This document shows, piece after piece, positions 1 through 57,340 of a stretch of 57,340 nucleotides of DNA. Made by a program: the position numbers and the translations under genes. The notes below the pieces were generated by a model. That model worked only from the letters and a program-made list of their open reading frames with translations. It had not been told where the DNA came from and made no database searches. The DNA comes from a virus. Position 1 is the first letter of the stretch; the number at the start of each line of letters is the position of its first letter. The stretch covers positions 1-57,340 of IMG/VR virus record IMGVR_UViG_3300030102_001647; one strand, 5' to 3'.

Positions 1-1
1 C

Positions 2-1075
2 AATGCAAATGCTTTGTTTGTTCAAGGCTCTGATGGTTTTGTTGGGGTTAACGAATCAGGACCGACTGTACCTCTTGAAATCAAAGGAGCGCAGGGATAT
101 GCCTCAAGTGCATCAAATCTTTTAACATCCACAACAAAAGCGGCGGCTAAGATAAGAGGCTCAAACGATGCATCAGCGTCACTATTCTTTGGCTCACTGA
201 CAAATGATGCAGAACAATATATTCAATCTTGTAATGGTGCTGGAGATGGCGCAGATGATATAGCTTTGAATCCTTTTGGGGGCAAGGTCGGCATTGGCAC
301 GACATTTGGTGAAAATATTGCAGGTTCAATAAATAAATTAGGTGTGCGCTCTGATATTGGTAGCACCCACTACAACATTCTAAATATTTGGGAACATGAA
401 AATACAAGCTCAAGTATAGAACAGCGTATCGGCTGGGCATTTGGCGATGACGGAGGTGGTGAGGCTAGTTTTGGAATAGCTGGTTGGATTGGTATGAATA
501 AATCTAATGCGTGGAATATTGATAGTACAAGGTCATCCGAAATGACATTTGCTACCACAGGAGCAAGCTCTGCAACAGAAAAAATGCGTCTTTCTGCAAC
601 ATCACCTGCTTTATCAATAGGCAAAACTACATTTGGAACAGCAGGTACGGGATTTACAGTATACGGAAATACTGCACCGCAATGTTATTTTAATAAAACA
701 AACTCTGGTACTATAAATGGCGTTTTATTTTATCACGCAGATTCTTATGTTGGCGGTCTTAATTACAGCAATTCAAGCACATCTTTAGCCACAAGTTCTG
801 ATGAACGTCTAAAAGACAATATAGAAAACTCTGATGATGCAGGTGCTAAAATTGATGCTATGCAAGTTCGTCAGTTTGATTGGAAGTCAACAGGCAAGCA
901 TCAGGAGTATGGTTTTGTAGCACAAGAGTTAGAACCTGTGTTTGCTCATGCAGTGCATACGGACAAGGAAGGTGACTATAAGAGTGTGGACTATGCTTGT
1001 CTTGTGCCGATGCTCGTTAAAGAAATTCAATCTCTCAGACAGCGTATTGCAACTATGGAGAACAGCAATGGCTAA
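2..1075 (+). CDS. Tail fibre with C-terminal S74 chaperone, 5' truncated
   Basis: The frame is open from base 2, so the start lies outside the window. The C-terminal ~95 residues are a peptidase S74 intramolecular chaperone domain. The hallmark SSDERLKDNI begins it, the Ser at the SD pair being the expected self-cleavage point, and it ends in a helical stretch (MLVKEIQSLRQRI). In this family the chaperone trimerises the fibre and then cuts itself off. Upstream is a low-complexity beta-rich shaft with a VGIGTT repeat-like motif shared with the fibres at 53851-57109. The last 8 bases overlap the next gene as ATGGCTAA. The N-terminal part may belong to a gene like the one cut off at 57340. Domain call is firm; receptor unknown. 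Confidence 0.85.
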   Translation, partial: NANALFVQGSDGFVGVNESGPTVPLEIKGAQGYASSASNLLTSTTKAAAKIRGSNDASASLFFGSLTNDAEQYIQSCNGAGDGADDIALNPFGGKVGIGTTFGENIAGSINKLGVRSDIGSTHYNILNIWEHENTSSSIEQRIGWAFGDDGGGEASFGIAGWIGMNKSNAWNIDSTRSSEMTFATTGASSATEKMRLSATSPALSIGKTTFGTAGTGFTVYGNTAPQCYFNKTNSGTINGVLFYHADSYVGGLNYSNSSTSLATSSDERLKDNIENSDDAGAKIDAMQVRQFDWKSTGKHQEYGFVAQELEPVFAHAVHTDKEGDYKSVDYACLVPMLVKEIQSLRQRIATMENSNG

Positions 1076-1412
1076 CACTTATACTTGGAACTTTCCAGTC
1101 CTAGAACGCAAAGTAACTGAAGGCGACTTGTCTGACGTTGTGAAGACTATTCACTATTGTTACACAGCCACCTCTGACCAGAACAATGCTGATGGCAATC
1201 CTTATTCTGCTACACTATATGGCGCAGTTGGTCTGGGTAGTGCAGACAGTGGTTCATTCATTGCATTTGACAGCATCACAACTGACCAAGCGATTGCGTG
1301 GGTGCTGGCTGGCCTTGATAAGACTGAAGAAGAATTACAGACTGTTTTGGATAACACAATTACAAATGAAATTACACCTCCGTTAATTAGTGGTATACCT
1401 AGTGGTTGGTGA
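1068..1412 (+). CDS. Small phage protein, DUF7936-like
   Basis: 114 residues from the ATG at 1068, which lies in the ATGGCTAA overlap with the fibre stop; an upstream in-frame start would run deep into the fibre gene. The layout (TWNFP near the N-terminus, an acidic middle with ITTDQAIAWV, and a Pro-rich end ITPPLISGIPSGW) matches small proteins often found beside phage tail-fibre genes, which I recall as DUF7936. Function unknown; position suggests a fibre-associated or assembly role. Family assignment is from memory of the pattern. Confidence 0.6.
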   Translation: MANTYTWNFPVLERKVTEGDLSDVVKTIHYCYTATSDQNNADGNPYSATLYGAVGLGSADSGSFIAFDSITTDQAIAWVLAGLDKTEEELQTVLDNTITNEITPPLISGIPSGW

Positions 1413-1415
1413 TTA

Positions 1416-1444
1416 TTGCAAAACTACTAACTATATGTTAAAAT
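1416..1444 (+). promoter_or_regulatory. Late-type promoter before holin and fibre
   Basis: TTGCAA at 1416-1421, a 17-base spacer and TAAAAT at 1439-1444, followed by AAAGGA before the ATG at 1457. It fits the series of plus-strand sites in this window (5897, 37280, 38945, 43476, 46698, 53488). Confidence 0.4.
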
Positions 1445-1456
1445 AAAGGAACTATT

Positions 1457-1636
1457 ATGATGACAGAAGAAGCAAAACAAGTAGCCGATGTTGCAGCTGG
1501 TGGTGTAACCATTAGTGCATTTATGGCATGGATACCAGAAGCTACGGCTCTTTTGTCGTTAGTTTGGGTTTGTATTCGTATTTATGAAACAAATACAGTT
1601 AGAACAATATTAGGAAAAGAAGAAGATGCCGAGTAG
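1457..1636 (+). CDS. Holin-like small membrane protein
   Basis: 59 residues (begins MMTEEAKQVADVAAGG) with one long hydrophobic stretch, about residues 15-42, containing AFMAWIPEATALLSLVWVCI, and a short charged tail RTILGKEEDAE. Size, single central membrane segment and place among tail genes resemble the small T7-type class II holins, which release the lysozyme by permeabilising the inner membrane. AAAGGA lies 9 bases before the ATG. The stop overlaps the start of the next fibre gene by 11 bases. A second holin candidate lies at 14221, so which one acts as the holin is open. Confidence 0.6.
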   Translation: MMTEEAKQVADVAAGGVTISAFMAWIPEATALLSLVWVCIRIYETNTVRTILGKEEDAE

Positions 1637-2729
1637 TTATACAACAAGAATTAGATTAGAAAAACAAGCTGATGGTGAAAACGCTAACACTTGGGGATTA
1701 AAACTTAATAACAATGTTATTGACCTTGTAGATGAAGCTGTTGCAGGGTTTGAACAAATAGATGTTTCTGCTGCTACCTCTGTTTCTCTAACAGGTATTA
1801 ATGGTACTACTGACCAATCTCGTAATTTTGGTTTAAAATTTATAGGTGCTATTGATGCTGATGTTACAGTAGTAATGCCAGCAGTAGAAAAAATTTATTT
1901 TGTAAGAAACGATACATCAGGTGATTACAATCTAATGTTTAAAAATGCAGGTGGTACTGCTGTTACTGGTGTGGGTCAAGGACGTAGTATGATGTTGGCT
2001 ACAGACGGTACAAACATTACAACTATGGAAGAACCTGACTCAACTGTGTTTGCTAGTGCTGGTACATCTGCTACGCTTCAAACAGAAATTAATGCTAATA
2101 GTACAGCTATTGCTACAGTGTCTTCTACTATGGCAACAAGTATTTCAAATTCTAATACAGCTATTGCTACAGTTTCTGCAACGATGGCTACTAGTATTAA
2201 CAATGCTAATGTTACACGGGCAGCTACATCTGCTACATTAAATACTAGAATAACAAATGTAAATGCAGCTATCCCTACAAATAATAATCAGCTTACTAAT
2301 GGTGCTGGCTACACAACATATACAGCAAACCAAACACTAAATAATAATAGTAATGTTCACTTTGAAGGTTTAATGGTTGGTCAAACATCAGGTGCAACAG
2401 CTAATACTATTCGTTGTGTAGGAGATGTTGTAGCATTTTATTCATCAGACGAAAGACTTAAAAATAATATTGAGCCTATTAAAAATAGTTTAGATATTGT
2501 TGGTGAGTTAACTGGCTATGAATTTGATTGGGATGAAGAGGCGCAGGATGTATATACAGGACATGATGTTGGTGTGATAGCTCAAGAAGTAGAAAGAGTA
2601 TTGCCTGACCTTGTTGAAACCCGTGACTATAATGGATACAAAGCTGTTAAGTACGAAAAACTTATAGCTGTATTAATTAATGCAATAAATGAATTAGCAC
2701 AAGAAGTAAAAGAATTGAAAGGTAAATAG
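1626..2729 (+). CDS. Tail fibre with coiled repeats and S74 chaperone
   Basis: 367 residues. The N-terminus (MPSSYTTRIRLEKQADGENA, then NTWG) is typical of short phage fibre proteins that anchor to the tail. Residues ~145-215 carry repeats of the type ATVSSTMATSISNSNTAI, nearly identical to those in the long fibre at 52026. The C-terminal ~95 residues are an S74 self-cleaving chaperone: SSDERLKNNIEPI, later GVIAQEVERVLPDLVE, and a terminal helix ELAQEVKELKGK. It is the second S74 protein within 3 kb, so the virion may carry two fibre types. Confidence 0.8.
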   Translation: MPSSYTTRIRLEKQADGENANTWGLKLNNNVIDLVDEAVAGFEQIDVSAATSVSLTGINGTTDQSRNFGLKFIGAIDADVTVVMPAVEKIYFVRNDTSGDYNLMFKNAGGTAVTGVGQGRSMMLATDGTNITTMEEPDSTVFASAGTSATLQTEINANSTAIATVSSTMATSISNSNTAIATVSATMATSINNANVTRAATSATLNTRITNVNAAIPTNNNQLTNGAGYTTYTANQTLNNNSNVHFEGLMVGQTSGATANTIRCVGDVVAFYSSDERLKNNIEPIKNSLDIVGELTGYEFDWDEEAQDVYTGHDVGVIAQEVERVLPDLVETRDYNGYKAVKYEKLIAVLINAINELAQEVKELKGK

Positions 2730-2733
2730 CTAA

Positions 2734-3279
2734 ATGGCTTTACCAAGTTCAGGACAATTAAGTATCAATGATATAGTGGGTGAGTTTGGCGGCTCTGCTC
2801 CACATTCTTTAAGTGAATACTATCGTGGTGGTAGTCTTGTTCCTAATTCTTCTACTAACTCTAGTGTACCTACTAGCGGTCAAATAAAAATAACAGATTT
2901 TTACGGTGCTGCTGATTCAGTATGGACAACAAACCTTACTGTAGGTGTTCTATCTGGTAAATTTAATACTTTAACTGGTTTTTCTGAAGGAAGTTTCGGA
3001 AGTTTAAGTGATAACACAGTAGATTTTAAAAGTGGTGCTATTTGTCGAAGTATATCTTGGGGTTCTGCAACTCAAACTATTGGTCTTTCTATTGATGGAA
3101 ACCTTACAAATGCAGGTTTCACAACAATGACTTTTAATGGTAATAGTTTTAATAGAGCAGATGCATCATACCAATATGTTCCTAATGGAAACCCACAACC
3201 TTTTACATCATGGAGTTGGTCACAATCAACTAATCCCTTTAGTTCTACAGGTAGTGTTGATACAGTAACTTTTACATAA
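2734..3279 (+). CDS. Tail-associated structural protein with SGQI-DF motifs
   Basis: 181 residues. Two copies of a short motif open the protein: PSSGQLSINDI at residue 4 and PTSGQIKITDFYGA near residue 46. This motif is common at the N-terminus of small phage tail or fibre-associated proteins. The remainder is Thr/Ser/Asn-rich beta-type sequence ending FSSTGSVDTVTFT with no recognisable enzyme domain. It sits 4 bases after the S74 fibre and 2 bases before the next gene, so it belongs to the tail cassette. Likely virion component; exact role unknown. Confidence 0.55.
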   Translation: MALPSSGQLSINDIVGEFGGSAPHSLSEYYRGGSLVPNSSTNSSVPTSGQIKITDFYGAADSVWTTNLTVGVLSGKFNTLTGFSEGSFGSLSDNTVDFKSGAICRSISWGSATQTIGLSIDGNLTNAGFTTMTFNGNSFNRADASYQYVPNGNPQPFTSWSWSQSTNPFSSTGSVDTVTFT

Positions 3280-3280
3280 T

Positions 3281-3775
3281 ATGACTTACACTGTTCAAAA
3301 CATAGATTTTATAACTCAGTTAGCTTTTGATAGTCTTTGGGAAGATTGTAAAACTGTTGTTGAAAATGAAACATTTCCATATGCCCAAAAAGGATATACT
3401 AAAGAAACTGTTTTTTCTTTAATTAATTCTTTAGATATTAAATTTAAAGTACAAAAAGATAACATAGATATAGCTGTTTTAGCTGGAAATAAAGACAACA
3501 ATAAACTTAGTATTGGTCCAGCATTATTTGGTAATGATTCCCAAGGAAGTAAGTCTTGGTTGTATGATGTAGATTACTGGTCTGCTATAAAAGAATATAC
3601 AACATCTCAATCTTGTTTAGGATATGGTGGAGAGGTTGTAAAAAATTTAAGTGCTTATAATATGTTAATAAGAATATATAATAATTCTTTGTATCCTAAT
3701 TCAACATTAGAAGAAACTAATACACGAACTCAAGGTAATATAACGACAACAACTATTTGGTTTAATCATAATTAA
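3281..3775 (+). CDS. Hypothetical protein in tail cassette
   Basis: 164 residues. Begins MTYTVQNIDFITQLAFDSLW and has ETVFSLINSLDIKFKVQKDNIDIAVLAG, a profile that could be the N-terminal half of a GNAT-like fold as at 7153, but no motif settles it. Very AT-rich codons. Packed between two tail genes with 1-base gaps. Function unknown. Confidence 0.5.
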   Translation: MTYTVQNIDFITQLAFDSLWEDCKTVVENETFPYAQKGYTKETVFSLINSLDIKFKVQKDNIDIAVLAGNKDNNKLSIGPALFGNDSQGSKSWLYDVDYWSAIKEYTTSQSCLGYGGEVVKNLSAYNMLIRIYNNSLYPNSTLEETNTRTQGNITTTTIWFNHN

Positions 3776-3776
3776 T

Positions 3777-5624
3777 ATGACATCACAATTAATAAAATTA
3801 GATTTTGCTCCCGGTTTTCATAGGGAGTCTACCCAATACTCTGAAGAGGGTAAATGGTATGACGGTAATCGTGTACGTTTTCGGGAAGGCAGACCAGAAA
3901 ATCTTAGAGGATATCAAAAGTTTAGTGATACAGATATTAATGGTATTGCTCGTGATTTACTAACTTGGACAGATAATAACTCAAGACCTTATCAAGCTTT
4001 TGGAACTAACATACAACTGTATACTGTTCAAAATGAAACCTTTTATGATGTAACACCTATTGTATCTATAGTTAGTGTTAATGGTAACTTTCAAACATTT
4101 ACTAATAGCACGTTAGTTAAAGTTAGCTCTAACGCTCACTCTGTATCTGTTAATGATAGAATATTATTTACTGATGTTAATGTAAGTCTTGGCGGTAACA
4201 TTAATATTAATGGAACTAAAACTGCTGTAAGTGTAGAAGGCTCTAATCATTTTTTTGTTGATGTGAGTGTTACCGCTGAAAGCGCAAGTTCTAATCAAGG
4301 TACTACAGGGTCTATTAATTTTCTTTTAGATACGCAACAATCAGATGATATTCAAGGATTAGGTTATGGGGCAGGTGTTTTTAATGCGGGTGTTTCTGTT
4401 AGTGGAGCAAGGGGATGGAATGACCCTGCATCTGAATCTGCTATTACATTTTTAGCAAATCAATGGTCACTAGATACTTGGGGTGAAGACCTTCTTGCTT
4501 TACGTAGAGGTGATAATCTTTTACATCTTGATATTAGTTTATCTGTGATTCCAACTAGGGCTGTTGTTGTAACCGCTTCTCCATCAGCTAATACATTCCT
4601 TGTATCACCTAATGATAGACATGTAGTATGTTATGGTACTAAATCTTTTGCTGCTTCTGCTGCTGCACCTATTGATAATATGGTTGTTCGTTGGTCTGAC
4701 CAAGAAGACTTTGCAAACTGGACACCATCTATTAATACTACTTCTGGTGAGGTTGTTCTTACTGAAGGTGCTAAGATTGTAGGTGCTATTCGTTCTAGGA
4801 ATGCTATTAACATATGGACAGACAATGCAATGTATATTCAACAATTTGTTGGTCCACCTTTTATATTTAGTTTTACACAGGTAGGTTCTAACTGTGGTTT
4901 GATTGGTCCACATGCTGCTATTGATTATGATGGTGTGTCTTATTGGATGGGGCAAAATAATTTCTTTGCTTATGATGGTCGTGTTCAAACAATGCCTTGT
5001 ACAATAAGAAGAAAACTATTTGAAGATTTTAACACAACTAACCAAGAGAAAGTTTATGCAGGTATTAATTCAGAATTTAAAGAAATCATTTGGCTCTATC
5101 CCTTGGCAGCTAGTCCAGAGCCTAATGCGTATGTAATTTATAATACAGAAGAACGTACATGGGTTTATGGTAAATTATTTGAAGATGGTTTTACATCTAC
5201 ATTCCAAGATAGAAATGTATATAGAACAACTTTAATGACAGGTCAAACTTCTGCTACAGGTGATATGTATGTATGGAGTAATGAGCCTGAAAATGTTTAT
5301 ACAGGGGATGGACAAGAGCTTACATCATTCTTAGAGTCTTCAGAGTTTGATTTAGACACAGGTAAACAACTTATGTTTATAGATAAACTTATACCAGATT
5401 ATACATTTGATGCAGGTCAACAAGTAAATTTATTTGTAACAGTACGTGATTATCCTGCTGGTACTAAAAAAGAAAAAGGACCATTTATTATAGGACAAAA
5501 TACAAACAAAGTTAATATGAGAGCTAGAGGAAGGGCAGCAACTGTAAAAGTATCTGGCACTAATACTGGTGGCTGGCGTTGGGGCGGTGTTCGTATGTCA
5601 ATGCAAGCTGATGGAGAAAGATAG
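3777..5624 (+). CDS. Tail structural protein (tubular/stabilisation type)
   Basis: 615 residues. The start region with DFAPGFHRESTQYSEEGKWY and RVRFREGRPENLRGYQKF is a characteristic beginning of large tail proteins in marine podoviruses, where a receptor-side beta-propeller/tubular component sits under the portal. No transmembrane or catalytic motif is visible. Many short beta-strand-like segments follow (IWTDNAMYIQQFVGPPFIF, WGGVRMSMQADGER at the end). It is followed without a gap by the gene at 5625. I infer a tail tube or P22 gp10-like role from position, size and the conserved start; sequence alone does not prove which. Confidence 0.6.
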   Translation: MTSQLIKLDFAPGFHRESTQYSEEGKWYDGNRVRFREGRPENLRGYQKFSDTDINGIARDLLTWTDNNSRPYQAFGTNIQLYTVQNETFYDVTPIVSIVSVNGNFQTFTNSTLVKVSSNAHSVSVNDRILFTDVNVSLGGNININGTKTAVSVEGSNHFFVDVSVTAESASSNQGTTGSINFLLDTQQSDDIQGLGYGAGVFNAGVSVSGARGWNDPASESAITFLANQWSLDTWGEDLLALRRGDNLLHLDISLSVIPTRAVVVTASPSANTFLVSPNDRHVVCYGTKSFAASAAAPIDNMVVRWSDQEDFANWTPSINTTSGEVVLTEGAKIVGAIRSRNAINIWTDNAMYIQQFVGPPFIFSFTQVGSNCGLIGPHAAIDYDGVSYWMGQNNFFAYDGRVQTMPCTIRRKLFEDFNTTNQEKVYAGINSEFKEIIWLYPLAASPEPNAYVIYNTEERTWVYGKLFEDGFTSTFQDRNVYRTTLMTGQTSATGDMYVWSNEPENVYTGDGQELTSFLESSEFDLDTGKQLMFIDKLIPDYTFDAGQQVNLFVTVRDYPAGTKKEKGPFIIGQNTNKVNMRARGRAATVKVSGTNTGGWRWGGVRMSMQADGER

Positions 5625-5891
5625 ATGGCTAACTATCCTAGATTTTCTACATACTTTACACCAAAAAGTATTATAGATTTGTATGATAGTTTGCGTAGTT
5701 GGGGTAATGAGCTTGCTCGTGAACTAGATACAAGAGATGCACAAGTAGATGGAAAGCCTTCTACAAAGATATACACAGTAGTATCTGTAAGTGAAATAGG
5801 TCGTCCTGCTAATGGTGATGTAGCTTTTGCAGCTAGTGCTGGTAAGTATAGAGGGTATGTAAGCGGCACAGGCTGGGTAGATTTTAATTAA
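5625..5891 (+). CDS. Small tail protein
   Basis: 88 residues. A helical N-terminal half (PKSIIDLYDSLRSWGNELARELDT) is followed by a beta-rich end, GDVAFAASAGKYRGYVSGTGWVDFN, a C-terminal pattern that recurs in small phage tail proteins. It starts directly after the tail protein stop and ends 60 bases before the first internal virion protein. Probably a tail accessory subunit. Confidence 0.55.
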   Translation: MANYPRFSTYFTPKSIIDLYDSLRSWGNELARELDTRDAQVDGKPSTKIYTVVSVSEIGRPANGDVAFAASAGKYRGYVSGTGWVDFN

Positions 5892-5896
5892 CGGGC

Positions 5897-5925
5897 TGGT
5901 ATATTTCAATAATATATTGTATAAT
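5897..5925 (+). promoter_or_regulatory. Late-type promoter before internal virion proteins
   Basis: TGGTAT at 5897-5902, a 17-base spacer and a perfect TATAAT at 5920-5925, followed by AAG as at 38945 and 53488. It lies in a 59-base gap, the only space between tail and internal protein genes. A Shine-Dalgarno AAGGAAA precedes the ATG at 5951. Confidence 0.5.
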
Positions 5926-5950
5926 AAGATAATTAACAAGGAAAAATAGT

Positions 5951-7153
5951 ATGGCTTATGGACAAAATATGAACGCACCAATGTCAGGGCTAATGGGATT
6001 AGCTGCTATGAAGGGACGTATGGGTGATAATACGTTAGTGCATGTTAATCCTATGGAACTTAAAACACTGGATGCACTAGCAGGACCGGGAGGTTTAACA
6101 CAGAATCCTGTTACTGGTTTGCCAGAAGCTTTTAAAATTAAAGACTTACTTCCTGCTCTTCTTGCTGTTGCTGCTCCATTTGCTGTACCTGTTGCTTTAG
6201 GTGGTGCAGGTTTAGGGGCTGCTACAACTGGTGGAATAGGTGCGCTTGCTGCTGGTGCTGGTGCTGCTACTGGCACAGCTTTAATTGGTGGTAATAGAGA
6301 AGAAATATTAATGTCTGGTCTTGCTAGTGGATTAACTGCTGGTTTAACAGGAGGTTTAGATAAGGCTGCTTCAGGTGCTGTAACAACAGGTGTTAAAGAA
6401 GGTGCAATAGGGGCTGGTACAGCAAATGTGGGAGCAAGCGGTCTTAGTCAACAAGCAGGTTCTAGGCTTATAGGTGATGCATCTTCTGACGCATTAGCAA
6501 AAACTATTACAGATGCAGGGCTTACAGGCGCAGCAGAAACAGCAGCAACACAACTTGGTCAAGAAGCTTTTGCAAACCAAGCATTAAAAAGAGGTGTTGC
6601 TACAGGATTAGCTGCAGCCGCAACATCACCTGCAATGTTTGATGTTCCTGCTGGTCCAAAAGGTGTTGCTCCACCTACTACAGTTCCAGCTACACAAATG
6701 ACACAGACAGCTTCTAAAGAAGATATAGATAGATACATTAGACAAGGAGGTGCTACACCTCAGTTCTTTAGCTATTCACCTGTACAAATACCTGCACAGT
6801 TTGGCGGCATGGCTGCTGAAGGTGGAAGTATGGGAGATGTACCTGCAACTTATATGGCACAAGGTGGTGATACAGGAATGTTTTCTGGAATGGTAGAAGC
6901 ACCAGAAGGTGATGGTATGTCAGACAATGTATCATTTGAAGTTGTGGGCGACCCACAAATTAAACAAGCAATGTTAAGTCCTGACGAATATGTTATGGAT
7001 GCATTTACAGTAGCAGCATTAGGCAATGGTTCTTCTGATGCTGGTGCAGAAAAACTAGATGAATTTAGATTAGCTTTGAGAGAGAAAGTATATGGTAAGG
7101 AGGCACAGCCCAAACAGGTTGATGGGGCTAAAGAACTTAGCCGACTTACTTAA
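5951..7153 (+). CDS. Internal virion (ejection) protein candidate, Ala/Gly-rich
   Basis: 400 residues. A conserved-looking opening, RMGDNTLVHVNPMELKTLDA, resembles proteins next to the ejection genes of marine podoviruses. Residues ~75-220 are strongly Ala/Gly-rich with hydrophobic runs (LPALLAVAAPFAVPVALG, AALAAGAGAATGTALIGG types) that could insert in a membrane. The C-terminal third is acidic (MVEAPEGDGMSDNVSFEVVG). With the two larger downstream genes it parallels the three-protein internal core of T7 or P22. The stop and next start overlap as TAATG. Near its 3' end, bases 7098-7110 match the loop of the leader hairpin at 20106-20118. Confidence 0.55.
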   Translation: MAYGQNMNAPMSGLMGLAAMKGRMGDNTLVHVNPMELKTLDALAGPGGLTQNPVTGLPEAFKIKDLLPALLAVAAPFAVPVALGGAGLGAATTGGIGALAAGAGAATGTALIGGNREEILMSGLASGLTAGLTGGLDKAASGAVTTGVKEGAIGAGTANVGASGLSQQAGSRLIGDASSDALAKTITDAGLTGAAETAATQLGQEAFANQALKRGVATGLAAAATSPAMFDVPAGPKGVAPPTTVPATQMTQTASKEDIDRYIRQGGATPQFFSYSPVQIPAQFGGMAAEGGSMGDVPATYMAQGGDTGMFSGMVEAPEGDGMSDNVSFEVVGDPQIKQAMLSPDEYVMDAFTVAALGNGSSDAGAEKLDEFRLALREKVYGKEAQPKQVDGAKELSRLT

Positions 7154-7575
7154 TGGCAAAAGAATATTTTCAAATACCACATACTGATATAGATAAGCAT
7201 TGGGATTTATTCGCTGTATTAATACAACAAGCTATAGATAAAGTAGATGATAATGACTACAATATTTTTGGAACATATCATAGACTAAAAACTAATCAGT
7301 GGCAGTTATTTTGTGTATTAGAAGATAATGAATTAAATTCTATTTTTATTACATGTGTGACACCTTTTGATTTAAATTGTTATTTACATGTGTGTATAAC
7401 AACAGGAATGAAAGGTAAGAAAGTAGACTATCAATATATGTTAGACTGCTACAAAGAAATAGCAAAAAACTTTAACTGTAATAAGATTAGTGCTATGGGC
7501 AGAAAAGGTTGGAAAAAAATAATGCCTAAATATGGTTGCAATGAACAGACACTGTTTACAATAACAATGGAATAA
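7153..7575 (+). CDS. GNAT-like acyltransferase fold protein
   Basis: 140 residues. The central acid helix and strands followed by KISAMGRKGWKKIMPKYGC fit the last conserved part of the GNAT acetyltransferase fold (a helix ending in a YGC/YGF turn). A clean acetyl-CoA binding loop (Q/RxxGxG/A) is not obvious, so it may be a degenerate structural relative. It starts on the TAATG overlap with the previous internal protein and precedes the next one by 6 bases. Such a protein between ejection genes is common in marine podoviruses; the target is unknown. Confidence 0.5.
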   Translation: MAKEYFQIPHTDIDKHWDLFAVLIQQAIDKVDDNDYNIFGTYHRLKTNQWQLFCVLEDNELNSIFITCVTPFDLNCYLHVCITTGMKGKKVDYQYMLDCYKEIAKNFNCNKISAMGRKGWKKIMPKYGCNEQTLFTITME

Positions 7576-7581
7576 TATATT

Positions 7582-10101
7582 ATGATTATAATAGAAAATA
7601 AAAATACTTTTGAAGATTTGTTAGGTTTAGAAATAGAAACAGAAGATAAGTTTCTAAATAAAAAACTTAACTCTCATGTTTGTTATAGTGGCGGCGGTGG
7701 AGGCGGCAGTAAACAACAGGATATTGCACCTACATTACAACCATATGTTAGAGATGTTCTTAGTCGTGCTAAAGGACAAGTAGATGCTCCTTATCAAGCA
7801 TATCCGGGCGAGCGTATTGTAGGATTTACACCACAAGAATTAGCTGCACAACAAGGTATTCAACAAATGGCTGGGCAATATGGTCTTGCTGCAACAGCCC
7901 CCGGTCTTACATCTTCTGCTGCTTATTATTCGCCAGCTTATAGTTATCTTGGGCAAACAGGTCAAGCTCTTGGTCAACAAGCTGGTGCATTAGCCGAAGC
8001 TCCTCGTTTATTTGGTACACAAGAAGCTTTGTATGGTGAAGCTTTACGTCCTATTTCTGGTATACAAGAGCAACTTACAGGTGCTGGTCGTTTATTAGGT
8101 GAGTCTGGTTTGCGTCAACGTGCTGCTGCTCGTGATATTGGCAGAGATGAGATAGGTAGATTTGCTTTAACAGGTGAAGATATACAAGAGTATATGGACC
8201 CATATCAACAGGCTGTAGTTGATATTGAAAAAGCTCAAGCAAGACAAGATGCTTTACAAACTGCACAAGCTATCGCAGCTAAGTCTGCTGGCATGGGTGC
8301 ATTTGGTGGTTCTCGTCAAGCTATTCTTGAGTCACAAGCTGCTTCTGATTTAGCTAAAAGATTATCAGATATACAAACTCGTGGGTCACAAGCTGCTTAT
8401 CAACAAGCATTACAAACTGCAGCACAACAACAACAGATAGGTTTAACTCAAGCTGAAAGACAAAGAGCAAGAGAGCAACAACTTGGTGCTGGTCTTGCAG
8501 GACTTGCTAGTGCTAGACAACAACTTGGTGTTGGTGGTTATGGTAGCATGGCTGAACAACTACGTCAAGCTGGTGCTGGTTTTGGTAGTTTAGGTGGGCA
8601 GTATGGTTCACTTGCAGGACAATTTGGTCAACTAGGTGGTGGACTAGGTGCGTTGTCTGGACAATATGGTTCACTTGGTCAACAGGCTCTTGGTCAAGGT
8701 TATCGTGAGCTTGGATATTTATCTGGTGTTGGTGAGGCACAACGTGGTCTTGGACAAGAACGTGCCGATGTAGCTTATGGTGATTTTAGAGAAGCTAGAG
8801 AATACCCAATGCAGCAGCTAGAAAGATATGCTGGTATGGCTTTTGGTGTTCCATCTGGTTATATACAAGGAATGCAAGCACAACCTTCAAGATTCCAACA
8901 AGCCGTGGGTGGTGTTACTACTGCAGCTGGTCTTGGTCGTGGTCTTGGTTTCTTTAATCAAGGTGGTAATATAGGTAATAGAGGTTTAAATGGTGCTATC
9001 CAAGCTTTATCAGGCGGTCAAATACAAGCACTATTAGAAGAAAAGAAAAAATTAGAGGCTGAAATAAAAACATTAAACGCCAGTACAAAAAGAAATAGAG
9101 TCCCTGCGGGTTCGATACAGCTAAAAAATAAATTAGATAAAATTAATGCTACACTACAAGCAGAAAGTCAAAACTTAGCTAAACCTCCGTCTTCATTTGG
9201 AGGTCGCCCCTCACCCGGTTCACAAAAAGTAAAACCTGCTCCGTTTCAGTTACCTCCTTCTGGATTAGTTCAAACTGGTGGTAGTGGTCAACAACCGCCT
9301 TCCGGTGGTCAACAACCGCCTTCCGGTGGTCAACAGCCTCCACAATTATCGCCATATGAAACTGTTATTCAAGATTTAGGTGAACGTTTCGGGGGATTAG
9401 GAACAACCGAAGCACAGAAACAAGGTCTTGCAGCATATGCAGAACTTGCTAAACTTATTGGTGAGGATAAATTCGATAAAGAAGCTAGAGAAGCAGAAAT
9501 ACAAGAACAGATAAAAGCTGCTCGTTCACAAGGTGGTTTTGATGTAGCTGCATTAGGTGTTGAGATTATGTCAAAACCTCTTGCAGAAATTGATAATGAT
9601 TTAATTAGAAACTTAGGCACATCTAAAAAAGAAATAGCTGCGCTTAAAGCTGAAATTAATAAACTACCTGCCGAAGAAAGAGCGCAAGGTATTAAAAATG
9701 CTTTAACAAAAATTACTGCACTTGGTAGTATTCAAGATTTAATACCAGATGTTTTAGAAGCTCCTGATGCAAGTCCTACAGTTGTGTTAGGTGCGCTTGA
9801 ATTAGCAACACAAGGCATGGGCAAAAGTTTCTCACAAAATCAATTAGAAAAAGAAGGAATAAAAGTAGGTAAACTTGCTACAGATGTATTAGAGGATATT
9901 GACGCACTTCAAATTAAAGATGATAATACTCGTAATCAAGCTTACGTTGAAGCATTAGCTCAAAAACTTAGAGATGAGATGAGAAAAAAAGGTTTATTGC
10001 CTAATGTAGTTACTGGTGGCGGCAGCGGTACTGGTGGTGGCGGTGGTGCTGGTAGCAATCAAGGCAATCAAGGTCAGTTTATCCCACCTCCTGTTTCGTA
10101 A
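7582..10101 (+). CDS. Internal virion protein, Gln/Ala-rich
   Basis: 839 residues. After a short unique start comes a Gly run (SGGGGGGSKQQDIAPTLQPY). Residues ~50-440 are Gln/Ala/Gly-rich helical repeats such as AGQYGLAATAPG, GSLGGQYGSLAGQFGQLGGG and SGQYGSLGQQALGQG. Two tandem copies of QQPPSGG lie near residue 575. The C-terminal part is a charged helical domain and the protein ends in a Gly-rich tail. Composition, length and position between the 400- and 1221-residue genes indicate a core or ejection protein injected with the DNA. No lytic transglycosylase motif was found. Confidence 0.65.
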   Translation: MIIIENKNTFEDLLGLEIETEDKFLNKKLNSHVCYSGGGGGGSKQQDIAPTLQPYVRDVLSRAKGQVDAPYQAYPGERIVGFTPQELAAQQGIQQMAGQYGLAATAPGLTSSAAYYSPAYSYLGQTGQALGQQAGALAEAPRLFGTQEALYGEALRPISGIQEQLTGAGRLLGESGLRQRAAARDIGRDEIGRFALTGEDIQEYMDPYQQAVVDIEKAQARQDALQTAQAIAAKSAGMGAFGGSRQAILESQAASDLAKRLSDIQTRGSQAAYQQALQTAAQQQQIGLTQAERQRAREQQLGAGLAGLASARQQLGVGGYGSMAEQLRQAGAGFGSLGGQYGSLAGQFGQLGGGLGALSGQYGSLGQQALGQGYRELGYLSGVGEAQRGLGQERADVAYGDFREAREYPMQQLERYAGMAFGVPSGYIQGMQAQPSRFQQAVGGVTTAAGLGRGLGFFNQGGNIGNRGLNGAIQALSGGQIQALLEEKKKLEAEIKTLNASTKRNRVPAGSIQLKNKLDKINATLQAESQNLAKPPSSFGGRPSPGSQKVKPAPFQLPPSGLVQTGGSGQQPPSGGQQPPSGGQQPPQLSPYETVIQDLGERFGGLGTTEAQKQGLAAYAELAKLIGEDKFDKEAREAEIQEQIKAARSQGGFDVAALGVEIMSKPLAEIDNDLIRNLGTSKKEIAALKAEINKLPAEERAQGIKNALTKITALGSIQDLIPDVLEAPDASPTVVLGALELATQGMGKSFSQNQLEKEGIKVGKLATDVLEDIDALQIKDDNTRNQAYVEALAQKLRDEMRKKGLLPNVVTGGGSGTGGGGGAGSNQGNQGQFIPPPVS

Positions 10102-10119
10102 AATGTAAAAGGTTTATAA

Positions 10120-13100
10120 ATGGTAGTAAGTTATAGGTCACAGACATTTCAAGATGCCTTTAAAGAAGCTGAAGATTTAATAGAGCTTGGTAATATTGCA
10201 TCACAAGATGATATGGAAGATTTTGTAAAGTCTAAAGGAATGGACTTGCAAGATTATGCTGACGCTTATTATAAATTTGAAGATGCTAAAAAAGCAGGTG
10301 AAACAGATTTTAGAGCTATAGGAGATTTTACACCTGTTGCTGCTCCTATACGTACAGTAGGTAGATTTGTAGGTGAGGTTGGTGAAGGTGTAGGTACTTT
10401 AGCAGATTTAGTTACTGGAGGATATGCGTCAGATGTAGGAGAAACTGTAGCTGAGTTATTGCCTGAAAGACTTCAAGAGTTTGGTAATGAAATATTTGAC
10501 CCTTATCATGGTGATAGCTATTTAGGAGCAGCAGAAGACATTACAGGTACTATAGGTTCTTATATTGCAGGTGGTGGTTTACTTCTTAAGGGAGCAGGTT
10601 TTGCAGCAAAAACTGTTCGAGGTTTGACTAGTGCTAAAAAAGTTACAAAGCCGGGAAGTAAATCTTTAATAACACAAAAATATAAAAACCTAAATAGAGA
10701 GGCTAGACGAAAAGCTGTTTCTAAAGCTAGGGCAAAACAAAAAGTAACTGAAGCAGGAAAAAAAGGTGTTGCTCTGGCAGGAGCTACTACTCTTATAGAC
10801 AGACCTGAAGACGGTATTGTTAATATGCTAGTAGATATGTTCCCAGAATCTACAGAGTATCTTGAGAGATTGTATGTTAATCCTGATGACAGCGAAGCCG
10901 AAGCTCTTCTTAAATCTTTTATAGGTAATCTTGGGATTGCTGTTCCTTTTGGAATGTTTACTTTAGCAGCAGCTTATAAAAAACCTATAGCCGCTGCTGC
11001 ATCTACTGGATTTAAACCTATAAAAGAGGCTGTAAAAGAATTACCTTACTTAAATAAACTACCTAGTTTAGGTGCTTACTTTAGTTCACGTTTAGGAACT
11101 GATGATACTATGCTTTCTCTTTTAGTTAAAGTTTCAAAAGGGACTGAAGCAGGTATTATACGTGCTGAAGGTTTAGCAGCTGATTTAGGCAGAGTTGCTC
11201 GTGAAGAGTATGGTGGTAAAAGTATTCCTAACAAAATAATGGATAAAGCTCTTAAAGGAGACACTGCTGCCTTAAACTCTTTAAAGCCTAAAACAAAAGA
11301 AATTATTTCTGAAATGCGTGACAACATTGATTCTTTAAGTAAAGAGGCTCGTTCAAGTGGAATTAAAGGTAAGTTTGGTGCTACTATTGATAAAGGTTTA
11401 GGAACTTATGTAACACGTAGTTATGATTTTTTTGATGATGCTTCTTTTAAAAAAGATATATTAGGAAAGTTTAAATCTTTTGTTAAGGATGGTAAAGATG
11501 AACAAGGAGTGTTTGGTGCAGCCTTAAATGATATTGTTAAAATGACAGGTCAGTCTTCTGATGAAGCTCTTATAACTCTTAGAAAAATGTTACGTGCTGA
11601 GTCTGATGATGCTATGGCTGAAAGTTTAGAAAACATTACTAAGTTTGGAAACTTTACTACTGTTAAAAGTGGACGAGAACGTAGCGAACTTCTTACAGAG
11701 TCTGGTAATATTAGGGCATTGTTAGGTGAGGTTAAAGACCCTTTTAAAAATTATGTTAAAACTGTAGGTAATTTATCACGCATTACTGCAGAACAAAAGT
11801 TCTTAGCAGGTACAGCTAAACATCTAAAGAGTAAGTTTGGTAATGAAACTGTTGAGGGTTTGTCTGACCTTACTCAAGTAGGAAGTAATAGATTATCTAA
11901 AATATTTGGGGCTAAGACGGGGTCAGTAACTAATCCTCTTGAAAATGTTTATGCTACTAAGGCTTATAAAAATGCTATTGAAGAGGGATTAAATGTAATT
12001 CAGTCTGATTCTTTTTTAGGTCAAGCATTTGCTAAATCAAAAGGTGTATCTCAAGCAATGAAAACAATTGCTAATCCTTCTACACATGGTAGAAATATAA
12101 TGGGTAACGCTATTCTTATGGCTGCTAATGGTATGATTCCTTTTATAGGAAAAGGAGGTATGAAAAGTTTAAGCACTACTTTTAATATGTTAGCAAATAA
12201 AACTAATAAAGAACTAGGTGAAAGGCTTGCTGAGTATACTGAGTTAGGTATTATTGGTAGTGGTGTTCAACAAAATGTTATTAAGAATAACTTAAAGAAA
12301 TATGCCAAAGACCCTGATGCAGCTTTGTTGTCTAGTATTTCAAAAGATGAGAATAAAGTATTAGGAGCAGCTAAAGTCATACCTAAAAAAGTTACCGAAC
12401 TTTATCAAGCTGAAGATGATATTTTTAAAATTGCTCACTATGAAAAAACTTTAGCTGCATTAAAGAAAAGTCCTAAATATAAAGACCAGCCTATTGAAGT
12501 GATTAAAGATGCTGCTGCTCAACGAACACGGGACATGATGCCTAATTATAATTTAGTTCCTAAAGCATTTAAAAATTTACGTGCTATGCCTGTGGGTGAC
12601 TTTATGGCTTTCCCTGCAGAAATGACTCGTGTCACTAAAAATTTAGTTAAGTATAGTGTGCAAGACCTTGCCAGTGGTGATGCTACTCTTATGAAAGAAG
12701 GGGCAAAGCGTTTAGCTGGCTTTACCACTATGGGTTATGCTCCATTATACTTCTCAGAAAAATCAAGAATTGCTAATGGTATAACTGATGACCAAGCAGA
12801 AGCTTTAGAAAATATAGGTAAAGATTGGGAGTTTAATCAAGATAAAATTTATTTATCTCCTATTACTAAAGATAAAAATAATCATCTAGGTGTTAAGTAT
12901 TTTAATTTAGGTCCGATTGACCCTTTTAGTTATTTAAAAACAGGCGCACAAACAGCACATGCTTTAATTGCTAATGGTATTATGGATGATGATGCTATTG
13001 CATATGAAACAGATAAGTTAGCACTAAGTACACTTGACCAAGTGTTTGGTCCTTTCTTAGCACCTTCTATGGTTACTGAAGCTTTAGTTACAGCGATTGC

Positions 13101-13785
13101 CCCCGGTCAGTATGGGGATAGCTTAGTTGAAGGAGCGTTAAACGATGGACTAGCAGACAGACTAGCACCTCTTGCTAAAACATTTACACCAGGATTTGTA
13201 GATTATATTATAAGAAGAAATGATTTTTATGAAAGTCAGGCTAAACAAGAGGGCATAGGTAGAGAAGCACTTAAAAAATTTGGAGCTACTTACAAAGAAT
13301 ATGAAATAGACATGCCAGCAGCAATGGGTCTTAAAAGAGATTACTTAGATATTACTGCTGGTCTAGCTTTTAATGTAGCACCTATTGTTAAAGAAACTAA
13401 AAATTCTATAGGTAAATTTAGAAGCACTTTAATGAAAGACCCTAATCTAAATGACCCTGATGAACTTACGATGATGTACTACGATTCACAGAAAAGAAAG
13501 TTTGAAACAATGCAACGTCTAAATAGTATTATTCAAGATTATAGAACAATTTTTGGGGAAAGAGATTTTTACGAAGAATTTGATAATGGTTTAACTACTG
13601 GTAGGAGGATGCCTAAAGACGAGGGAACTTATGCAATAATAAATCAAGCTAATGAAAATAAATTTAGCCCTGACCCTATACCTTTTGGGGATTACTTAGA
13701 TGTTACTAGACCAGCTTTAGATTTTAGAACATTAGAAAAATTAAGAAGAGACATGATAGGTCTTTCTTTAATGCCTACAGAATAA
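10120..13785 (+). CDS. Large internal virion (DNA-ejection) protein
   Basis: 1221 residues, the largest protein here. It is helical and charged, starting MVVSYRSQTFQDAFKEAEDL, with a few hydrophobic stretches (IGSYIAGGGLLLKGAGFAA, LGIAVPFGMFTLAAAY, MGNAILMAANGMIPFIG) that could cross a membrane after ejection, as proposed for T7 gp16. No RNA polymerase motif and no clear transglycosylase ES motif. It lies directly before the lysozyme, where T7-like and marine podoviruses place their largest internal protein. The role is inferred from size, composition and order. Confidence 0.65.
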   Translation: MVVSYRSQTFQDAFKEAEDLIELGNIASQDDMEDFVKSKGMDLQDYADAYYKFEDAKKAGETDFRAIGDFTPVAAPIRTVGRFVGEVGEGVGTLADLVTGGYASDVGETVAELLPERLQEFGNEIFDPYHGDSYLGAAEDITGTIGSYIAGGGLLLKGAGFAAKTVRGLTSAKKVTKPGSKSLITQKYKNLNREARRKAVSKARAKQKVTEAGKKGVALAGATTLIDRPEDGIVNMLVDMFPESTEYLERLYVNPDDSEAEALLKSFIGNLGIAVPFGMFTLAAAYKKPIAAAASTGFKPIKEAVKELPYLNKLPSLGAYFSSRLGTDDTMLSLLVKVSKGTEAGIIRAEGLAADLGRVAREEYGGKSIPNKIMDKALKGDTAALNSLKPKTKEIISEMRDNIDSLSKEARSSGIKGKFGATIDKGLGTYVTRSYDFFDDASFKKDILGKFKSFVKDGKDEQGVFGAALNDIVKMTGQSSDEALITLRKMLRAESDDAMAESLENITKFGNFTTVKSGRERSELLTESGNIRALLGEVKDPFKNYVKTVGNLSRITAEQKFLAGTAKHLKSKFGNETVEGLSDLTQVGSNRLSKIFGAKTGSVTNPLENVYATKAYKNAIEEGLNVIQSDSFLGQAFAKSKGVSQAMKTIANPSTHGRNIMGNAILMAANGMIPFIGKGGMKSLSTTFNMLANKTNKELGERLAEYTELGIIGSGVQQNVIKNNLKKYAKDPDAALLSSISKDENKVLGAAKVIPKKVTELYQAEDDIFKIAHYEKTLAALKKSPKYKDQPIEVIKDAAAQRTRDMMPNYNLVPKAFKNLRAMPVGDFMAFPAEMTRVTKNLVKYSVQDLASGDATLMKEGAKRLAGFTTMGYAPLYFSEKSRIANGITDDQAEALENIGKDWEFNQDKIYLSPITKDKNNHLGVKYFNLGPIDPFSYLKTGAQTAHALIANGIMDDDAIAYETDKLALSTLDQVFGPFLAPSMVTEALVTAIAPGQYGDSLVEGALNDGLADRLAPLAKTFTPGFVDYIIRRNDFYESQAKQEGIGREALKKFGATYKEYEIDMPAAMGLKRDYLDITAGLAFNVAPIVKETKNSIGKFRSTLMKDPNLNDPDELTMMYYDSQKRKFETMQRLNSIIQDYRTIFGERDFYEEFDNGLTTGRRMPKDEGTYAIINQANENKFSPDPIPFGDYLDVTRPALDFRTLEKLRRDMIGLSLMPTE

Positions 13786-13795
13786 AGGATTTAAC

Positions 13796-14221
13796 ATGGA
13801 GTATAACAAGGAGAAACTAATTGACCTTATCATCTATCACGAAGGGTTGGAACTTAAACCTTACAGATGTACAGCTGGGCATCTCACGATTGGAATTGGG
13901 CGTAATCTTGATGACCGTGGTATTACTGAAGACGAAGCCCGTTTTCTATGTAAGAACGATATTGAGATTGTTGAGCGAGAGCTTGTTAGAAAGTTTCCTT
14001 TTGTTGTGGGGCTTAGTGAGGTACGCATTAGGGTTCTTCTTGATATGGCTTTTAATCTTGGGATACCTCGTCTATCTGCCTTTTCAAATATGTGGGGAGC
14101 TTTGGAAGATGGAGACTACAAAAAAGCAGCGATGGAAATGCTCGACTCAAGATGGGCAAGCCAAGTCAAACGAAGAGCCTACAAGCTTGCACAAATGATG
14201 GAGACAGGAGAAGACGAATAA
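13796..14221 (+). CDS. Endolysin, GH24 (T4-type) lysozyme
   Basis: 141 residues. It cleaves the glycan of peptidoglycan to release progeny. The catalytic face E-x8-D/C-x5-T is present as E16 (HEGLELKPY), C25 (YRCTAG) and T31 (HLTIGIGRNL). The usual Asp20 of T4 lysozyme is replaced by Cys, as in several other phage lysozymes. A conserved end, DSRWASQVKRRAYKLAQMM, matches the family. There is no signal peptide, so it should need a holin; a holin candidate starts on its stop codon (TAATG). AAGGA precedes the ATG. The codons are less AT-biased than in the preceding gene. Confidence 0.92.
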   Translation: MEYNKEKLIDLIIYHEGLELKPYRCTAGHLTIGIGRNLDDRGITEDEARFLCKNDIEIVERELVRKFPFVVGLSEVRIRVLLDMAFNLGIPRLSAFSNMWGALEDGDYKKAAMEMLDSRWASQVKRRAYKLAQMMETGEDE

Positions 14222-14589
14222 TGTTACAAGGATTACTAGGACCAATCGCAGGACTAGCTGGTACGTGGTTAGAAGGTAGACAAAAGAAAGCAGAAGCAAA
14301 GCAAAGACTAGAGCTTGCAAAGCTAGAGGGCGCAGCTAAACATGCAGCCAGTGAATCAGCTTGGGAAGAGAAAGCTATGACTGCTTCAGCAGACTCGTGG
14401 AAAGACGAGTTGTGGACGATTTTTTTCGTCGGGATGCTATGTGCATGTTTCTATCCACCAGCACAGCCATACATAGCAGAAGGTTTTAGATTTTTAAGAG
14501 AGGATTGTCCAGAGTGGTTAAGCTGGGGAATCCTTGTATCAATCGGCGCAAGCTTTGGTGTTAAATCAATAGGTGCTTTTAGAAAGTAG
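14221..14589 (+). CDS. Holin candidate, GTA_holin_3TM-like membrane protein
   Basis: 122 residues from the ATG at 14221, which overlaps the lysozyme stop by one base; a longer reading would intrude into the lysozyme. An amphipathic start (LLGPIAGLAGTWLEG), a charged helix (QKKAEAKQRLELAKLEGAAK), SWKDELWT and two hydrophobic segments (TIFFVGMLCACFYPPAQPYI and WLSWGILVSIGASFGVKSIG) match the family described as holin of 3TMs for gene-transfer-agent release. Its place directly after the endolysin supports a lysis role. Confidence 0.7.
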   Translation: MLQGLLGPIAGLAGTWLEGRQKKAEAKQRLELAKLEGAAKHAASESAWEEKAMTASADSWKDELWTIFFVGMLCACFYPPAQPYIAEGFRFLREDCPEWLSWGILVSIGASFGVKSIGAFRK

Positions 14590-14600
14590 GAGTAGGTACA

Positions 14601-15293
14601 ATGGGAAGAGCAATGATGGGTGCATCAACAAATGTTATGACACCGGAACAAGCAAAGCAAATGAGCATGACAAAGAATGTTAAGCCTCCTGCACTTCAAA
14701 ATGCAATTGACCAAGCAATTTCAACAGGACAGAATGTTCAATATACTCCAGATTTTAGTTCTACGGGTGGGTTAAGTACATCTTTTTCTAAAGCACCTGA
14801 ACCATATGTGCCTGAGTCTGCTAAAGCAGCAGGTGCATTGTATGAGGCAGGTGTAGCACCGTCAATTATTAGAACAATGACTAATGAGTCTTCTTCTTTT
14901 GACCCTGTTGCATACAGGAATCAGTTTAAATCTGACAGCAGTGGGTTGGCTAGTGTTGCTCAACCTACTCCACCACCTCAAGAAGCCGCTACATTTAATC
15001 CTTCACGAGGTAAGGGTGAGTTTTCTCCTAGACAACAGATGCCTAGCTTTTATCAACAACCTATGGGTATGATGGCACAACCTTTTAATCCTATGGGGTA
15101 TGGTCCTATGGGTATGTTTATGAATCCTTATGGTGGATTAGGAGGCATATCTTACAACTTTATGAATAGACAAATGCCTAACTTTAGTATGGGTACTCCA
15201 TTTACTGCAGGTCAATACCAAGCACCAGAACCAATTAAAAATCCAATGGTAAACGCAGCTAGTAGTTTTTTCGGTGGGTTTGGTTTTTACTAA
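14601..15293 (+). CDS. Hypothetical Met/Pro/Gly-rich protein
   Basis: 230 residues, last gene of the rightward late operon in this part. Starts [20 protein letters not shown]. The C-terminal half is a low-complexity run rich in Met, Pro, Gly, Gln and Phe ([18 protein letters not shown], then [11 protein letters not shown]). No domain recognised; the composition suggests a disordered virion or scaffold-like component. Its stop overlaps the end of the convergent gmd gene by 4 bases. Confidence 0.55.
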
Positions 15294-16309
15294 ACAGCAT
15301 CAATCATTTCTTGAATCATAGTCTCAAAGGTGTATTTGGGTTTCCATCCAAGCACCTTTTTTGCTTTTGAGGCATCGCCTAATAGTTGGTCAACTTCTGA
15401 TGGTCTGTAAAACTCAGGGTTAATATCTACAACAAGGTTATCGTAGTGGTCATAACCTTTCTCATCAACTCCTTCACCTTCCCAACGTATATTTATAAAG
15501 TCTATCTTTTTAAAACATAGTTCTACTAACTCACGAACAGAGTGCATCTCACCTGTAGCTAATACATAGTCATCGCCATGTTCATGCTGCACCATTTTAT
15601 ACATACCTTCTACATAATCTTTTGCATGTCCCCAATCACGTTGAGCATCTAAGTTACCTAAACTAATCTTATCTTTCTTTCCTGATATAACATCTGCTAC
15701 GCCCTTAACAATCTTTTGTGTAACAAACTCATCACCACGCCAAGGTGACTCGTGGTTAAATAATATACCATTAGAACCATGTAGACCATAGGCTTCACGA
15801 TAATTCCTAACTGTCCAGTAAGAGAACAACTTAGCAACGCCATAAGGTGAGCGAGGATAGAATGGTGTTGTCTCTGTCTGTGGAACTTCTTGTACTTTGC
15901 CGTATAGTTCAGAAGTAGATGCCTGATAGAATCGTGTTGTCTCTAACATGTCTAGTGTACGCATACATTCTAACAGCCTGAGAGTACCAAGACCATCAAC
16001 ATCGGCTGTATATTCTGGTATATCAAACGATACACGGACATGTGACTGTGCGCCTAAGTTATATACCTCGTCAAATTGATAGGTTGCGAACAGCTTCATA
16101 AGACATCCTGTGTCTGTCAAATCACCATAATGTAGGGAAAGGTTAGGATGATTTAGAATATGCTCTATACGCCTCATATTTGCCCCAGCAGAGCGTCTTC
16201 TCAATGCGTGTACATCATATCCCATATCAAGCAAAAGCTCTGCTAGGTAGCCTCCATCTTGTCCTGTGATGCCTGTTACAAATGCAGTCTTATTTGTCTT
16301 TATCTTCAT
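15290..16309 (-). CDS. gmd: GDP-mannose 4,6-dehydratase
   Basis: 339 residues from the ATG at 16309. It converts GDP-mannose to GDP-4-keto-6-deoxymannose, precursor of GDP-fucose, rhamnose or perosamine sugars. The NAD(P)-binding loop is [13 protein letters not shown] (residues 12-24). The catalytic set T132/E134 (ASTSELYG), Y156 and K160 (SPYGVAK) falls at the same numbering as in the E. coli enzyme. A longer reading frame to 16375 exists, but its extra 22 residues coincide with the micro-gene at 16290-16409. No reductase partner follows, so the product must be completed by host enzymes or used as it is. Last gene of the sugar cassette with two glycosyltransferase-type proteins. Confidence 0.93.
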
Positions 16310-16409
16310 TAATCCATGCCTGTATTTGTTTTCTGAATGAACGTACATCATATAACAGCCAGCATAGAGGTACAAGACACAAAGCTAATAGTATAATTTC
16401 AATCTTCAT
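16290..16409 (-). CDS. Micro-gene, 39-residue membrane peptide
   Basis: ATG at 16409, inside the last codons of the small terminase gene; stop inside the start of gmd (20-base overlap). The N-terminal [19 protein letters not shown] is a membrane anchor or signal-like segment followed by a charged tail ending NEDKDK. It exactly bridges two real genes in a tightly coupled operon. Function unknown. Confidence 0.5.
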
Positions 16410-16845
16410 CTTCTATTTCCTCGTCTTGAAAATCCTCTGGAAAGGTTTCCATAAGTAGTTCGTAAATCTTTTCTTTTCCGATAACCTGCATTGCTCCTCG
16501 TATCTCTCCTTCAAGAGAATCAATGTCATCTGAGCTTTCATCTTCGGCGTTATTACCCCTAACTCTTGACAATAGTTCAAGTGCTTTAAGCGCAGTCTGC
16601 CCGTGTCCCTGAGACTTGGCTGCCTCATATTGTTTCTCCAGTTCCTCAATGACATCAACGTCCGTAGTAAACTCACCTTCTAACTCCTTAATTCTTTCCT
16701 TGACATCCTCACGTTGTAGTAAGTTGTATCCTTGATTGTAAGCAGAGCGTTCACTGTATCCTGCTGCCTCTGCTGATTTAGTAGCATTACGACTAACAAC
16801 ATAATGCTGACAAAACTTTTCTTGCTTCTCCTTTAACTCTGGCAT
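16399..16845 (-). CDS. terS: Terminase small subunit
   Basis: 148 residues. The N-terminal part (LKEKQEKFCQHYVVSRNATK, then SAEAAGYSERSAYNQG and LLQREDVKERI) is the typical helix-turn-helix DNA-binding region of the terminase_2 family, which recognises phage DNA and positions the large subunit. An oligomerising helix follows (VIEELEKQYEAAKSQGHGQ), then a very acidic tail ([12 protein letters not shown]). Unusually it lies on the opposite strand and about 21 kb from the large subunit at 37432, inside the sugar cassette. The start overlaps the upstream gene by 13 bases. Confidence 0.88.
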   Translation of the reverse strand: MPELKEKQEKFCQHYVVSRNATKSAEAAGYSERSAYNQGYNLLQREDVKERIKELEGEFTTDVDVIEELEKQYEAAKSQGHGQTALKALELLSRVRGNNAEDESSDDIDSLEGEIRGAMQVIGKEKIYELLMETFPEDFQDEEIEDED

Positions 16846-19124
16846 TCTTCCTCCGCAAAAGTTCTATATTTATTTTTGTAGAAAGATTGTTCCCATAGTT
16901 GAGCAACTAAACTGTCTTTACCATAATATCTAATGTTTAATTGTAGTGCGTGTTCTTCCCACATTTTTTCTAAGTCTTGAGCAAGTGCTAATAGTTCACC
17001 AGTTGTAAAGAATTTTTTACCACCTGTTTCTACATGTATATATTTAGGATTACCTGCCTCGTCTTTCAATTCCTTTTGTTCCTCTGTTACATTAGGTATA
17101 CTACAATCAAAACCAAATAGGTGAATATTATGATACCCTAAAGTATCCAGCATTCCTATTGTTCTTGTTGCTGCTGCCGTGCCGCCAGATATTAAAACTG
17201 CTCCGTCTTTTATACCAGACTTTTTATCAATAACTACTTTATCTGTAATTGATTCATCACGAATACCATTTGTAAAAGCATGGAAGCCACGTATCTTATC
17301 TGTCTTACTCATAATGTGACGAGTAACAGAAGGGTCTGTCATTGATGCAATATAGAATACAGTTTCTTCTGGTATTGTTTCAAACAGTTCGGTTCTTTTT
17401 ACACCGTGTGTACTTATACCTTCAATAGGTCTAGGGTCAAGGACAAGACAAGCATCAGGAATAATATCCTTCTCTATAAGTTTAGGAAGTGCGTGTTTAA
17501 CACACCATATTTTTGCATTATACTTTTTCTTTACACGTTTTAAATTTTTAAAATCTATTACACCTCCAGACACAACAGCCACATGTTCGTCTGTAGGTTT
17601 ATATTTTTTTACTAAATCATAGTTACTAATAAGCTCTAGGTTTTCTTTTATATTAGCACGTATGTAATCGCTAGGAACGCAGTCTTTAGGCTTAACAACT
17701 ATTGGAGTTCTAATTAGTTGTTGTGGTAATTCCTTTACTTCTTTTTTAAGCAGCACCGCTAGATGAACATGAGAACCAAAAGCTGTCATGTCGCTAGAAG
17801 GTAAAACATATTTGTTTCTTTCTGTAGCTTCTTCAAATGTTTTAATAATACCTGAGTGTTCCTCTGGAACTTCTTTATCATCATCGTGAAAGCTGTAGTA
17901 ATCATCAAACACAACTATAGGTACTTGTCTAAGATACTTGTAGTCACTAGACACTGTGTCATAAGAATGACCGCCATCAATATATGCAAGGTCTACATCA
18001 TTAAACTGATGTGAGTCCATAGTAATTTTGGTATCGCCTTTGTATAGAGTAAATGTAAATCCCTTGCCGTTCTCTTTCATCTTCTGAGAGAATTCTCTTA
18101 GCCTATTACTAACTGCATTGTATGCGTTATGCTGTTTAATGTTTAACTCAATTCTATCTGTTTCTTCTGTAGCATCTTCAAACAAATCAAAGCCACGATA
18201 ATGTACACTATCTACATTCTCGAAAGCAGCTAGAGCCATTTCAATAGCCCTGCCACCATTCCAAGTTCCTGTCTCAACAATAGAGAAAGAGGACAGTCCT
18301 TCACTGTAACTACGAACTATATCTGCTAGTTGTTTATATCTTTTTGGTCCTTGAATATCTTTAGATACTGTGTCTAACTTAGGCTTATCGTATTTTAAAT
18401 TTCCTTTGTTATGTATAAAGTAATCTTTTAGAGCAGAGTTTTCAAAGACTGCTAGTCCACGAACACCTTCTGATAGGTTGTGTGTTTTAGTTCCATGTGC
18501 TTTGTAAATATTTAACAAGCGTTCAAATACAAAAGAGTCTGTCCATTCACGATAAGCCAACACCTCGTTGGTATCATATGCACCTCTAATATCTACAAGC
18601 ATAGACACTGCGTTGTGCATACCCATATTCCATCCGACAAAACCTGTTTCACTGTAGTCAATATCAATACGTCCAAGGTGAACCACATCACTATCATCTG
18701 GTAATATTTTAGCGGCATCTTCTGCTGTAAATTTTGTAGTTGTAATTGTATCTGCGTCTAACCAAACCAACCAGCTTGAGTATTCTTGGTCTATAAGTTC
18801 GTAGGCTAAGTCTGTATAAGCATATACTTTATGGCAGAATCTTATAGCATCCATTCGATAGTTATAAGGTGCTTCTGCGTAACGCCCATTCTTATCTTTG
18901 TTACGAGTTATAAAATCTTGTCTAGCTTTTAGTTTGTCTAAATCTCTGTATTCAATAAAGCTTGCCTCTGGTACGTCTGGTTTCTCAGAACCAAAGCCAT
19001 CATAATACACAACCAATCTAAAGTCGTCTGGATTCCAGTTATCTACAACTGACTCTAGCATTTGCTTTGCATACAAATCAAAATGCTCTTTGTTAAAAGC
19101 TGTTACAAAAGTATATTTACTCAT
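16833..19124 (-). CDS. Three-part glycosyltransferase / methyltransferase / MptE-like fusion
   Basis: 763 residues with three recognisable parts. Residues ~1-250 are glycosyltransferase-like with a DxD metal motif (D123-A-D125 in WLVWLDADTITT). Residues ~280-415 look like a class I SAM methyltransferase of the Methyltransf_24 type: VETGTWNGGRAIEMAL at 283, and YIDGGHSYDTVSSDY at 381, the usual acidic loop. Residues ~515-745 resemble DUF115/MptE-like proteins of surface glycosylation loci (VSGGVIDFKNLKRV, PDACLVLDPRP, ISGGTAAATRTIGMLDTLGY). It starts on an ATGA overlap with the downstream glycosyltransferase's stop at 19121. It probably builds or caps a sugar chain on the host surface or on the virion. 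Each domain call is by motif; the fusion as a unit is not one I know. Confidence 0.7.
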   Translation of the reverse strand: MSKYTFVTAFNKEHFDLYAKQMLESVVDNWNPDDFRLVVYYDGFGSEKPDVPEASFIEYRDLDKLKARQDFITRNKDKNGRYAEAPYNYRMDAIRFCHKVYAYTDLAYELIDQEYSSWLVWLDADTITTTKFTAEDAAKILPDDSDVVHLGRIDIDYSETGFVGWNMGMHNAVSMLVDIRGAYDTNEVLAYREWTDSFVFERLLNIYKAHGTKTHNLSEGVRGLAVFENSALKDYFIHNKGNLKYDKPKLDTVSKDIQGPKRYKQLADIVRSYSEGLSSFSIVETGTWNGGRAIEMALAAFENVDSVHYRGFDLFEDATEETDRIELNIKQHNAYNAVSNRLREFSQKMKENGKGFTFTLYKGDTKITMDSHQFNDVDLAYIDGGHSYDTVSSDYKYLRQVPIVVFDDYYSFHDDDKEVPEEHSGIIKTFEEATERNKYVLPSSDMTAFGSHVHLAVLLKKEVKELPQQLIRTPIVVKPKDCVPSDYIRANIKENLELISNYDLVKKYKPTDEHVAVVSGGVIDFKNLKRVKKKYNAKIWCVKHALPKLIEKDIIPDACLVLDPRPIEGISTHGVKRTELFETIPEETVFYIASMTDPSVTRHIMSKTDKIRGFHAFTNGIRDESITDKVVIDKKSGIKDGAVLISGGTAAATRTIGMLDTLGYHNIHLFGFDCSIPNVTEEQKELKDEAGNPKYIHVETGGKKFFTTGELLALAQDLEKMWEEHALQLNIRYYGKDSLVAQLWEQSFYKNKYRTFAEEECQS

Positions 19125-19891
19125 CCAAGTGACTCCATTAATTTTTCTGTATATATTTTATCTTGGAATAGTTTCCATTCAAAGGAATACTCCTCGTCTA
19201 TTTTTCTTTTAGCTTCCCATTTATCAAACCAAGGACCACCTGTGGTGAAGTGTACGTTCTTTGCTTCTATGTTTGCAGGGCTGTGTCCGTCTAGCCAGTT
19301 CCATTCTTCGTGTATATCGCCTATCTCATCGTCTTGTAGCCAAGACAATCTATGTAACCAACCACCAGACTTTAGGTTAACATCGTCAACAGTAAGCTCT
19401 TTTGTTTTTTCATGGTCACAATTAAATAACATAAAGCTAGACCAGTTCTTTCTATGGTATTGTGTCTGGACAACTCCATCCATCTTCTTACCTACATCAG
19501 GAGTATACTTGTGTTTAACACAAGAGACTGCATACTCTTTCCTGCTACCATACTGGTCAAAGATTTGTTCGATGTCAGCACGTACAAACATATCAGAGTC
19601 CATAAATAATGCAAGACCTGTGTATTGATTTAAAGCAGGTACTAAAAATCTTGTGAATGTAAAGTCAGTGCTGAATGGCTTCCTGTCAAAGTAGTCTATC
19701 TTCTGTCGAGGATTACTCTCATCAACAAAAATAGTTCTACGGAATAGTCCTGCACGACGCAGCGCAGGTTCTATCAGAGGTACGATAGGAAACTTATCGC
19801 AATACTTTCTTATTGAACACATCAAAACCTCGTAAGCCTGATGGTCACGAGGGTCATAACCTATATAGATTGTAGGTTTTTTATTAAACAT
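19121..19891 (-). CDS. Glycosyltransferase, GT8-like
   Basis: 256 residues. Begins TIYIGYDPRDHQAYEVLM. A nucleotide-sugar metal motif DxD occurs at D98-S-D100 in ALFMDSDMF, preceded by FTRFLVPALNQY, and a late HFTTGGPWFDKWE fits the acceptor end of GT-A enzymes. Predicted cytoplasmic, no membrane segment. The start lies in an 8-base ATGTTTAA overlap with the small gene upstream; the stop overlaps the start of the 763-residue fusion by 4. Sugar and acceptor unknown; gmd in the same operon makes a GDP-deoxyhexose a likely donor. Confidence 0.75.
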   Translation of the reverse strand: MFNKKPTIYIGYDPRDHQAYEVLMCSIRKYCDKFPIVPLIEPALRRAGLFRRTIFVDESNPRQKIDYFDRKPFSTDFTFTRFLVPALNQYTGLALFMDSDMFVRADIEQIFDQYGSRKEYAVSCVKHKYTPDVGKKMDGVVQTQYHRKNWSSFMLFNCDHEKTKELTVDDVNLKSGGWLHRLSWLQDDEIGDIHEEWNWLDGHSPANIEAKNVHFTTGGPWFDKWEAKRKIDEEYSFEWKLFQDKIYTEKLMESLG

Positions 19892-20054
19892 CGTCAGGTA
19901 AATCTATAGATTCCAAATCTTCTGGTGTCGTTGTTTGTGCTACGCTTTGTATTTTTTTAATAACATCAATAGATACTTTAGCTGGCAACTCTCCCAGACC
20001 TGCTAAAATAACGTTAAGTTCTTCTGTAGTAAATGTTAATGTCCATGTTTTCAT
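19884..20054 (-). CDS. Small hypothetical protein, 56 residues
   Basis: Starts MKTWTLTFTTEELNVILAGL and ends EDLESIDLPDDV. A strong AGGAG sits 8 bases before the ATG, immediately after the U-run of the leader hairpin. The stop overlaps the glycosyltransferase start as ATGTTTAA. A TFTTEELNVILAGLGELP layout occurs in small proteins of other marine phages. First gene of the sugar-cassette operon; function unknown. Confidence 0.65.
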   Translation of the reverse strand: MKTWTLTFTTEELNVILAGLGELPAKVSIDVIKKIQSVAQTTTPEDLESIDLPDDV

Positions 20055-20065
20055 TGTGTTCTCCT

Positions 20066-20127
20066 AAAAAAAAATAAAGCGGTAGCTGACCTAGAGAGAG
20101 AGGAAAGGAGGCACAGCCAGCTACCAC
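20066..20127 (-). terminator. Leader hairpin with U-run: attenuator or small RNA end
   Basis: Read leftward, GGTAGCTG (20125-20118) pairs with CAGCTACC (20088-20081), extendable to 10 pairs with one G-U. The 29-base pyrimidine-rich loop contains CCTCCTTT. The stem is followed by GCTTTA and nine T. This is the form of a factor-independent terminator, but the promoter's expected start point lies at its first base, so transcripts would begin inside the hairpin. The Shine-Dalgarno of the next gene begins right after the U-run. The long loop makes terminator efficiency uncertain. Confidence 0.6.
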
Positions 20128-20131
20128 AATA

Positions 20132-20160
20132 ATTATACTAAATTTAATTTAGTATGTCAA
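20132..20160 (-). promoter_or_regulatory. Consensus sigma-70 promoter with inverted repeat
   Basis: TTGACA (160-155), exactly 17 bases, TATAAT (137-132): a perfect match to both boxes at ideal spacing. The TTGACA overlaps the TGA stop of the upstream gene. A 9-base perfect inverted repeat (ATACTAAAT / ATTTAGTAT, 20135-20155) fills the spacer and the edges of both boxes, a plausible operator. It drives the small gene, glycosyltransferases, terS and gmd. Confidence 0.8.
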
Positions 20161-20348
20161 CCAAAATAATTTTCTATAGTTTTTATTTTCTCATCTGCAG
20201 ACGCAATCTTTTCAATCTCTCCTTCGATAGCCCCAATAATATCAGGGTGTTCTCCGATGCCAACAGATTGGTCTAAGTATACGTTTATGTTTGCTTTGGC
20301 AACAGCAATGTCACCTTCTAGTTTTTTTGTAAGTGCTTCTAGTAACAT
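20157..20348 (-). CDS. Small hypothetical helical protein
   Basis: 63 residues, charged and helical (LLEALTKKLEGDIAVAKANI, GAIEGEIEKIASADEKIKTI). AAGGAG precedes the ATG. Its TGA stop forms part of the -35 box of the next promoter. No function recognised. Confidence 0.6.
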   Translation of the reverse strand: MLLEALTKKLEGDIAVAKANINVYLDQSVGIGEHPDIIGAIEGEIEKIASADEKIKTIENYFG

Positions 20349-20357
20349 GTAATCTCC

Positions 20358-22271
20358 TTAACTATTAATATCCACAACCTCACAAGAGTCACCAGAACAC
20401 GCTAACGTCTGTGACCCTGCTGTGTTATCCTCTACTTCGTAGGACGCAAGCTTTGTCCAATCAATAGACTCAGGCATCTTAGACAAGGCTTCTTTGTATG
20501 TCTCTTCGTTGCAGTCCTGATACGGAGCTTGTGCATAGGTGTGGTCACTGTGTGGTAGAAACGATACGCCTGAACATATATCAAAGTTATCGTATACCCA
20601 AGAGCCTACCTTCAACCACTCTTCATCACGCACAGTAATCGTAACAGATGGTTTGTGTTCACACCAGTTTAGTGCATACGTCTTCCACAACTCAAGCTGT
20701 TCTATAGCACTCATGTCATTACGAGTAACTGCTCCATCAGGTGCTTTAACAGGGAAGCTAAAGACTGTTGTGCTATCTGGCTTCATCACGCAAGCCTCTG
20801 CAGGTATGCCTGAATCAGTTAGGAACTTCGTGAGAGGGTCTTTGTTATCACCTCTGACAGTGCGAATATAATAGTCACTATGACGAGCGTGGATGCCAGA
20901 GGCACTATCAACAAGCTGCGACACAGTGCCACTAGGCTTGACACAGGTGATTGCCGCAGATGGGTTAATTCCAAGACGCTCAGAAGTTTCGCTGTTTGTT
21001 TGTATAGCAACACTTCTAAGCGAGTTAAGAAGTTCTTTCGTAGGTTTAGATGTAATTTCATTATCCATAATACCTGTCAGGCTTACACCCAACAGCCTTT
21101 CTTCTTCGGTATTCTTACGCCACACAGGACGCAAGTAAGGTAAGTGTGTATACGTTGATTGTATTGTACCTAATATGGTAGCAAGTCGTATCTTCTTCGC
21201 TAAAGTTTTTTCTGTGTCTGTTGGTCGGACAACAACCTCAGTAAGATTACAGAACTGATAAGGTCTGAGAATAATCTCAGAGCATGGGTTAGTTCCCCAC
21301 TCCAATCCTGTCTTGCGTCTTTCGTTACGAGCCACATGCTTGTCTGCTGCATCACGGCTGAAGATGCCACGCTCACCAGACTTAGACTCTACGAGAGCAG
21401 TCCACTCACGCAGGAATGTTTCCATGTCAGGCTTTTCTGTGTAGGCTACAGAGTTATTGGCTAACGCACGTTGCTTCTCATTCTCCCACCACTGTCCTGA
21501 CTTAGCGTGGCGCATCCTATCATCAGACAGATTGGACAAACTAATCATAGCACTACGACGCACACCGCCGACAACTACAACCTCACCTATCTTACACATG
21601 ATGTCGTGACACTCTACGCTGTTAAGCTTACGTCCTGCCGCACCCTTGAACTTGGCAACAGTGAAGTTAAACAAATCGTTGAGAGGCTCTGGACCACTGG
21701 CTCTGCCACCAAATGTTTTTAGCCTTGCTCCTGCGGGACGTATCTTAGACAAATCCCACTTAGGTATCTCACCTGTGTATAATAAAGAGACAAGCTTTCG
21801 TAATCCTCTAGCCCATCCTTCTTTACTATCTTGCACTACAATAACATCTTCAACATCTTGTAAGTCCTCCGGCACAAGGGGAAGCTTTTGTATGGACTGT
21901 CTTTCGACAGAGAAGCCTACGCCTGTACCACACAACAGGATGAACATAGCCTCATCGAAAGAGCGAGGGTGGTCTACAGGTAGATAGCTACAGTTGTATA
22001 CACATGTGTTGTCCCTGTCTGACGCTGCACCTGCTGTCATCAATGCTCTCATGCTAGGCATAACCTGTAGCGTGAGGATAGCATCGTGTATATCTTGTTT
22101 GTCTTTCTTATCAATATCAACAAACTCAACGATGTTGTCCATAAATCTTTGGACTGTTTCACTCCATGTTTCTCTGCGTCCTTCTTCTTCCATCCATCGG
22201 GCGTAGCGTGAAGTCGCAATAAAGGTTTGGTAATCTGTTGGCAGGGCGGTGTTCACTGTTTTCTTTTCCAT
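20358..22271 (-). CDS. nrdJ: Class II (B12-dependent) ribonucleoside-triphosphate reductase
   Basis: 637 residues. It reduces ribonucleotides to deoxyribonucleotides using adenosylcobalamin, supplying dNTPs for replication. The expected cysteines are visible: C94 (NCSYLP) and C341 (FCNLTE), the redox pair; C330 in NPCSE, the thiyl-radical residue; and a C-terminal pair C625/C630 (CSGDSCE) that relays reduction, as in the Lactobacillus enzyme. Substrate-loop and barrel motifs LLCGTGVGFSVER and KPSGTVSQLVDSASGI are present. It is shorter than the ~740-residue bacterial monomeric type but has all active-site parts. No class I subunits nearby. Confidence 0.92.
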   Translation of the reverse strand: MEKKTVNTALPTDYQTFIATSRYARWMEEEGRRETWSETVQRFMDNIVEFVDIDKKDKQDIHDAILTLQVMPSMRALMTAGAASDRDNTCVYNCSYLPVDHPRSFDEAMFILLCGTGVGFSVERQSIQKLPLVPEDLQDVEDVIVVQDSKEGWARGLRKLVSLLYTGEIPKWDLSKIRPAGARLKTFGGRASGPEPLNDLFNFTVAKFKGAAGRKLNSVECHDIMCKIGEVVVVGGVRRSAMISLSNLSDDRMRHAKSGQWWENEKQRALANNSVAYTEKPDMETFLREWTALVESKSGERGIFSRDAADKHVARNERRKTGLEWGTNPCSEIILRPYQFCNLTEVVVRPTDTEKTLAKKIRLATILGTIQSTYTHLPYLRPVWRKNTEEERLLGVSLTGIMDNEITSKPTKELLNSLRSVAIQTNSETSERLGINPSAAITCVKPSGTVSQLVDSASGIHARHSDYYIRTVRGDNKDPLTKFLTDSGIPAEACVMKPDSTTVFSFPVKAPDGAVTRNDMSAIEQLELWKTYALNWCEHKPSVTITVRDEEWLKVGSWVYDNFDICSGVSFLPHSDHTYAQAPYQDCNEETYKEALSKMPESIDWTKLASYEVEDNTAGSQTLACSGDSCEVVDINS

Positions 22272-22588
22272 AGGGGTATCTTTCCTCTCACAATATCTAC
22301 ATAATCTTTGTCGTCTATCGACGAAACAGAACTCGAATTATAGCATGGCTCTTCTACAGAAGCAATAAGCTTTTTCAAATACCACTCAGCTTTTTTCAAG
22401 TCTTCCACAGGTTTACCCTTGTAGTTGTAACGCCACATATATTTCATCACGTTACCCTTCAGGTATCCCTTGAACTCGTCCTTAGACATAGACGCTTCGA
22501 TAGCATCTATACACTCTACACCTTTTGCATTGTAGTGCGTCGGGTTATTTACCATGTCCGAGGACTGCATTGATTCTCTTTCTGACAT
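22253..22588 (-). CDS. DUF3310 protein (phage nucleotide-kinase-like family)
   Basis: 111 residues. NPTHYNAKGVECIDAIEASM, then GYLKGNVMKYMWRYNYKGKP and DLKKAEWYLKKLI, is the DUF3310 signature, a family that includes part of T7 gp1.7-like proteins. The start at 22588 is supported by AGGAGAGG six bases upstream. The last 19 bases overlap the ribonucleotide reductase start, suggesting joint expression for nucleotide supply. Biochemical role not certain. Confidence 0.8.
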   Translation of the reverse strand: MSERESMQSSDMVNNPTHYNAKGVECIDAIEASMSKDEFKGYLKGNVMKYMWRYNYKGKPVEDLKKAEWYLKKLIASVEEPCYNSSSVSSIDDKDYVDIVRGKIPLWKRKQ

Positions 22589-22883
22589 ATTCTACCTCTC
22601 CTGATTTCAATACTTTGTAAGCAAAGTCTCTCATGTATTCGGGGTCTACCCCTGCATGGTCGCACACTTCTTCAAAGTCCTGCGCTGTTGTACCATACGA
22701 TGCAAAGAACCAAGCCTTTGCTCTGTCACGTTCTATCATAACATTTTTAGGCTCACCTGCATACTCAGGTTTTGTTGCATCAAGCAACGCCTGTAGTATC
22801 ACACACAAGAAGAGAGACTTCTCTGGCGATGATACATCTGGTCTAAACTCGTCTGTAATTACATTTATATTAGTCGGTTTCAT
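22545..22883 (-). CDS. Conserved hypothetical protein
   Basis: 112 residues from ATG 22883 (MKPTNINVITDEFRPD); an ORF start further upstream would lie in the endonuclease gene. The body SPEKSLFLCVILQALLDATK and ERDRAKAWFFASYG is compact and helical and recurs in marine phage replication regions; function unknown. TTGACA-17-TAATAT (22895-22867) spans its start and might be an internal promoter for the nucleotide genes. Overlaps both neighbours. Confidence 0.6.
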   Translation of the reverse strand: MKPTNINVITDEFRPDVSSPEKSLFLCVILQALLDATKPEYAGEPKNVMIERDRAKAWFFASYGTTAQDFEEVCDHAGVDPEYMRDFAYKVLKSGEVEYVRKRINAVLGHGK

Positions 22884-23286
22884 ATTGATTGTCAAGCCAT
22901 TCTTCTGGGATGCCATCAGATAACTTGCAATACCTAAAGCCGTAACGCTCACACCAATCGGCGTGGGTCATCTTCCCATTTTTTCTAAGTTTCTTATTAG
23001 GGTTGTCGAACACAAACCGAATATCTAGTTCTGGATACTGGTGTTTAATGAACAGGTGTTTCTTTCTATGCTCAATAAACAGTACGCCCTTTACCTCTAA
23101 CATAACCCCATTAGGAAGAACAAAGTCAGGCGTGTAACTCTTTTCTTCTCTCCACTCGTAATCAATCTTCATAGGCTCGTATTGGAACACCACACGATTA
23201 TCGTTTAGCATATCTGCTACCTTACATTCTGAGATTGACTTGTATCCGTTTTTGTATTTTCTATTATAGAAGTTTTTCCTAGCCAA
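22870..23286 (-). CDS. T7-type endonuclease I (Holliday junction resolvase)
   Basis: 138 residues. It resolves branched DNA and helps degrade host DNA. With the TTG at 23286 as start (GAGGAGG six bases upstream, and an 8-base TTGGCTAG overlap with the exonuclease stop) the active residues fall at E20 (SISECK), D54 (YTPDFVLPNG), E64 and K66 (MLEVKG), nearly the same numbers as E20, D55, E65, K67 of T7 endonuclease I. The domain-swap helix is less clear. A second TTG at 23292 sits too close to the ribosome site. Confidence 0.88.
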   Translation of the reverse strand: MARKNFYNRKYKNGYKSISECKVADMLNDNRVVFQYEPMKIDYEWREEKSYTPDFVLPNGVMLEVKGVLFIEHRKKHLFIKHQYPELDIRFVFDNPNKKLRKNGKMTHADWCERYGFRYCKLSDGIPEEWLDNQYETD

Positions 23287-24121
23287 CTGCAACCTCCTCT
23301 ACGTCAGGGGTCTTGGCTACATGTGTTAATATACGGACACCATTTGAATACTTAAATGCACGTAGGTTATCCCAACACCTTGTCTTATACCCACAATACG
23401 TGCAGCCTGTGGTTAGTTTGCGGTTGCCTGACTTACCATCAGGTACGTCATTGTAACATCTAGGTGGTGGTGTGTCTGTGTCTATGATACCTTTTAGATA
23501 ATTGACACGAGCGTTAGCGTCTATCATTTCTAAATCATGTACCTTAGTGATAGCTAACTCCCCACTGTTCTTATCGATAGCAAAGAAGGCGGCTTCCTTG
23601 TCGCCTCTGCGTGTAGCGTATGCACTAATCTGTGCTATATAACCAAAGGGGTCATCTTCAGCAAGTTTGTTGTCTCTAAACTTTTTGAAGGCAAAAGACG
23701 ATGCAGACTTTATGTCTGTAAGAACACCATCAATGATACAGTCCTGATGTCCTAACACACCTTCGACTGTAACCTCTTCCTGTTCAGCTTCGACTGAATG
23801 TCCTGCAGCTTTGGTTAGCATAATTAGAACAGCCTCTAGTAGATGCCCCATTAAAAATTTAATTCTGGTTTGTCCACTGAGAGGCTGTCCTTCGACACCC
23901 TTTACTCCGTACCATATTTGACGGTCTGGTTTACCGATTTGAGATAAGCGTAAGTTCGTCTTACCTTCACGCTTTCCCTCTTGAAGTATTATGGACGCAG
24001 CTTCACGCACCTGTGATGCAAAGTCATCTAAGAACTTATCCATCTCAGCATTGTCTGTATCCACACCCTGCTCTAGCATATTGTAGATGTCGGGTATAAG
24101 GGTATCTATATTCTTTGTCAT
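23279..24121 (-). CDS. PD-(D/E)XK exonuclease, Cas4/RecB-like
   Basis: 280 residues. The nuclease core has GHQDCIIDGVLTDIKSAS (residues 124-141; D131 and D136-x-K138 are the metal and lysine set) and the following YIAQISAYA helix that carries the usual Gln and Tyr. The C-terminal part has four Cys (PRCYNDV and TGCTYCGYKTRCW) like the iron-sulphur cluster of Cas4/AddB-type nucleases. In phages this family makes 3' overhangs for recombination. Surrounded by SSB, polymerase and endonuclease I. The start codon overlaps the upstream micro-gene stop as ATGA. Confidence 0.82.
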   Translation of the reverse strand: MTKNIDTLIPDIYNMLEQGVDTDNAEMDKFLDDFASQVREAASIILQEGKREGKTNLRLSQIGKPDRQIWYGVKGVEGQPLSGQTRIKFLMGHLLEAVLIMLTKAAGHSVEAEQEEVTVEGVLGHQDCIIDGVLTDIKSASSFAFKKFRDNKLAEDDPFGYIAQISAYATRRGDKEAAFFAIDKNSGELAITKVHDLEMIDANARVNYLKGIIDTDTPPPRCYNDVPDGKSGNRKLTTGCTYCGYKTRCWDNLRAFKYSNGVRILTHVAKTPDVEEVAVG

Positions 24122-24201
24122 TTTATATTATCCCAATAAACTACGAGTGCTATTAAAAATAACACAACGCAGGTAAGAATCATGGTATGTATATCATTCA
24201 T
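24118..24201 (-). CDS. Micro-gene, 27-residue membrane peptide
   Basis: MNDIHTMILTCVVLFLIALV, then VYWDNIK: one membrane segment. The start is one base after the previous stop and its TGA overlaps the exonuclease ATG (ATGA). The coupling on both sides argues that it is translated. Function unknown. Confidence 0.5.
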   Translation of the reverse strand: MNDIHTMILTCVVLFLIALVVYWDNIK

Positions 24202-24202
24202 C

Positions 24203-24349
24203 TTATCTAATAAAATATTTGTGCATCAAGTTAATAAATCTTGCTTGCATTTCTTTCAGCCATTCTGCACGAGGAAAGCCGTAGCCTAAAATAAATCCTA
24301 GCACACCCACTGAAATTAATTCTGCAACACCTGAAGTATATATTGACAT
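24203..24349 (-). CDS. Small membrane protein, 48 residues
   Basis: Starts MSIYTSGVAELISVGVLGFI with a membrane segment to about residue 24, followed by a basic amphipathic tail (FPRAEWLKEMQARFINLM). TTAGGAG lies 9 bases before the ATG. It is followed immediately by another membrane micro-gene. Function unknown. Confidence 0.55.
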   Translation of the reverse strand: MSIYTSGVAELISVGVLGFILGYGFPRAEWLKEMQARFINLMHKYFIR

Positions 24350-24439
24350 GTAATAATCTCCTAAGAAGTGATAGCATCCCCGTCCTCGTAGCTATCGTTC
24401 AGAGCCAACTCAGATACTCTGTCCCGTGATACCTAATAT

Positions 24440-24892
24440 TTAGAAGGGAACTTCGTCACTAGGTACATGATTAGAGGATGCTTCGGTATAACCTTCTACC
24501 GCATCAAAGTCCTCGCCATAAGATACAAGGTCAACAACCTGAACTTTCTTCAGGATAGGTGTAACACCTGCCTTGCCGTTCATCTCCCAAGAATAAGGAG
24601 AGTACAGAACATTAACAATGCTGCCATTACCAACGAGTTTGTCGGTAGGATTCTTCTGTGCGTCTACAACTATAGGGGCATCATTCTGTGTGCCATCACG
24701 CCTTGCGACACGTTGACGGATGTGGACAAAATCTCCACGCTCGTCGCCTTTGTTCTTGATAGTCAATCCATCAGCTTCAATAGCTGCACGATTGTTGTCA
24801 TCAACACAAATGTCGATTGAGTATTCAGGCTCAAATGATGTGTTAGGGTTCTGGACATGCGCCCAGTATGCTTTACCAGTAATAACTGTCAT
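24440..24892 (-). CDS. ssb: Single-stranded DNA-binding protein
   Basis: 150 residues. Beta-rich sequence (VITGKAYWAHVQNPN, EYSIDICVDD, DFVHIRQRVARRDG, NVLYSPYSWEMNGKAGVTPI) fits an OB-fold binding protein. It ends with an acidic tail and DEVPF, like the protein-docking tips (DDxIPF) of SSBs. Between polymerase and nuclease genes, with its own likely promoter upstream. It probably coats displaced strands and recruits the polymerase and helicase. Confidence 0.78.
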   Translation of the reverse strand: MTVITGKAYWAHVQNPNTSFEPEYSIDICVDDNNRAAIEADGLTIKNKGDERGDFVHIRQRVARRDGTQNDAPIVVDAQKNPTDKLVGNGSIVNVLYSPYSWEMNGKAGVTPILKKVQVVDLVSYGEDFDAVEGYTEASSNHVPSDEVPF

Positions 24893-24947
24893 TTCGTTTT
24901 ATCTCCGTTTTGGATTCAATGTTGTCAGCACCATGCCAACAACTACT

Positions 24948-24976
24948 ATAGTAACTCAACTCAAATAATAAGTCAA
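24948..24976 (-). promoter_or_regulatory. Sigma-70-like promoter before ssb
   Basis: TTGACT (24976-24971), 17-base spacer, TACTAT (24953-24948), in the 94-base gap between the polymerase stop and ssb. GGAG-like GGAGAT precedes the ssb ATG. Confidence 0.5.
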
Positions 24977-24986
24977 GCATTTTTTT

Positions 24987-26639
24987 CTAGTGTGTCTCTG
25001 CCCAAGTTTTACCAAGCTTATACTCACTATCAAGTGGGCATCTTACACCTAGAGATTTTTCTGTAAGCTTCATTGCAAGTCCTGTGACTGTTCCTAGTTC
25101 TTCTGCGTGTTCTTTACACACATCAAACTGGTATTCATCATGTATGCTTGCAACAAGTTTATAGTTAAGCTTACGTTTCGTGGCTTCGATTGTAATAAAT
25201 TTCAACCACTCTTTACACACAATAGCACCTGCACCTTGCAATAACAGGTTCATTGCAGCGTGGGCTTGGCGAACACGTAGTATGCGTCCATCAAGTCCTG
25301 TTATATACCCTCGTGAGGCAAGCTTGTCAACCTTGTGACGTAGCGTCCTTAACGCTGGCATATTATGTAGGAAGTTGTTAATCAGTGTCTGTCCATCTCT
25401 GGCTGTGCCATTAACAATCTGTCCAATCTTTGCAGCACCTGCCCCATAGATAAACGCATATATAAAAGTCTTTGCGTTGTCTCTAGTTGGTAGTCCTGCC
25501 GCACGTTGGTTGGCGGTGTGAACATCACCCTCTACAACCTCTCGTGTGAAGTCTCTGTCATTCATGTAGTGAGCAAGCATCCGCAACTCTAACGAGCTTG
25601 CATCGCTACCCAAAAGAATATTAGAATCATTGCTACTAGTCCAGACATCTCTACATTCCTTTCCATATGGTGAGTACACAGCAGGTACTTGTGCCATGTT
25701 AGGTGATGTGTGAGCCATTCGCCCTGTAATAGTGCGTAATGTTAACACCTTGCCATGCACCTTACCATCTTCCCCTACAGCATTTAGCCAAGAGGTAATC
25801 TGTGATGCTCGTTTCTCCAACAACAAATACCTAGCAATTAACTTTGCTTCTGGTATGTCTAGTTTCTCAAGGACATCTTCCGCAACTATCGGCTGTCCTT
25901 TTTCTGTGTGTTTGTCAGGCTTCCATCCTAAATCCATCAGGCGTTCTGCAATCTGTTTACGTGACGCAGGATTAAATATAGTAACCTTATCCTTTAATTT
26001 TTTACCTGTCTTTTCAGAATATCTATGTTCAACTATAGGTTTAAATACTTCCTGTAAGTCATTCTTAATATTCTCAGATTCGTCTTTCAACTTAGACAAC
26101 AACTGCATAGCCTTCGGCTCATCAAGTGTGAAGCCGTTAGCTTCTTGTCTATCTATGATAGCCCTGATTTGGTGTTCTAGTTTAATAGAACGTGCGCTAA
26201 ACTTTTTAAGTTCAGGCACAAGTGTCTTGTAAACTTTCTCTGTAAGTTCTACATCTCGTATGCAATACTTTAACATCTCGTCTGAGTATGCACTAAAGTT
26301 ATTAAACTCAATCTTATTAAATCCTAGCTTAGTTCCCCAAGCATCTAGCGAGTGACCATTCTCACGCATGGGGTCAGCCATCTGTGATAGTAGTAATGTG
26401 TCACGTATCTTTGCAAGCGGTATATCAATACCTAGTATGCGCTTGAGAGTAGGAGCATCAAAAGAAACGCCGTTGTGCATAATAATAATATCAGCCTCTT
26501 CGATGACAACCTTACAGTGTTGAATGTTTGTCGGACTGTATGTATAAATTCTTCCATCATCTATATCCTTTGCTACGACACAAAAGATTTCTTTTGCATC
26601 TAAACTATCTGTTTCAATATCAACTACTAGTCGCTTCAT
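24987..26639 (-). CDS. DNA polymerase, family A (T7-like)
   Basis: 550 residues. It replicates the phage genome. The 3'-5' exonuclease part has D7/E9 (VVDIETDS), HNGVSFD near 55, and YCIRDVELTEKVY near 125. The polymerase part has motif A LLGSDASSLELRMLAHYM (~342-359), motif B R386/K390/Y394/Y398 (RDNAKTFIYAFIYGAG) and motif C SIHDEYQ (HDE at 500-502). The residue equivalent to E. coli Pol I 762 is Tyr394, as in T7, a variant linked to fast lytic replication in marine phage surveys. It is shorter than T7 gp5 (704), and no inserted DnaJ-like segment of the HMO-2011 type is seen. Confidence 0.95.
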   Translation of the reverse strand: MKRLVVDIETDSLDAKEIFCVVAKDIDDGRIYTYSPTNIQHCKVVIEEADIIIMHNGVSFDAPTLKRILGIDIPLAKIRDTLLLSQMADPMRENGHSLDAWGTKLGFNKIEFNNFSAYSDEMLKYCIRDVELTEKVYKTLVPELKKFSARSIKLEHQIRAIIDRQEANGFTLDEPKAMQLLSKLKDESENIKNDLQEVFKPIVEHRYSEKTGKKLKDKVTIFNPASRKQIAERLMDLGWKPDKHTEKGQPIVAEDVLEKLDIPEAKLIARYLLLEKRASQITSWLNAVGEDGKVHGKVLTLRTITGRMAHTSPNMAQVPAVYSPYGKECRDVWTSSNDSNILLGSDASSLELRMLAHYMNDRDFTREVVEGDVHTANQRAAGLPTRDNAKTFIYAFIYGAGAAKIGQIVNGTARDGQTLINNFLHNMPALRTLRHKVDKLASRGYITGLDGRILRVRQAHAAMNLLLQGAGAIVCKEWLKFITIEATKRKLNYKLVASIHDEYQFDVCKEHAEELGTVTGLAMKLTEKSLGVRCPLDSEYKLGKTWAETH

Positions 26640-27042
26640 CCTTGTACACTTTCAAAAAATCTTTGGCGAATAACTTCTGTATATTCAGAAGCCACATACG
26701 AGAGGCGTTGTGGTCGCCGCCTGATACGCTTCGTTTACTGTCAAGATTATCTATGATTTTCTTTAGATTGTCAACCTTAAAAACAAGCGTGGCAAAAATA
26801 TCTTCGTTGATGCACAGGTTATGAAACCAGTAGTCGGCTTCTGTTGTAGTAATACCTGATGGTCTACCATAACATTGATACTCAATACATATGTTACCTG
26901 TATCCATCCACATGCCTCGCTCAGATTTTACTTCAATCTTTTTGTTCTGAAGCATGTCGGATACGATGTCTTCCCGAACCTGTCCGTATTGTAGGTCAAG
27001 GTCAAACTTCTTTCTGTCTGCTGTCGCAGGTTTTAGTGTCAT
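26620..27042 (-). CDS. PD-(D/E)XK-like nuclease fold protein
   Basis: 140 residues. KKIEVKSERGMWMDTGNICI has the E-x-K strand of PD-(D/E)XK nucleases, preceded by an acidic DLQYGQVREDIVSDML helix and followed by IEYQCYGRPSGITTTEADYW, a common feature of small restriction-like endonucleases encoded beside phage polymerases. Overlaps the polymerase start by 20 bases and the primase stop by one. Substrate unknown. Confidence 0.55.
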   Translation of the reverse strand: MTLKPATADRKKFDLDLQYGQVREDIVSDMLQNKKIEVKSERGMWMDTGNICIEYQCYGRPSGITTTEADYWFHNLCINEDIFATLVFKVDNLKKIIDNLDSKRSVSGGDHNASRMWLLNIQKLFAKDFLKVYKDEATSS

Positions 27043-28679
27043 TATAAATACTCCTCTACGTCAATGGTTTCAAAGTCTTCTGCATTAGGGTCGTCAATCT
27101 CAGTCATACGTCCTGTCTCTCTATCGTATAGTAAGTATGTTCCAATACCTGTCTCACCTGCATACCTGTTCTTCAGAACACGGATGGTCGTAGTGTTGGA
27201 TACGATAGGGTCAGATGCCTGTTGGTCACGCTCCATTGCAATCACAGCATCACTCAACTGTGCAATACTGTGTGAGCCACGTAGCATGGACAGACTAATC
27301 TGCACACCCTGCTCCTGTCCCTTGTCACCATTGGCACGACGCAAGTGTGACACAAGAAGCATACAGCACTGTGTCTCTTCGACTAGTGAACGTAGCTGTG
27401 TCATCATCTTGTCGATGTTCCTACGCTCGTCGTCACCTTCAAGACCTGATACAAGTATAGAGAGGTGGTCAATGATAATGTAGCGACAGTCAAGTGCCTT
27501 AATCATGTAACGAACACGAGCCAGTATCTCATCAGTCTGGATAGAACCAAAGTGGTCAAAGGCGAACACACGCCCTGTACCTACAGTTGCCCTCTCATAT
27601 TCTCGCAGCAGTTCTTCTGGAACTGTATCCCGAACCTCGTCAATGTATAGACGTTTGCTTGCTTGCACAGACATGAGGTGGAAGATGGTCTGCTTGATGT
27701 TCTCTTCGAGACTGATGATACCAATGTTGGAATCAGTGCTGTTTAGTAGGTGGTGTTCTAGTTCACGAATGATACTAGACTTACCTGCTCCTGTCCCTGC
27801 AGTGAAGGTAACGAGTTCACCTGTCCTCATGCCATACAACATGTCATTCAATCCTTTGTAAGGATATGGAACAGTCTCTCTGTTGTCCTTGTCGTAAAGA
27901 CCTTCAAAGTCCTTGAGGTTTACAATACCTGCAGGAGTATATGGCTTGGCTTCCCACCACGCCTTAGTAAATAGTTCACGTTGGTTAGCTTTCAGATACT
28001 CGTTAGCGTCCTTCATAGCAAGGTGCATGATGCGACACTTGTTAGGCTCAAAGATTTGGGCTACAGCATTTGCTGCCTTCTGTCCATGCTCGTCTGCATC
28101 AAAACACAATACGATGTTCTCAAACCTATTGAGGTATTCAAACTGAGCCTTGACATCCTTGACTGCAGATTGTGCGCCATTCTTGATAGACACCACTGCC
28201 CATCGACTTCCAAGCATTTCATATGCTGACATGGCATCAATCTCGCCTTCGGTAATCGTAATGTATTTCCCTGACTGTTGGAACAGTTGTTGTCCGAACA
28301 ATCCTGCAGGTGGTAGCTGTCCTTCCGAATGGAAGTTCTTGTCAGGATGTCTGACCTTGTTAGCTACATGCTTACCACTCTGGTCGTAGTAAGGATAAAT
28401 CTGTTTGTTGTTTTGAATGGTAACACCATAGGTGCGGCAAGTATCTTCGCTGATACTTCGCTCACTCAACGCCTCTGTAATACCTATCGACAACATCTGT
28501 GTTTGTCTTGGCTGTTGTTGTATCACAACACTATTCCTTTCCTTGTCGGGGTGGCTGTAAGTCTCGCATGAGAAACACCACTGACTTCCATCTTCGTATA
28601 ACGCATTAGCATCTGATGAACCACACCTGTCACATGAAGTATGTCTAATCAGTTTGCTTTTGATTTCGTCTAAATGCAT
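27042..28679 (-). CDS. DNA primase-helicase (T7 gp4-like)
   Basis: 545 residues, close to the 566 of T7 gp4. It has an N-terminal zinc finger C16/C19...C35/C38 (CDRCG, WCFSC), a TOPRIM primase core with TEGEID (143-148) and FDADEHG (193-199), a linker, then a RecA-type hexameric helicase with Walker A GTGAGKS (295-301) and IIDHLSIL, MLRGSHSIAQLSDAVIAMER and RFAGETG-type late motifs. It unwinds the fork and lays primers for the adjacent polymerase. A promoter lies about 30 bases upstream of its start. Confidence 0.95.
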   Translation of the reverse strand: MHLDEIKSKLIRHTSCDRCGSSDANALYEDGSQWCFSCETYSHPDKERNSVVIQQQPRQTQMLSIGITEALSERSISEDTCRTYGVTIQNNKQIYPYYDQSGKHVANKVRHPDKNFHSEGQLPPAGLFGQQLFQQSGKYITITEGEIDAMSAYEMLGSRWAVVSIKNGAQSAVKDVKAQFEYLNRFENIVLCFDADEHGQKAANAVAQIFEPNKCRIMHLAMKDANEYLKANQRELFTKAWWEAKPYTPAGIVNLKDFEGLYDKDNRETVPYPYKGLNDMLYGMRTGELVTFTAGTGAGKSSIIRELEHHLLNSTDSNIGIISLEENIKQTIFHLMSVQASKRLYIDEVRDTVPEELLREYERATVGTGRVFAFDHFGSIQTDEILARVRYMIKALDCRYIIIDHLSILVSGLEGDDERRNIDKMMTQLRSLVEETQCCMLLVSHLRRANGDKGQEQGVQISLSMLRGSHSIAQLSDAVIAMERDQQASDPIVSNTTTIRVLKNRYAGETGIGTYLLYDRETGRMTEIDDPNAEDFETIDVEEYL

Positions 28680-28818
28680 TTAATCTCTCCGTCATTGTTT
28701 GGTTCGCCCTAATTGTATCAGCTTTTTCGTCATTGTCAACCTCTTCTGGAAATTCTTTCTCCAAAAGTTTGGTTAATATTTCGTATCGCTGTCTGATATA
28801 CTCGACTGACCTAGCCAT
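28645..28818 (-). CDS. Small charged protein overlapping primase start
   Basis: 57 residues (MARSVEYIRQRYEILTKLLE to RRNQKQTD), helical and charged. It begins in an 8-base ATGGCTAG overlap with the upstream stop and its last 35 bases overlap the primase-helicase start. The overlap pattern matches others in this operon, which supports it. No function recognised. Confidence 0.5.
   Translation of the reverse strand: MARSVEYIRQRYEILTKLLEKEFPEEVDNDEKADTIRANQTMTERLNAFRRNQKQTD
28712..28739 (-). promoter_or_regulatory. Sigma-70-like promoter for replication genes
   Basis: TTGACA (28739-28734), 16-base spacer, TACAAT (28717-28712), inside the small gene just before the primase-helicase ATG at 28679. 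It would start a transcript for primase-helicase, polymerase and downstream genes. Confidence 0.55.
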
Positions 28819-29020
28819 TCTTTGCTGCCTTATGGTAGTGCGGTATGTATTCCCCTACAAACTCGTCACCTAGATACACACGCAGCGTATCCTTTACAAC
28901 CTTTGTACTGAAGCCCATAGCTGTAGCTACAGTGCTACGTCTGTCCATAAATTCAGACAGCGTTCCTTCGTCAGACAGAGGCTTAACTCCGTCCTTGCCT
29001 TTGAAAAAATACTTTGTCAT
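28811..29020 (-). CDS. Small hypothetical protein
   Basis: 69 residues, MTKYFFKGKDGVKPLSDEGT to YIPHYHKAAKNG. The TVATAMGFSTKVVKDTLRVY stretch could be a short DNA-binding helix pair, but evidence is weak. Abuts neighbours without a gap. Confidence 0.6.
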   Translation of the reverse strand: MTKYFFKGKDGVKPLSDEGTLSEFMDRRSTVATAMGFSTKVVKDTLRVYLGDEFVGEYIPHYHKAAKNG

Positions 29021-29185
29021 TTAATACCTCGTAAAGTTTTCGGTTGGATTTCTTTTGGCTTGTTGTGTCTCTCTGATTTTTTTCATAGCCTCTTTGAAGG
29101 GCATCCTCTTGAAGCCACTTGTAGTTTCATTCTGCAACTTGATTGCTTTCTTACGCATCTTACGCTCCTCTGGGTCTTTAATCAT
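29021..29185 (-). CDS. Small basic hypothetical protein
   Basis: 54 residues from ATG 29185 (MIKDPEERKMRKKAIKLQNE to NPTENFTRY). This start is preferred because it makes the operon's usual 8-base overlap (ATGATTAA); the longer frame to 29251 runs into the next gene. Lys/Arg-rich and helical, possibly nucleic-acid binding. Confidence 0.55.
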   Translation of the reverse strand: MIKDPEERKMRKKAIKLQNETTSGFKRMPFKEAMKKIRETQQAKRNPTENFTRY

Positions 29186-29495
29186 GCCACACACTTCCGT
29201 CTTTCTTGCTACGCATACATCCGAATCCGTCATAGAACCACGGACGTTCATCAGGGTCAGCGTCTAGCAACGGCTTGTTAAACTTCTCTTTGATTTCATC
29301 TAAGAGTTCTGTGCCATACACACCATACACTACATGCTCTATCGCCTGTAGTAGTTGTAGGTTAGCTACCCTGTCGTCGCCCTCTATATCATCACCCAAG
29401 TTTTCTAGGTCATCTTTGATTGCTTCCCACAATCTACATAGATTCTCGTGCGTTACTTCGTCTGATTGCAATATACTTAATTCTAGTTTAGTCAT
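29178..29495 (-). CDS. Hypothetical acidic protein
   Basis: 105 residues from ATG 29495 (MTKLELSILQSDEVTHENLC), again in an 8-base overlap (ATGACTAA). Helical and acidic; the end RPWFYDGFGCMRSKKDGSVW includes one Cys. No domain recognised. Confidence 0.6.
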   Translation of the reverse strand: MTKLELSILQSDEVTHENLCRLWEAIKDDLENLGDDIEGDDRVANLQLLQAIEHVVYGVYGTELLDEIKEKFNKPLLDADPDERPWFYDGFGCMRSKKDGSVWHD

Positions 29496-29682
29496 AGTTA
29501 TGCTCCGCATCTGCTACCTCAAAGGCAAACTCCACAGCCTCGCCGTATAACTCATCTGCCTCTTCTTTAGCAAGTTTCTTTGCTTCCTTGTGGCTGTATC
29601 CCTCATCCAAGTATTGATGATAAAACTCACGGAACACAACCTTCCTGTCTTTCTCCCATAGATTTTTCATTCTGTCTTCCAT
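29488..29682 (-). CDS. Small acidic helical protein
   Basis: 64 residues (MEDRMKNLWEKDRKVVFREF to VADAEHNYD), highly charged. Two bases after the upstream stop. Unknown function; early accessory gene by position. Confidence 0.55.
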   Translation of the reverse strand: MEDRMKNLWEKDRKVVFREFYHQYLDEGYSHKEAKKLAKEEADELYGEAVEFAFEVADAEHNYD

Positions 29683-29684
29683 AA

Positions 29685-29918
29685 CTAGTGAACGATAAGG
29701 TTATCGTCAAACTCTTTTTCAAAGGAAGCAATGTCTGCGTCCTCGTGTGGCACGATGCCACTAACGATAAACCTTTTCTCCTCAAAACTTAAATCAGGAA
29801 AACAAACTTCTGGGTCTGTGCCAGACTGCCATCTTTTTAACTGCTCGTATGTAACAGGTAATAACATGGCATAGATTTCTCCTGTCAGCATAGACCGCCT
29901 TAGTATTTTTAAACCCAT
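29685..29918 (-). CDS. Small conserved phage protein
   Basis: 77 residues. LTGEIYAMLLPVTYEQLKRW followed by VCFPDLSFEEKRFIVSGI matches a small protein family found in many phages, with a Q-x2-RWQSG core and a DLS-x-E-x2-FI-x-SGI segment. Function not known. Confidence 0.6.
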   Translation of the reverse strand: MGLKILRRSMLTGEIYAMLLPVTYEQLKRWQSGTDPEVCFPDLSFEEKRFIVSGIVPHEDADIASFEKEFDDNLIVH

Positions 29919-30172
29919 TGTATATTCCTTTCCAACAAGTAGGCATTGCCGTATATAAATCCAAGAGCATTGTATTTACCCTCGTTATATACGTGTGTTG
30001 CCTCCTCGTTTATAGACATACCATCACCATTGTCAGCTACCAGTAGCGTCCTGTTACCTGCAACACTTACAGCTATCACAGGTCTGCGAACAAAAGCTTC
30101 CGCAACTAATCTAGTTGGTATGTCTTTTTCTTCTTCGCAAATAATTAATAAGGCTGATGATTTCTCAAACAT
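29909..30172 (-). CDS. Hypothetical protein
   Basis: 87 residues, MFEKSSALLIICEEEKDIPT to NAYLLERNIQWV, alpha/beta in character with RRPVIAVSVAGNRTLLVADN. Overlaps the next gene by 10 bases and directly follows the hydrolase stop. No recognisable domain. Confidence 0.55.
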   Translation of the reverse strand: MFEKSSALLIICEEEKDIPTRLVAEAFVRRPVIAVSVAGNRTLLVADNGDGMSINEEATHVYNEGKYNALGFIYGNAYLLERNIQWV

Positions 30173-30586
30173 TTAATCCCACCTGTAAAAAATATGGTCA
30201 TTTATTCTGACGATAAACTTCTTACCAGAAGCCCATGAAGGGGCTACATCTATCGTGTGATAATGTGTCGCACCATCTAGGTATCCAAAGCTATCGCCCA
30301 TGATAACATTCTTGGCTATCTTCATAGAGTATTGGTATGCTTCTTCGTCCTCTGGTTTGTCAGACTTGCCATCACAATACCAACTGAACTGACACTTATG
30401 TATTATAGGATGTCCACTCTCATAATGCAAGCCCTGATACACAACATCGCATATATTATTTGGGTATCTGCTATCATTAACTCTGTTAACAACAACCTGC
30501 GCCACGGCTATCTGCCCTAGCGTAGGCTGGTTTCTTGCCTCGTGGTAGATGTTCAGTGCGAGACACACTAATGCCTCTGCTATCAT
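30173..30586 (-). CDS. Cell-wall hydrolase, SleB/CwlJ type
   Basis: 137 residues. CLALNIYHEARNQPTLGQIA (Glu16 as likely catalytic acid), QVVVNRVNDSRYPNNICDVV, then CQFSWYCDGK and ATHYHTIDVAPSW with a terminal HIFYRW, give the Hydrolase_2 (SleB) signature, a lytic transglycosylase-like family acting on peptidoglycan. No signal peptide. It sits in the early arm, far from the GH24 lysozyme of the late arm, so it may act at a different time or place (entry, superinfection or wall remodelling). A 22-residue membrane peptide is coupled directly upstream by ATGA. Confidence 0.88.
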   Translation of the reverse strand: MIAEALVCLALNIYHEARNQPTLGQIAVAQVVVNRVNDSRYPNNICDVVYQGLHYESGHPIIHKCQFSWYCDGKSDKPEDEEAYQYSMKIAKNVIMGDSFGYLDGATHYHTIDVAPSWASGKKFIVRINDHIFYRWD

Positions 30587-30651
30587 CCCTGCCCCACTAA
30601 ATAAATAATAATAAATATGGTTACAAAAACTATCATTCCTAAGTTGCTCAT
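30583..30651 (-). CDS. Micro-gene, 22-residue membrane peptide
   Basis: MSNLGMIVFVTIFIIIYLVG then QG: an almost wholly hydrophobic peptide. Its ATG overlaps the upstream stop and its TGA overlaps the start of the cell-wall hydrolase, both as ATGA. Two exact 4-base couplings on so short a frame are hard to explain by chance. It could be a mini-holin or export helper for the hydrolase; this is inference. Confidence 0.55.
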   Translation of the reverse strand: MSNLGMIVFVTIFIIIYLVGQG

Positions 30652-30824
30652 GTGTTCCAAATCTCCTCGTGTTCCCACTCTTTACCTAGTCTTTTATTTC
30701 TCCAGAATATATTCTGTTTGCTGTTGGTGGCGTAGTGGTAGCTACCTTTTGTTTGGTAATACCAATCACTGCCAATCCAATCTTCATGCCATTTCTTAGC
30801 CATTCTCTTGTGTTTGTTTGCCAT
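30648..30824 (-). CDS. Small basic Trp-rich protein
   Basis: 58 residues from ATG 30824 (MANKHKRMAKKWHEDWIGSD), with AAAGGA upstream. Rich in Lys, Trp and Tyr (DWYYQTKGSYHYATN, IFWRNKRLGKEWEHEEIW). Unknown; overlaps the next gene by 29 bases. Confidence 0.5.
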   Translation of the reverse strand: MANKHKRMAKKWHEDWIGSDWYYQTKGSYHYATNSKQNIFWRNKRLGKEWEHEEIWNT

Positions 30825-31032
30825 GTTTTGTAATCCTTTCACTCTCAGGCACATCACGTATCACTTGAAATACAGGTTCGTATCCTGATATTTCTTTCCA
30901 GTTCCAATGGACTGGATGTGGGTTCTCACTAACAGGCACATCAATCCACATCTCTATGTGCATCTGTCTTGTTTTCTTTCTGCCTGTCGTAAGAGCCTTT
31001 TCCTTTTTTGGGGTGGACTTTCTTCGGGGCAT
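30796..31032 (-). CDS. Small hypothetical protein, basic start
   Basis: 78 residues. MPRRKSTPKKEKALTTGRKK is a basic disordered leader, followed by MHIEMWIDVPVSENPHPVHW. No domain recognised. Five bases after the upstream stop. Confidence 0.5.
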   Translation of the reverse strand: MPRRKSTPKKEKALTTGRKKTRQMHIEMWIDVPVSENPHPVHWNWKEISGYEPVFQVIRDVPESERITKHGKQTQENG

Positions 31033-31037
31033 ACCGA

Positions 31038-31349
31038 TTACTCCGCAGGGTCTTTGCTATCGGGTTTATCTTCGGTATCTTGTCTGTCATTGTCTACCAC
31101 CAGTTTGATGTAATCAACAGGCTTGTCTTCTTTGGTAGCCTGATATGTCATGTCAATCATAGTGATGCTATCTTCGGGTGTTAAATCTTTTAGATTCATC
31201 TCCGTGTCTGCAAGCTGTCGAACTCTTATGTATTCAAGCCAATCGACAGGCATGACATCATCACCTATGATGGGATACCACGGCAATCGCCCGACATCCT
31301 CTGCATCTGTTTCGATTACAAAAGTTACTTCGTATCTGTTTTTAGTCAT
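31038..31349 (-). CDS. Hypothetical acidic protein
   Basis: 103 residues, MTKNRYEVTFVIETDAEDVG with an acidic tail (DNDRQDTEDKPDSKDPAE). Resembles small beta-rich accessory proteins nearby (31462, 31649) that start with strand RYxVTF/KYIVTM-like patterns, so these may be related. Function unknown. Confidence 0.55.
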   Translation of the reverse strand: MTKNRYEVTFVIETDAEDVGRLPWYPIIGDDVMPVDWLEYIRVRQLADTEMNLKDLTPEDSITMIDMTYQATKEDKPVDYIKLVVDNDRQDTEDKPDSKDPAE

Positions 31350-31350
31350 A

Positions 31351-31458
31351 TCACTTCTTTCTGTTAGTGAAATTGTATAAGTTAATCAATGCGTTAAGCC
31401 ACACACCGACCATGATTACTATCTCAGTATAAGAGATACTGAAGGGTATGTCAACCAT
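31351..31458 (-). CDS. Micro-gene, 35-residue membrane peptide
   Basis: MVDIPFSISYTEIVIMVGVW then LNALINLYNFTNRKK: one membrane segment with a basic tail. GAGGAG lies 6 bases before the ATG, within the last codons of the upstream gene, and the stop is one base from the next ATG. A promoter-like sequence overlaps its beginning. Function unknown. Confidence 0.5.
   Translation of the reverse strand: MVDIPFSISYTEIVIMVGVWLNALINLYNFTNRKK
31426..31454 (-). promoter_or_regulatory. Sigma-70-like promoter with spacer palindrome
   Basis: TTGACA (31454-31449), 17-base spacer, TATACT (31431-31426). The spacer and -10 contain the inverted repeat CAGTAT / ATACTG. Both this site and the one at 20132 begin TTGACATAC and hold a palindrome between the boxes, which suggests shared control. 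It overlaps the 35-residue micro-gene, so one of the two roles might be accidental. Confidence 0.5.
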
Positions 31459-31461
31459 TTT

Positions 31462-31677
31462 TTACTCCTCGATTTTATCCACTGAGGTAACACGAAAATC
31501 ACCTGACACTGGCTCTTCTTCGTGCCACTTCCCCATGTCTGCAAGGTGACGAGCATACTCATACTCGTCCATCCCTGCAGGTATCTCGCTGGCATCGAAC
31601 TCGACCCACATGTCGTATTCTAGGACACCCTTGGCTAGGTATTTTTTTCTAGGCGATAGCCGCACAAAGGTTATCAT
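31462..31677 (-). CDS. Small hypothetical protein
   Basis: 71 residues from ATG 31677 (MITFVRLSPRKKYLAKGVLE), preceded by GGAGGCAGAGG. Contains VEFDASEIPAGMDEYEYARH and HEEEPVSGDFRVTSVD, an alternating strand-helix pattern. Start chosen by ribosome site; five more residues are possible. Confidence 0.55.
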   Translation of the reverse strand: MITFVRLSPRKKYLAKGVLEYDMWVEFDASEIPAGMDEYEYARHLADMGKWHEEEPVSGDFRVTSVDKIEE

Positions 31678-31816
31678 CCTCTGCCTCCTCAACTTCTACT
31701 TCTGCGTCGTGTAAATCACCATACTCAAATAAATGTTTGGCTTCTTCGACAGCATCATCTTCATCATGCGCTTCCACCCATTGTGAAATCGTCATCGTTA
31801 CTATGTATTTACGCAT
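31649..31816 (-). CDS. Small acidic protein, 55 residues
   Basis: MRKYIVTMTISQWVEAHDED to EVEEAEDDNLCAAIA. Starts in the operon's 8-base overlap (ATGCGTAA) with the upstream stop and overlaps the downstream gene by 29. A strand-helix-strand layout (KYIVTMTISQWVEA, EDDAVEEAKHLFEYG) is typical of small phage accessory proteins. Function unknown. Confidence 0.55.
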   Translation of the reverse strand: MRKYIVTMTISQWVEAHDEDDAVEEAKHLFEYGDLHDAEVEVEEAEDDNLCAAIA

Positions 31817-32351
31817 CTTCTAACTCCTTTTTCTCAGCTAAGTAGTATTCGTAGTCTTCTTCGATACAGGGAAACTCATACAGCAGATAGTCTGGAACTT
31901 CATTCTCAGGATGTTTTTCGTAGGTGTAGCTGTGACAATCATCCTTGTCTTCAGTTGCATGTCCCACAAACATCACGCCGCCCTCGTGATACAGCAAAGA
32001 GAACTCAAATTTATTTCTCTCCGCAGCATACTGCAATGCTTCAACAGGCGGCGACCATGCGCTATCAAACGACAACTCTAGCACGTTATCAACAAGAGTC
32101 GCATCGTGGCACTGTATGTCCCACTTAGTTCCCCAGTGGGTGACGCACCAATCCCAATCCCACTCGCCATCAAGTGTCTTGGTTACTTCGCCTTTACCTG
32201 TCCAGTTAGACCAAGTTGTTTCACCTGCAGGAACTGGTCTTAGCACCTGCAAAAACTCTGGCTCATCTTTACGCAGGTTGTTATACAACATCTGCAAGTA
32301 GCCTTTGTCTTCAGTTTTAATTGTTAAATAATTTTCACACCAGTTTGGCAT
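31809..32351 (-). CDS. Api92-like / DUF1281 family protein
   Basis: 180 residues from ATG 32351 (MPNWCENYLTIKTEDKGYLQ), with AGGAGAGAGACT upstream. The MPNWCEN start and the later WCVTHWGTKWDIQ segment with ELSFDSAWSPPVEAL are the signature of the ferredoxin-like Api92/DUF1281 proteins found on phages and plasmids. Biochemical role unknown. Early-region accessory gene. Confidence 0.72.
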   Translation of the reverse strand: MPNWCENYLTIKTEDKGYLQMLYNNLRKDEPEFLQVLRPVPAGETTWSNWTGKGEVTKTLDGEWDWDWCVTHWGTKWDIQCHDATLVDNVLELSFDSAWSPPVEALQYAAERNKFEFSLLYHEGGVMFVGHATEDKDDCHSYTYEKHPENEVPDYLLYEFPCIEEDYEYYLAEKKELEDA

Positions 32352-32364
32352 AGTCTCTCTCCTT

Positions 32365-32730
32365 TTACCAATCAAATCCTATAACTGTAAAGCCAGCTTC
32401 GGGAGCATTGGCAGGATTAGTTCCTAAGAACTGCACCATAGCTTTAGCTTCCTCAAGCGTAGTCTTACAATCTGTACTGTCGCCTTCTTCATCTGTGCCA
32501 AGCAGAAGACCACGCCCTGCTAGTGGCTGTGGGCAATCTCCGATTGTGAAGAACGCTTGGTTCTCTACATACAGTCCCTCGTCGTCTACATATACACTGT
32601 CATCAGTGTCATCAAAGTAGGCAACAGTAAACATGTCACACTCTATCAAGGAAGATATGTCTCTCCAATCTCCAGAGTATTCTATTTCTTCGATAGTCTT
32701 ATCGAATGGGTTAATCAATATTGCTTGCAT
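32365..32730 (-). CDS. DUF3846-like protein
   Basis: 121 residues from ATG 32730 (MQAILINPFDKTIEEIEYSG). ILINPFDKTIEEIE, MFTVAYFDDTDDSVYVDDEG and GRGLLLGTDEEGDSTD follow the DUF3846 pattern of phage and plasmid proteins, which have no proven function. Fourteen bases upstream of the Api92-like gene. Confidence 0.62.
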   Translation of the reverse strand: MQAILINPFDKTIEEIEYSGDWRDISSLIECDMFTVAYFDDTDDSVYVDDEGLYVENQAFFTIGDCPQPLAGRGLLLGTDEEGDSTDCKTTLEEAKAMVQFLGTNPANAPEAGFTVIGFDW

Positions 32731-32732
32731 AA

Positions 32733-33014
32733 TTATGCGTCCTCTCTTTTCCATAAAAAATATCTGTGGTCTGGGTTAACTGTCCAATGGTCGTGGTCTA
32801 TTTCTGCCTTGTAACACTCATATACAGAGCAATACACAATGTCCTCAGACTCGTCACGCCACAGGTTCAGGTCAAACATTCTGTCGCCTACCTGTATGCC
32901 ATACCATGTGTCCTCTGGCTCTCTGTTATAGTTACACCAATCATCGTAACTCTGATGACTAAACGCTGTCAAGTATCCTAGTTCGTAGTCACTTAGTTTT
33001 AGTGTGTCTGTCAT
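32733..33014 (-). CDS. Hypothetical protein
   Basis: 93 residues, MTDTLKLSDYELGYLTAFSH to YFLWKREDA; acidic, Trp/Tyr-rich. Overlaps the membrane-protein stop upstream as ATGA. No domain recognised. Confidence 0.55.
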   Translation of the reverse strand: MTDTLKLSDYELGYLTAFSHQSYDDWCNYNREPEDTWYGIQVGDRMFDLNLWRDESEDIVYCSVYECYKAEIDHDHWTVNPDHRYFLWKREDA

Positions 33015-33334
33015 TCATGCTCTCCATCTATACGTCTGCCTAAGTTAGGTTGTGGATTGTATCCCCACTCCATGAATATCTGCGGTTTTTTCTCCGCAAC
33101 TTTGTATGTAGCTACTGTGACTGCCAAGGCACACAGCAAGGCTATGTGTCCTAGCATTGACCACAGGAAGCCCGACCAAGAACCGACTGCCACAAAGAAG
33201 GCAATCACCCACATGTAAGCAAGCACTTGTAGTATCATGTGTCTTACATATACATCTGGAATATTCTTTAGTGGGCTGAACCTATGGTCAAACACAGTAT
33301 TCCATGAGTCATAAATAAATTTATGTAGTCTCAT
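33011..33334 (-). CDS. Membrane protein with two segments
   Basis: 107 residues. Two hydrophobic helices, ILQVLAYMWVIAFFVAVGSW and GFLWSMLGHIALLCALAVTV, flanked by a basic N-terminus (MRLHKFIYDSWNTVF) and a soluble tail (NPQPNLGRRIDGEHE). Coupled on both sides by 4-base overlaps. An early-expressed membrane protein could serve superinfection exclusion; no direct evidence. Confidence 0.6.
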   Translation of the reverse strand: MRLHKFIYDSWNTVFDHRFSPLKNIPDVYVRHMILQVLAYMWVIAFFVAVGSWSGFLWSMLGHIALLCALAVTVATYKVAEKKPQIFMEWGYNPQPNLGRRIDGEHE

Positions 33335-33561
33335 CTGATGCGCTCCCTGTTATGCAAAGCATCTTGGGCTAGGAATGTCATCATGTCGAACAAATGGGCT
33401 GGGTCAAAGTATTCATAGTCCTCGCACACATGCTCTTCAATGAACGCATAGATTTCCTCGTCAGTCCAGTTCAGCCAATCGTCAGGCAATTCATTGGTCA
33501 GGTAGTGACCGCTTGCCCAGCATACTGTTGTGTCTTCACACAACTCTCTTTGTTTAAGCAT
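33331..33561 (-). CDS. Hypothetical acidic protein
   Basis: 76 residues from ATG 33561 (MLKQRELCEDTTVCWASGHY). This start gives the common 8-base overlap (ATGCTTAA) and correct spacing to AGAGG; two residues earlier another ATG exists. Contains DDWLNWTDEEIYAFIEEHVC. Function unknown. Confidence 0.55.
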   Translation of the reverse strand: MLKQRELCEDTTVCWASGHYLTNELPDDWLNWTDEEIYAFIEEHVCEDYEYFDPAHLFDMMTFLAQDALHNRERIR

Positions 33562-33889
33562 CGTCATCCTCTTCTACGTCTTCCATTTCTATCTCTAGGT
33601 CAGAGATTTCATAGTCTAATATGTCAGTGCCTGTAGCACATACAACCTCTGGTTCTCCAGAGCAATAGCCTAATCTTTCCATAGCACACTCTATCTCATG
33701 CGCTAGATACTGCTCTATCTCAGCATTAAGCTGGTCTTCAAGGTCTTCTGCAGTATCGTCGATTTCTCCATAAAAATTTAGTCCACTCACTTCGTCCAGT
33801 TCATAGTCGTATCGTATCTCTACAGTTACGACAGCGTGACCAGACACGTTGCCTCCATATATTACAGGTCTTTGTTTCATTTCTGGCAT
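33554..33889 (-). CDS. Hypothetical acidic protein
   Basis: 111 residues from ATG 33889 (MPEMKQRPVIYGGNVSGHAV), with GGAG seven bases upstream; the longer frame to 33988 overlaps the next gene without a ribosome site. The C-terminal end is strikingly acidic (ISDLEIEMEDVEEDDDA). Possibly a DNA-mimic type protein, but only composition suggests it. Confidence 0.55.
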   Translation of the reverse strand: MPEMKQRPVIYGGNVSGHAVVTVEIRYDYELDEVSGLNFYGEIDDTAEDLEDQLNAEIEQYLAHEIECAMERLGYCSGEPEVVCATGTDILDYEISDLEIEMEDVEEDDDA

Positions 33890-33893
33890 GGTA

Positions 33894-34091
33894 TTACTCC
33901 TCTTTGCCCCAATATCCGCAATCGAAAATAGCTTCTCTTGCAGTGTGTTGCGCTCCCATAATCTTACGAGCAGAATCAGGATAATCAAAGTCTATCCCCT
34001 CATAAGACGCAAGCAAAAGTTCTACTAGGTCAGTTACACTAACTGACACCTCAACATTTTCCCAATCGGTAAGTTCATTTAATACTTTCAT
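33894..34091 (-). CDS. Small acidic hypothetical protein
   Basis: 65 residues, MKVLNELTDWENVEVSVSVT to FDCGYWGKEE. One Cys, mostly helical. Unknown. Confidence 0.5.
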   Translation of the reverse strand: MKVLNELTDWENVEVSVSVTDLVELLLASYEGIDFDYPDSARKIMGAQHTAREAIFDCGYWGKEE

Positions 34092-34100
34092 TTTACACTC

Positions 34101-34382
34101 CTATTCTAAGCAAAGAAAGTCTACGATAAATTCTTTTGTCAAGTCAATCTGAACACCTGATAACACACTAACAACTTTTAGTTGCTGTTCTGTTAGCACC
34201 TGTTCTTCTGCGTCATCGTCTAGGTAGAACACATCACCGCAATCATATATCCATGTATCAGCATTTGTTACTATTGCCAATGCGTTATGCACTTCCTCGA
34301 CCAGTTCCCAATTAGGTTGGGTAGCATAGCTATCATTGTATTCTTCCTGATAGCCTGAGTTATATTGAAAAAATCTACTCAT
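34101..34382 (-). CDS. Hypothetical acidic protein
   Basis: 93 residues, MSRFFQYNSGYQEEYNDSYA to IVDFLCLE. Strongly acidic with DVFYLDDDAEEQVLTEQQLK. Start overlaps the upstream stop as ATGA. Unknown. Confidence 0.55.
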   Translation of the reverse strand: MSRFFQYNSGYQEEYNDSYATQPNWELVEEVHNALAIVTNADTWIYDCGDVFYLDDDAEEQVLTEQQLKVVSVLSGVQIDLTKEFIVDFLCLE

Positions 34383-34606
34383 GTATTACTCACAAATCCT
34401 CTTTCTTGTAGAAAGTTTATCAGTTCTTCTGTATCTTCCACTAGGCTTCTAGCATAGTCGTTAACTTCTTTAACACTATCAAGGTCAGCGTTAGTTTCAA
34501 AGTTACCCATTCTATTTCTTAGAATGTCAAATACAAACTCTATATTCATAACAAGGTCGTCATATTCGTCTTCAATCTGTGATTGATATGCCGCATCTCT
34601 ACTCAT
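34379..34606 (-). CDS. Small helical hypothetical protein
   Basis: 75 residues, MSRDAAYQSQIEDEYDDLVM with FVFDILRNRMGNFETNADLD. Coupled on both sides by 4-base ATGA overlaps. Unknown. Confidence 0.55.
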   Translation of the reverse strand: MSRDAAYQSQIEDEYDDLVMNIEFVFDILRNRMGNFETNADLDSVKEVNDYARSLVEDTEELINFLQERGFVSNT

Positions 34607-34818
34607 TTCTTACTCGCTTTCTTTACTAAATCTCCATCGTGCTTAATCTTTTTCACAGTAGGTGGATGATGTATCCTGTTACCTGCTACAGGTTTAAGCG
34701 TCCCGTCAAGCAAAAGATAATCCATTGCCTGTTCTTCATCAAAAGCTTCTATCTCATAAATTTCAGTCGTGGTTCTTTTACATACAATTCTGTATGTCGA
34801 AAGTGTCATCACACTCAT
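34603..34818 (-). CDS. Small hypothetical protein
   Basis: 71 residues, MSVMTLSTYRIVCKRTTTEI with EAFDEEQAMDYLLLDG and a basic end (DLVKKASKK). The start at 34818 has GGAG six bases upstream. Overlaps the upstream gene by 41 bases. The YEIEAFDEEQAMDYLL pattern is frequent in small phage proteins of unknown role. Confidence 0.55.
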   Translation of the reverse strand: MSVMTLSTYRIVCKRTTTEIYEIEAFDEEQAMDYLLLDGTLKPVAGNRIHHPPTVKKIKHDGDLVKKASKK

Positions 34819-35095
34819 AATCTACTCCATATACATAGGCTTTAGCCATTCCAAGTAAGTCCAATACGTCAAAACCATTGACCATACGGACTACATCGTC
34901 GTCATAGTCGTCACCTACATACAGGTTACACCACTCTTTGCAAGGCACAAAGCGAGGATTGAATCCTGATGTGTCGAACAAAGCCACTTCCACAAGATGT
35001 GGATAGCTTCTCTCCTGTGTTATAGAGAAACTATAACCTTGGTCTTGCATCACTGTAAGCGACATCCTAACATTCATGTTCATATCAAACTCCAT
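34778..35095 (-). CDS. Hypothetical protein
   Basis: 105 residues, MEFDMNMNVRMSLTVMQDQG to DDTFDIQNCM. Beta-rich first half, four Cys scattered. A promoter-like site lies just upstream. Function unknown. Confidence 0.55.
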   Translation of the reverse strand: MEFDMNMNVRMSLTVMQDQGYSFSITQERSYPHLVEVALFDTSGFNPRFVPCKEWCNLYVGDDYDDDVVRMVNGFDVLDLLGMAKAYVYGVDYECDDTFDIQNCM

Positions 35096-35112
35096 AAGTA
35101 ATTATGTAGGCA

Positions 35113-35141
35113 GTTTTAACACATGCCTAGGTGCTTGTCAA
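35113..35141 (-). promoter_or_regulatory. Possible sigma-70 promoter
   Basis: TTGACA (35141-35136), 17-base spacer, TAAAAC (35118-35113), in the 56-base gap before the gene at 34778-35095. The -10 box matches only four of six positions. Confidence 0.4.
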
Positions 35142-35151
35142 GCCGAAAGGT

Positions 35152-35382
35152 TTAGGCGGCTGTTAAGTTCCAGAAGCTACGCTTTGGTTTACGCTTCTCA
35201 ATGTACAAGCTAAACTTGCCGAAGTGAACACCATTGGTAGTCTTACCTTTGGTAATTCCGAATAGTTTTCCGTTCAAGCATCTAGCATTTTCACGCCCAC
35301 GCTTGCGGCAAATACCCTCTGTGTTACCAATACGAAAACGAAAGCCTCTTGTGCCATCGTTAAGTGAATTAAATTTAACCAT
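35152..35382 (-). CDS. Small strongly basic protein
   Basis: 76 residues, MVKFNSLNDGTRGFRFRIGN to KRSFWNLTAA. Rich in Arg, Lys and Gly (RKRGRENARCLNGKLFG), so nucleic-acid binding is possible. GGAG precedes the ATG at a suitable distance. Function unknown. Confidence 0.55.
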   Translation of the reverse strand: MVKFNSLNDGTRGFRFRIGNTEGICRKRGRENARCLNGKLFGITKGKTTNGVHFGKFSLYIEKRKPKRSFWNLTAA

Positions 35383-35426
35383 TTGAAAACTCCATTCGTT
35401 GTGGTTACATTTACTAATATATTTAT

Positions 35427-35457
35427 ATAAGTTATTCGTAAGAACTTTATAACTTAT
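35427..35457. repeat. Inverted repeat between two early genes
   Basis: ATAAGTTAT (35427-35435) and ATAACTTAT (35449-35457) are perfect 9-base arms with a 13-base centre in the 82-base AT-rich gap. It could be an operator or a weak hairpin. Confidence 0.5.
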
Positions 35458-35464
35458 TAAATTA

Positions 35465-36196
35465 TTAGGCTACTTCAAGGTTTATGTGTTTACCTTGTAA
35501 TACAAATCCTGTTGTGTCTTTCTTGGCTTCACCTTTAGCATACAATGCTACAATGTGTCTAGGTGCATCCAGAAAGCGTAAATCATCCTTGTCTCCATCA
35601 AGCACAGGCAAGCCTCTCCAGTTCACAAGTTCTGAGGCAGGATGTCTAAAGACAACAGCAATGTTACATCCTGTAACATTATATGCTCTCAGTACTTCAT
35701 CAGCATATCTTGGGTTGGCTTCACTGTATGACAGTGTAAGGTGATAGTTTTTAGGGAGTGTCTTATAGACACGTTTGACTATCTTTGTGTAGTCGTAGAA
35801 TTGAACATCTGGAAACTCATTCTCAAAATCTATATGATTTTCCCACATGATGTCTGATGTGCCGTTCAGTCTTACGACTGGTTGAATATCACGTTTCTCA
35901 CAGTATCGCTGGAACTTTGCAATATCCTCTCTTAACTGTTGCAAAAATGCAACACGATTGTCTCGCCATAGGATAGTCTTGCGGATACGTCCTGCTTGGA
36001 CATTGGACATCTTGCCACGTCCTGCAGTGTATAGACATGCTTTCTTGCATCCTGCAAGTTCGGCAGTTGGGCATAGGTTAACACCTTCCACGTTATCGGC
36101 AGGTGCTAGGTACAGGATAGCAGTCAGGTACTCTGAGCCGTCACCCTTTACAGTCTTGGCATTATTGCCAACAGATAGCAGATTGTAGTTAGACAT
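35465..36196 (-). CDS. GP88-family phage protein
   Basis: 243 residues. The start NLLSVGNNAKTVKGDG with LCPTAELAGCKKACLYTAGR (C42, C50, C54) and NVQAGRIRKTILW is the pattern of the GP88 family found in many phages and some plasmids. The cysteine spacing suggests a metal or cluster site. Later RLNGTSDIMWENHID and LTLSYSEANPRYADEVL give an alpha/beta barrel feel. No established activity. Well spaced from its neighbours with its own AT-rich leader region. Confidence 0.7.
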   Translation of the reverse strand: MSNYNLLSVGNNAKTVKGDGSEYLTAILYLAPADNVEGVNLCPTAELAGCKKACLYTAGRGKMSNVQAGRIRKTILWRDNRVAFLQQLREDIAKFQRYCEKRDIQPVVRLNGTSDIMWENHIDFENEFPDVQFYDYTKIVKRVYKTLPKNYHLTLSYSEANPRYADEVLRAYNVTGCNIAVVFRHPASELVNWRGLPVLDGDKDDLRFLDAPRHIVALYAKGEAKKDTTGFVLQGKHINLEVA

Positions 36197-36210
36197 GTTA
36201 ATACTCCGTA

Positions 36211-36372
36211 TTAGTTGCTGAGTTCCAAATCTTCACAGATTTGATAGGCAAAGTCTTTGTCGTCCCATATAGACACAGTGCCTTCGTATACACTAGAGAC
36301 AGCGTAAGCTGTTTCACCATTACCAATATAATTTTCAAGTTCTTCTACAAAGTAGATTTTCGTAGTATCCAT
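36211..36372 (-). CDS. Small acidic protein, 53 residues
   Basis: MDTTKIYFVEELENYIGNGE to AYQICEDLELSN. GAGGAG precedes the ATG by 6 bases in a context duplicated upstream of the gene at 36438. Function unknown; one of the first early genes. Confidence 0.55.
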   Translation of the reverse strand: MDTTKIYFVEELENYIGNGETAYAVSSVYEGTVSIWDDKDFAYQICEDLELSN

Positions 36373-36442
36373 AACTAACTCCTCTCAAGTTAATATAAAT
36401 ATATAATTTATTCATAAATAAATAAATTATTATTTTATTAAG
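36370..36442 (-). repeat. Duplicated AT-rich leader, copy A
   Basis: Nearly identical to 36702-36777: the two share the ATG, the GAGGAGTTrGTT ribosome site and about 50 bases of A/T with an internal inverted repeat (ATAATTTATT / AATAAATTAT). Copy A precedes the 53-residue gene and includes the stop of the gene at 36438. Confidence 0.8.
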
Positions 36443-36704
36443 CGTTTTTGCTTTCAATCTCGTGTTTCAATTCGTCAAGTTGCTTTAGCAAACTGTCTAG
36501 CTTGCGTTGCTCACCTTCAGTGAGTGGTGGATGCTTACGCTTGAGTGATGCAGCATGAAGCATTGTAAATGCTCCGAACAATGCACACAAGCCAATGACC
36601 AATAACAGCATGGTAATGACAACGTCATTATGTGTTGCTCCTAACAACATAGTGCATACTGACATAACCAAAATAAATCCAGCATATAACTTCATAAAAT
36701 TCAT
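36438..36704 (-). CDS. Small membrane protein with C-terminal coiled coil
   Basis: 88 residues from ATG 36704 (MNFMKLYAGFILVMSVCTML), with GAGGAG before it; a longer frame to 36791 is part of the AT-rich leader. Two membrane segments (residues ~6-22 and VVITMLLLVIGLCALFGAFT) are followed by a charged helix (EQRKLDSLLKQLDELKHEIE). Rightmost leftward gene, so probably among the first expressed; may act on the host envelope. Confidence 0.6.
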   Translation of the reverse strand: MNFMKLYAGFILVMSVCTMLLGATHNDVVITMLLLVIGLCALFGAFTMLHAASLKRKHPPLTEGEQRKLDSLLKQLDELKHEIESKNA

Positions 36705-36777
36705 AACCAACTCCTCATCAATGTTAATAATAATATATAATTTATTCATAAATAAATAAATTATTATTATATTAAAC
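36702..36777 (-). repeat. Duplicated AT-rich leader, copy B
   Basis: Second copy of the leader at 36370-36442; it differs at a few positions and by small gaps. It precedes the 88-residue membrane-protein gene. The conserved inverted repeat could form a 5' hairpin in the mRNA. Confidence 0.8.
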
Positions 36778-36798
36778 TTTTTCTCCAACACATGTCAA
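36769..36798 (-). promoter_or_regulatory. Possible leftward early promoter
   Basis: TTGACA (36798-36793), 18-base spacer, TAATAT (36774-36769); a TATAAT also lies 21 bases away. It is the first candidate for the whole leftward arm. Confidence 0.45.
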
Positions 36799-37120
36799 CA
36801 CATATATGAAATTATTTTATAAATCATTGTATTTATTAAATAATATATGTAGATAGGGGGTATACTGTCTGTTTTATAAACAGGGGGTGATGTTGCATTT
36901 AAGACACACAAAGTGTGAATGTTGTAATTTCATCACATATTCTATGTGTTATATTCGCAACACTTATCAAATCACTGTAAAAACTGTTGTAATTTTGTCA
37001 CTAAAAAGTATTCTTTCCCATTTTCTTCAGAAAATCTGTGACACATATGACACATACCCGCACACAAAAACGTACGAGCATACATATATATAAAATACCC
37101 CTGCCATATATTGAGTAAAT

Positions 37121-37138
37121 TTAGGAGCTTTCTCACAA
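37121..37138. repeat. 18-base direct repeat, copy 1
   Basis: TTAGGAGCTTTCTCACAA, identical to 37204-37221, 83 bases apart. It includes a Shine-Dalgarno-like AGGAG but no gene follows. Could be a protein-binding iteron. Confidence 0.85.
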
Positions 37139-37203
37139 AGTATATTTCTAAAGTAGTTCTACATTTAAAAACTGTAATACGGGGTGTTAGTAGCGGAATA
37201 AAA

Positions 37204-37221
37204 TTAGGAGCTTTCTCACAA
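37204..37221. repeat. 18-base direct repeat, copy 2
   Basis: Second identical copy of TTAGGAGCTTTCTCACAA, immediately followed by the A-run of the leftward terminator. Confidence 0.85.
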
Positions 37222-37254
37222 TAAAAAAAAAACTCCGGCGGGGTAGCCGAAGTT
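37221..37254 (-). terminator. Strong leftward factor-independent terminator
   Basis: Read leftward: AACTTCGGC (37254-37246), loop TACCCC, GCCGGAGTT (37239-37231; all nine pairs, one G-U), then a run of T. It stops transcription entering from the late-gene side. In the + direction the hairpin has only a weak T tract, so rightward termination is unlikely. Confidence 0.8.
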
Positions 37255-37279
37255 CTTATTAATATATAAATATTATAAC

Positions 37280-37308
37280 TTGTATAAAAAAGATAATGTA
37301 AGTATAAT
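37280..37308 (+). promoter_or_regulatory. Rightward late promoter for terminase/portal genes
   Basis: TTGTAT (37280-37285), 17-base spacer, TATAAT (37303-37308), identical in both boxes and spacing to the site at 46698. It leads to a ~115-base leader before the large terminase. Confidence 0.55.
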
Positions 37309-37431
37309 AGAATAATGTTAGCGGGTGTTGTATTAAGCTCCCCTTTAAATTAAAGTAAGAATATTTTAGCATGTTTTTTTTAGACACACAATAGGCTTAC
37401 ATACATCATTTATGCAATACGAGTATTATTT

Positions 37432-38964
37432 ATGCAAGACAGTGACATTCTTACTACACATGTAAATTTCAACAATACACTTAATAGATATATACAGAAG
37501 AAAGCTAAACAAGACTTCTTAACTTACGTTAGACTTGTAGCCCCAACTCTTGTAACAGACTTCAAGATGGGTAGACACATAGAGTTATTGTGTGATAGAC
37601 TACAGAAGGTAGCAGAGGGTAACTTAAAAAGGTTAATGATATTCTTGCCACCCCGTTCTAGTAAATCTTTAATAACAAGTAAACTATTTCCATCATGGTA
37701 TATAGGACACTTTAGTAATCACGAGATTATGTCTATCTCACACAGTGACCAATTAGCTAGTGACTTTGGGCGTAGTGTTAGGGATATAGTTAATGATGAA
37801 CAGTTTCAACGTATCTTCAAGGGTGTGTCTCTACGAAGTGATGTGAAGGCTGCAGGTAAATGGAAGACTAACCACAATGGTTCTTACTATGCTGCAGGTG
37901 TTAGGTCACAGATTGCTGGTCGTGGTGCGCACCTAGCATTACTAGATGATGTTATGTCTGAGGAAGATTCATTCTCAGAAGCAGGACGTAGATATATCAA
38001 AGAGTGGTGGCCTAGTGGTTTACGTACACGCTTAATGCCTAATGGTTCTATTATTATTATTAACACAAGATACCACTATGATGATTTGTGTGGTTGGTTA
38101 TTAAAACAAGAAAACGAATTAACAGAAAACAAATGGGAAGTAATTAGTATACCAGCATGGCTTGACGAGACAGCTGCAGACCTGTTAGGTTTAGAAGAAG
38201 GTAGTAGTTATTTTCCTGAGTGGAAACCAGATGAGGTATTAAAAACAGATGAACAAGAAATACGGGCTAGTAATGGGTCTAGGTATTGGGACGCTTTGTA
38301 CATGCAAAATCCGTCACCAGATGAAGGTGGGATTATCAAGAAGACGTGGTTTGAGTGGTGGGAGTATGAAGACCCACCGCAATGCGAGCTTGTTATCCAG
38401 ACTTATGACACAGCCTTCTCGACGAGGAAGACAGCAGACTATAGTGTCATCCAAACGTGGGGCATCTTTCACCAAGTCGAAGAAGACGAATACGGATACG
38501 AAAGCATCGTACCAAACCTCATTCTTCTTGGGAATGTCAAAGACCGCTTCGAGTATCCTGACCTTCGCAGAACGGCGCAGGTTCTCTACCAGAAACATAA
38601 GCCAGATATCTGCATTATTGAGAAGAAAGCTTCTGGTCAATCGTTGCTACAAGATATGCGCAAAGCAGGACTACCTGTTCTGGACTACCTGCCGGATAGA
38701 GACAAAGTATCGCGTGTCTATGCCGCTACGCCTATTATGGAGTCGGGCCGCTTATATATCCCGAAAGGAAAAGAATGGGCGAAGGATTTATTCGACGAGT
38801 GTTTGGCCTTTCCGAATGGCGCACATGATGACCAAGTAGATGCAATGACTATGGCAATACACTATATGAAGGATAGTTGGAATGTAACACACCCTGAAGA
38901 CCCTAGCTGGGAAGATGATTATAATCCTCGTAGACAAAAGAGGGTTGGATACTGGAGGACTTAG
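37432..38964 (+). CDS. terL: Terminase large subunit
   Basis: 510 residues. Motor that pumps DNA into the prohead and cuts it. The ATPase half has a variant Walker A PPRSSKS (residues 73-79) and Walker B HLALLDDVMSEED (~167-179). The nuclease half has YDTAFSTRKTADYSVIQTW and GAHDDQVDAMTMAIHYM with the expected acidic residues. The ATG at 37432 lacks a clear ribosome site. Codon use changes inside the gene: about 38310-38860 uses more G/C at third positions than the flanks, suggesting a patch from another phage. The small subunit is far away on the other strand (16399). Confidence 0.95.
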   Translation: MQDSDILTTHVNFNNTLNRYIQKKAKQDFLTYVRLVAPTLVTDFKMGRHIELLCDRLQKVAEGNLKRLMIFLPPRSSKSLITSKLFPSWYIGHFSNHEIMSISHSDQLASDFGRSVRDIVNDEQFQRIFKGVSLRSDVKAAGKWKTNHNGSYYAAGVRSQIAGRGAHLALLDDVMSEEDSFSEAGRRYIKEWWPSGLRTRLMPNGSIIIINTRYHYDDLCGWLLKQENELTENKWEVISIPAWLDETAADLLGLEEGSSYFPEWKPDEVLKTDEQEIRASNGSRYWDALYMQNPSPDEGGIIKKTWFEWWEYEDPPQCELVIQTYDTAFSTRKTADYSVIQTWGIFHQVEEDEYGYESIVPNLILLGNVKDRFEYPDLRRTAQVLYQKHKPDICIIEKKASGQSLLQDMRKAGLPVLDYLPDRDKVSRVYAATPIMESGRLYIPKGKEWAKDLFDECLAFPNGAHDDQVDAMTMAIHYMKDSWNVTHPEDPSWEDDYNPRRQKRVGYWRT

Positions 38965-38973
38965 TGTTATAAT
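38945..38973 (+). promoter_or_regulatory. Late-type promoter after terL
   Basis: TTGGAT (38945-38950), 17-base spacer, TATAAT (38968-38973) followed by AAG, straddling the terL stop. Ribosome site AGGAGAG precedes the ATG at 39008. Confidence 0.5.
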
Positions 38974-39007
38974 AAGGGCATCCGTAATTTACTAATAGGA
39001 GAGTAAA

Positions 39008-39211
39008 ATGGTTTTAGGTATAATATCCGCAGGAAAAGCTTTAGGTAAAATAAAAGAAGATAAAGAAAAAAAGAAAAAAGAAAAACTAAAGCGTATGCAG
39101 CAACAACAAGCACCGCAAAGAAAAAAAGATTCTATGTTACTAAAAAAAGGCGGTAAAGTTTCTAAAGCTAAAAAGAAAAAAGGCGGCGCACCTCATAATA
39201 GATTATATTAA
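39008..39211 (+). CDS. Small Lys-rich protein with HNRLY end
   Basis: 67 residues, MVLGIISAGKALGKIKEDKE, then long Lys and Gln runs, a LKKGGK motif, and the end GGAPHNRLY. The same last five residues end the protein at 49647. Highly positive, so DNA or RNA binding is plausible; may be packaged in the head. Function unknown. Confidence 0.55.
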   Translation: MVLGIISAGKALGKIKEDKEKKKKEKLKRMQQQQAPQRKKDSMLLKKGGKVSKAKKKKGGAPHNRLY

Positions 39212-39225
39212 CAGGAGTAAATTAA

Positions 39226-39408
39226 ATGGTTATGAAAAAGAAAAGCAAGGGCTATCGTGCTGGCGGCAAGATGAAAAGCAAAGGCTATCGTGCTGGTGGT
39301 AAAATGAAAACTAAAATGATGCGTAAGGGAGGCAAAGCTTCAGGAATGTCAGTAGCAAAACTACGGGCTGAAGCTAAGAAAAAGGGGTACAAGCTGGTTA
39401 AGTCTTAA
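39226..39408 (+). CDS. Small basic protein with tandem repeat
   Basis: 60 residues. KSKGYRAGGKM occurs twice in tandem (residues 5-15 and 17-27), encoded by near-identical DNA at 39238-39308. A KGGKASG motif and a SAP-like end, MSVAKLRAEAKKKGYKLVKS, follow. Probably binds nucleic acid. The stop overlaps the next start (TAATG). Confidence 0.6.
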   Translation: MVMKKKSKGYRAGGKMKSKGYRAGGKMKTKMMRKGGKASGMSVAKLRAEAKKKGYKLVKS

Positions 39409-40079
39409 TGGCTTACCTGCAAAGCAACATCCCGCATTTTAAATGTTGGGTGCGTCGTGAGTATACCCATAACCACGAAGCTTATCATGGAGAGTTTTTA
39501 CATGCTATGGCAATCGCTGTTACAACGATGCCAAATAGATGTTTAAGTTTTCAAGTTATTTTTACTGGTATAGCACCAGAAGGAGAAAAGGACGATACAG
39601 TACACGGTGGAGCTATGTGGGCTAGGATGCCTATTACGGCTCTGGTAGGAGATATTCCTTTAGACGAGTGGCCTGAACCTATGGATGTTCACAATGCTCA
39701 ACCTTGGGACTGTTCTTCAAACCATCATGCGGTGTATGTATTAGATAGAGCAACACCTTGTCCGTGGTTAGCTAAGATAGATGGTAACATGTATCCTGCT
39801 AAATATTTATTTACTGTTGACTATACAGAAAGTGAAATAGCAGATGACCCTGCACAACATAAACAAAGTCATGTTATGTGTTTATTAGATGCAGGAGAAT
39901 GGACAGGTAATATTGTAGCATTGCCTAATAATCGAGTAAGGGTAACACACCCTGCTTGGTTTGAAACAGGAGAAGGCGCACCAGACTTTAAACCTTCTGC
40001 TCACATACACTATAGTAAAAGTGATTTAGATTACACACTAGATACAAATAGAATATTCGATAATTTATATAATGAATAA
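39408..40079 (+). CDS. Conserved marine-phage protein, unknown
   Basis: 223 residues. Motifs FKCWVRREYTHNHEAYHGEF, GAMWARMPITALVGDIPLDE and DCSSNHHAVYVLDRATPCPW are well defined, with many His, Trp and Cys that could bind metal. I recall similar proteins beside portal genes in uncultured marine phages, but no function. It ends in an 8-base ATGAATAA overlap with the next gene. Confidence 0.6.
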   Translation: MAYLQSNIPHFKCWVRREYTHNHEAYHGEFLHAMAIAVTTMPNRCLSFQVIFTGIAPEGEKDDTVHGGAMWARMPITALVGDIPLDEWPEPMDVHNAQPWDCSSNHHAVYVLDRATPCPWLAKIDGNMYPAKYLFTVDYTESEIADDPAQHKQSHVMCLLDAGEWTGNIVALPNNRVRVTHPAWFETGEGAPDFKPSAHIHYSKSDLDYTLDTNRIFDNLYNE

Positions 40080-40374
40080 ACCACGTATACCAAGAAAGAA
40101 GGGACAACCTGCAGGGAGTAAGAAACACTCTGACCTGTATACTGATGAGAATCCAAAGGGTACTATTCGTGGTTTAAAGTTTGACACACCTGCTAATGCT
40201 AAGTCTAGTATTACTAAGATAAAGCGTAGTGGTAGAACACACGCACATAAAATACAAGCTGCTATTGCAATGGAACAGAGAGCAAAGGTTGCTGGTAAAA
40301 AACAGTCTGCTTCAGTTTATAGAAAGTATATAAATGAGATGAAACAGAAAACCAAACAACGTAGGAAAGCATAA
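40072..40374 (+). CDS. Small basic conserved protein
   Basis: 100 residues. KKHSDLYTDENPKGTIRGLK, then SSITKIKRSGRTHAHKIQAA and AMEQRAKVAGKKQSASVYRK, a recurring pattern in marine phages just before the portal gene. Strongly basic. Function unknown; possibly DNA-associated in the capsid. Confidence 0.6.
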   Translation: MNKPRIPRKKGQPAGSKKHSDLYTDENPKGTIRGLKFDTPANAKSSITKIKRSGRTHAHKIQAAIAMEQRAKVAGKKQSASVYRKYINEMKQKTKQRRKA

Positions 40375-42878
40375 TGGCTACAGAAAAAAATCCATACGAC
40401 CAAATACCAACTGATAATGTAATACAAATAAAAGCAGAAGAACCTATGTCTGCTAATGTATCTTATCAGGTTGACCCTGAAACAGGAGAGGTTGAAGTAG
40501 ACTTCCAAGCAGAAGGTGCTGAGATAGAAGTTGAGATTGAAATTGAAACAGAGTTTTATGAAAACCTAGTAGATAAACTAGATGAAGAAACTTTACAAGA
40601 AATAGGTCGAGGTGTTATTGATAGATACGAAGTAGACAAAGATTCTCGTGCTGAGTGGGAGTCTATGTTTGAAAGGGGTTTTGACCTTCTTGGTTTAAAA
40701 CTAGAAGATACTACTGAGCCATTTGAGGGAGCAGCTACTGCTGTACACCCACTACTAATTGAATCAGCAGTTAAGTTTCAATCTAAAGCATCACAAGAAT
40801 TATTTCCATCTAAAGGACCAGTGAAAGCACAAGTCTTAGGTGATGCCACAATACAAAAACAACAACAAGCTAATCGTGTTCAAAACTTTATGAACTATCA
40901 GGTTACAACACAGATGCCTGAATACTTTGATGAGTTTGAGCGTATGTTGTTTCATCTACCTTTGATTGGTTCTTCAATTAAGAAAATTTATTATGATTCT
41001 AGTCTTGGTCGTCCTGTTTCTGAGTTTGTTCCTATTGACCAGTTTTATGTATCTTACTTTGCAACTGACCTTAGAAGAGCAGACCGTTATACTCATGTTA
41101 TATATCGCAGCCCTGTCGATATGGCTAGGTGCATAGATTCTGGAATGTATGCTGATGTAGAATTACCTAATGCAGGTATTCCACAATTATCAGGTATGGC
41201 AGAAAAGATGGATACTGTTCTTGGTCTTTCTCCTGCTGGAGATAATGACCCACAGTATGTATTACTTGAACAACATTGTTATCTTGAAATGCCTGAAGAC
41301 AAAATGCATGATGGTAAACGAGCATGTCCTTATATTGTAACAGTAGAAGAATCTACTGGAGCCGTTTTATCAATTCGTCGTAATTGGAAAGAAGAGGATG
41401 AACGATATGAGAAGAAGATGCACTTCACCCATTACAGGTATGTCCCTGGTTTTGGTTTCTATGGGCTGGGGCTTATTCACTTCCTTGGCAATCTTACTAT
41501 GTCTGCCACTGCTGCTATGCGCAGTCTTTTGGACGCAGGGCAGTTTGCTAACCTACCGGGTGGCTTTAAAGCTAAAGGAGTACGAATCGTGGGTGACAAT
41601 GACCCGATTGCTCCGGGTGAGTTTAAAGAGGTCGAGGCTACGGGTGTTGATTTATCTAAGGCTATTGTTCCTCTTCCCTTTAAAGAGCCTTCTGGCACTT
41701 TGTTTAACATGCTCAGTTTTGTTACAGGGGCTGGTCAAAAATTTGCAGACTCCACCGAACAAGTAATTGCAGATAGTAAAGGTTATGGTCCTGTTGGTAC
41801 AACTATGGCACTACTTGAGGCTTCAAGTAAATTCTTTAGTGCTATTCATAAAAGACTACACAAGGCACAAGGAGATGAGTTTAAAATTCTTGCTCGTGTT
41901 GATTATGAGTATTTACCAAATGAATATCCTTACAAACTTCCGGGGTGTCTTGAAAAAGTATTTAAAAGAGACTTTAATGGTGATGTAGATATTGTTCCAG
42001 TATCTGACCCTAACATTCCTTCTAATGCTCAACGTATGTTGTTAATTCAAATGGTACAACAGATTGCAGCACAATCTCCTCCTGATATGTTTGATATGGA
42101 AGCAATTAATCGTATGCTTCTTACAACTGCAAATGTACCAGATGTAGATAAACTTATGCCTTATAAAGAGGAGGCACAGCCACAAGACCCACTATCAGAT
42201 ATTAAGTCTGCTAATAAAGGTAATCCTATTAAAGCGTTTAAAGGACAGAATCATGATGCGCATATGCAAGTTAAGGGTGCTTACATACAAGACCCAATGA
42301 ATCAACAAACAAATCCTGCATTTGCTAAAGTTGCTGGTGCATTACAAGCTAATATATCAGAACATGCAATGTTAAAATATGAAGAACAAATTGAAGGTCT
42401 AACAATGCAAGCAATGCAAGACCCGCAGGTTGCTGCTATGTTAGCACAAATGCCTGACCCTGTTGCTGCAATGCAAGCACAAGCTGCGCAACAAATTATG
42501 CAAGCAGGTATGGCTATGGCACAACAAAGACAAGCAGGTACACCTGAAGCTCAAATGGTACAACTTGAAGCACAACGTCTTGGTATTGAACAAGATAAAT
42601 TACAAGCTGGTCTTGCTAAAGAACAAATTGAAGCTTCACTTAAACAGCGTGACCTTGATTTAAAAGAACAAAAAATTATTCTTGATGCGCAAAAAGCTGG
42701 TGCTAGTGATGCACTAAAAGATGCTCAGAAAGAAGAGGACAGAAATAATAAACGTGTTCTCAAAGCTATGGACTTGATTGGTGACTTAATGAAGGCACAG
42801 GAGGCTAATGAATTAGAGGAGTCAAAAGCAGTTGCAAATCTTTTAATGCAATTTATTAAAGAAGGTAAAAATATTTGA
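40374..42878 (+). CDS. Portal protein (P22/HMO-2011-like)
   Basis: 834 residues. Forms the DNA gateway ring at one capsid vertex. An acidic start (EVDFQAEGAEIEVEIEIETE) is followed by RAEWESMFERGFDLLGLKLE, ATAVHPLLIESAVKFQSKAS and ELFPSKGPVKAQVLGD, typical of large podovirus portals, and by PGFGFYGLGLIHFLGNLTMS with ATAAMRSLLDAGQFANLPGG. The C-terminal ~250 residues are Gln/Ala-rich helices (AAMQAQAAQQIMQAGMAMAQ), expected for a barrel in the capsid. Bases ~41395-41720 use more G/C than the flanks. Bases 42169-42181 match the leader loop at 20106. Confidence 0.92.
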   Translation: MATEKNPYDQIPTDNVIQIKAEEPMSANVSYQVDPETGEVEVDFQAEGAEIEVEIEIETEFYENLVDKLDEETLQEIGRGVIDRYEVDKDSRAEWESMFERGFDLLGLKLEDTTEPFEGAATAVHPLLIESAVKFQSKASQELFPSKGPVKAQVLGDATIQKQQQANRVQNFMNYQVTTQMPEYFDEFERMLFHLPLIGSSIKKIYYDSSLGRPVSEFVPIDQFYVSYFATDLRRADRYTHVIYRSPVDMARCIDSGMYADVELPNAGIPQLSGMAEKMDTVLGLSPAGDNDPQYVLLEQHCYLEMPEDKMHDGKRACPYIVTVEESTGAVLSIRRNWKEEDERYEKKMHFTHYRYVPGFGFYGLGLIHFLGNLTMSATAAMRSLLDAGQFANLPGGFKAKGVRIVGDNDPIAPGEFKEVEATGVDLSKAIVPLPFKEPSGTLFNMLSFVTGAGQKFADSTEQVIADSKGYGPVGTTMALLEASSKFFSAIHKRLHKAQGDEFKILARVDYEYLPNEYPYKLPGCLEKVFKRDFNGDVDIVPVSDPNIPSNAQRMLLIQMVQQIAAQSPPDMFDMEAINRMLLTTANVPDVDKLMPYKEEAQPQDPLSDIKSANKGNPIKAFKGQNHDAHMQVKGAYIQDPMNQQTNPAFAKVAGALQANISEHAMLKYEEQIEGLTMQAMQDPQVAAMLAQMPDPVAAMQAQAAQQIMQAGMAMAQQRQAGTPEAQMVQLEAQRLGIEQDKLQAGLAKEQIEASLKQRDLDLKEQKIILDAQKAGASDALKDAQKEEDRNNKRVLKAMDLIGDLMKAQEANELEESKAVANLLMQFIKEGKNI

Positions 42879-43060
42879 CACTCTACGAAAATTTAGTTAT
42901 AGAACTTCAAAAAGAAATTGATGAAGTAAAAAATTCGCTTGCATATGGAAGTGTTTCGGATTATCCTAGTTATCGTGAAGCTGTTGGAAAAATTAACGGC
43001 TTTGAGATTTCAATTAGTATAATTAAAGATACTACCAATAGATATATTGAAGAGGATTAA
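42875..43060 (+). CDS. Small protein between portal and co-chaperonin
   Basis: 61 residues from a TTG start that overlaps the portal TGA by 4 bases, with AAGG upstream. TLYENLVIELQKEIDEVKNS is a coiled-coil-like helix, then AYGSVSDYPSYREAVGKING. Unknown; coupled to the portal, so perhaps a small head component. TTGACA-17-TATAGA (42875-42903) overlaps its start and might be a promoter. Confidence 0.55.
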   Translation: MTLYENLVIELQKEIDEVKNSLAYGSVSDYPSYREAVGKINGFEISISIIKDTTNRYIEED

Positions 43061-43061
43061 T

Positions 43062-43469
43062 ATGCAAGCAATTTCTAATGCAATAAAAAATGATGAATGG
43101 ATTACAGATGCTGAAGTTCCTGACCCAGAAGTTTTACCGGAAATACCGGGTTACAATGTTTTGGTTCGCCCTGTATCTGTTAAATCTGAGACTAAAGGTG
43201 GAATTATTCTACCAGACTCTATCAAATCGGATATGGCTTACCTTACTACAGTGGGCAGGGTCTTACGAGTGGGTAATCTTGCTTATGCTGATGATAAATT
43301 TAAAGGTCGCCCGTGGTGTAAGGAAGGTGACTACATATGTTATGGAAAGCATAGCGGAACTAAGTTCTTTTATAAAGGTATTCAGCTATTGCTTATTTTC
43401 GATGACGATGTTAAAATGGTAGTTGAAGATTCAAAAGATTTAGACCCCACCTACAATTTATCTAACTAA
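43062..43469 (+). CDS. GroES-like co-chaperonin
   Basis: 135 residues from ATG 43062. PGYNVLVRPVSVKSETKGGI followed by ILPDS is the strand and mobile loop of the 10-kDa chaperonin fold, and TVGRVLRVGNLAYADDKFKG, KEGDYICYGKHSGTKFFYKG, LLLIFDDDVKMVVED complete the barrel. Like T4 gp31 it may replace or adapt host GroES so that host GroEL folds the capsid protein, which lies three genes downstream. The N-terminal ~27 residues are an extension not needed for the fold. Confidence 0.85.
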   Translation: MQAISNAIKNDEWITDAEVPDPEVLPEIPGYNVLVRPVSVKSETKGGIILPDSIKSDMAYLTTVGRVLRVGNLAYADDKFKGRPWCKEGDYICYGKHSGTKFFYKGIQLLLIFDDDVKMVVEDSKDLDPTYNLSN

Positions 43470-43475
43470 GCACTA

Positions 43476-43504
43476 TTGCGAAATAATAATACATAATATA
43501 TAAT
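43476..43504 (+). promoter_or_regulatory. Late-type promoter for scaffold and capsid
   Basis: TTGCGA (43476-43481), 17-base spacer, TATAAT (43499-43504) in the 91-base gap. Downstream a small hairpin (ACAGCG / CGCTGT, about 43512-43538) lies in the leader before AAAAGGAG and the scaffold ATG. Confidence 0.6.
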
Positions 43505-43560
43505 ATATAGGAACAGCGTAATTCGTCTTTTTCGCTGTGGACGTTAAAAGGAGTAAAAAC

Positions 43561-44556
43561 ATGTCACAGACTGAATGGTCTACAATTGAGCCTACAAAGG
43601 CTGAACAAGAAAAAATAGAATATGAAATAGAAGGAGAAGAGCCAGAGCAACAAATAGAAGCTGCTGCTCCAGAAGAAAAAGAAGAAGCTCCTCCACAAGA
43701 AGAACAACCTCAAGCCGCTGTTGAGGAATCTACTAAACCAGAAGAACCAAAAGAACTTGATGGTATAGAAACTTCCGGCGCACAAAAAAGAATTAGGCAA
43801 CTCGTAAAACAAAAAAAAGAACGAGAAGAAGAAATAGAAAAACTAGTTGCCGCTAATAAAGAAATGCAGGTAAAGCTGCAATCTCAAGAAGATGAATATA
43901 AAAAAGCATTATTAGAAAATGCAACATCTTCTGAAAGCCAAGTTAAAGAAAGACTTGAATTAGCTAGAGATGCTTATAAACGTGCTGTAGACAGTGGAGA
44001 CTCTGATTTAATTCTACGAGCGCAAGAAGCTTTAAATTCTGCACAACAAGATACTACTCGTTTTGCTGACTATAAAAAAGAACTAGATTCTTACACAGTA
44101 CAACAAGAACAACCACAACCTGAAGCTATTCAACAAGCCTCCACTTATCAAGGATATGATGAAAAAGCTATTATGTGGGCGCATAAAAACGAATGGTTTA
44201 ATACAGACCAAGTTATGACAGCTGCTGCTCTTGCAATTGATGCGCAGCTAAAAGAAGAGGGATATGACCCTTCTGAAGATGAATTTTATCTGGAAGTAGA
44301 TAAGCGTATTGCTAATACATTTCCACATAAATTTGGTGGCAATGCTGCCAACCCCGTACCGCAGGAAACGTCACAACCTGCTCAAGTGGTCGCTGGAGCT
44401 TCACGCACTCCGTCAACCTCATCAAGCAAGAAAGTAAAACTCACACAAGAGGATGTACGTCTTGCTAATAAGTGGGGTATATCACTTGAACAGTATGCAG
44501 CCGAGAAACTCAAAGTTGAAAACTCTGATGGCGAGTATACTACAATTAACCGATAG
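43561..44556 (+). CDS. Scaffold protein
   Basis: 331 residues from ATG 43561 (MSQTEWSTIEPTKAEQEKIE), with AAAAGGAG seven bases upstream. Extremely acidic, Pro/Glu/Gln-rich N-terminal third, then a long coiled-coil (RIRQLVKQKKEREEEIEKLV) and a basic Ser-rich end with SKKVKLTQEDVRLANKWGIS. This build, directly before decoration and capsid genes, is typical of podovirus scaffold proteins that shape the prohead and then leave. No protease in the window to remove it. Confidence 0.78.
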   Translation: MSQTEWSTIEPTKAEQEKIEYEIEGEEPEQQIEAAAPEEKEEAPPQEEQPQAAVEESTKPEEPKELDGIETSGAQKRIRQLVKQKKEREEEIEKLVAANKEMQVKLQSQEDEYKKALLENATSSESQVKERLELARDAYKRAVDSGDSDLILRAQEALNSAQQDTTRFADYKKELDSYTVQQEQPQPEAIQQASTYQGYDEKAIMWAHKNEWFNTDQVMTAAALAIDAQLKEEGYDPSEDEFYLEVDKRIANTFPHKFGGNAANPVPQETSQPAQVVAGASRTPSTSSSKKVKLTQEDVRLANKWGISLEQYAAEKLKVENSDGEYTTINR

Positions 44557-44571
44557 CGTGGAGGAAACCCA

Positions 44572-45060
44572 ATGACAAGTAAAAAAACACGAGAAACCCA
44601 GAGTCGTGAACTGGAAACCAGAGAACAAGAAACATACGAATATCGTGAACCAAATCTTTTAGATATTCCTGAATCTGTAGTTAATAGATTTACAAATGAT
44701 GGAATGACACTTCGTTGGATACGTATAACCCTAAAAGGAAATGATGATTATACAAATGTGGGTAAACGACTAGCTGAAGGCTGGGAGTTTGTTAATCTGG
44801 ATGAAGTACCTGAAATGGCACATACTTCAATGGTGAAGGATGATGGTCGTTACAAAGGTACAATTTGTCGAGGAGATTTAGCCCTTGTCAAAATGCCGAA
44901 AGGTAAAGCTATGGCTCGACAAAAACATTTTGAAAACGCATCTGCGGAAATGGTACATGCTGTAAATTCACAACTTGAAAATGCTAGTGACCGCCGTATG
45001 CCTATTTCAAACTCAAGTAAAACCAATGTAACTAAGGGTCGTTCTCCACAGTTCGATTAA
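44572..45060 (+). CDS. Conserved hypothetical virion-region protein
   Basis: 162 residues. A charged start (TSKKTRETQSRELETREQET) precedes a conserved-looking core, GMTLRWIRITLKGNDDYTNV with GWEFVNLDEVPEMA and GTICRGDLALVKMPKGKAMA. Recurs between scaffold and capsid genes of marine podoviruses. Function unknown. Confidence 0.6.
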   Translation: MTSKKTRETQSRELETREQETYEYREPNLLDIPESVVNRFTNDGMTLRWIRITLKGNDDYTNVGKRLAEGWEFVNLDEVPEMAHTSMVKDDGRYKGTICRGDLALVKMPKGKAMARQKHFENASAEMVHAVNSQLENASDRRMPISNSSKTNVTKGRSPQFD

Positions 45061-45100
45061 AATATTTAGCCTTGGTTACACAGATTAGGAGAAAAATAAG

Positions 45101-45688
45101 ATGACTGCAACTTATGCACCTAATGGTTTAACTCCTACCCGTATTCGTGGTGGCGCACCAAATTCAAATGGTACTAATGAGTACCCAATTAAATCTGGTG
45201 ATGCTAACACAATATTCACTGGACAACCTGTCCGTGTATCCGCTGGGCATATTACTGCTGTTATTTCAGTGGGACTATCGCCTGTTGGTGTTTTCCAAGG
45301 CTGTCGGTATGTAGAAGACGGGGAACAGAAGTTTAAATCATATTGGCCCGGTGGCACATCAGCCACTAACGCTGTAGGTCTTGTAGTAGATAATCCTGCT
45401 CAAGTCTACGAAATTCAATGCGACTCATCAGTCACTGCTGCGGCTGTCGGCGCAACTATGTCGTTCAACGCAGTTACCTCTGGTTCTACCTTTACAGGTC
45501 GTTCCGGCGCAGGTGCTGATGGTTCAACAGTTGCTACAACAGGACTAGACCTCAAGGTCATTCGTGTTGTTGATGAACCCGGTAATGTAACTGGTGACGC
45601 TAAAACTAAAATTGAAGTACTACTGAATCTGCATGAAGACAACTTCCGTAACGTCTTTGTGACTGCTCCAGTAACAACAACTAACTAG
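45101..45688 (+). CDS. Head decoration / structural protein candidate
   Basis: 195 residues, Gly/Thr/Ser-rich beta protein (GLTPTRIRGGAPNSNGTNEY, HITAVISVGLSPVGVFQGCR). AGGAG precedes the ATG. Codons are more C-rich than neighbours, as in the capsid gene, which suggests high expression. Its place directly before the capsid gene suggests a decoration or cement protein; not proven by motif. Confidence 0.6.
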   Translation: MTATYAPNGLTPTRIRGGAPNSNGTNEYPIKSGDANTIFTGQPVRVSAGHITAVISVGLSPVGVFQGCRYVEDGEQKFKSYWPGGTSATNAVGLVVDNPAQVYEIQCDSSVTAAAVGATMSFNAVTSGSTFTGRSGAGADGSTVATTGLDLKVIRVVDEPGNVTGDAKTKIEVLLNLHEDNFRNVFVTAPVTTTN

Positions 45689-45703
45689 GGGAGATAAATA
45701 ACA

Positions 45704-46648
45704 ATGGCTATAAATAGAGCATCTATTGCTAAAGAGCTTCTCCCCGGTCTTAATGCCGTATTCGGTCTTGAGTATGGGGAAGTCTCTGATGAACACGCTC
45801 CACTGTTTGAAACTGAGAACAGTGACCGTGCTTTCGAGGAAGAGGTTCTTTTCACTGGCTTCGGTACTGCACCTGTAAAAGGTGAAGGTGCTGCTGTTTC
45901 TTACGACGACGCTTCTGAAAGCTTTACATCTCGTTACACACACGAGACTATTGCTCTTGGATTTGCTGTCACAGAAGAAGCTATGGAAGATAATCTTTAT
46001 GACACATTCGCCAAGTTACGTGCCAAAGGTTTGGCTCGTGCAATGGCTAACACAAAACAAGTTAAAGCTGCTGACGTATTTAACAACGGTTTTAACTCAA
46101 GCTTTGCTGGTGGTGATGGACAACCGTTCTTCTCCAACGCACACCCGACTATTGGGGATGGCAACCAAAGTAACTTGCTTACTGCTGCTGACCTGTCGGA
46201 AGCTTCGCTGGAAACTGCTCTTATCAGCATTTCCAAAATCAAAGATGACCGTGGTATCTTAATTGGCGCACAAGCCGAAAGCCTCCACATTCCATCTGAC
46301 TTGGCGTTTGTTGCTGACCAAGTTCTAAACAGCACAATGTCAACAACTATTGGGGTTAACCCAACAACTGCAGCTAATGGTGCAACAAATGTAAACGATA
46401 TTAACTCTATCAGAAACCAAGGACTTATTCCCGGTGGTTTCTTTGTGAACCGTCGCTTTACAGATACAAACGCATTCTTCATCAAAACTGATGTTCCGAA
46501 TGGCGCAAAAATGTTTGTACGTTCACCATTGCAAACCAAAATGGAACCAGATTTCGATACAGGAAACCTTCGCTTTAAAGCTCGTGAGCGTTATAGCTTT
46601 GGCTTCTCTGATTGGAGAGGTTACTTTGGTAATGCTGGTTCTTCCTAA
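45704..46648 (+). CDS. Major capsid protein (HK97-type fold, inferred)
   Basis: 314 residues. FGLEYGEVSDEHAPLFETEN opens it; a conserved middle YTHETIALGFAVTEEAMEDN, with FAKLRAKGLARAMANTKQVK and GDGQPFFSNAHPTIGDG, is typical of marine phage capsid subunits. It ends SFGFSDWRGYFGNAGSS, with no N-terminal delta domain. Directly after scaffold and decoration genes and followed by a strong terminator, as expected for the most abundant product. Codons avoid rare A/T endings. Confidence 0.9.
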   Translation: MAINRASIAKELLPGLNAVFGLEYGEVSDEHAPLFETENSDRAFEEEVLFTGFGTAPVKGEGAAVSYDDASESFTSRYTHETIALGFAVTEEAMEDNLYDTFAKLRAKGLARAMANTKQVKAADVFNNGFNSSFAGGDGQPFFSNAHPTIGDGNQSNLLTAADLSEASLETALISISKIKDDRGILIGAQAESLHIPSDLAFVADQVLNSTMSTTIGVNPTTAANGATNVNDINSIRNQGLIPGGFFVNRRFTDTNAFFIKTDVPNGAKMFVRSPLQTKMEPDFDTGNLRFKARERYSFGFSDWRGYFGNAGSS

Positions 46649-46685
46649 GAACTAGTGTAACACAAAAACTTAATTAAAGTTTTAT

Positions 46686-46717
46686 GGGGAAAGGTCGTTG
46701 TATCTTTCCCCTTTTTT
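46686..46717 (+). terminator. Factor-independent terminator after capsid gene
   Basis: GGGGAAAG (46686-46693), 10-base loop, CTTTCCCC (46704-46711) and six T. Clear and strong; it isolates the capsid message from the downstream genes. Confidence 0.9.
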
Positions 46718-46726
46718 GTGTATAAT
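46698..46726 (+). promoter_or_regulatory. Late promoter embedded in the terminator
   Basis: TTGTAT (46698-46703) lies in the terminator loop; 17 bases later is TATAAT (46721-46726). Box sequences and spacing equal the site at 37280. It restarts transcription for the connector genes. Confidence 0.6.
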
Positions 46727-46758
46727 AGGTGTATCTGATTATAACTAGGAGTATTAAT

Positions 46759-47064
46759 ATGACAACAAATCTTAGAGTATCTTTTGTATCTACATCAGGA
46801 GATGCAGTTGATGCAGCAAGCGGAAAAGCTGTAAAGGATACACGGATACGTGCTATTCATGCTACTGGTGTTGGTGATTTTATAATTGCTGGAACATCTA
46901 CAGACCCTTTTGGAACTGTAACAGGAAACATTATTAAATTTACTAATACTACAGCAAATGATAGCACAGACCAATATTATAGTGATAATGGTATTAGAAT
47001 GACAGGAACTGTTTCTGTAGCTTTACCAGTTAGTGCAGCAACTGTGACTCTTTACTATGGCTAA
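46759..47064 (+). CDS. Small structural protein candidate
   Basis: 101 residues from ATG 46759 (MTTNLRVSFVSTSGDAVDAA), with AGGAG upstream. All-beta, Thr/Ser-rich, ending VSVALPVSAATVTLYYG. Similar in type to the protein at 53522. Between capsid and connector genes, so likely a head or neck subunit. It ends in the 8-base ATGGCTAA overlap. Confidence 0.55.
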   Translation: MTTNLRVSFVSTSGDAVDAASGKAVKDTRIRAIHATGVGDFIIAGTSTDPFGTVTGNIIKFTNTTANDSTDQYYSDNGIRMTGTVSVALPVSAATVTLYYG

Positions 47065-47710
47065 TTATACATTCCTTGTAAATGATATTATTGAAACTAC
47101 TGAAAATGATGGCACAGAGTTTGTCAATCATATTCCTAAACTTGTTAATCGTGCAGAAGAAAGACTAACAAAATCTCTTGATGATTATGGTCTTGTAACT
47201 ATAACATCTATTACACTTTCAGCTGGAACAAATGATTATACATTACCGACAGGAACAAGACTAGTTAAAAATATTAATATTACTGAAAGCGGAACTAAAA
47301 TTAATTTATTACAAAGAACGGATGAATTTATAAATGATTACTGGCCTGTATCAGCAAGCACTGGAACTCCAAAATACTATTCAAAAAGAACAAATACACA
47401 AGTTCGTTTTGCCCCTACAGCTAGTGCTACTTACAGCGGAGAGCTTGTCTACATTACTAGACCTGTAACTTTAACTAGTGCAACAGATAGTAATTACTTT
47501 AGTGAGTTTTGTTATGATGCTTTGTATGCGGCTTGTATGTCAGAAGCTTTGGGATTTATGAAAAACTATACAGCTAAACAAGTATATGAACAACAATATC
47601 AAAATGCAGTAGGTTTACTACGTAACCAATCAAGAAGAACACGCCGTGATGATATGCAAACTCCTGCTTCAACAGGTGGTGGTGATAACACAATTGAAGG
47701 AGGATTGTAA
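47057..47710 (+). CDS. Head-tail connector (P22 gp4-like)
   Basis: 217 residues. VNHIPKLVNRAEERLTKSLD is the amphipathic helix common to adaptor proteins that stack under the portal, followed by beta-rich YTLPTGTRLVKNINI, GTPKYYSKRTNTQVRFAP, and a helical end with MSEALGFMKNYTAKQVYEQQ. A second protein of this type occurs at 50810. Adaptor or tail-accessory function inferred. Confidence 0.65.
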   Translation: MANYTFLVNDIIETTENDGTEFVNHIPKLVNRAEERLTKSLDDYGLVTITSITLSAGTNDYTLPTGTRLVKNINITESGTKINLLQRTDEFINDYWPVSASTGTPKYYSKRTNTQVRFAPTASATYSGELVYITRPVTLTSATDSNYFSEFCYDALYAACMSEALGFMKNYTAKQVYEQQYQNAVGLLRNQSRRTRRDDMQTPASTGGGDNTIEGGL

Positions 47711-48483
47711 TGGCTGGTAAAACAGAAATAATAAAAGCAATAGCAAACATTGGTAAAGCAGCTGCTAATAAACAATTTGGTAAAAAAGCTGTTGACTCTG
47801 CAGTTAAGTCTGAAAAAGCTAAAGAGCGTTTTGCAAAAGCTCAACTACGTGCAAAAAAGAAAACAGATGCAGAAAAAAAAGCAAAAGATAAAAAAATAGA
47901 AAGTAAAGGCGCAGGGGCTACAGGAGTTCGTCGTCGTAAAAAAATGAGAGCAGAAGATAAAGCGAGGGCAGCATATGAAAAATTTCAAAAGGCTACTAGT
48001 AAAATTAAAAAAACTGAATCTATTGAAGACTTTCTCAAACGTGGTGGAGAGATTAGTGAACTTCCTCGTTCAATGCAAGCATTTTATAGAAAAGAAGTTG
48101 AAAAAGAATTAAAAGGTCAAACATCTCGTCCACTACGTGAGCTTCGTCAATCACAAACTGATAGGAAAAAAAGAAGACAAGCTCGTAAACTTACAGAAGG
48201 TAGAGAAACTACAGAAGCTTTTGAAAGACGTATGGCTAGAGAGGCAGAATCTGGTGGCGTAGAAGATGTAGGTCCAAGACGTTCTCAACGTGGTTCACAG
48301 CGTGACCCATTGTATGAATATGAGCGTAGTCAGGCTGCTGCTTTTCTTAGAGGTAAAGATTCACCTCAGTCAGAATCAGATATTCAAGATTTAGTAGAAA
48401 TGTTTACAACCAAAAAGAAGGGCGGTACTTTAGGTCGTGGTATGGGTAAAGCTCTTCGAGGTGGTGGAAAGGTAATAAGATAA
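47710..48483 (+). CDS. Lys/Arg-rich protein with GRGMGKALRGGGK end
   Basis: 257 residues, about a third Lys/Arg/Glu, helical (KSEKAKERFAKAQLRAKKKT, DFLKRGGEISELPRSMQAF). Ends KKKGGTLGRGMGKALRGGGK then VIR, almost the same as the end of the next gene. Probably nucleic-acid binding and packed in the head; unproven. Confidence 0.55.
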   Translation: MAGKTEIIKAIANIGKAAANKQFGKKAVDSAVKSEKAKERFAKAQLRAKKKTDAEKKAKDKKIESKGAGATGVRRRKKMRAEDKARAAYEKFQKATSKIKKTESIEDFLKRGGEISELPRSMQAFYRKEVEKELKGQTSRPLRELRQSQTDRKKRRQARKLTEGRETTEAFERRMAREAESGGVEDVGPRRSQRGSQRDPLYEYERSQAAAFLRGKDSPQSESDIQDLVEMFTTKKKGGTLGRGMGKALRGGGKVIR

Positions 48484-49025
48484 TGGTAGCTTCAAAACTA
48501 GCAAAAGAAATAGGAAAAAGAGTTGTTAAGAAAAAAAGAAAACCAACTCAACCTCTTTTTTCTAATAAACCTAAAGATAGAACACCTACACAAGCAAATG
48601 TAGGAACTCGTGTTGACCCTGATACAGGAACTAAAAATAGATTTAGTCCTAAACCTAATGAGAAAGTAACTAAAGGTAAAAAATCTGTTGAGGCTGAACA
48701 AGGAATAGCAGCTAATGCTACTCAAAACCAAAGAGACAGAGCAAAAAAATATACAAAATTAATAGCTAAAGAAAGAAAAGGTGAGTCTTTAACTAAACAA
48801 GAAAAAAAGTTTATTAAAGATTATGAATCTAAAGAAGAAACAAGAGCAGTTTCTGCTACTATAAAATCAGAACAAACCAAAAGAAGAGGTAAAGCTGTTT
48901 CAGTATCTCCTGTAGGAGGGGTTGATAAAGTTACTCCACCTAAAGCACCAAGATTTAAAAAGGGAGGTAAACTTCGTGGAATGGGTGTGGCTCTCCGTGG
49001 TGGTGGAAAGGTAATGAAAACATAA
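48483..49025 (+). CDS. Lys-rich protein with RGMGVALRGGGK end
   Basis: 180 residues, basic (RVVKKKRKPTQPLFSNKPKD, AKKYTKLIAKERKGESLTKQ), with the C-terminal FKKGGKLRGMGVALRGGGKV shared with the preceding gene and KGGK repeats in several neighbours. Overlaps both neighbours by one base (TAATG). Function unknown. Confidence 0.55.
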   Translation: MVASKLAKEIGKRVVKKKRKPTQPLFSNKPKDRTPTQANVGTRVDPDTGTKNRFSPKPNEKVTKGKKSVEAEQGIAANATQNQRDRAKKYTKLIAKERKGESLTKQEKKFIKDYESKEETRAVSATIKSEQTKRRGKAVSVSPVGGVDKVTPPKAPRFKKGGKLRGMGVALRGGGKVMKT

Positions 49026-49243
49026 TGGAAAAGAAAAAGAAAACTGTAGACCAAGATGCTATGGATACCACAAAACTTTTTAAAGAAAAAGGTGTTCAAA
49101 ATGTTATGGAAAAACTAGGTGGAAAAAAACAACCAGATGGTTCTTATACTTTTAATAATAAAGAAACCGTAAAGAAAAGTACTGGTGGTTTAATTAATGG
49201 TCGTCCTACAGGTAAAGGCAAAGGAGCAGCGAGGTCAATATAA
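49025..49243 (+). CDS. Small Lys-rich protein
   Basis: 72 residues, MEKKKKTVDQDAMDTTKLFK with NVMEKLGGKKQPDGSYTFNN and a Gly-rich end GRPTGKGKGAARSI. Same Lys/Gly series as its neighbours. Unknown. Confidence 0.55.
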   Translation: MEKKKKTVDQDAMDTTKLFKEKGVQNVMEKLGGKKQPDGSYTFNNKETVKKSTGGLINGRPTGKGKGAARSI

Positions 49244-49635
49244 TGGCAAAAAAATTTCCTGATTTAACTGGTGATGGTAAAGTTACTCAAAAAGATATTC
49301 TTATGGGTAGGGGTGTTTCTTTAGCTAAAGGTGGTCAAATTGTTTATTCAGATGAAGATAAGAAGAAAATTAAAAAAGTAACTAAAGGTTTAAAAAAAGC
49401 TAGTTCAACACATGCTAAACAAGCTAAGATGTTATCTAGTATAAAACTAAAAAAAGGCGGTAAACCTAAAAGCCGTGTTAATGAAGCAGGTAACTATACA
49501 AAACCAGAAATGAGAAAACGTCAGTTTAATCGTATTAAAGCTGGTAGTAAAGGCGGTAAACCCGGTCAGTGGTCTGCTCGTAAAGCACAGATGCTTGCTA
49601 AAGCTTATAAAGATGCAGGTGGAGGCTACAAATAG
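49243..49635 (+). CDS. Basic protein with EF-hand-like loop
   Basis: 130 residues. The start FPDLTGDGKVTQKDILMGRG has the Ca2+-loop pattern D7-x-T9-x-D11-G-K-V...D18 of dockerin or EF-hand repeats. Then come KLKKGGKPKS and RVNEAGNYTKPEMRKRQFNR with QWSARKAQMLAKAYKDAGGG, a conserved segment I associate with DUF6321-type phage proteins. May link calcium binding to virion assembly; speculative. Confidence 0.55.
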   Translation: MAKKFPDLTGDGKVTQKDILMGRGVSLAKGGQIVYSDEDKKKIKKVTKGLKKASSTHAKQAKMLSSIKLKKGGKPKSRVNEAGNYTKPEMRKRQFNRIKAGSKGGKPGQWSARKAQMLAKAYKDAGGGYK

Positions 49636-49646
49636 TAGAATGATAT

Positions 49647-49931
49647 ATGGCAAAATCAAAGTCACAACAATCTCTTACCAACTGGACAAAACAAAAGTGG
49701 AGAACAAAGAGTGGTAAGAAGTCAAGCAAGACGGGCGAAAGATACTTACCAGAGGCGGCTATTAAGGCACTCACCCCACAGGAATATGCGGCGACTTCGA
49801 GAGCTAAAAGAAAAGGAACAAAGGCAGGAAAGCAATTTGTTAAGCAGCCTAAAGCTATAGCAAAGAAAACAGCTAAATATCGTAAGGCAAAAACAGGCGG
49901 TAAAATTTCAGGACATAATAGGTTATATTAA
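49647..49931 (+). CDS. DUF5872-like basic protein
   Basis: 94 residues. SLTNWTKQKWRTKSGKKSSK, GERYLPEAAIKALTPQEYAA and TSRAKRKGTKAGKQFVKQPK follow a conserved phage and giant-virus family that I recall as DUF5872. Ends KTGGKISGHNRLY, sharing HNRLY with 39008. Basic; function unknown. Confidence 0.6.
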   Translation: MAKSKSQQSLTNWTKQKWRTKSGKKSSKTGERYLPEAAIKALTPQEYAATSRAKRKGTKAGKQFVKQPKAIAKKTAKYRKAKTGGKISGHNRLY

Positions 49932-50218
49932 TGGCAAAGAAGAAAGACCCAAGATTAGCAAAAGCAGGAGTGTCTGGTTATAACAAACCAAAACGCACTC
50001 CAAATCACAAAACTAAGTCTCACGTTGTTGTGGCTAAAGAAGGTGATAAGGTAAAGACTATTCGTTTTGGTCAGCAAGGTGTTAGAGGTGCTGGCAAAAA
50101 TCCAAAGACTGCTAAAGATAAAGCACGTAAGCGGTCTTACTATGCACGACATAATGCACAAGGTAAACCCACAACAAAACTAAGTGCAAAATATTGGAGT
50201 CATAAAGTTAAATGGTAA
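49931..50218 (+). CDS. Small basic conserved protein
   Basis: 95 residues. GVSGYNKPKRTPNHKTKSHV, KTIRFGQQGVRGAGKNPKTA and KARKRSYYARHNAQGKPTTK with YWSHKVKW at the end form a recurring phage protein of unknown role. Highly basic. Starts on TAATG overlap. Confidence 0.6.
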   Translation: MAKKKDPRLAKAGVSGYNKPKRTPNHKTKSHVVVAKEGDKVKTIRFGQQGVRGAGKNPKTAKDKARKRSYYARHNAQGKPTTKLSAKYWSHKVKW

Positions 50219-50243
50219 TCAAAGAGAAAGAGAGGATGATTAC

Positions 50244-50711
50244 GTGGACCCCATCAGTACAGGACTTGCAGGTATTGCATTAGTACAGAAGTCTGTTGAC
50301 TTTATTAAATCTAACATACAAACTGCAAATGATATAAGAGATATTGCTGGGGCTATTGATGGAATGTTTCTAGGTGAGAAACAAATTCAGAAAGATAGGT
50401 TTGGCAATAAATCTATTATAGGACAAACAAAAGATGCAGCATCTACTGTTATTGATGCAAAGCTTGCTAAAGAACAAATGGATGAGATGCGTCAATTAGT
50501 TGACCACAGGTTTGGACACGGAACATGGCAAGAAATTATTAATGAACGAGCCAAACGTATTCAAGAAGAAAAAGAAGCTGAAAAAGAAAGAGCTAGAATA
50601 GCAAGACAGAAACGTCAAGAAACGATAGACAACTTTCAAACAGCTGGTATAGTTGCTGCTATTATAGGTGTTGTTATATTAACAGTATTAGTATATTTTA
50701 AACTAGGATAA
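50244..50711 (+). CDS. C-terminally anchored membrane protein
   Basis: 155 residues from GTG 50244 (read as Met; then DPISTGLAGIALVQKSVDFI), with AGAGGA nine bases upstream; the ORF to 50184 lacks a ribosome site. A coiled charged middle (INERAKRIQEEKEAEKERAR) leads to a single C-terminal membrane segment TAGIVAAIIGVVILTVLVYF. Common in marine podoviruses near connectors; could serve ejection or lysis. Unknown. Confidence 0.6.
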   Translation: MDPISTGLAGIALVQKSVDFIKSNIQTANDIRDIAGAIDGMFLGEKQIQKDRFGNKSIIGQTKDAASTVIDAKLAKEQMDEMRQLVDHRFGHGTWQEIINERAKRIQEEKEAEKERARIARQKRQETIDNFQTAGIVAAIIGVVILTVLVYFKLG

Positions 50712-50713
50712 TT

Positions 50714-50809
50714 ATGGTTGTATCAAGAAGCTCTATATCACAACAAATAAAACGTCCTCCTTCTAAAAAGAAAAAGAAGAGGAATAAAAAGAAAGCAAGG
50801 AGACCATAA
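50714..50809 (+). CDS. 31-residue polybasic peptide
   Basis: MVVSRSSISQQIKRPPSKKK then KKRNKKKARRP: about half Lys/Arg. Begins 2 bases after one stop and ends directly at the next ATG, so it fills its slot exactly. Similar short QQIK-PPSKKKKK peptides occur in marine phages. Probably binds nucleic acid. Confidence 0.6.
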   Translation: MVVSRSSISQQIKRPPSKKKKKRNKKKARRP

Positions 50810-51481
50810 ATGGCAACATCAGGTACATATAGTTTTTCAATGGACATTGATGAGGTAATCCAAGAAGCTATGGAAATGATAGGGGGCGAAGCTACACTTG
50901 GTGAAGAGCCTCGTTCTGCTCGTAGGTCTATTAATTTGCTTTTACAAGATTGGCAAAATCGTGGTATTCAACTCTGGACAATTGGCACTACTGCTGTAAC
51001 TGTAACAACAAGCACAACTAGCTATGACCTTGGTTCAGAAAACATTGATGTACTTGAAGCTGTAGTAAATAGAAGTAATATTGACTTACAGCTTGAACGT
51101 ATTAGTATGGAGGAGTATTTAAAAGTTCCTCGTAAAGGACAGACAGGCAGACCAACACAGTTTGCTGTTAGAAGAGAACGTGATAAATCTGTTGTATTCT
51201 TATGGCCTGTCCCTGAAAATAGTACAGATGTTGTTAAGTTTGAAACTGTAAAATATATACAAGATGTAACAAGGTCAAACCAAAATGCAGATGTATCTCG
51301 TAGATTCCTACCTTGTCTTACTGCTGGTACAGCTTACTTTATGTCTATGAAACGACCCGGAGTAGAAGCAGGACGTATTCAAATGTTAAAACAAGAATAT
51401 GAAGAAAGGCTAATGAGGGCGCAAGAAGAAGATAAAGAACGTGCAAGTATGCATATTACACCTCGTCTGAACTATGTATAA
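50810..51481 (+). CDS. Head-tail connector (P22 gp4-like), second copy type
   Basis: 223 residues. DIDEVIQEAMEMIGGEATLG, then RRSINLLLQDWQNRGIQLWT, SYDLGSENIDVLEAVVNRSN, and FLPCLTAGTAYFMSMKRPGV with QMLKQEYEERLMRAQEEDKE: a helix-beta-helix plan matching tail accessory or adaptor proteins. Together with 47057 it gives two connector layers between portal and tail. Confidence 0.72.
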   Translation: MATSGTYSFSMDIDEVIQEAMEMIGGEATLGEEPRSARRSINLLLQDWQNRGIQLWTIGTTAVTVTTSTTSYDLGSENIDVLEAVVNRSNIDLQLERISMEEYLKVPRKGQTGRPTQFAVRRERDKSVVFLWPVPENSTDVVKFETVKYIQDVTRSNQNADVSRRFLPCLTAGTAYFMSMKRPGVEAGRIQMLKQEYEERLMRAQEEDKERASMHITPRLNYV

Positions 51482-51726
51482 TGGCAAGAAAAACATTAGG
51501 CATTTGTGATATTTGCGGCTTTCGTTATGAATTACGTGAGTTAAAAAAGAATAGCTATGGTATGATGGTTTGTCCTGCAGATTACGAAGGTAAATATGAT
51601 TTAAGCAATCATCCTCAAAATAGAATAGCTTCTGTTAAAGATGATGAAAATATAAAGGATGCTAGACCACAAAGACCTGCTTTAGTTTCGGCTGTTCCAG
51701 TATCTGCGTGGCTACCAAGTATTTAG
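51481..51726 (+). CDS. Zinc-ribbon-like small protein
   Basis: 81 residues. C9-x2-C12 (GICDICGFRYELRELKKNSY) and C31 (MVCPADYEGKYD) with HPQN. The fourth ligand is not a Cys, so H or D may replace it. Paralogue of the next gene. Unknown role; often found between connector and fibre genes in marine phages. Confidence 0.6.
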   Translation: MARKTLGICDICGFRYELRELKKNSYGMMVCPADYEGKYDLSNHPQNRIASVKDDENIKDARPQRPALVSAVPVSAWLPSI

Positions 51727-52026
51727 ATGGCTCGTGGTAAATATACAAAAGCAGAATGTGATATTTGTGGATTTTCTTTTCCAAGAAGTAGATTACGCAA
51801 AAATAGTTTTGGACTTTGGGTTTGTCCTAATGATTGGGATGGGTCATACGATAGAGTAATACATCCACAAAATAAATCTCCTGACTTACGTGATAATAGT
51901 CAGTATGTAATGAATGCAAGACCAGAACCTAATTTTGACCGTAATGTAAATTGGGAAGATGCAGACCAAATTCACACAACTATTTATCAATGGGACATTC
52001 TTGATAAGTTTTGGAATACAGTATAA
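51727..52026 (+). CDS. Zinc-ribbon-like small protein, paralogue
   Basis: 99 residues. C11-x2-C14 (AECDICGFSFPRSRLRKNSF) and C33 (WVCPNDWDGSYD), then HPQNKSPDLRDN, repeating the layout of the preceding gene, with an extra acidic Trp-rich tail. Tandem duplication. The stop overlaps the next start as TAATG. Confidence 0.6.
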   Translation: MARGKYTKAECDICGFSFPRSRLRKNSFGLWVCPNDWDGSYDRVIHPQNKSPDLRDNSQYVMNARPEPNFDRNVNWEDADQIHTTIYQWDILDKFWNTV

Positions 52027-53501
52027 TGAGTACATTTACAGGTAAAAAAATTGCAAATACTTATAAAGACTTGTTAAAGATAAATACAAGTGTTGATAAT
52101 GCAGGTATTGATGGAACATTAAGAAACATTCAAGATGGAAATGGAGTTAACACTGCTCTTTCTCTTTCTCAAAATAAAACAAAAATCAATGGTGATTTAA
52201 CTGTAACAGGTACTGTTTCTGCGGCAGGGTTTGCTATAGACGGTATTGATGTATCTGTATTAAATGCTGTTGAAGTATCAACTACTAGGCTTACAGCTAC
52301 TAGTATTACAACTGATTCTTTAAATGCTGGTACACTTGTATTTCAAGATGTAAGTGTAAGTAGTCTTAGAACTGGTAATTTATTTGCTACAACTGTTAGT
52401 GCTGGCACAATAAGTGCAACAACAGTAGATGCGACAAATATACTGGTTGGTGGTGAACCTGCTGCTACATCTTCTACAGTTGCTGCACTTTCTGCTACAT
52501 TAGAAACACGTATTGCAGGAGTATCCTCTACTTTTGCTTCAACATCTGCGACACTTAATACACGCATTGATGCTGTATCTGTTCTTACTAAAACTAACTT
52601 AGATGCTATATCATCTGTTAATACAATTGCATTAGCAGCTGCAAGTGCTGGCACATCAGCTACTTTAGAAACACGTATAGCTGCGGTTAGCTCTACTATG
52701 GCTACTAGTATTGCTACTGTATCTGCTGCTCTTGAAACACGTATAGCTGCTGTAAGTGCAGAAGTATCTGCTGTAAAAGCTTTAGTAACGGCTACTAATG
52801 CTTCTGCTATTGCTGCTAACACTTCAGCTATAACAGTAGCTCAAACATCTATTGCTGCTAATACAAGTCTTATTACAGCTTTATCAGCTACCTTAGAATC
52901 ACGTATTGCTACAGTTAGTTCTACTATGGCTACTAGTATTGCTACTGTATCTGCAACACTAGAATCAAGAATAGCTGCAGTATCTTCTACCTTTGCATCT
53001 ACATCAGCAACTTTAAATACAAGAATAGATGCTGTATCGGTATTAACTAAAACTAACCTAGATGCTATTGCATCAGTAAATACTATAGCAGTAGCTGCCG
53101 CAAGTGCTGGTACATCTGCGTCGTTAGAAACTAGAATAGCTGCAGTATCCGCATTAGTACCTGCACTATCTGCTACTATGGCAACTAGTATTAATAATTC
53201 TAATACAGCTATTGCTGCAGTATCAGTATTGACAAAAACTAATTTAGATGCTATAGCGTCTGTTAATACTATTGCTCTTGCAGCAGCTAGTGCAACAACA
53301 TCAGCTACACTTGAAACTAGAATAGCTGCAGTATCTGCCTTAGTTCCAGCTTTGTCAGCTACAATGGCTACAAGTATTAATAATAGTAACACACAAATAG
53401 CTACAGTATCTGCTTTAGTTCCTTCACTATCAGCTACAATGGCTACATCTATATCTAATGCAAACGCTGCGGCTGTGGCATTTGCCATTGCATTAGGATA
53501 A
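52026..53501 (+). CDS. Long tail fibre with coiled repeats
   Basis: 491 residues from ATG 52026 (MSTFTGKKIANTYKDLLKIN). After an N-terminal anchor and GDLTVTGTVSAAGFAIDGID, about 350 residues are Ala/Ser/Thr repeats (ATLETRIAAVSSTMATSIAT, TLNTRIDAVSVLTKTNLDAI, each seen several times), a trimeric coiled or beta-helical shaft. Very similar repeats lie in the S74 fibre at 1626, but this protein has no S74 end. Repeats in the DNA make the gene prone to length change. Confidence 0.72.
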   Translation: MSTFTGKKIANTYKDLLKINTSVDNAGIDGTLRNIQDGNGVNTALSLSQNKTKINGDLTVTGTVSAAGFAIDGIDVSVLNAVEVSTTRLTATSITTDSLNAGTLVFQDVSVSSLRTGNLFATTVSAGTISATTVDATNILVGGEPAATSSTVAALSATLETRIAGVSSTFASTSATLNTRIDAVSVLTKTNLDAISSVNTIALAAASAGTSATLETRIAAVSSTMATSIATVSAALETRIAAVSAEVSAVKALVTATNASAIAANTSAITVAQTSIAANTSLITALSATLESRIATVSSTMATSIATVSATLESRIAAVSSTFASTSATLNTRIDAVSVLTKTNLDAIASVNTIAVAAASAGTSASLETRIAAVSALVPALSATMATSINNSNTAIAAVSVLTKTNLDAIASVNTIALAAASATTSATLETRIAAVSALVPALSATMATSINNSNTQIATVSALVPSLSATMATSISNANAAAVAFAIALG

Positions 53502-53516
53502 CTTTTGGAGTATAAT
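53488..53516 (+). promoter_or_regulatory. Late-type promoter at end of long fibre
   Basis: TTGCAT (53488-53493), 17-base spacer, TATAAT (53511-53516) followed by AAG, across the fibre stop and only five bases before the next ATG, so the transcript would be nearly leaderless for that gene. Confidence 0.45.
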
Positions 53517-53521
53517 AAGCT

Positions 53522-53851
53522 ATGGCTAATTCATTTAAAATAAAAACAGATACAGCTGTTGGAACAAGTCCAGCTACTATTTATACTTGTCCTAGTTCAA
53601 CTGAAACAACTATTATAGGTTTGTCTATTGCAAACATTGTTGCTTCACAAATTACTGCTGATGTACAATTAGAAAATAATGATGGCGATAATATTTATTT
53701 AATTAAAGCTGCTCCTATTCCTGTAGGTAGTACATTAGTTGTTGTGGGTGGCGACCAAAAGGTTGTCATGGAGGCATCAGACGTATTAAAGGTAACAACA
53801 AACACAGCATCTTCTGGTGATGTTGCGTTGTCTATACTGGAGATTACCTAA
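53522..53851 (+). CDS. Small beta-rich tail protein
   Basis: 109 residues, MANSFKIKTDTAVGTSPATI, with TTIIGLSIANIVASQITADV and DQKVVMEASDVLKVTTNTAS: an all-beta subunit typical of small tail or fibre-associated proteins. Overlaps the next fibre start by one base. Role inferred from position. Confidence 0.55.
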   Translation: MANSFKIKTDTAVGTSPATIYTCPSSTETTIIGLSIANIVASQITADVQLENNDGDNIYLIKAAPIPVGSTLVVVGGDQKVVMEASDVLKVTTNTASSGDVALSILEIT

Positions 53852-54750
53852 TGGCGATTAGTAAAATTACATCAGATGCTATAGATGCAACTGGTTTTAC
53901 GCTCAAGGCGGCATCTGGCAATACATCACTAAACATTCAAGACGCATCAGGAAGTCCTAATGTGTCTTGGTTGGATAGTGCTGGCACAGTGCAATGGCAG
54001 ATATATTCTACAATGGATGGTGCGGCTGGTTTAGACCCTCTTGTTTTTAATAGTTCTGCTGGTGAACGTATGCGTATCGACAGTTCAGGCAATGTCGGCA
54101 TCGGCACGAGTTCGCCTGATACCTCCTTGCACTTATCAACAAGTTCTCCTGTTATTAAGTTGCAGCGTTCTGGATTTACACCATACGCTCAGATTGCTTC
54201 CAATAATACTGGTGATTTATGGCTTTATGCTGATGAAGGCAATGTAGGTTCAAACACCAGCATGGCTTTCAGGGTAGACGGTTCAGAACGCCTCCGTATC
54301 CTTTCAGGCGGCGGCATAACCTTTAACGGCGATACTGCGACGGCTAATGCCCTTGATGATTATGAGGAGGGGACTTTTACCGTAACACTTTTTACTACAG
54401 GTAGCCCCGACCCAACATATACTATAACTAATACGACTGGATATTACACAAAAGTTGGTAGGCTTGTCACAGCTAATTTCTATTCAGGCGGCATAAATAT
54501 GACTAGTGCTGGCACTGGGCAAGCAAGAATTTCAGGTCTTCCTTTTAATGCTACCACTACTACTTATGGACAATATAGTGTTGTGAACCTTACTCACACT
54601 ACAGCTTTTGCATCTAATGTAGAAGGCGGCATTACTTTAGGAGGCACTAATGACATGGCTTTTTATTCTGAAGGAACTGTAAGCTCAATGAACTTTACTA
54701 CAGGAAATCCAGTTTACATAATGTTTACTGTGACATATTGGACTGATTAA
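53851..54750 (+). CDS. Tail fibre with shared distal module
   Basis: 299 residues. Fibre elements ERMRIDSSGNVGIGTSSPDT and a common module GSERLRILSGGGITFNGDTA, then ANALDDYEEGTFTVTLF, are shared with the fibres at 54783 and 56360; DNA in 54280-54377 is nearly identical to 55578-55676 and 56660-56765. A distinct globular end follows (GYYTKVGRLVTANFYSGGIN), likely the receptor-binding part. Codons are richer in G/C than in the preceding fibre. Confidence 0.7.
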   Translation: MAISKITSDAIDATGFTLKAASGNTSLNIQDASGSPNVSWLDSAGTVQWQIYSTMDGAAGLDPLVFNSSAGERMRIDSSGNVGIGTSSPDTSLHLSTSSPVIKLQRSGFTPYAQIASNNTGDLWLYADEGNVGSNTSMAFRVDGSERLRILSGGGITFNGDTATANALDDYEEGTFTVTLFTTGSPDPTYTITNTTGYYTKVGRLVTANFYSGGINMTSAGTGQARISGLPFNATTTTYGQYSVVNLTHTTAFASNVEGGITLGGTNDMAFYSEGTVSSMNFTTGNPVYIMFTVTYWTD

Positions 54751-54768
54751 CCCGTCTGGAAGTCGGGC
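54748..54768 (+). repeat. Post-fibre hairpin repeat, copy 1
   Basis: TAACCCGTCTGGAAGTCGGG directly at the fibre stop; CCCG pairs with CGGG around a small loop. The same sequence follows the stops at 56021 and 57109. Confidence 0.8.
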
Positions 54769-54782
54769 AGGAGAAATAATAA

Positions 54783-56021
54783 ATGGCATATATAGGACAA
54801 AACGCTGACGGAAACTTCACCACATCGGTATCAAAAGATACCTTTAGTGGCAATGGTTCTACTACGGCATTTACTTTGTCTGAAGCCGCAACGACAAACA
54901 CTGTTGATGTCTTTGTGGAAAATATACGTCAAGAGCCAACAACAGCATACACAGTAGACGGCACAACTCTTACATTCACAGCCGCACCTGTAACAGGCAC
55001 AAACAATATCTATGTCGTAAATCGTGGACCGATACAGCTTTCTGCAAGTCATCCTGCGGCACAGTCTTTGTCTGCTTTTAGTGCAACAATAACTAATGAT
55101 TTGACTGTTGACACAAATACACTGTTTGTTGATGCGTCAGAAAATGCGGTTGGCATTGGCACGAGTTCACCAAACGGCAAATTACACGTTAAAGACCAAA
55201 CTGACATCGCTATGTCAAACAATGCGGATGGTCAAATTACTATTGAGGGCAACGGTTATAGTGGAGCGATTGCCTTAAATGCCACTGGCATGCAAATTTA
55301 CCAAAATTCGAACGTAAGAGGTTTGATTTTTGGCAACAATGAAACTGAGCAGATGCGTATCGACAGTTCGGGCAATTTGCTTGTCGGGGGGACTACTTTT
55401 GACAACGGCAATTTAACATCAAGTGCCAATGGTATAAATGTTTTTGATGCAACAGCACCTATTGTTAATTTAATAGAAACCAGTGGTAATACTTCTTTTT
55501 TCTTAGGTAAAACAGCAAGCGATTGTTTTATTGCAACCGCAGATGCACAGCCAATTAGATTCCATACAAACGATACAGAGCGTATGCGTATCCTATCAGG
55601 CGGTGGCTTAACATTTAACGGCGACACTGCTGATGCTAATGCGCTGGATGATTATGAAGAGGGGACTTGGACGCCTACTGTTACTATAGGAACAGTTGGT
55701 AGTACAACCGCAAACTATACAAAAATAGGTAGGTTAGTTCATGTAACAGGTATCCTAAGTACTTTTTCAAATAGAACTTCGTCAAATGCTATTGTACTTC
55801 AAGGTATGCCTTTTAATATAGGTCAAACAGATAGAGGATATCCAAGCGGTCAGCTTGGAGTTGGATTGAATAGCAGACCTGATACAGCCTATGCTTTAGA
55901 CTCTACTAGCGTAAGGTTTTATGATAGTGCTTCAACTGGTAGCTCGTATGACTTTATCAAACATTCTGATTTACTTTTATCAGGTTCAGCATTTTATTTT
56001 TCATTTACTTATATTTCATAA
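54783..56021 (+). CDS. Tail fibre with Phage_tail-type start and shared module
   Basis: 412 residues. The N-terminal domain (MAYIGQNADGNFTTSVSKDT, GNGSTTAFTLSEAATTNTVD, FVENIRQEPTTAYTVDGTTL) is a common adaptor found on fibre and appendage proteins and also begins the truncated gene at 57149. ENAVGIGTSSPNGKLHV and ERMRILSGGGLTFNGDTADA follow, then a unique beta end with YTKIGRLVHVTGILSTFSNR. Probably one of several alternative receptor-binding fibres. Confidence 0.72.
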   Translation: MAYIGQNADGNFTTSVSKDTFSGNGSTTAFTLSEAATTNTVDVFVENIRQEPTTAYTVDGTTLTFTAAPVTGTNNIYVVNRGPIQLSASHPAAQSLSAFSATITNDLTVDTNTLFVDASENAVGIGTSSPNGKLHVKDQTDIAMSNNADGQITIEGNGYSGAIALNATGMQIYQNSNVRGLIFGNNETEQMRIDSSGNLLVGGTTFDNGNLTSSANGINVFDATAPIVNLIETSGNTSFFLGKTASDCFIATADAQPIRFHTNDTERMRILSGGGLTFNGDTADANALDDYEEGTWTPTVTIGTVGSTTANYTKIGRLVHVTGILSTFSNRTSSNAIVLQGMPFNIGQTDRGYPSGQLGVGLNSRPDTAYALDSTSVRFYDSASTGSSYDFIKHSDLLLSGSAFYFSFTYIS

Positions 56022-56045
56022 CCCGTCTGGAAGTCGGGTCGGACA
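56019..56045 (+). repeat. Post-fibre hairpin repeat, copy 2
   Basis: TAACCCGTCTGGAAGTCGGG at the stop, continued by TCGGACA as in copy 3. A further hairpin GTGGCAATCCCGCCAC (about 56047-56062) precedes the next ribosome site AGGAG. Confidence 0.8.
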
Positions 56046-56081
56046 GGTGGCAATCCCGCCACGATAACACAGGAGACTAAA

Positions 56082-56360
56082 ATGAGTTTAACAAAAGAAT
56101 TTCAATATGACTGCGAAGTAAGGGGCGAACACAAGAACGTCCAGGTTCGTAAGGCAACAATCGTGAAAGATGATGGTGTAGAAATCAGCCGCACCTATCA
56201 CAGACACGTTTTGCATTGCCGCACAAAGACTGATGGCACTTGGGGTGACACAGACATTTCAGGTGAAGACGCATCAGTACAGGCGGTATGTAACGCCGTG
56301 TGGACAGACGATATAAAATCAGCCTACGAAACATTTGTAGATAATCAAGAGACACTTTAA
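56082..56360 (+). CDS. Small fibre-linked hypothetical protein
   Basis: 92 residues, MSLTKEFQYDCEVRGEHKNV with REVRKATIV-like strands and HRHVLHCRTKTDGTWGDTDI. Located between two fibres and overlapping the next by one base. Could be a fibre chaperone; no motif. Confidence 0.5.
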   Translation: MSLTKEFQYDCEVRGEHKNVQVRKATIVKDDGVEISRTYHRHVLHCRTKTDGTWGDTDISGEDASVQAVCNAVWTDDIKSAYETFVDNQETL

Positions 56361-57109
56361 TGACTAGACCAAGAGACATAGCCGATAGCATTAACCGCAT
56401 TAACAGCAGTGCGGCTGACGCTACGGCTATGACTATTGATAGTAGTGAGAATGTCGGTATCGGCACGAGCAGCATATCATCACTTGGCACAGGAATAACC
56501 ACGCTTGAATTAAAGGGTAATTCTGCTTCTCAATCAGACAGGTCAGGTGGGATACGCTTCACCCGTTACGACGGAAGCGATGGAATGTATATCTACAATG
56601 CCGATGGCGCAAGTTATATTGAAAGCAGGTCAACATACCCGCTTTTGATTACAACCAACGGTTCAGAACGTATGCGTATTCTTTCAGGCGGCGGTCTTAC
56701 CTTTAACGGCGACACTGCGGCGGCTAATGCGCTGGATGATTATGAAGAGGGGACTTGGACGCCTTCTGCTGCAACTGGCACACTGAGTGCAGGTTGGGCA
56801 ACCTATACAAAAATTGGTAATTTAGTAACAGTTTACACTCAATTGGGTAGTTTTTCTGATAGAACCAGCACTAATGGTGTAGGAATAAACGGGTTGCCTT
56901 TTACATCTGGTGGACACGGTTCTGTAGGTTCTGTTTTGCATCAATATGCAAATGCAGGTGGCGACCAAGTTGTAGCTTACATTACTAGCGGAACATCACA
57001 GATGAAACTGTATCAATTGACAGCAAACAATCAGTTTAATGAAATTCGCCACGCAGATTTAAGTTCAACTCTTTCTCAATTTTATATTACAATAACTTAC
57101 AGAGTATAA
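56360..57109 (+). CDS. Tail fibre with shared distal module
   Basis: 249 residues. MTRPRDIADSINRINSSAAD is a short fibre start, then DSSENVGIGTSSISSLGTGI and the common ERMRILSGGGLTFNGDTAAA module with NALDDYEEGTWTPSAATGTL. The end (NNQFNEIRHADLSSTLSQFY) is unlike the other copies. It forms a family with the fibres at 53851 and 54783. Confidence 0.7.
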   Translation: MTRPRDIADSINRINSSAADATAMTIDSSENVGIGTSSISSLGTGITTLELKGNSASQSDRSGGIRFTRYDGSDGMYIYNADGASYIESRSTYPLLITTNGSERMRILSGGGLTFNGDTAAANALDDYEEGTWTPSAATGTLSAGWATYTKIGNLVTVYTQLGSFSDRTSTNGVGINGLPFTSGGHGSVGSVLHQYANAGGDQVVAYITSGTSQMKLYQLTANNQFNEIRHADLSSTLSQFYITITYRV

Positions 57110-57133
57110 CCCGTCTGGAAGTCGGGTCGGACA
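57107..57133 (+). repeat. Post-fibre hairpin repeat, copy 3
   Basis: TAACCCGTCTGGAAGTCGGG then TCGGACA, again fused to the fibre stop and followed at once by the next fibre gene. Confidence 0.8.
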
Positions 57134-57148
57134 ACAGGAAAACAATTA

Positions 57149-57340
57149 ATGGCATATATCGGTAGAGAAAATAATGGTTTCGGGGTTCGTAGTAGGTTTA
57201 TCTACACTGCTACGGGTGGGCAAACCACGTTTAATACTGATGACAGTGGCAATGCACTATCATATTCAGACGGTGCTTATGTAGATGTTTATCTTAACGG
57301 TGTGCTTCTTGACCCTGCTGATTACACAGACACAAGTCTT
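57149..57340 (+). CDS. Tail fibre N-terminal part, cut by window end
   Basis: 64 residues seen, MAYIGRENNGFGVRSRFIYT then TGGQTTFNTDDSGNALSYSD and VDVYLNGVLLDPADY. This is the adaptor domain also found in the fibre at 54783. The gene runs off the window. The reading frame does not continue into the frame open at base 2, so DNA is missing between the ends if the molecule is circular. Confidence 0.7.
   Translation, partial: MAYIGRENNGFGVRSRFIYTATGGQTTFNTDDSGNALSYSDGAYVDVYLNGVLLDPADYTDTSL

Follow-up and report, generated by a model that had tools for sequence, protein, structure and literature searches.

A single predicted protein of 763 residues, in which a GT-A glycosyltransferase, an O-methyltransferase and an MptE-like (DUF115) domain are joined in one chain, is a fixed core gene in a large, mostly uncultured lineage of marine phages. 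It is encoded on the minus strand, at 16833–19124, of the window, by which we mean the whole stretch of 57,340 nucleotides analysed here (IMG/VR record IMGVR_UViG_3300030102_001647), and its constant partners are a GT8-like glycosyltransferase gene and the gene for the terminase small subunit (TerS). The explanation that we favour, at about an even chance of being right, is that the fusion and the GT8-like protein build a short methylated glycan, the likeliest acceptor of which would be a newly made virion protein.

The reading frame of the fusion starts with ATG and has zero internal stops, bearing out the coordinates and the length of 763 residues given by an earlier inspection of the letters (the sequence-only reading), which had left the strand unstated. 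The motifs singled out there were located at residues 284–288 (ETGTW) and 383–388 (DGGHSY), and its claim of three independent folds is supported by Pfam for the methyltransferase and MptE-like parts and by AF2 and Foldseek for residues 1–245. The same domain order, in one frame, was recovered in 211 full-length ORFs (125 of them unique) from fetched independent contigs, which answers the suggestion that it should be sought in other phages, and all 49 sampled full-length members match both PF01973 (at E ≤ 0.01) and PF13578. Between members, the distances measured for the three domains rise and fall together (r 0.90–0.94) and have nearly equal means, indicating that the parts of the fusion have descended together. 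Two frames joined by a sequencing error, the alternative by which the sequence-only reading would have been refuted, are ruled out by these 125 distinct single-frame versions with co-diverging domains, and the domain-distance correlation likewise rules out the swapping of domains between phages. No unfused forms were found within the lineage of the fusion, only truncations at contig ends. None of the enzymes shows a transmembrane segment, the maximum 19-residue hydropathy being 1.10 for the fusion, 0.95 for the GT8-like protein and 0.82 for the neighbouring GDP-mannose 4,6-dehydratase (gmd), and the fusion is best read as a predicted soluble, cytosolic multi-enzyme.

The first domain (residues 1–245; 18390–19124, minus strand) is, judging from its modelled structure, a GT-A glycosyltransferase in the neighbourhood of families GT6 and GT8, not a proven member of either. 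Residues 1–245 have no match in Pfam, and a PDB sequence-profile search with this domain gave nothing useful. An AF2 run with 14 close sequences left this part unfolded (pLDDT 63), and adding free-standing homologues solved the fold: the model built from 61 homologues, free-standing copies from T4-like marine phages (L239–L318) among them, reached a mean pLDDT of 91.7 and a pTM of 0.88. It has a Rossmann-like GT-A fold with a DxD motif, as expected from the glycosyltransferase part that had been proposed for residues 1–250, and its D123 and D125 (a DAD motif at 123–125) are invariant in the 61 sequences, as are G151, R152, E159, D196, H238 and K240, with a C-terminal H238xKG. Foldseek ranked the retaining GT6 alpha-1,3-galactosyltransferases (E 1.4e-8) and blood-group transferases first, followed by GT8 glycogenin (E 3.7e-7) and xyloside xylosyltransferase, all at a TM of about 0.5 and 9–14% identity; the domain falls outside the CAZy GT8 and GT6 family profiles, the similarity being one of fold only.

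The second domain (residues 262–470; 17715–18341, minus strand) is a Methyltransf_24/TylF-like SAM O-methyltransferase. Pfam places Methyltransf_24 (PF13578) at residues 283–409 with E 7e-9 and 36.9 bits against a cut-off of 26.3, in agreement with the assignment previously made from the ETGTW and DGGHSY motifs. The TylF/MycF family (PF05711) scores 17.5 bits in the window protein, below its cut-off of 23; a profile of the domain finds the sugar O-methyltransferase MycF (4x7v) weakly (E 0.009), and Foldseek returns metal-dependent O-methyltransferases, MycF included. Conserved motifs are ETGTWNGG (the SAM motif), GFDLF, IDGGHS and FDD, with D383, D407 and D408 invariant in 25 methyltransferase domains. 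In the alignment with MycF 4x7v, IDG falls on its MDG stretch and DD on its DDY stretch, so that these three residues match what we take to be the metal-site aspartates of that enzyme. The domain thus shares a fold and aligned motifs with TylF and MycF, but it stays below the TylF cut-off and is fused between two transferase domains.

The third domain (residues 480–745; 16890–17687, minus strand) is MptE-like, as the sequence-only reading had it, with PF01973 (DUF115) at residues 490–678 (E 7e-14; 52.4 bits against a cut-off of 34.6), and it resembles Maf-type glycosyltransferases. Its nearest fold in the PDB is the Maf flagellin glycosyltransferase 5mu5 (Foldseek E 2.4e-7 over 511 columns), a domain-wise likeness, with a whole-chain TM of 0.23/0.27 and an rmsd of 15.5 on a modest model. 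A PDB sequence-profile search with the MptE domain gave nothing useful. The NCBIfam PseD model matches 18 of 22 fusion members weakly, and in the window protein NF050051 covers residues 490–610 only, at 20.6 bits against a cut-off of 670. A G-GPS-like motif near the first strand is presumably a feature of PF01973; it reads SAGPSMDF in one related clade (L079) and VSGGVIDF in the window, which lacks the GPS motif, and domain 3 may therefore not be catalytic there.

Maf enzymes use nonulosonic acids. Maf is a cytosolic protein O-glycosyltransferase; its centre is a pfam01973 domain that resembles the sialyltransferase Cst-II, and its N-terminal domain bears a weak likeness to methyltransferases (PMC11339370). 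The fusion follows Maf and PseD, which act in cytosolic protein O-glycosylation, in that PF01973 is preceded by a Rossmann/methyltransferase-like domain, and Maf is its best PDB fold match. It departs from them in the methyltransferase motifs, which look intact, in the extra GT-A domain, and in that no nonulosonic-acid genes were seen among the window proteins scanned, which counts against the explanation that we favour. We infer that the last two thirds of the fusion may amount to a more elaborate Maf-like unit whose methyltransferase is functional.

Immediately upstream lies the gene for the GT8-like glycosyltransferase (256 aa; 19121–19891, minus strand; phrog_28018), whose frame overlaps that of the fusion by ATGA and which is found in this position in all 104 loci with room for it. 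The window protein scores 17 bits for GT8 (PF01501), below the cut-off of 24.3, while a homologue 41% identical to it in Pelagibacter phage Mosig EXVC030M passes at 30.9 bits. On the other side, the start of TerS (16399–16845, minus strand; PF03592, 62 bits) overlaps the end of the fusion by 13 nt, and TerS is directly downstream of the fusion in 66 of 66 loci. In the reverse check, every unique retrieved TerS relative with room (125/125) follows a fusion, a figure valid within the lineage but not for phages in general, since the retrieval favours near relatives.

The gmd gene (15290–16375, minus strand) is clear in its identity, with 497 bits for the TIGR01472 equivalog against a cut-off of 415, and is adjacent in the clade of the window only: above 58% identity to the window it lies next to the cassette in 27 of 27 loci, and below that value in none of 39. 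Genomes of the L080/L094 type carry it at another place, and six records (42–59 kb) of the L139-type clade lack it, a distribution that rules it out as an obligate partner. The compact sugar cassette of GT8-like gene, fusion and gmd previously described therefore holds for the constant GT8-like gene and for the presence of gmd in the window, although TerS sits between the fusion and gmd and the latter is optional; since gmd is not integral, the proposed methylated deoxysugar would apply at most to some members.

A glycosyltransferase and GT8 pair also recurs in a distant group, the Mosig-type T4-like marine phages (L239–L318 and L020), in which 46 of 82 loci have a GT8 homologue directly beside the free-standing glycosyltransferase and a further 25 have one nearby. 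This recurrence suggests that the two enzymes act in a joint pathway. The cassette of Mosig EXVC030M is like the fusion locus in having a 29% identical glycosyltransferase domain beside the 41% identical GT8-like gene, but these are separate genes, accompanied by two FkbM methyltransferases and a sulfotransferase, with no PF01973 domain found alongside.

Ahead of the cassette, on the minus strand, there is a perfect sigma-70 promoter (TTGACA-17-TATAAT; 20132–20160), the sole site in the window to match at 12/12 positions by equal criteria. Directly after it comes a 5' leader hairpin (20079–20127, minus strand; MFE -21.2, z -5.75) with a pyrimidine-rich CCUCCUUUCC loop and then a U tract, followed by a Shine-Dalgarno sequence and a 56-aa ORF (19884–20054, minus strand) that lies between the leader and the GT8-like gene and overlaps the start of the latter. 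Promoter and leader recur in the gmd-bearing clade to which the window belongs (L001, L009, L011, L012, L029, L035, L048, L052 and L063). The stem sequences vary widely yet still pair, and among 8 variants 9 of the 10 stem pairs differ on both sides. No Rfam family matched the hairpin at the gathering threshold, and the weak matches below it were unconvincing. The CCUCCUUUCC-type loop is complementary to a Shine-Dalgarno sequence, and the hairpin may therefore regulate translation or act as a small RNA in its own right; we regard it as a candidate cis-regulatory element or small RNA.

Some other parts of the window also vary among relatives. A gene facing gmd (14601–15293, plus strand) is highly variable or replaced among otherwise near-identical relatives (from 46% identity to no match), which makes the end of the structural genes a locally variable spot. 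The 839-aa and 1221-aa proteins before the lysozyme (7582–13785, plus strand), the first of them weakly like a DNA ejection protein, range from 98% to about 31% identity while other genes remain above 90%, which suggests that internal-virion or ejection proteins are exchanged. Between TerL and the portal gene there is a 223-aa gene with no match in Pfam (39408–40079, plus strand); copies 83–85% identical to it lie between the GT8-like gene and the fusion in two loci (L035 5321–5995 and L054 5267–5998), and relatives of about 26% identity occur upstream of the GT8-like gene in others (e.g., L012 8525–9244), so the gene is a dispersed and possibly mobile one.

Scanning IMG/VR yielded at least 558 confirmed stretches that encode relatives of the fusion. 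A single scan with short degenerate patterns, which distant relatives could escape, covered 84,980 bacterial and archaeal species genomes and gave no relative that would indicate a bacterial origin. Among 50,697 GenBank phages no cultured phage with the full fusion was found, and two match with the first domain alone, Mosig EXVC030M (29%) and a spring podovirus (24%). The UniProt entry A0A6J7X5Q0 from an uncultured Caudovirales phage (714 aa) is 27% identical over the full length (794 alignment columns), and its public name is only 'Methyltransferase domain containing protein'. Its architecture is probably alike, and thus the three-domain arrangement was probably already present in public data, unrecognised in the searchable literature. 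Searches of that literature gave no description of the exact fusion and nothing on phages carrying a DUF115 or MptE-like domain. The earlier remark that no system with this fusion had been described stands in that sense, but the protein is not a one-off, being found in hundreds of marine phage contigs at least, besides the UniProt entry.

In the explanation that we favour, the GT8-like protein and the fusion would add two or three sugars in sequence, one of them O-methylated, and in gmd-bearing phages one sugar would probably derive from GDP-4-keto-6-deoxymannose. The acceptor would receive its glycan in the cytoplasm, while virions are being assembled or earlier, as in the case of Maf with flagellin and of A064R with the chlorovirus capsid glycan. 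Catalytic activity, reaction order, sugar identity and acceptor are here what we infer. A cytosolic assembly line is the simplest reading because nothing in the cassette looks membrane-bound, and a virion protein is favoured as acceptor because the fusion gene belongs to the invariant core of the lineage, is linked with TerS and has a Maf-like domain at its end. The overlapping frames from the GT8-like gene through the fusion to TerS speak for it too, as does the core status of the fusion, unlike that of accessory surface-modification genes. Against it, the operon is placed among genes for DNA metabolism and packaging rather than among those for capsid or tail, and we know of no glycosylated virion protein in the fusion-bearing lineage. 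The GPS motif missing from domain 3 in the window weighs on the same side. The major capsid protein of the window is encoded at 45704–46648 on the plus strand.

By analogy, the clearest functional parallel would be A064R of PBCV-1, a 638-aa chlorovirus protein with two glycosyltransferase domains and a methyltransferase domain that builds the methylated rhamnose end on the capsid glycan; PBCV-1 also encodes gmd (A118R) (PMC9614988). Both are virus-encoded single chains with two glycosyltransferases and one sugar O-methyltransferase, with gmd in the virus; the order differs, being GT-GT-MT in A064R and GT-MT-DUF115 in the fusion, and A064R comes from a eukaryotic virus, with no homology to the phage protein demonstrated. 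A more ambitious form of our proposal, which we put forward tentatively and rate somewhat under even, would make the fusion an assembly-line enzyme and the core virion-protein glycosylation machine of a large marine podovirus-like lineage, with the GT8-like enzyme as partner, co-expression with TerS, driven in the clade of the window by the cassette's own promoter and structured leader, and a methylated glycoprotein on every particle, that is, the phage counterpart of A064R.

The cassette might instead act on the host surface, the GT8-like enzyme and the fusion placing a methylated sugar on intermediates of the LPS core or O-chain in the cytoplasm and so blocking superinfection by competing phages, a possibility to be taken seriously even if we doubt it. 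LPS synthesis often involves GT8 enzymes, gmd is a frequent supplier of O-antigen sugars, the Mosig cassette resembles a surface-polysaccharide set, and the authors of the pelagimyophage (SAR11 myophage) study favour modification of the O-chain or host LPS for GT8 genes in general (PMC7029224), an interpretation that this role would match. However, all retrieved members with room for it have the fusion, always at the same place and at identities down to ~48%, whereas genes for surface conversion tend to be accessory and to vary; the cassette has no flippase, polymerase or membrane-anchored glycosyltransferase, and the third domain resembles a protein glycosyltransferase. Both functions had been offered by the sequence-only reading, and it is the superinfection block that comes out weaker, given a core, invariant gene with a Maf-like third fold, and decoration of the virion that is favoured.

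It is improbable that the glycosyltransferases and the methyltransferase decorate phage DNA against nucleases. The cassette does adjoin DNA-metabolism genes and TerS, and the methyltransferase part matches PHROG 2675, labelled DNA methyltransferase, but this match is weak (25.9 bits), the domain is TylF/MycF-like without a DNA-methyltransferase match in Pfam, and the glycosyltransferase fold is GT6/GT8-like. Moreover, no gene of the thymidylate-synthase/dUMP-hydroxymethylase family was seen in 12 related records, so that the best-known route would have no hydroxylated base on which to place a sugar. Least of all do we credit a chance fusion of unrelated cargo with an MptE-like part in pterin or folate metabolism, which the Pfam name of PF01973 evokes by its reference to the archaeal 6-hydroxymethylpterin diphosphokinase MptE, because the domains co-diverge, are never apart in the lineage and share a glycosyltransferase partner, the nearest fold of domain 3 is Maf, and no pterin gene was seen among the window proteins scanned.

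In most cases phage glycosylation genes are dispersed and variable, and hence their target is hard to guess. Phage glycosylation cassettes and multi-domain viral enzymes combining glycosyltransferases and methyltransferases were already known; the architecture of the fusion is a further variation on these, widespread and, going by the searchable literature, unstudied. In at least hundreds of marine phage contigs this three-enzyme chain has retained identical partners in an unchanged order, and it allows one gene and one product to address whether tailed phages decorate their virions with purpose-built methylated glycans or remodel the surface of abundant marine bacteria, with the gmd-bearing and gmd-free clades as natural variants for assigning sugar specificity.

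Follow-up and report, generated by a model that had tools for sequence, protein, structure and literature searches.

In a 57,340-nt stretch of viral DNA (IMG/VR record IMGVR_UViG_3300030102_001647, positions 1 to 57,340; hereafter the window), we found a consensus sigma-70 promoter that leads straight into a conserved RNA hairpin on the minus strand. Comparative evidence supports a genuine hairpin at the predicted 5' end of the transcript, positioned to control the sugar/terS operon (Table 1). The element is probably a promoter joined to a structured 5' leader of an operon in this marine phage, in which a 5'-terminal stem-loop would protect the message and leave the Shine-Dalgarno (SD) sequence open.

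Promoter, hairpin and operon in the window

TTGACA-17-TATAAT (20160-20132, minus strand) scores 12/12 as a sigma-70 promoter and is the sole perfect -35/-10 pair in the 57.3-kb virus record, where a first-order Markov model of the window predicts 0.075 such pairs per genome. A sequence-only reading had described this promoter as ideal, which we confirmed (12/12, unique in the genome), and had noted a 9-base palindrome within it, which we located in the spacer as TACTAAATT-A-AATTTAGTA. The palindrome is perfect in the close relatives L004 and L009, has about four mismatches in L013 and is absent in L101; it was rejected as a candidate operator because it decays among relatives and is kept only in some close ones. 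The same reading placed the start point at the beginning of the hairpin and, by spacing, the predicted +1 (G20125) does coincide with the outer end of the stem, with a G at the predicted +1 position in most stem groups.

Table 1. Features of the promoter, leader and operon in the window
Feature	Position	Strand	Basis or remark
-35 hexamer TTGACA	20155..20160	-	Shares bases with the TGA stop of the 63-aa ORF lying upstream (20348-20157)
-10 hexamer TATAAT	20132..20137	-	Spacer to -35 of 17 nt
Predicted transcription start, +1 G	20125	-	Predicted from spacing (7th base past -10)
Hairpin 5' arm GTGGTAGCTGGC	20116..20127	-	Folding and covariation
25-nt pyrimidine-rich loop TGTGCCTCCTTTCCTCTCTCTCTAG, 84% C/T	20091..20115	-	Identical in 13 close contigs
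Hairpin 3' arm GTCAGCTACCGC	20079..20090	-	Folding and covariation
U-rich spacer TTTATTTTTTTTT	20066..20078	-	Terminator-like only in the window's clade
Shine-Dalgarno AGGAG	20061..20065	-	Read from sequence
First operon gene, 56-aa protein, no known family	19884..20054	-	ORF
Second operon gene, glycosyltransferase-like, 256 aa	19121..19891	-	PHROG 28018 (unknown function)
Remaining operon genes, for a 763-aa MptE-like/methyltransferase protein and the terminase small subunit	16399..19124	-	Domain matches

The hairpin had been described as having 10 pairs; it is real, but its stem (20127-20079) comprises 12 pairs including G-U pairs (13 in the minimum free energy, MFE, fold), and the 10 are the inner ones. 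As that reading stated, nine U follow, the 3' tail TTTATTTTTTTTT being an A and then nine T. The U-run adjoins AGGAG (20065-20061), followed by AACACA and the ATG at 20054, a point absent from the earlier reading, as is the overlap of the -35 hexamer with the TGA stop upstream. The MFE of the 92-nt window transcript was -21.8 kcal/mol with a dinucleotide-shuffle z of only -1.3, which is unremarkable, and thus the case for the hairpin rests on comparative evidence. For a random site, the probability of a stem with 10 or more pairs placed like this in a leader is ~0.0015 (29/20000).

The 56-aa product of the first operon gene had no match in Pfam or PHROG, and the best named-phage match of the 256-aa protein is annotated as a glycosyltransferase (GT). 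The upstream neighbours encode a 63-aa protein and a B12-dependent ribonucleotide reductase. The closest named phages are roseophages for this reductase (about 72%) and HTVC103P-type pelagiphages for the window's DNA polymerase (47%), and the host is probably alphaproteobacterial.

Conservation and distribution of the leader

The -10 hexamer, stem and loop are kept nearly letter for letter in 13 close contigs, where the sole stem change seen (CCGC to CCAC in L013) turns a U-G pair into a U-A pair. Within the viral collection, a 20-base string from the loop occurs only in these close contigs. More distant HMO-2011-type phages, whose loci were fetched via neighbouring proteins before pattern scans added L257, L316 and L349, carry near-perfect promoters followed by hairpins with different stem letters. 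Across 18 members the stem begins 3-10 nt past the -10, at the predicted +1 in most groups and after 2-4 unpaired bases in the L102 group, and the loop measures 21-30 nt. SD and ATG come directly after the hairpin in all members, with GGAG ahead of the start codon in 18/18 and a distance from predicted +1 to ATG of 68-73 nt, likewise in 18/18. In the MFE folds of most groups the SD is unpaired; a few groups (e.g., L102 and L180) have part of it in small, weak helices.

For the pair count, each distinct stem was represented by its ten arm pairs, set in register between constant anchors, because MAFFT alignment of the full leaders misregistered some 3' arms. Among 8 distinct stem types and ten outer pairs, 80/80 cells were paired and none was broken, although this 100% arises partly by selection because some of the 8 types came from scans that required a stem. 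Double-sided changes filled 26 cells, compared with 6.8 in shuffles, and controls with slid partners were 32-64% paired versus 100% for the true register. The covariation search that the sequence-only reading had put forward as a check therefore came out in favour of the stem, with changes on both sides at 9/10 pairs.

We further surveyed GT orthologue loci, a set chosen without any stem requirement. A hairpin was present at the best promoter within 420 nt in 34 of the 38 loci with at least 65% identity, and in the remaining four (L012, L085, L178 and L201) it lies further upstream; the far-upstream hairpins of the L085 and L178 contigs are those seen as L011 and L013. Below 65% identity, the hairpin was absent from all 30 loci that could be tested. 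A promoter (11-12/12, 17-nt spacer) precedes the GT gene in nearly all orthologues, including nearly all of those below 65%, and the hairpin is thus probably an added module; this distribution suggests that an older promoter gained the hairpin, or else lost it. The element stands at one place per record (8 records examined), and the first gene behind it varies, being a member of the 56-aa family, the glycosyltransferase itself, a 215-aa protein or, in L257, another protein. A different arrangement was seen in L205, L206, L207, L208, L209, L210 and L211, where the same promoter has the GT ATG 6 nt past the -10, so that the GT mRNA would be leaderless in that lineage.

Rfam gave nothing at the gathering threshold for the phage leader, BLAST of the element found no named phage, and 0/30 matches to the promoter plus CCTCCTTYC in bacterial genomes had a matching +1 hairpin leader. 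By reading, the gap past the ribonucleotide reductase gene holds no such leader in CRP-1, CRP-345, CRP-235, CRP-207 or HMO-2011. Two other contigs carry similar arrangements. In L301, an apparently unrelated phage contig, a promoter on the minus strand (9692, reverse-complement coordinates) is followed by a 14-pair hairpin with loop aatctcacttttttctctctctcaac, an SD and an ATG, which is possibly a convergent or transferred UC-loop leader. L116 has a divergent candidate at 6178, directly past the reductase gene, with a GGCTGTTGTGC/GCACAACAGCC stem, a nested pyrimidine loop and a poor promoter.

Termination, loop pairing and other possible roles of the hairpin

The sequence-only reading had interpreted the hairpin as either an attenuator or the source of a small RNA of about 60 bases, and neither was upheld as a conserved function. 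As an attenuator, the hairpin and U-run would form an intrinsic terminator past the promoter, with a factor or ribosome event setting read-through. The window's clade does have TTTATTTTTT(TTT) behind a strong stem, like an intrinsic terminator. However, the U-run is present in L001-L013 and absent in L101, L102, L122, L257 and L316; outside the window's clade the stem runs into, for example, ACCTTATATTGGAG, CTTATAGGAG or TTAGGAGG, and SD and ATG stand directly behind it throughout. As the U-run belongs to that clade alone, termination is not the common function. The loop, at 21-30 nt (25 nt in the window), is also long for a terminator, in which it is short (3-8 nt); the terminator scan, which allows loops of up to 8 nt, made no call here, and no alternative antiterminator pairing was seen. 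Attenuation is thus unlikely as an explanation of the element, and partial termination may occur in the window's own clade.

Promoter-into-hairpin arrangements of other kinds were also observed. In the viral contigs L352, L358, L382 and L389, TTGAC-18-TATAAT leads into a short G+C hairpin that does carry a U-run (e.g., GGAGGGGACCTTCCCCTCCTTTTT), immediately 5' of an ATG; these are true promoter-into-terminator arrangements, and apparently recurrent ones. At 1667 in L101, a promoter is immediately followed by a small hairpin (TTGCTGC-AAGAG-GTAGCAA) and TTTTTT, before another gene (MTVITGKAYWA). L305 (245-400) has a promoter, about 20 nt further on an 11-pair hairpin with loop agattcctctctcactctctcacttct, and then a second promoter-like sequence.

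The loop motif stays constant while the stem letters change. CTCTC (RNA CUCUC, often CCUCCUUUC) is found in the loop of every group, and in a loop-blind scan that fixed the promoter and 5' arm it was carried by 11/11 hairpins of this lineage and by 0/14 hairpins from other phages. The window loop contains CCTCCTTT at 20111-20104, and thus the anti-SD string noted in the sequence-only reading is indeed there; CCUCCUUU, the anti-SD end of 16S rRNA, is common in loops but missing from the L102, L180, L201, L122 and L316 groups. A free 60-nt RNA whose anti-SD-like loop blocks the ribosome sites of other mRNAs would draw on this string, and on the promoter, stem and U-run that the window's clade provides. 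It is nevertheless highly improbable, given that CCUCCUUU is not shared by all groups and that every member is fused to SD and ATG at a near-constant distance. A trans target in the phage genome was rejected, as the window offers, besides the element itself, a single site complementary to the loop, with 3 mismatches. Together, the absence of the U-run outside the clade and the constant presence of SD and ATG identify the element as an mRNA leader rather than a conserved terminator or a free small RNA.

We also considered a translational switch in cis, similar to that of the alpha operon, in which a loop-SD pseudoknot would shut the ribosome site until a signal arrives. The window's CUCCU is able to pair with AGGAG (by inspection, as many as 7 bp in L257), and the leader resembles the Alpha operon ribosome-binding site (Rfam RF00140) in its large-loop 5' hairpin, A/U spacer and AGGAG. 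The match to that model is weak, however (17.6 bits against a curated cut-off of 38, E 0.038), and the resemblance is architectural only, the operon here being a phage rather than a ribosomal-protein operon. Own-loop/own-SD duplexes were no stronger than swapped pairs and were weak or absent in several groups, on which ground the pseudoknot was rejected; we therefore doubt strongly that the leader is such a switch.

Alternatively, the nascent hairpin and UC loop could act on RNA polymerase or Rho, as a put-like antitermination element or a Rho trap, and so promote read-through of the operon. The position at +1, the portability between genes and the unpaired UC-rich loop would fit, since the Rho primary site prefers YC. 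In contrast, put-type RNA has two adjacent stem-loops, whereas the folds of all groups show one main stem-loop, and no terminators were identified downstream, leaving this a decidedly unlikely role.

A probable stabilising leader and its implications

The leader reading fits the features common to the group best. The stem lies near the predicted 5' end, is conserved as a structure, and is followed by SD and start codon, as in a stabilising leader; the arrangement therefore most likely shields the message and aids its translation rather than stopping it. Transcription from a host-type sigma-70 promoter would begin at the first pairs of a hairpin 10-15 pairs long, and the mRNA would have a paired 5' terminus, a single-stranded loop rich in U and C, and an exposed SD. 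Assuming that mRNA decay in the host proceeds via RppH and RNase E, which need a single-stranded 5' end, the paired end would shield the mRNA from 5'-end-dependent decay, and the open ribosome site would allow high expression of whichever gene is behind the leader. Points against such protection are that the more distant orthologous operons manage without the hairpin and that unpaired bases precede the stem in the L102 group.

Known leaders offer structural parallels, and the assignment to 5'-terminal stem-loop leaders rests on structure, with a putative function. The T7 phi10 (gene 10) leader, which we fetched and folded, similarly has 63 nt and forms a hairpin from +1, followed by A/U-rich sequence with little structure, an SD and an ATG, but differs in its 8-pair stem, 5-nt loop, T7 RNA polymerase promoter and lack of a long UC loop; no sequence relationship between the two was seen. 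We know of no conserved pyrimidine loop in the E. coli ompA and papA stabilisers. These chromosomal stem-loops, whose stabilising effect has been measured, likewise have a base-paired 5' end, which guards the mRNA against 5'-dependent decay (PMC3997798, its refs 93-95). The same source describes single-stranded 5' ends as the target of RppH and RNase E and states that mRNA is stabilised when a 5' hairpin is added to it (PMC3997798).

Simple 5' protection does not explain the conserved UC-rich loop, which would be kept for a sequence-specific reason, most likely because a protein binds it, ribosomal protein S1 being one candidate. A more specific and tentative proposal is that the loop is the docking site of a particular phage or host protein (e.g., S1, a cold-shock protein or Rho), in which case the element would be a new and portable RNA control module of HMO-2011-type marine phages, acting in cis to switch or boost whichever gene is behind it.

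Our literature searches turned up no description of this element, and the principal paper on HMO-2011-type genomes makes no mention of promoters or hairpins (PMC9038755); RNA-level control of these phages appears little studied. The leader is a covarying RNA element outside the Rfam families, in a lineage of the HMO-2011-type phages, which are a dominant group among marine viruses. It also offers a natural comparison, with the promoter and operon found in three forms, bearing a structured leader of 70 nt, a plain and short one, or hardly any. Should a protein indeed bind the UC loop, the element would constitute a compact, portable expression module.
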